Origin: Bacteroidales bacterium UBA1256
GTDB taxonomy: Bacteria; Bacteroidota; Bacteroidia; Bacteroidales; Paludibacteraceae
Assembly (NCBI GenBank): GCA_002308195.1
Contig: DBVU01000026.1
Location: 7,527 to 18,493 of the forward strand
Length of the DNA: 10,967 nucleotides
Direction of reading: 5' to 3'
The notes below the pieces were generated by a model. It was not told the origin of the DNA, searched no databases, and saw only the letters and a list, made by a program, of their open reading frames with translations. Of the stretch, positions 1 through 10,967 are shown one piece after another; position 1 is the first letter of the stretch; the number at the start of each line of letters is the position of its first letter. A program made the position numbers and the translations under genes.

Positions 1-149
1 TCACCCACCGATGCCGCATGAAACCATACCGCACCGCGATAAGCCTCCAGACTGACCGATTTCTGTGCTTTCTGTCCCTTGACCAACGCGCGGGCTTTCT
101 TATGCCCAAACAACGCAGCAAGTCGTATCAAAAAAAAGTATATAAACAT
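1..149 (-). CDS. waaA: 3-deoxy-D-manno-octulosonic acid (Kdo) transferase, N-terminal fragment
   Basis: Reading the minus strand from an ATG at 149 gives 49 codons that run off the left edge of the window. The product starts with a short hydrophobic segment (MFIYFFLIRLAALFG), followed by a basic stretch (GHKKARALVKGQK) and then AVWFHAASVG. The last motif is the hallmark of the N-terminal lobe of the WaaA/KdtA glycosyltransferase, where WFHAASxGE lies at the start of the donor/acceptor fold. WaaA transfers Kdo from CMP-Kdo to lipid IVA at the inner face of the cytoplasmic membrane, an early step of LPS core synthesis. The gene begins 17 nt after the stop of the upstream BspA-like gene, with no terminator or promoter seen in between, so it is probably read from the same transcript. 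The start is the first ATG after that stop, and the hydrophobic N-terminus fits the family, though it may be a few residues shorter than usual. Only about a tenth of the protein is present. Confidence 0.87.
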   Translation of the reverse strand, partial: MFIYFFLIRLAALFGHKKARALVKGQKAQKSVSLEAYRGAVWFHAASVG

Positions 150-166
150 TGTTTGTTATGTATTTT

Positions 167-673
167 CTATTTTGTTTCCGTTCCTAAAACGGTATATATC
201 TTCTCTCCTCGACGGATATACAAATGTCCGTCACGGAGTATCTTTCTGCTCCCCACTTTCGATTTTCCACTCTCCACATCCTCTATTCCTTCAGTCTTGT
301 CTCTCTCCAGATAAGTCGCGGTATAGATAGCGTCGTCCGTGGCAATAACTACTTTCGGCGTCCAGCCGCAAAAAACGTACTTATACTGTTCGTCCGTTTC
401 CCGTTGCGGCATCGCTCCATTATAGCTTGGTAACGTCTCTCGGTCCACCATCGACGATTGCAATAGTTCGCCATCCCAGTTGACAAAATCGATAACGTAT
501 TGCTCACACCGGACATACCCGATGCGCTCGGCATAATCCGGCAGAGCCGACTGATAATATGCTTTCTTGCCGCACGGCACATAGATGGTGTCAATCACAT
601 TCGCGTACGCATGCCACGGCTCTTCGCCCACAGCATATTCCGCCAATTCACCATCTCCGCTGAGGGTCAGTAC
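167..673 (-). repeat. 507-nt direct repeat, copy 1 (3' end of 979-aa gene)
   Basis: This stretch encodes the last 168 residues of the 979-aa protein. It aligns without gaps to the last 168 residues of the neighbouring 434-aa protein, with about 31 residue differences by eye. DNA identity is also high, for example around 446-590 against 3399-3545. The two copies are direct repeats about 2.9 kb apart. Confidence 0.9.
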
Positions 674-3106
674 GCCGTCACAAACATTCAATTCCCAATT
701 CACTCCTTCGCCACACGTACCGGAAACGGCAAAAGGAATATCTTCTACGATGGTATAGTTATTCCACCCATCCGCGTATCGATAGATTTCTGCCAAACCG
801 CATGGTATATGAAGGTTGATTCCTGACTTATTAGTGAAATTATTCGGCCAAACAGGAATATCGCCTTCCCAACGCACAAATATATCTGCTAAATCTTCAC
901 AAGATTCAAAAAGACGCGAACCTATGTTGGTTAGCGAAACCGGCAACGAAGCAGATTGCAAAGACGCACACCCTCCAAAAGAGAAATTGCCTGTGGATGT
1001 TACTCCCTCAGGAATCGTCACAGATGACAAACCACTGCAATGAGCGAAAGCACAGTTTCCGATAGATGTCACTTCTCCAAAGGAAGATATAGAGTTTATG
1101 CTCGTACAGCCATAAAACGCGTACGGCTTTATTTCGCTGATTCCCTGCGGGATAGATAGTTCTGTCAGCAATGTGCCCTTGAGATAAATATTTCCGTCCC
1201 CTTTGTTTGCCGCATTTCCATTCTTGTAGAATGGATAGCTATAAGAATCACCATAACTTATTCCGCACCAAGCCGCTAGGTCGGCGATGTGCACCGATTC
1301 CATTTTACGGCATGCATAAAAAGCGTTTGTACCGATGGATGTAACACCCTTGCCTATTGTGACGGAAGTCAATTTTGTGCATTGACTAAATGCACTATTC
1401 CCTATATTTGTTATTCCATTGCCAATAATAGCTGTTTTAATCGCGCCGCGGACGGCACTCCACGCCTGTTTATTTGTCATGGCACCCGTGCCGCTCACAG
1501 TCAGCACACTGTCGCAACTGAGCGTCCATGTTACATTCGCTTCTTGACCTTCGGCTCCACATTCACCATAAATAACTTCAGAAATCCCGCAATTTTTCCA
1601 GCCGTTTGCCGAATGGTAAATATCGTACGTGCCACATGGCACATGCAGATAACAAGGAGAGGCAGATACCAAATTATTCCAATTGGGGATCTGAGACGCG
1701 GAAGTCCATGCTACAGTTAGGTGATGTAGATTGTCACACAAGTTCCACACTCCTGGTCCCAAACTACTTACGCTCGAAGGAATGGAAACGGACCGCAAAC
1801 TACCGCAATTCATAAATGCCATTTGACCAATGGTCTGCAGTCCTGAGCCCAAAATCAGATATTGTAAACTGGGACATTTGTAGAAGGCTAATTCCACGAT
1901 CTCGGTAACCCCGTTGGGAATGACTACCGAATCCAACTTAGCACAATCGTAGAAGGCTTGCTTCTTAATCGTCTTAACACCGTTACCGATAGTGACAGAT
2001 GTCAAATTTTCGCACTGAGCGAAGGCTATTTTGCCTAGTGTTGTCACGTTCGGACCCATGGTCACCTTTTTTATCGAAGACCGATAGTCGTTCCATGGAA
2101 TATCTTCGTATCTACTCCAATCAGCCATCGCACCGGTACCGTAAACACTTAGGACTCCATCGCAGTCAAAGACCCATTTCACATCATCTCCACTGGCTCC
2201 GCAAGTACCGCTACGCACTCCGTCACCCGCTACGATCAACTGCGTTCCCCAGCCCTTGGCTCTGTACGCATCCGAGGTGCCACAAGGCACATGAATCTTC
2301 GCATTGGTAGTACCGGCTACTAAAGTATTATAATCGTCCCATTGGGGAATAGAAGTAGTCCATTGCACATAGAGATCCGTCAAACTGACACAATCCTCAA
2401 ACACCTCTCTTCCCCAACTTTTAACGGTGCTGGGAATAGTCATTGTCGTAAACGAACAGCCAAGAAATGCTTCTTGATTAAGTCTGGTTATATGGGTTGG
2501 AATAGTAAAATCCGTCATCGGACACCTAACGAAACATCCCACAGGAATAATGGTAATACCGGTTCCAAACGTGGCATTTTTTAAGTTAGAACAATCCTGA
2601 AATATATAAGACCCCAGATTGACTGCATTACTGGGTATAGAAATGGATGTCAAACTTGTGCACTCTCGAAAAGCATAATTCCCGATATTAGTAACGCTAC
2701 TGGGGATGGTGATGCTGGATAGAGACGAACATTTCGCAAAGCCATAGAACGAAATGAGCGTAAGGGTATTGGGCAAAGACACCGAAGTCAGGTTGTAGAG
2801 GTTATAGAACGCAAAATTGCCTAATTCCGTCACACCGCTATTGACTACAAGCGTTTTGATATACGACCTATGGATATCCCAGGGAGAAGGAGAGAGTGAA
2901 CTAGTGAAATAACTATAATCTTCCATCGCGCCTGTTCCATTAATCGTCAGCACACCGGTACTGGTATTTAGAGTATAGGTAACATTATCTCCATTCTCTC
3001 CGCAGTTTCCGGTATAAGTAGCAGCATTGACCGTACCGCCAAGCGCATACACGCCTAGCACCAACACGTATAATACTCTATATAAATACTTGCCGTTAAC
3101 AGTCAT
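167..3106 (-). CDS. BspA-like leucine-rich-repeat secreted surface protein (979 aa)
   Basis: A signal peptide spans about residues 1-28 (basic YLYR, hydrophobic VLYVLVLGVYALGG, probable cleavage after VNA) and has no lipobox cysteine. The mature protein is built of modules. Each opens with a cysteine-containing cap (GNCG/GTCG, then a VLT.xGTGAM-like core) at about residues 33, 299, 515 and 796. The first three continue into LRR_5/BspA-type repeats with the pattern IP.xVT.IG..AF..C..L. They close with a strand plus an IHVPCG/LHVPCG/LHIPCG element (about 271, 488, 766). The fourth module has no LRRs. It leads into an InlB-B/Flg_new-like domain (about 869-933, FVNWDGELLQ to GWTPKV..ATDDA.YTATY), then a hydrophilic linker and a short C-terminal motif (LYIRRGEKIYTVLG). 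That motif resembles type IX secretion-type C-terminal signals of Bacteroidales, so export to the outer surface is inferred. BspA homologues bind host proteins or other bacteria; the ligand here is unknown. It starts 6 nt after the 434-aa paralogue and is presumably cotranscribed. Confidence 0.9.
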   Translation of the reverse strand: MTVNGKYLYRVLYVLVLGVYALGGTVNAATYTGNCGENGDNVTYTLNTSTGVLTINGTGAMEDYSYFTSSLSPSPWDIHRSYIKTLVVNSGVTELGNFAFYNLYNLTSVSLPNTLTLISFYGFAKCSSLSSITIPSSVTNIGNYAFRECTSLTSISIPSNAVNLGSYIFQDCSNLKNATFGTGITIIPVGCFVRCPMTDFTIPTHITRLNQEAFLGCSFTTMTIPSTVKSWGREVFEDCVSLTDLYVQWTTSIPQWDDYNTLVAGTTNAKIHVPCGTSDAYRAKGWGTQLIVAGDGVRSGTCGASGDDVKWVFDCDGVLSVYGTGAMADWSRYEDIPWNDYRSSIKKVTMGPNVTTLGKIAFAQCENLTSVTIGNGVKTIKKQAFYDCAKLDSVVIPNGVTEIVELAFYKCPSLQYLILGSGLQTIGQMAFMNCGSLRSVSIPSSVSSLGPGVWNLCDNLHHLTVAWTSASQIPNWNNLVSASPCYLHVPCGTYDIYHSANGWKNCGISEVIYGECGAEGQEANVTWTLSCDSVLTVSGTGAMTNKQAWSAVRGAIKTAIIGNGITNIGNSAFSQCTKLTSVTIGKGVTSIGTNAFYACRKMESVHIADLAAWCGISYGDSYSYPFYKNGNAANKGDGNIYLKGTLLTELSIPQGISEIKPYAFYGCTSINSISSFGEVTSIGNCAFAHCSGLSSVTIPEGVTSTGNFSFGGCASLQSASLPVSLTNIGSRLFESCEDLADIFVRWEGDIPVWPNNFTNKSGINLHIPCGLAEIYRYADGWNNYTIVEDIPFAVSGTCGEGVNWELNVCDGVLTLSGDGELAEYAVGEEPWHAYANVIDTIYVPCGKKAYYQSALPDYAERIGYVRCEQYVIDFVNWDGELLQSSMVDRETLPSYNGAMPQRETDEQYKYVFCGWTPKVVIATDDAIYTATYLERDKTEGIEDVESGKSKVGSRKILRDGHLYIRRGEKIYTVLGTETK
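242..277 (-). repeat. GYNRRRR heptanucleotide tract in the 979-aa BspA-like gene
   Basis: On the coding strand there are five consecutive 7-nt units, four of which fit GYNRRRR (for example GTGGAGA and GCAGAAA; one unit begins with A). They encode VESGKSKVGSRK (residues 944-955), the hydrophilic linker between the InlB-B-like domain and the C-terminal motif. The position is exactly equivalent to the tract in the 434-aa paralogue, but the units have diverged. Confidence 0.65.
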
Positions 3107-3112
3107 AATGCT

Positions 3113-3619
3113 CTATTTCATTTCCGTCCCAAGAACGGTATATATTTTCTCTCCTCGACGGATATACAGCACACCTTCGCGAAGAATCTTCTGACTCTTG
3201 ACTCTTGACTCTCCGCTCTCAACATCTTCTATCGCCTCAAACTTGTCTCTCTGAAGATAAGTAGCCGTATAAGTAGCATCGTCTGTAGCCAATTCTACTT
3301 TCGGTGTCCAACCGATGAAAGTATATTTGTATAGTTCGTCGGTTTCTTTTTCCGGCATCGCACCATTGTAGCTGGGCAGCGTTTCTCTGTCCACCAGCGA
3401 CGATTGCAATAGTTCGCCATCCCAATTGACAAAGTCAATGATATATTGCTCGCACCAGTCATACCCGATACGCTCTGCATAGTCCGGCAGAGCCGACTGA
3501 TAATACGCCTTCTTGCCGCAGGGTACAATGATGGTGTCAATCAGGTCTGCATGTTCATGCCAAGGTTCTTCGCCCGACGCATATTCCGCCAATTCTCCTT
3601 CTCCGCTGATGGTCAGCGT
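3113..3619 (-). repeat. 507-nt direct repeat, copy 2 (3' end of 434-aa gene)
   Basis: This is the partner of the repeat at 167-673. It covers the LRR-less final cap, the InlB-B/Flg_new-like domain, the heptad-tract linker and the C-terminal motif. Recombination between the copies would delete most of the 979-aa gene or swap LRR bodies onto a constant tail. Confidence 0.9.
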
Positions 3620-4417
3620 ACTATCGCAGAGAATGTAGGTAAGGTTGTTGCCATTCGCGCCACAATTTCCGCTTGACATATATACAGGTTGAAGAGTGTA
3701 ATGCTTCCAGCCAAAAGTTTTTTCGTATAAATCTATTGCATTACACGGCACATGTAGGGTAATGTCGGTTTGAGGATTTTTGTTGGTAATATCTGCCCAA
3801 TTGGGTATATTCTCCGTCCATGAAACAAATATATCTGTCAAGGCATTGCAACCATAGAAGGCAGCCCAACCTACATCCGTTACCTTTTTCGGTATAGTTA
3901 TTGAGGCCAAACTGCTACATTTTTGGAATGTACAAGATTTAATCTCGGAGAGGTTGTTGCTCAGCGTTACCGAGGTTAACATACTACACCCATAAAAAGC
4001 ATATGCAGCGAGGTTTGTAACGCTAGGTATTGCCATCGATGTTAATTTTGAGCACGCTCGGAACGATGCACTTCCAATTTGGGTAACCGAATTCGGTATT
4101 GAGCAAGAACTCATATTAGAACAACCGTAGAAAGCACGGTTGCCAATAGACGTTACTTGGTCCCCGACTGCAACAGATGTGATAGATTCGCGATAACTAT
4201 ACCAGGGTACATCTTCCTTATTCTCCCAATCCGCCATTGCACCACTACCACTAATAGTCAATCTGCCTGTCGCGTCGTTAAGTGTCCAAGTCAAATTATT
4301 TCCATCTGCACCGCAGTTTCCGGTATAGGTAGCCGCGCTAACCGTACCGCCAAGCGCACACACGCCCAGTAGCAACACGCACATTAACCTATATAAATAC
4401 CCGTTTCTAGCGGCCAT
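3113..4417 (-). CDS. BspA-like leucine-rich-repeat secreted surface protein (434 aa)
   Basis: This is the first gene of the minus-strand operon and a shorter paralogue of the next gene. The N-terminus (YLYRLMCVLLLGVCALGG, cleavage likely after VSA near residue 28) is almost the same signal peptide. Residues 31-245 form one complete BspA module: cap (GNCGADG, LTISGSGAMADW), about five LRR_5 repeats with AF.GCS..L spacing, and an LHVPC closing element near 221. A second cap (about 250-275) has no LRRs and runs into the InlB-B/Flg_new-like domain (about 325-387) and the C-terminal motif LYIRRGEKIYTVLG. The last 168 residues match the 979-aa protein at roughly 80% identity without gaps. The ATG at 4417 follows a good Bacteroidetes promoter by 26 nt, with no Shine-Dalgarno sequence. 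Surface display through a type IX-like route is inferred from the C-terminus. The family is certain, but the ligand is not known. Confidence 0.9.
   Translation of the reverse strand: MAARNGYLYRLMCVLLLGVCALGGTVSAATYTGNCGADGNNLTWTLNDATGRLTISGSGAMADWENKEDVPWYSYRESITSVAVGDQVTSIGNRAFYGCSNMSSCSIPNSVTQIGSASFRACSKLTSMAIPSVTNLAAYAFYGCSMLTSVTLSNNLSEIKSCTFQKCSSLASITIPKKVTDVGWAAFYGCNALTDIFVSWTENIPNWADITNKNPQTDITLHVPCNAIDLYEKTFGWKHYTLQPVYMSSGNCGANGNNLTYILCDSTLTISGEGELAEYASGEEPWHEHADLIDTIIVPCGKKAYYQSALPDYAERIGYDWCEQYIIDFVNWDGELLQSSLVDRETLPSYNGAMPEKETDELYKYTFIGWTPKVELATDDATYTATYLQRDKFEAIEDVESGESRVKSQKILREGVLYIRRGEKIYTVLGTEMK
3188..3223 (-). repeat. GYNRRRR heptanucleotide tract in the 434-aa BspA-like gene
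   Basis: On the coding strand there are five consecutive units, all fitting GYNRRRR, including two identical GTCAAGA units. On the plus strand this contains three perfect copies of TGACTCT (3192-3212). It encodes VESGESRVKSQK (residues 399-410) immediately before the C-terminal motif. This is the cleanest of the four tracts in the window. Confidence 0.75.
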
Positions 4418-4420
4418 ACT

Positions 4421-4444
4421 GCACCAAATTTATAATTTGGGTGC
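4421..4444 (-). promoter_or_regulatory. Inverted repeat between -7 box and ATG of the BspA-like operon
   Basis: The core is a perfect 7-bp inverted repeat (CCAAATT / AATTTGG, 3-nt spacer) at 4424-4440. It extends to GCAC/GTGC on both sides with a single unpaired C. It begins at the last base of the -7 box and ends 3 nt before the start codon, so it fills the whole leader. It could be an operator overlapping the transcription start, or a 5'-terminal mRNA hairpin next to the initiation site. Neither role is proven. Confidence 0.55.
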
Positions 4445-4475
4445 AAAGGTACAACTTTTTTTTGATATACGCAAG
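4444..4475 (-). promoter_or_regulatory. Bacteroidetes-type promoter of the BspA-like operon
   Basis: On the minus strand there is a CTTG (4472-4475, -33 region), a 20-nt spacer and TACCTTTG (4444-4451, -7 region, exact match to TAnnTTTG). The spacer contains an A8 tract flanked as TC-A8-GTTG. The -7 box ends 26 nt before the ATG at 4417. Transcription probably starts around 4437-4440, inside the palindrome. Confidence 0.8.
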
Positions 4476-4696
4476 AGTTTCTTTGAAAAAATCGTTTCTT
4501 TTTCATAAACTCGAGACTTTATTGCGGAGAAGCCAATTGACTTTTGGCTTCGAAAAGATGGAGAATGTCCAGTGAACATTCGAATAGAGTGGCAGGCGGG
4601 GAGCCTAAGCCGACCGAGAGTATATCGTGACAATCACGTATCCTACCTATACCTATAATATATAAAATATATTATCCAGTGATTTTGAATTTTTCA
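4476..4696. other. Intergenic block with several small inverted repeats, no gene recognised
   Basis: This lies between the two divergent promoters. Visible structures are an 8-bp stem GAAGCCAA/TTGGCTTC with a 7-nt loop (4529-4551), a 6-bp stem GAATGT/ACATTC (4563-4581), a 5-bp stem CGTGA/TCACG with a 3-nt loop (about 4626-4638), and an AT-only palindrome (4655-4675). The stretch 4520-4640 is visibly richer in G+C than the AT-rich flanks. I do not recognise a known RNA family (no RNase P, tmRNA or SRP core). The 67-codon minus-strand reading frame here runs through the promoter and is not credible. Confidence 0.5.
4655..4675. repeat. AT-only perfect palindrome upstream of the tsaD promoter
   Basis: Two perfect 9-bp arms, ATAATATAT and ATATATTAT, are separated by AAA. 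It ends 21 nt upstream of the -33 box of tsaD. It could be a protein site, an UP-like AT-rich element or chance in AT-rich DNA. A similar AT-only palindrome lies upstream of the uvrA promoter. Confidence 0.5.
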
Positions 4697-4728
4697 TTTG
4701 CACAATTCAAAAAAAAGCAGTAATTTTG
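4697..4728 (+). promoter_or_regulatory. Bacteroidetes-type promoter of tsaD
   Basis: TTTG at 4697-4700, a 20-nt spacer and TAATTTTG at 4721-4728 match both boxes of the Bacteroidetes consensus. The spacer holds TC-A8-G at the same offset as in the other two promoters of the window. Transcription should start a few bases after 4728, which rules out the TTG at 4726 as the start codon of tsaD because it lies inside the -7 box. Confidence 0.8.
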
Positions 4729-4737
4729 CGCTCGATT

Positions 4738-5784
4738 TTGGAAAAGAAAGTAGTCATATTAGCTATCGAATCCAGTTGCGATGACACGTCCGCAGCTGTC
4801 ATCATTGACGGCATTTTGCGTAGTAATGTAATCGCTTCGCAGAAGGTGCACGAAGAGTATGGAGGCGTAGTTCCCGAACTCGCCAGTCGTGCTCATCAGC
4901 AGAATATCGTCCCCGTAGTAGATACTGCCCTCAAACGTGCGGGCGTTGCGGCACAAGACCTCTCCGCTATCGCTTTCACACGCGGTCCCGGATTACTTGG
5001 CTCGTTGCTCGTTGGCACTTCGTTCGCCAAAGGCATGGCTCTCTCGCTCCGCATTCCGCTGATTGATGTCAACCATCTGCAAGGACACGTACTCGCACAT
5101 TTCGTAGAAGACGGAACAGGACTCAACCATCCGTCCCTGCCTTTCTTGTGTTTGCTTGTTTCCGGAGGAAACAGCCAGATAGTTTTAGTCAAGGCGTACA
5201 ATGATATGCAAATCATCGGTCAGACCATCGACGATGCGGCGGGCGAGGCGTTCGACAAGTGTGCCAAAGTGCTTGGATTGCCTTATCCCGGTGGCCCGTG
5301 GATTGACAAACTAGCCAAACTCGGCGACGCCGGCAAATATCCGTTCGCTAAACCTCAAATTGCGGGTTACGACTACTCGTTCTCCGGACTCAAGACATCG
5401 TTCCTCTACACCTTGCGTGATATGCTTCGCGAACGCAATCTCGAGACCATCGACCAACTGGCTGAACAAGTCCCAAATTTGCGAGAAGACATGTGCGCGT
5501 CGCTGCAAGCGACGATTATCGATATTCTGATGCGCAAGCTGAAGAAAGCTGCGCAGGATTTGGGTATTCGTCAAGTGGCGGTCGCAGGTGGAGTAAGTGC
5601 CAATAGCGCCTTGCGACAAGCTTTCGTCGATTATGGCAAACGCTACCACTGGAATGTGTTTATTCCGCCCTTCTCTTTCACCACAGACAATGCTGCTATG
5701 GTCTGCCAGGCGGGCTATTTCAAGTATCTGGATGGTGATTTCTGCGCAATTGATGAAGTGCCGTATGCCAAAACAACCATCTGA
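4738..5784 (+). CDS. tsaD: tRNA N6-adenosine threonylcarbamoyltransferase TsaD
   Basis: With TsaB and TsaE in the bacterial KEOPS-like complex, TsaD transfers the threonylcarbamoyl group from TC-AMP to A37 of tRNAs reading ANN codons (t6A), in the cytoplasm. The 348-aa product has the whole ASKHA-fold Kae1/YgjD signature. This includes ILAIESSCDDTS (7-18), YGGVVPELASRAH (41-53), FTRGPGLLGSLLVG (80-93), the metal-site histidines in NHLQGHVLAH (His113, His117), the phosphate loop LVSGGNSQ, the PGGP and YDYSFSGLKTS segments, VAGGVSAN, and FTTDNAAM with the metal ligand Asp317. Length is normal for the family. The start is unusual: no in-frame ATG or GTG lies near the N-terminus. The frame can begin only at TTG 4738 (or a rarer ATT at 4735), because TTG 4726 lies in the promoter. 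The mRNA would be leaderless or nearly so. The next gene follows after 3 nt. Confidence 0.95.
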   Translation: MEKKVVILAIESSCDDTSAAVIIDGILRSNVIASQKVHEEYGGVVPELASRAHQQNIVPVVDTALKRAGVAAQDLSAIAFTRGPGLLGSLLVGTSFAKGMALSLRIPLIDVNHLQGHVLAHFVEDGTGLNHPSLPFLCLLVSGGNSQIVLVKAYNDMQIIGQTIDDAAGEAFDKCAKVLGLPYPGGPWIDKLAKLGDAGKYPFAKPQIAGYDYSFSGLKTSFLYTLRDMLRERNLETIDQLAEQVPNLREDMCASLQATIIDILMRKLKKAAQDLGIRQVAVAGGVSANSALRQAFVDYGKRYHWNVFIPPFSFTTDNAAMVCQAGYFKYLDGDFCAIDEVPYAKTTI

Positions 5785-5787
5785 TTT

Positions 5788-6396
5788 ATGCAAAAAGGAG
5801 AACTGCGACATATACTGGCACCATACGCAGATGTTATCATTTTCATGATAACACTCCTGATTGTCAACTATGTATGGAAATACACGGTTATCGGCGATGA
5901 ATTTGGCGACCAAGTCACCTGGTTTGACTTAGACATAACCGCACCGTTCGAATGGATGTCTTGCCACGTAGCGGCCGTTGTTTACTGGCTCTTATCTCTT
6001 TGCCGCGACACAGTCCATTTGGTAGGAGAACACTCCATCCGATTCGATTCCGGTACTGGCACAACCATCATCTGGGGTTGTTCCGGACTCAAACAGATGT
6101 TTATCTGGCTGTGCCTTATGCTGACCGTTCGCAGCGGGGCCAAAGGATACAAAACATGGCTGCACAAACTCTGGTTTATTCCTTTCGGATGGTTGTGCTG
6201 CCATGCATTTAATATACTCCGTATATTCTTGATTGCCTTAGCCATAGAGCACCATCCGGATTGGTTCCATGTGCTCCACGACTACATTTTCAAGTATCTT
6301 TTCTATGGAATGATGTTCGCCCTCTGGGTTTGGTTTGTCGAATCCATTAGGGGCGTTGCTGAATCTTCTCCAGCAAGCGAAGAATCCAACGTTTAG
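5788..6396 (+). CDS. exosortase/archaeosortase family transmembrane protein
   Basis: The 202-aa product is an integral membrane protein with about five hydrophobic segments (roughly 12-30, 57-72, 94-115, 127-152, 166-186). It carries the three residues typical of the exosortase/archaeosortase superfamily, each in the expected context: Cys98 in IIWGCSGLKQ, Arg145 in HAFNILRIFLIA and His164 in FHVLHDYIFKY. Exosortases are thought to be membrane transpeptidases that cut a short C-terminal sorting signal (motif, TM helix, basic tail) from secreted proteins and pass them to a further carrier or surface glycan. The gene starts 3 nt after tsaD and is presumably cotranscribed. Its 3' end overlaps the convergent antiporter gene by 50 nt. 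The sequence does not tell me the Xrt subtype. No protein in this window ends in an exosortase-type signal, so its substrate must lie elsewhere. The acidic/serine tail (ESSPASEESNV) is encoded in the overlap. Confidence 0.83.
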   Translation: MQKGELRHILAPYADVIIFMITLLIVNYVWKYTVIGDEFGDQVTWFDLDITAPFEWMSCHVAAVVYWLLSLCRDTVHLVGEHSIRFDSGTGTTIIWGCSGLKQMFIWLCLMLTVRSGAKGYKTWLHKLWFIPFGWLCCHAFNILRIFLIALAIEHHPDWFHVLHDYIFKYLFYGMMFALWVWFVESIRGVAESSPASEESNV

Positions 6397-8212
6397 TTGC
6401 GCTCACCATACTCCATGTCATGCTAGCAGGAGTCTGGTCTGTATGTAGAATGTCTGCCTTTGGCAGACCTGCTTCTTGTTCCGGCAGAACGAGCAGATAA
6501 CTATGGTCGTTAAAAAATCGACCAAGCATGTCCGGTGTCTGTTCGAACAGCGGGTTATAACTCGGCGTTGACGGACGTGCACCAATCATCACAATCAGAT
6601 CATCGGATTTCATCTGTTTGGCTATCATCAGTACGTCTTCCCAATCTTCCATTCGGCGATACGAAGCACGCAAGAATTTACCTTTGCGCCGGCAGAAAGC
6701 CTGCAAAGCCAATTGTGTGTCTGCATTAGCAAAGAATATCACTTTCGCGCCAATCTGGCTGCTCAGACGACGAATCAAGCCGAAACAGGAGATAAAATCA
6801 TGCTCTTTCTCAGCATAACGCGGCACGGCCACCAGTATTCGCGAAATCGTATTGATAGGCTGAGCTGCATGATAGACTATTGAGGCTTGGCCTGTACTGT
6901 CAAGCAATTGTTTGGCTTCCTGCCAGTCGGCTTCGCACGAAAATGACGGCTCATGCAGTTCGCTCAGGTTGCTCAATTCCTCTAGGTCGCTCAACCTATT
7001 CTCATTCACACTCATAACGCGCCAACTGTCATCACGCTTGTCAGCCTCCAGACGCGATTCTTCTTGCAGCGCCAAGCGTTTGGCTGCATATTCAGTCACA
7101 AACGAAGCAGTCGTACAGAGTATCAGAATCATGATGACAGAGGCATTCAGAATGGCGTCATCAAAGATGCCTGTCTGGTAACCTATTGTGACGATTGCCA
7201 GTGTTCCCGCTGCAGTAGCGTGCGTCAAGCCGAACATCAGTTGCCGTTCCAGACCTTGCAAGTGGAAACTGACTTGTGCCAACCAAGCGGCAATCCATTT
7301 GCCCGCCAGTTTGGTGCCAATCATCACCAGAGCCAGGACTATCGTCATCCAACCGGTCCATACCACGCGAATATCAATCATCATTCCCACACCCAATAGG
7401 AAAAGCGGAACGAAGATATTGTTTCCAACAAAACTGATGCGTTGCATCAGAGGGCTGCGATTCGGCACCAGTCTATTGAGCGCAACGCCACAAAGGAAGG
7501 CTCCTAAAATACCTTCTAGCCCCGCCCAATCGGCTAGAAAAGCCGACAGACTCATCAAAAGCATCACTACCACAAATCCGCTCGTCGGATCGGTCCAACG
7601 CTTGAAAAAACGTTTCGCCAACCAAGGGAAGCACAGCGTAATAGCAATTATCGTCAGCACAGCACGGCCTAAAATACCGAGCATGCTAATTTCCGTTTCT
7701 TGTATCAGATTGCTTCTGAGTGCCGCCAAAACCAACAGGGCCAAAGTGATGGTTAGCATCGTTCCGCCTACGGCGATATTCGCTGCAGCATTCTTCTGCA
7801 CCCCGTAGCGACTGATGATAGGATAGGTCATCAGCGTATGGCTGCCGTACATTGCGCCCAGCAACGCACAAGTGGTCCAATCGTATCCTAACAGCCAACT
7901 GGTCAGCAAACCCAGGCCGAATGGCACAATAAACGCATACAATCCATAGATAACCGCACTACGACGATGCTGACTAAAATCGTTGATATCGATTTCGATA
8001 CCCGCTTGCAGCATGATATATAGCATTCCCATCTTGCCCAGCGTCTGAATAGTCACACTCTGATCAATCAGGTGCAGTCCGTGCGGACCTATCAAAACGC
8101 CCACAAGAATAAAGCCCACAATGCTTGGGATACGCACTTTGCGGCTCACCATTGGCACTAAAAGAATGATGGCAAGCGCTAGGGCGATGATGGCAATAGA
8201 ATCGGTTATCAT
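6347..8212 (-). CDS. CPA2-family cation:proton antiporter with C-terminal USP-like domain
   Basis: The 621-aa product has about 12-13 transmembrane segments in residues 1-375. They start with the family motif VGFILVGVLIGPHGL (about 32-46) and include IMLQAGIEID (66-75), the GAFLCGVALNR segment (237-247) and PLFLLGVGMMIDI (269-281). This is the Na+/H+ exchanger (Pfam Na_H_Exchanger, KefB/NapA-like) fold, so it should exchange a monovalent cation for protons across the inner membrane. Ion specificity cannot be read from the sequence, and I do not see a NapA-type Asp-Asp pair. Instead of the RCK/TrkA-N domain of KefC, a soluble region (about 455-595) resembles a universal stress protein domain. 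A low-complexity Leu/Ser/Glu linker (about 407-419) joins the two. The ATG overlaps the uvrA stop (ATGA), implying one operon and coupled translation. The 3' end overlaps the exosortase gene tail to tail. Confidence 0.86.
   Translation of the reverse strand: MITDSIAIIALALAIILLVPMVSRKVRIPSIVGFILVGVLIGPHGLHLIDQSVTIQTLGKMGMLYIMLQAGIEIDINDFSQHRRSAVIYGLYAFIVPFGLGLLTSWLLGYDWTTCALLGAMYGSHTLMTYPIISRYGVQKNAAANIAVGGTMLTITLALLVLAALRSNLIQETEISMLGILGRAVLTIIAITLCFPWLAKRFFKRWTDPTSGFVVVMLLMSLSAFLADWAGLEGILGAFLCGVALNRLVPNRSPLMQRISFVGNNIFVPLFLLGVGMMIDIRVVWTGWMTIVLALVMIGTKLAGKWIAAWLAQVSFHLQGLERQLMFGLTHATAAGTLAIVTIGYQTGIFDDAILNASVIMILILCTTASFVTEYAAKRLALQEESRLEADKRDDSWRVMSVNENRLSDLEELSNLSELHEPSFSCEADWQEAKQLLDSTGQASIVYHAAQPINTISRILVAVPRYAEKEHDFISCFGLIRRLSSQIGAKVIFFANADTQLALQAFCRRKGKFLRASYRRMEDWEDVLMIAKQMKSDDLIVMIGARPSTPSYNPLFEQTPDMLGRFFNDHSYLLVLPEQEAGLPKADILHTDQTPASMTWSMVSATKRWILRLLEKIQQRP
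6452..6468 (+). terminator. Weak candidate terminator hairpin after the tsaD-exosortase operon
   Basis: A perfect 7-bp stem GTCTGCC/GGCAGAC with a TTT loop begins 55 nt past the exosortase stop codon, inside the C-terminal coding region of the opposing antiporter gene. The plus-strand sequence after it is only mildly T-rich (CTGCTTCTTGTT), so intrinsic termination is doubtful. It is recorded because no other terminator is visible for this transcript. Confidence 0.25.
6959..6994 (-). repeat. Imperfect 18-nt tandem repeat in the antiporter linker
   Basis: On the coding strand two 18-nt units both begin TTGAGC and end GAA, with 13 of 18 bases matching. They encode LSDLEE and LSNLSE. They lie in the hydrophilic linker between the membrane domain and the USP-like domain. 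This is another case of in-frame short-repeat growth in an interdomain region of this genome. Confidence 0.55.
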
Positions 8213-10800
8213 ATATATTGTCCGGTTATGCTATTTTTGTTTTTACGTAGGTCTGCTACTGTTCCTTCGGCTACAATCTTGCCGCCGCCGCGACCGCCTT
8301 CCGGCCCAAGATCGATGATCCAGTCACAAGCACGGATTACATCCGTGTTATGCTCAATTATCACTACGGTATTTCCCTTCTCCACCAGTCGCTTCAAAAC
8401 GCCTAGTAGCACTCTAATATCTTCGAAATGCAGACCCGTAGTGGGTTCATCCAGTATGTACAATGTCTTTCCTGTCGATGGACGCGATAGTTCGGTGGCT
8501 AGTTTGATTCGCTGACTCTCTCCTCCGGAGAGACTGGTCGAAGACTGACCTAGTTTGATATACCCCAGACCGACATCCTGAATTGTCTTGATCTTACGCA
8601 GAATAGTAGGTTGCGACTCAAAGAACTCAACCGCCTGATTGACAGTCATATCCAGCACTTCGCCGATGGTTTTTCCCTTGAATCGCACTTCTAGTGTTTC
8701 GCGGTTATATCGTTGGCCACCGCACGCCTCGCACGGCACGTACACATCGGGCATAAAATGCATCTGAATGGTCTTAAATCCATTGCCCAGACACTCCTCG
8801 CATCGCCCGCCATGCATATTGAATGAGAATCGTCCGGATTTCCATCCGCGAATCTTTGATTCTGGTAGTTGCGCAAATAACTCACGTATGTCGGTAAAAA
8901 CGGTCGTATAAGTGGCAGGATTGCTTCGCGGCATACGCCCGATAGGCGATTGGTCGACATTAATCACTTTGTCGATAAATTCCACGCCCTCAATATCTTT
9001 GTATGCTAGCGGAGCCTGTTTGCTGCGATAGAATCGCTGGCTGAGCAGCGGATAAAGTGTCTGGTTGATCAGACTGGATTTGCCCGAACCGCTCACACCG
9101 GTCACGCAGACCATTTTGCCGAGCGGAATCTTGACCGTCACGTTCTTCAGGTTATTGCCCGTACAACCGCTCAGAGTCAGCCATTTATCGGCCGTGAAGG
9201 CCTCAGCCGCAGCATTCTCGGTCACCACTTTTTCGCCCTTTAGATACTGAGCCGTCAGCGTATCTGTCTTGAGCAAATCGTCAGGTGTGCCGCTGAACAG
9301 CACTTTTCCACCCAATCGACCGGCTTTCGGACCAATATCTACTAGCCAATCGGCCTGTCGCATGATGGCCTCGTCGTGTTCTACCACAATAACCGAATTA
9401 CCCAAATCGCGCAACTCCTTCAGACTGTTGATAAGTCGCTGATTATCACGCTGATGGAGGCCAATAGAAGGCTCATCCAGAATATACAGTACATTCACCA
9501 AACGCGAACCTATTTGCGTCGCCAAACGAATACGTTGGCTCTCTCCTCCGGAGAGACTCTCGCTGCTACGGTTTAGACTCAGATAACTCAAACCCACCGA
9601 CTGCATAAAGCGCAAACGAGCGCAAATTTCCTTCATTATCGGCTCGGCTATCGCAGCCTGTTTGGTCGACAGTTTGCCGCCCAACGACTCGAGTGTAGCA
9701 AGCAAAACGTCTATGTCCATAGACGCCAAGTCGGAAATATTGTATTGGTCGATGCGATAACTCAGTGCCTCTTTGCTCAACCGTTTGCCGTGACATTCGG
9801 GGCATTCCACCCACTCTTCTTTCTCATCTTCCTCATCGGTCTCGGCCATCTGTTGCAACTGAGTGAACCAGTCATCCGCTTGCATCGCTTCATCAAACTC
9901 CTCGCCTCTAGCCTCTAACCCTTCGCCTTTCACCTTTCCCAATCCTTTGCAGCACGGGCACCAACCGGATGGACTGTTAAAAGAGAACGTATGCGGTGCA
10001 GGCTCAGCATAGCTGAGACCCGTGACAGGGCACATCAGATTGCGACTTAAGAAACGTATCTTATCGCCTTCGGCGACCATCATAATGCCGTTTCCCTGAG
10101 TCATCGCTTTGTCCACCGATTGACGCAATCGACGCAAATCTTCCTCTAGCCCTTCGCCCCTAACCTTTAATCTGTCTACCACCACTTCGATAGTGTGCGT
10201 TTTGTAGCGGTCCACTTTCATGCCCGCCACCACTTCTTGCACTTCGCCATCCACACGCACATACATAAATCCTTTTTTACGTATGGTCTCAAACAGCTCT
10301 TTGTAGTGACCTTTTCGGCCGCTTACCATCGGTGCCAACAGCAGAATTTTCTTGCCCGCATAGTCGCGAACCAACAAATCTATGATTTGATCGTCGGTAT
10401 AATGCACCATTTTCTCGCCACTCAGGTACGAATAAGCCTCGCCCGCTCTGGCAAACAGCAAACGGAGAAAATCGTACACTTCGGTCACCGTACCTACTGT
10501 CGAACGTGGATTGCGACTGGTGGTCTTCTGGTCAATGGAGATAACCGGACTCAGACCGCTGATTTTATCTACATCTGGCCGTTGCATCTGGCCGATAAAG
10601 CCACGCGCATACGACGAGAACGTATCCATATAGCGTCTCTGTCCTTCGGCAAAAATCGTATCAAAGGCTAGCGAGGACTTGCCACTGCCGCTCAAACCGG
10701 TTATCACCACCAGTTTCTTGCGAGGCATACTCACGCTGATATTCTTCAGGTTATGCACCCGAGCACCCAAAATCTCTATTTTCCCGTTATCTTTTGCCAT
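8209..10800 (-). CDS. uvrA: Excinuclease ABC subunit UvrA (863 aa, shortened insertion domain)
   Basis: UvrA is the dimeric damage-sensing ATPase of nucleotide excision repair; it loads UvrB at lesions. Two ABC modules are complete: Walker A GLSGSGKS (35-42) and GVSGSGKS (568-575), signatures LSGGE (416-420, 757-761), and Walker B LYILDEP (438-444, 780-786). The UvrB-binding region is present (about 120-250, [12 protein letters not shown] to [10 protein letters not shown]), arguing for UvrA1 rather than UvrA2. The C-terminal zinc module is intact (Cys667, 670, 690, 693). The N-terminal one is not: Cys257 is followed by Thr260 where a second Cys is usual, although Cys281 and Cys284 remain. The insertion domain between CPCC and CPEC is only about 48 residues, against roughly 130 in E. 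coli, which explains the short length (about 940 aa is typical). I chose ATG 10800. A longer frame from 10869 would start upstream of the -7 promoter box. It shares a 4-nt ATGA overlap with the antiporter gene. Confidence 0.96.
9899..9940 (-). repeat. GYNRRRR heptanucleotide tract in uvrA, copy 2
   Basis: On the coding strand there are six consecutive 7-nt units, five of them fitting GYNRRRR (for example GTGAAAG, GCGAAGG and GCTAGAG). They encode about residues 288-301 ([14 protein letters not shown]), right after the CPCC motif, at the start of the shortened insertion domain. The length, 42 nt, is both 6 x 7 and a multiple of 3, so the frame is kept. Confidence 0.7.
10144..10171 (-). repeat. 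GYNRRRR heptanucleotide tract in uvrA, copy 1
   Basis: On the coding strand there are four units, three of them fitting GYNRRRR (GTTAGGG, GCGAAGG, GCTAGAG). They encode LKVRGEGLE (residues 211-219) at a turn of the UvrB-binding region, just after EVVVDR. It shares 22 of 26 bases and the same reading phase with the second uvrA tract (KVRGEGLE against KVKGEGLE). Confidence 0.65.
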
Positions 10801-10829
10801 CTGTTGTCCATCGGACCAATTTTGCGGTG

Positions 10830-10861
10830 CAAAATTACAACTTTTTTTTGACATATGCAAA
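10830..10861 (-). promoter_or_regulatory. Bacteroidetes-type promoter of uvrA
   Basis: On the minus strand, TTTG (10858-10861), a 20-nt spacer and TAATTTTG (10830-10837) match both consensus boxes. The spacer contains TC-A8-GTTG, as in the BspA promoter. The leader before ATG 10800 is about 25 nt. It can form a small hairpin TTGGTCC/GGACAA (10804-10819, one bulged base), and no Shine-Dalgarno sequence is seen. Confidence 0.82.
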
Positions 10862-10901
10862 TCTGGCACTACTTTTTTTCACTTTTCTACCCATCTCTCT
10901 A

Positions 10902-10926
10902 GTATTATATACTATGTATATAATAC
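10902..10926. repeat. AT-rich perfect 11-bp palindrome upstream of uvrA
   Basis: Arms GTATTATATAC and GTATATAATAC are exact inverted repeats separated by TAT. It lies 41 nt upstream of the uvrA -33 box. Possible roles are a regulator site, the terminator of a gene beyond the right edge, or a cruciform-prone AT block. The remaining bases at this edge (10862-10967) show no reading frame or RNA gene I can support. Confidence 0.6.
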
Positions 10927-10967
10927 GTTCAAGCGAGCACCCAAAATTTAGTGCGTTATAAGTGCGT

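What the first reader, a model, noticed from the sequence alone, without database searches (positions are those of the whole stretch)
3188..10171. A degenerate heptanucleotide repeat (GYNRRRR) has grown in frame at four sites in three genes
Four tracts (242-277, 3188-3223, 9899-9940, 10144-10171) read on the coding strand as 20 consecutive-in-tract 7-nt units, of which 17 fit GYNRRRR. A random heptad fits with a chance of about 1 in 128. All four sit at interdomain linkers or loops: before the C-terminal motif of two surface proteins and at two loops of UvrA. Unit sequences differ between tracts but keep the 7-nt phase. This suggests a mobile or slippage-driven repeat that is tolerated only where the protein is flexible. 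Period-7 repeats are known in other bacteria (for example STRR in cyanobacteria). I do not know a described family with this consensus in Bacteroidales.
Basis: partly seen in the sequence, partly recalled or inferred. Interest (0 to 1): 0.72.

Follow-up and report, generated by a model that had tools for sequence, protein, structure and literature searches.

The report
Seven-base repeats colonising genes and gaps
Gut bacteria related to this one carry many short arrays of seven-base units between genes and in flexible loops of proteins; the same spot often carries different units in different species, while arrays within one genome tend to resemble each other.

Summary
In detail: on the coding strand 17 of 20 units in the four tracts fit GYNRRRR, and runs of three or more occur 3 times in the six genes against a mean of 0.0055 after codon shuffling. 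Two tracts (3188-3223, 9899-9940) are strong alone; two (242-277, 10144-10171) are weak. The consensus is not the family: 1.95 Mb of 14 related genomes holds 261 period-7 tracts (0 in Markov shuffles) with 104 unit classes; 45 of 259 fit GYNRRRR. Tracts are about 15 times denser between genes than inside. Inside genes they recur at the same sites, mostly with different units: 61 of 276 orthologous sites against 22 of 4014 random coding sites. Units are more alike within a genome, and when close together. In the closest species pair, three tracts differ by exactly 7, 7 and 28 nt, others are absent or replaced by an unrelated heptad array; most indels near tracts are not multiples of 7. Best reading: 7-nt slippage plus ectopic copying, filtered by tolerance. 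Heptad excess, and its variation between relatives, is known; dialects and loop re-occupation I did not find in print.

The parts
242..277 (-). Weak heptad tract (4 of 5 units fit GYNRRRR) in the linker before the C-terminal motif of BspA-type LRR protein 1; peptide VESGKSKVGSRK
   Evidence: lag-7 score 6.5, below the threshold of 8
3188..3223 (-). Strong heptad tract (5 of 5 units) at the same linker of the paralogous LRR protein 2; peptide VESGESRVKSQK
   Evidence: the same tail is in homologue P0001 (93% identical)
9899..9940 (-). Strong heptad tract (5 of 6 units) in UvrA loop 2; peptide [14 protein letters not shown]
   Evidence: 19 of 51 aligned UvrA genes pass the lag-7 threshold in this loop
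10144..10171 (-). Weak heptad tract (3 of 4 units) in UvrA loop 1; peptide [10 protein letters not shown]
   Evidence: lag-7 score 4, but L004 and L026 have strong GGTTAGAG tracts at the same place (15.5 and 22.5)
167..3106 (-). BspA-type leucine-rich-repeat surface protein 1 (979 aa)
   Evidence: PF13306, E 5e-109
3113..4417 (-). BspA-type leucine-rich-repeat surface protein 2 (434 aa)
   Evidence: PF13306, E 8e-32
8209..10800 (-). UvrA (863 aa from the ATG at 10800; the listed ORF opens at GTG 10869)
   Evidence: PRK00349 and TIGR00630 over their cut-offs

Best explanation
The tracts are local examples of a genome-wide population of degenerate period-7 repeats that turns over quickly in this Bacteroidales lineage. 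Shown: the period is 7 while the unit sequence is largely free; in the closest species pair three tracts differ by whole units, and whole tracts are present or absent, or swapped for tracts of another unit, between alignable flanks; units are more alike within a genome, and more alike when nearby. Inferred: (1) a chance pair of similar heptads is extended by strand slippage with a 7-nt step (loops of this size are expected to escape mismatch repair; general knowledge, not tested); (2) tracts also receive sequence from other tracts in the same cell by ectopic template switching or short-patch gene conversion, giving the per-genome dialect; (3) selection keeps them in operon spacers, often just after stop codons, and in protein loops where stop-free changes of whole frames are tolerated. 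They act as tolerated, selfish-like mutational elements rather than as a dedicated function.
For: Period 7: 261 segments against 0 in third-order Markov sequence; periods 6 and 8 give 11 and 45. Whole-unit steps: differences of exactly 7, 7 and 28 nt at three tracts of the G020/G089 pair. Gain or loss: a 42-nt and a 72-nt tract of G020 are missing in G089. Replacement: a GGTTAGAGG-type array in G020 faces a CTAAACA-type array in G089 between alignable flanks. Same site, mostly different unit: 61 of 276 orthologous sites hold a tract, against 22 of 4014 random coding sites; units there are alike (>=6 of 7) in 13% (8 of 61), against 7% of unrelated cross-genome pairs and 15.6% of same-genome pairs. 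Dialect: 14.8% within against 6.1% between genomes, maximum 8.4% in 1000 label permutations, with homologous flanks and pairs closer than 10 kb removed. Distance: near pairs 25.6% against 16.4% after permuting positions, 0 of 500 as high. Copying: a 27-nt composite at 5 places of G013 within 2 mismatches, one of them UvrA loop 3; shared unit order above 20 permutations for k=21, 24 and 28 (120, 79, 20 pairs against maxima 99, 70, 17). Tolerance: 0.93 per kb between genes, 0.06 within; 64 of 404 co-directional gaps against 2 of 66 divergent gaps; coding units have a sense stop in 22%, letter-shuffled 44%.
Against: Most indels near tracts are not multiples of 7: 2 of 23 on the G020:C5/G089:C117 alignment, against 5 of 150 elsewhere there, and 0 of 5 in a second pair (G090/G091); alignments through replaced tracts are ragged, but the 7-nt step rests on three clear cases. 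No copying event was observed directly; for k=32 shared order is within the permuted range (3 against mean 1.6, maximum 4), and AATCACM arrays occur in many orders, so most tracts are not clonal copies. Units at orthologous sites are about twice as alike as unrelated ones, so some are inherited. The near-pair permutation did not remove homologous flanks; the binned table of that call did, and falls from 24% (0.5-3 kb) to 14% (>50 kb). Orthologous-site comparisons are counted from both sides and UvrA weighs heavily; random sites were 12-24 codons, the compared intervals vary. Periods 8, 9 and 11 are also above shuffles (45, 41, 69) and are not explained. MAG assemblies can collapse repeats.
Confidence: 0.55

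Rival explanations
1. Pure in-place slippage. Each tract grows and drifts on its own; likeness within a genome comes from species-specific slippage preferences or local base composition, with no copying between sites.
For: Exact 7-nt and 28-nt differences; heptanucleotides were the most abundant long simple repeats in most genomes and a 7-nt polymerase contact was proposed (Mrazek 2007 as told in the introduction of PMC4679880); several unit types coexist in each genome.
Against: Replacement of a whole array by an unrelated unit between alignable flanks, likeness falling with distance, a shared composite at unrelated sites, and the dialect persisting among genomes of similar G+C.
Confidence: 0.25
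2. Short mobile elements. Heptad arrays are pieces of, or passengers beside, small palindromic repeats that insert in frame into genes, like Rickettsia palindromic elements.
For: UvrA loops of several relatives hold GGGAGGG/CCCTCCC palindromes and other repeats; one 72-nt heptad tract lies next to such a palindrome; three 20-kb pieces of G020 give 77, 47 and 51 matches in G089, many of 40-100 nt on many contigs.
Against: No constant flank or end was seen in the tracts I looked at; they vary by unit number and unit sequence, which an element with fixed ends does not predict. I ran no dedicated search for target duplications.
Confidence: 0.1
3. Selected function. The tracts in operon spacers and gene ends act as binding sites, RNA signals or stop cassettes, and those in proteins as useful linkers.
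For: Concentration at stop codons (median distance 1 nt), G-rich sense strand in co-directional gaps (81 against 34 of 121), a stop in 76% of units there.
Against: The stop content is close to what the letters of the units give when shuffled (70%, 95% range 64-76%); coding and intergenic orientation differ at least partly because a tract with stops ends an ORF; presence and units are mostly not conserved at orthologous coding sites or in the close pair.
Confidence: 0.05

Closest known systems
Over-represented heptanucleotide simple repeats in bacteria (Mrazek 2007, not seen itself; as told in PMC4679880 and PMC4692102)
   Same: Period 7, slippage proposed as the cause
   Different: Here units are degenerate, differ by genome and by site, and many lie in frame inside conserved genes
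GGGAATC repeats of Xanthomonas and GGGGA(T/C)T repeats of Nostoc (PMC4692102, passages); STRR of cyanobacteria (recalled)
   Same: 7-nt tandem units, largely intergenic; [quoted passage not shown]
   Different: Each of those is built on one G-rich unit; here 104 unit classes in 14 genomes and unrelated units at the same site
TAACTGA direct repeats of Beggiatoaceae, cyanobacteria and five Bacteroidetes (PMC4679880; introduction, Bacteroidetes section and passages read)
   Same: Heptamer arrays, also in Bacteroidetes including Paludibacter, near starts and stops; some intergenic arrays there include other heptamers and are absent in close relatives
   Different: One fixed unit; [quoted passage not shown]
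Rickettsia palindromic elements (PMC10969869, passages)
   Same: Short repeats inserted in frame in unrelated genes
   Different: RPEs are elements of about 150 bp in defined families; heptad tracts have no fixed length or sequence

Membership tests
Heptanucleotide simple sequence repeats | Tandem period of 7 nt beyond chance | tested here: met
   261 against 0 in Markov sequence; 59, 21 and 23 against 0, 0 and 2
Heptanucleotide simple sequence repeats | Copy number changes by whole units | tested here: inconclusive
   clear differences of 7, 7 and 28 nt at three tracts, but 2 of 23 and 0 of 5 indels near tracts are multiples of 7 in the two pairs
   45 of 259 fit
STRR / TAACTGA / GGGGATT repeats | One or a few fixed unit sequences | tested here: not met
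   104 unit classes among 261 tracts
Rickettsia palindromic elements | In-frame presence in genes, absent from orthologues | tested here: met
   215 of 276 orthologous sites lack a tract, 76 of these shorter by >=5 residues
Rickettsia palindromic elements | Element of roughly constant length with family-wide sequence | tested here: not met
   variable length and unit
Slippage through lost mismatch repair | MutS1 missing in the lineage | tested here: not met
   MutS1 over the cut-off in 18 of 19 genomes (12 relatives, 7 from the order); G006 has only a weak match; MutL not tested

The most novel reading that the evidence does not exclude
The lineage has a genome-wide concerted heptad system: arrays exchange sequence in trans inside a cell, so that each genome keeps its own unit dialects, and arrays with unrelated units replace one another at standing landing sites (operon spacers and a few protein loops such as those of UvrA). 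The period is inherited while the sequence is not, possibly through a dedicated error-prone or template-switching polymerase activity with a 7-nt register.
Probability: 0.25. Interest if true: 0.8.

Novelty: new variant of a known kind. Interest (0 to 1): 0.55.

Why it matters
It gives a natural data set in which the period of a repeat is conserved while its sequence is not, so the cause of the long-noted excess of 7-nt repeats in bacteria can be tested. It also suggests that conserved repair and surface genes repeatedly receive repeat-derived peptides at the same loops, a route by which non-coding repeats supply new protein sequence.

Tried and rejected
Rejected: GYNRRRR as a universal consensus; a single unit order for AATCACM arrays (45 matches in 13 of 26 genomes, many orders); three-frame stop cassette (stop content is near that of letter-shuffled units); general loss of MutS1; the BspA linker as a special heptad site (5 of 45 C-terminal linkers pass at lag 7, one of them the window's, and 0 of 45 control stretches; enriched but a minority). 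The built-in control (pattern read backwards) is often as high as the pattern itself and is not independent, because GYG-type arrays match both readings. Order-wide: 25 of 59 other genomes of the order carry the pattern. A lag-7 scan of 18 pieces (266 kb) of order genomes found 0 tracts, but 17 of the 18 came from genomes already without pattern hits, so the zero is biased; 30 more distant loci (L051-L080) gave 23 against 2 shuffled. Literature: ten searches, eight on heptads and two on Rickettsia elements; those on Bacteroidetes, Bacteroides or Bacteroidales returned only PMC4679880 or nothing. Subscription journals are not held; Mrazek 2007 itself was not seen.

Full report
Check of the observation. 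Runs of at least three perfect units number 3, against means of 0.003-0.007 in Markov sequences and 0.0055 in codon-shuffled genes. Consensus-free lag-7 scoring supports 3188-3223 and 9899-9940 and does not by itself support 242-277 or 10144-10171. The genes are two BspA-type LRR proteins, TsaD, an exosortase-family protein, a CPA2-type antiporter and UvrA.

Is it genome-wide? The window's own genome is not held, so I used relatives. The 4-unit GYNRRRR pattern occurs in 22 of 22 relative genomes, 3 to 156 matches each with overlapping matches counted; my own independence estimate is about 0.02 per genome. A consensus-free scan of 1,952,533 bases from 14 genomes found 261 period-7 segments and none in third-order Markov sequence. 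Periods 6, 8, 9 and 11 gave 11, 45, 41 and 69, also above the shuffles and unexplained; the 157 at 14 and 82 at 21 I take to be mostly harmonics. In the loci the counts were 59 against 0 (window and L001-L030), 21 against 0 (L031-L050) and 23 against 2 (L051-L080). The 261 tracts have 104 unit classes; 45 of the 259 with a placed context fit GYNRRRR in some rotation or strand, against 10% of random 7-mers and 8% of letter-shuffled units. The period, not the consensus, is the conserved property.

Where they sit. By a simple ORF caller, 153 tracts lie between genes (0.933 per kb) and 108 within genes (0.060 per kb). Per kb they are commonest in co-directional gaps (1.24), then convergent (0.85) and divergent (0.28); the median distance to a facing stop codon is 1 nt. 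Of co-directional gaps of 30-200 nt, 64 of 404 hold one; of divergent gaps 2 of 66. Coding tracts have few stop codons on the sense strand (22% of units, letter-shuffled 44%). Intergenic tracts in co-directional gaps are G-rich in the sense strand (81 against 34 of 121); part of this contrast is ascertainment, since a tract with stops ends an ORF.

Same loop, different unit. UvrA loops 1, 2 and 3 pass the lag-7 threshold in 10, 19 and 10 of 51 aligned genes (the window and 50 relatives; L035 is truncated before loops 1 and 2), while each of lags 5, 6, 8, 9, 10 and 11 passes in at most 2. The units differ: GGTTAGAG, GGTTACGGGTGACG, AGCCATC, AAATTAA, AGTCGAA, GTACAAA and others. Across 108 coding tracts, 276 comparisons with an orthologue could be judged (29 more had unaligned flanks): 61 orthologues hold a tract at the site and 215 do not, 76 of these being shorter by at least 5 residues. 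Random coding sites of 12-24 codons hold one in 22 of 4014 cases (lag 6: 6, lag 9: 11). Where both have one, units are alike (>=6 of 7) in 13%, against 7% for unrelated cross-genome pairs and 15.6% within a genome: some inheritance, mostly turnover. The comparisons are counted from both sides and UvrA weighs heavily.

Dialects. Within one genome (one contig each, so binning errors are not the cause; chimeric contigs are not excluded) units are alike in 14.8% of pairs, between genomes in 6.1%; the largest of 1000 label permutations was 8.4%. Pairs of one genome closer than 10 kb and pairs with a shared 10-mer in their flanks were left out. The result holds for genomes of similar G+C, for intergenic tracts alone and for coding tracts alone. 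Likeness falls with distance, 24% at 0.5-3 kb to 14% beyond 50 kb, and permuting positions within genomes reached the observed near value in 0 of 500 (that permutation kept pairs with homologous flanks). Multi-unit order is shared more than after permuting units for k=21, 24 and 28, not for k=32 (20 permutations). One composite, GTTAGCCAAAAGCCAATAGCCAATAGC, is at five places in G013 within two mismatches, two of them exact on one contig with unrelated flanks, one of these UvrA loop 3; in 4 of 26 genomes overall.

Turnover between close species. G020 and G089 (uvrA 90.9% alike) align over about 87 kb in 13 pieces of 81-95% identity. At one gene end the tract differs by exactly one 7-nt unit; another differs by 28 nt; a third by 7 nt. 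A 42-nt and a 72-nt tract are missing in G089. At one intergenic site a GGTTAGAGG array in G020 faces a CTAAACA array in G089 between alignable flanks. Against a simple picture: on the longest shared contig only 2 of 23 indels near tracts are multiples of 7 (5 of 150 elsewhere), and in a second pair, G090/G091, 0 of 5. In that second pair one tract is conserved in length.

Mechanism. Shown: period-7 excess, three whole-unit differences, gain or loss, replacement, dialect and distance effect. Inferred: slippage in 7-nt steps makes and resizes tracts; ectopic template switching or gene conversion moves sequence between tracts; selection decides where they stay. General loss of MutS1 is not the cause (over the cut-off in 18 of 19 genomes). 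Rivals and their tests are given above.

What is known. Heptanucleotide excess and a polymerase-contact explanation are attributed to Mrazek 2007 in the introduction of PMC4679880 (read) and in passages of PMC4692102. [quoted passage not shown] PMC4679880 describes TAACTGA arrays, a few of them in Bacteroidetes (section read), some beside other heptamers and some absent in close relatives with the same gene order, another precedent. Rickettsia palindromic elements are the closest parallel for in-frame repeats (passages of PMC10969869). I did not find the per-genome dialect, the distance effect or the re-occupation of the same protein loop in print in the ten searches listed under Tried and rejected.

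Noticed in passing
UvrA loop 2, window 9840-9960 and L051-L080: Many outgroup UvrA genes have about 70 more residues here (probably part of the UvrA insertion domain; name recalled); the Paludibacteraceae-type genes have a short variable linker instead.
   Followed up: partly
UvrA loops of L002, L007, L012, L026, L037, L045 and others: The same loops also hold GGGAGGG/CCCTCCC palindromes and other repeat types (for example a 9-nt repeat in L013 loop 3), so UvrA is a landing place for several repeat families.
   Followed up: partly
G020 and G089 contigs: Three 20-kb pieces of G020 give 47 to 77 matches in G089, many of 40-100 nt and spread over many contigs; these genomes are rich in small interspersed repeats of unknown kind.
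   Followed up: no
L177-L180 (G024), UvrA and a 336-aa protein: The peptides STDRFTDRIQNTD and STDRFADRIQNTD occur in two different genes, a possible dispersed in-frame element.
   Followed up: no
14 genomes: Periods 8, 9 and 11 are also above Markov shuffles (45, 41 and 69 segments), so repeats of other unit lengths exist beside the heptads.
   Followed up: no
window 5788-6396: Exosortase-family protein (TIGR04178 over its cut-off; best specific profile XrtX, below its cut-off) directly downstream of TsaD.
   Followed up: no
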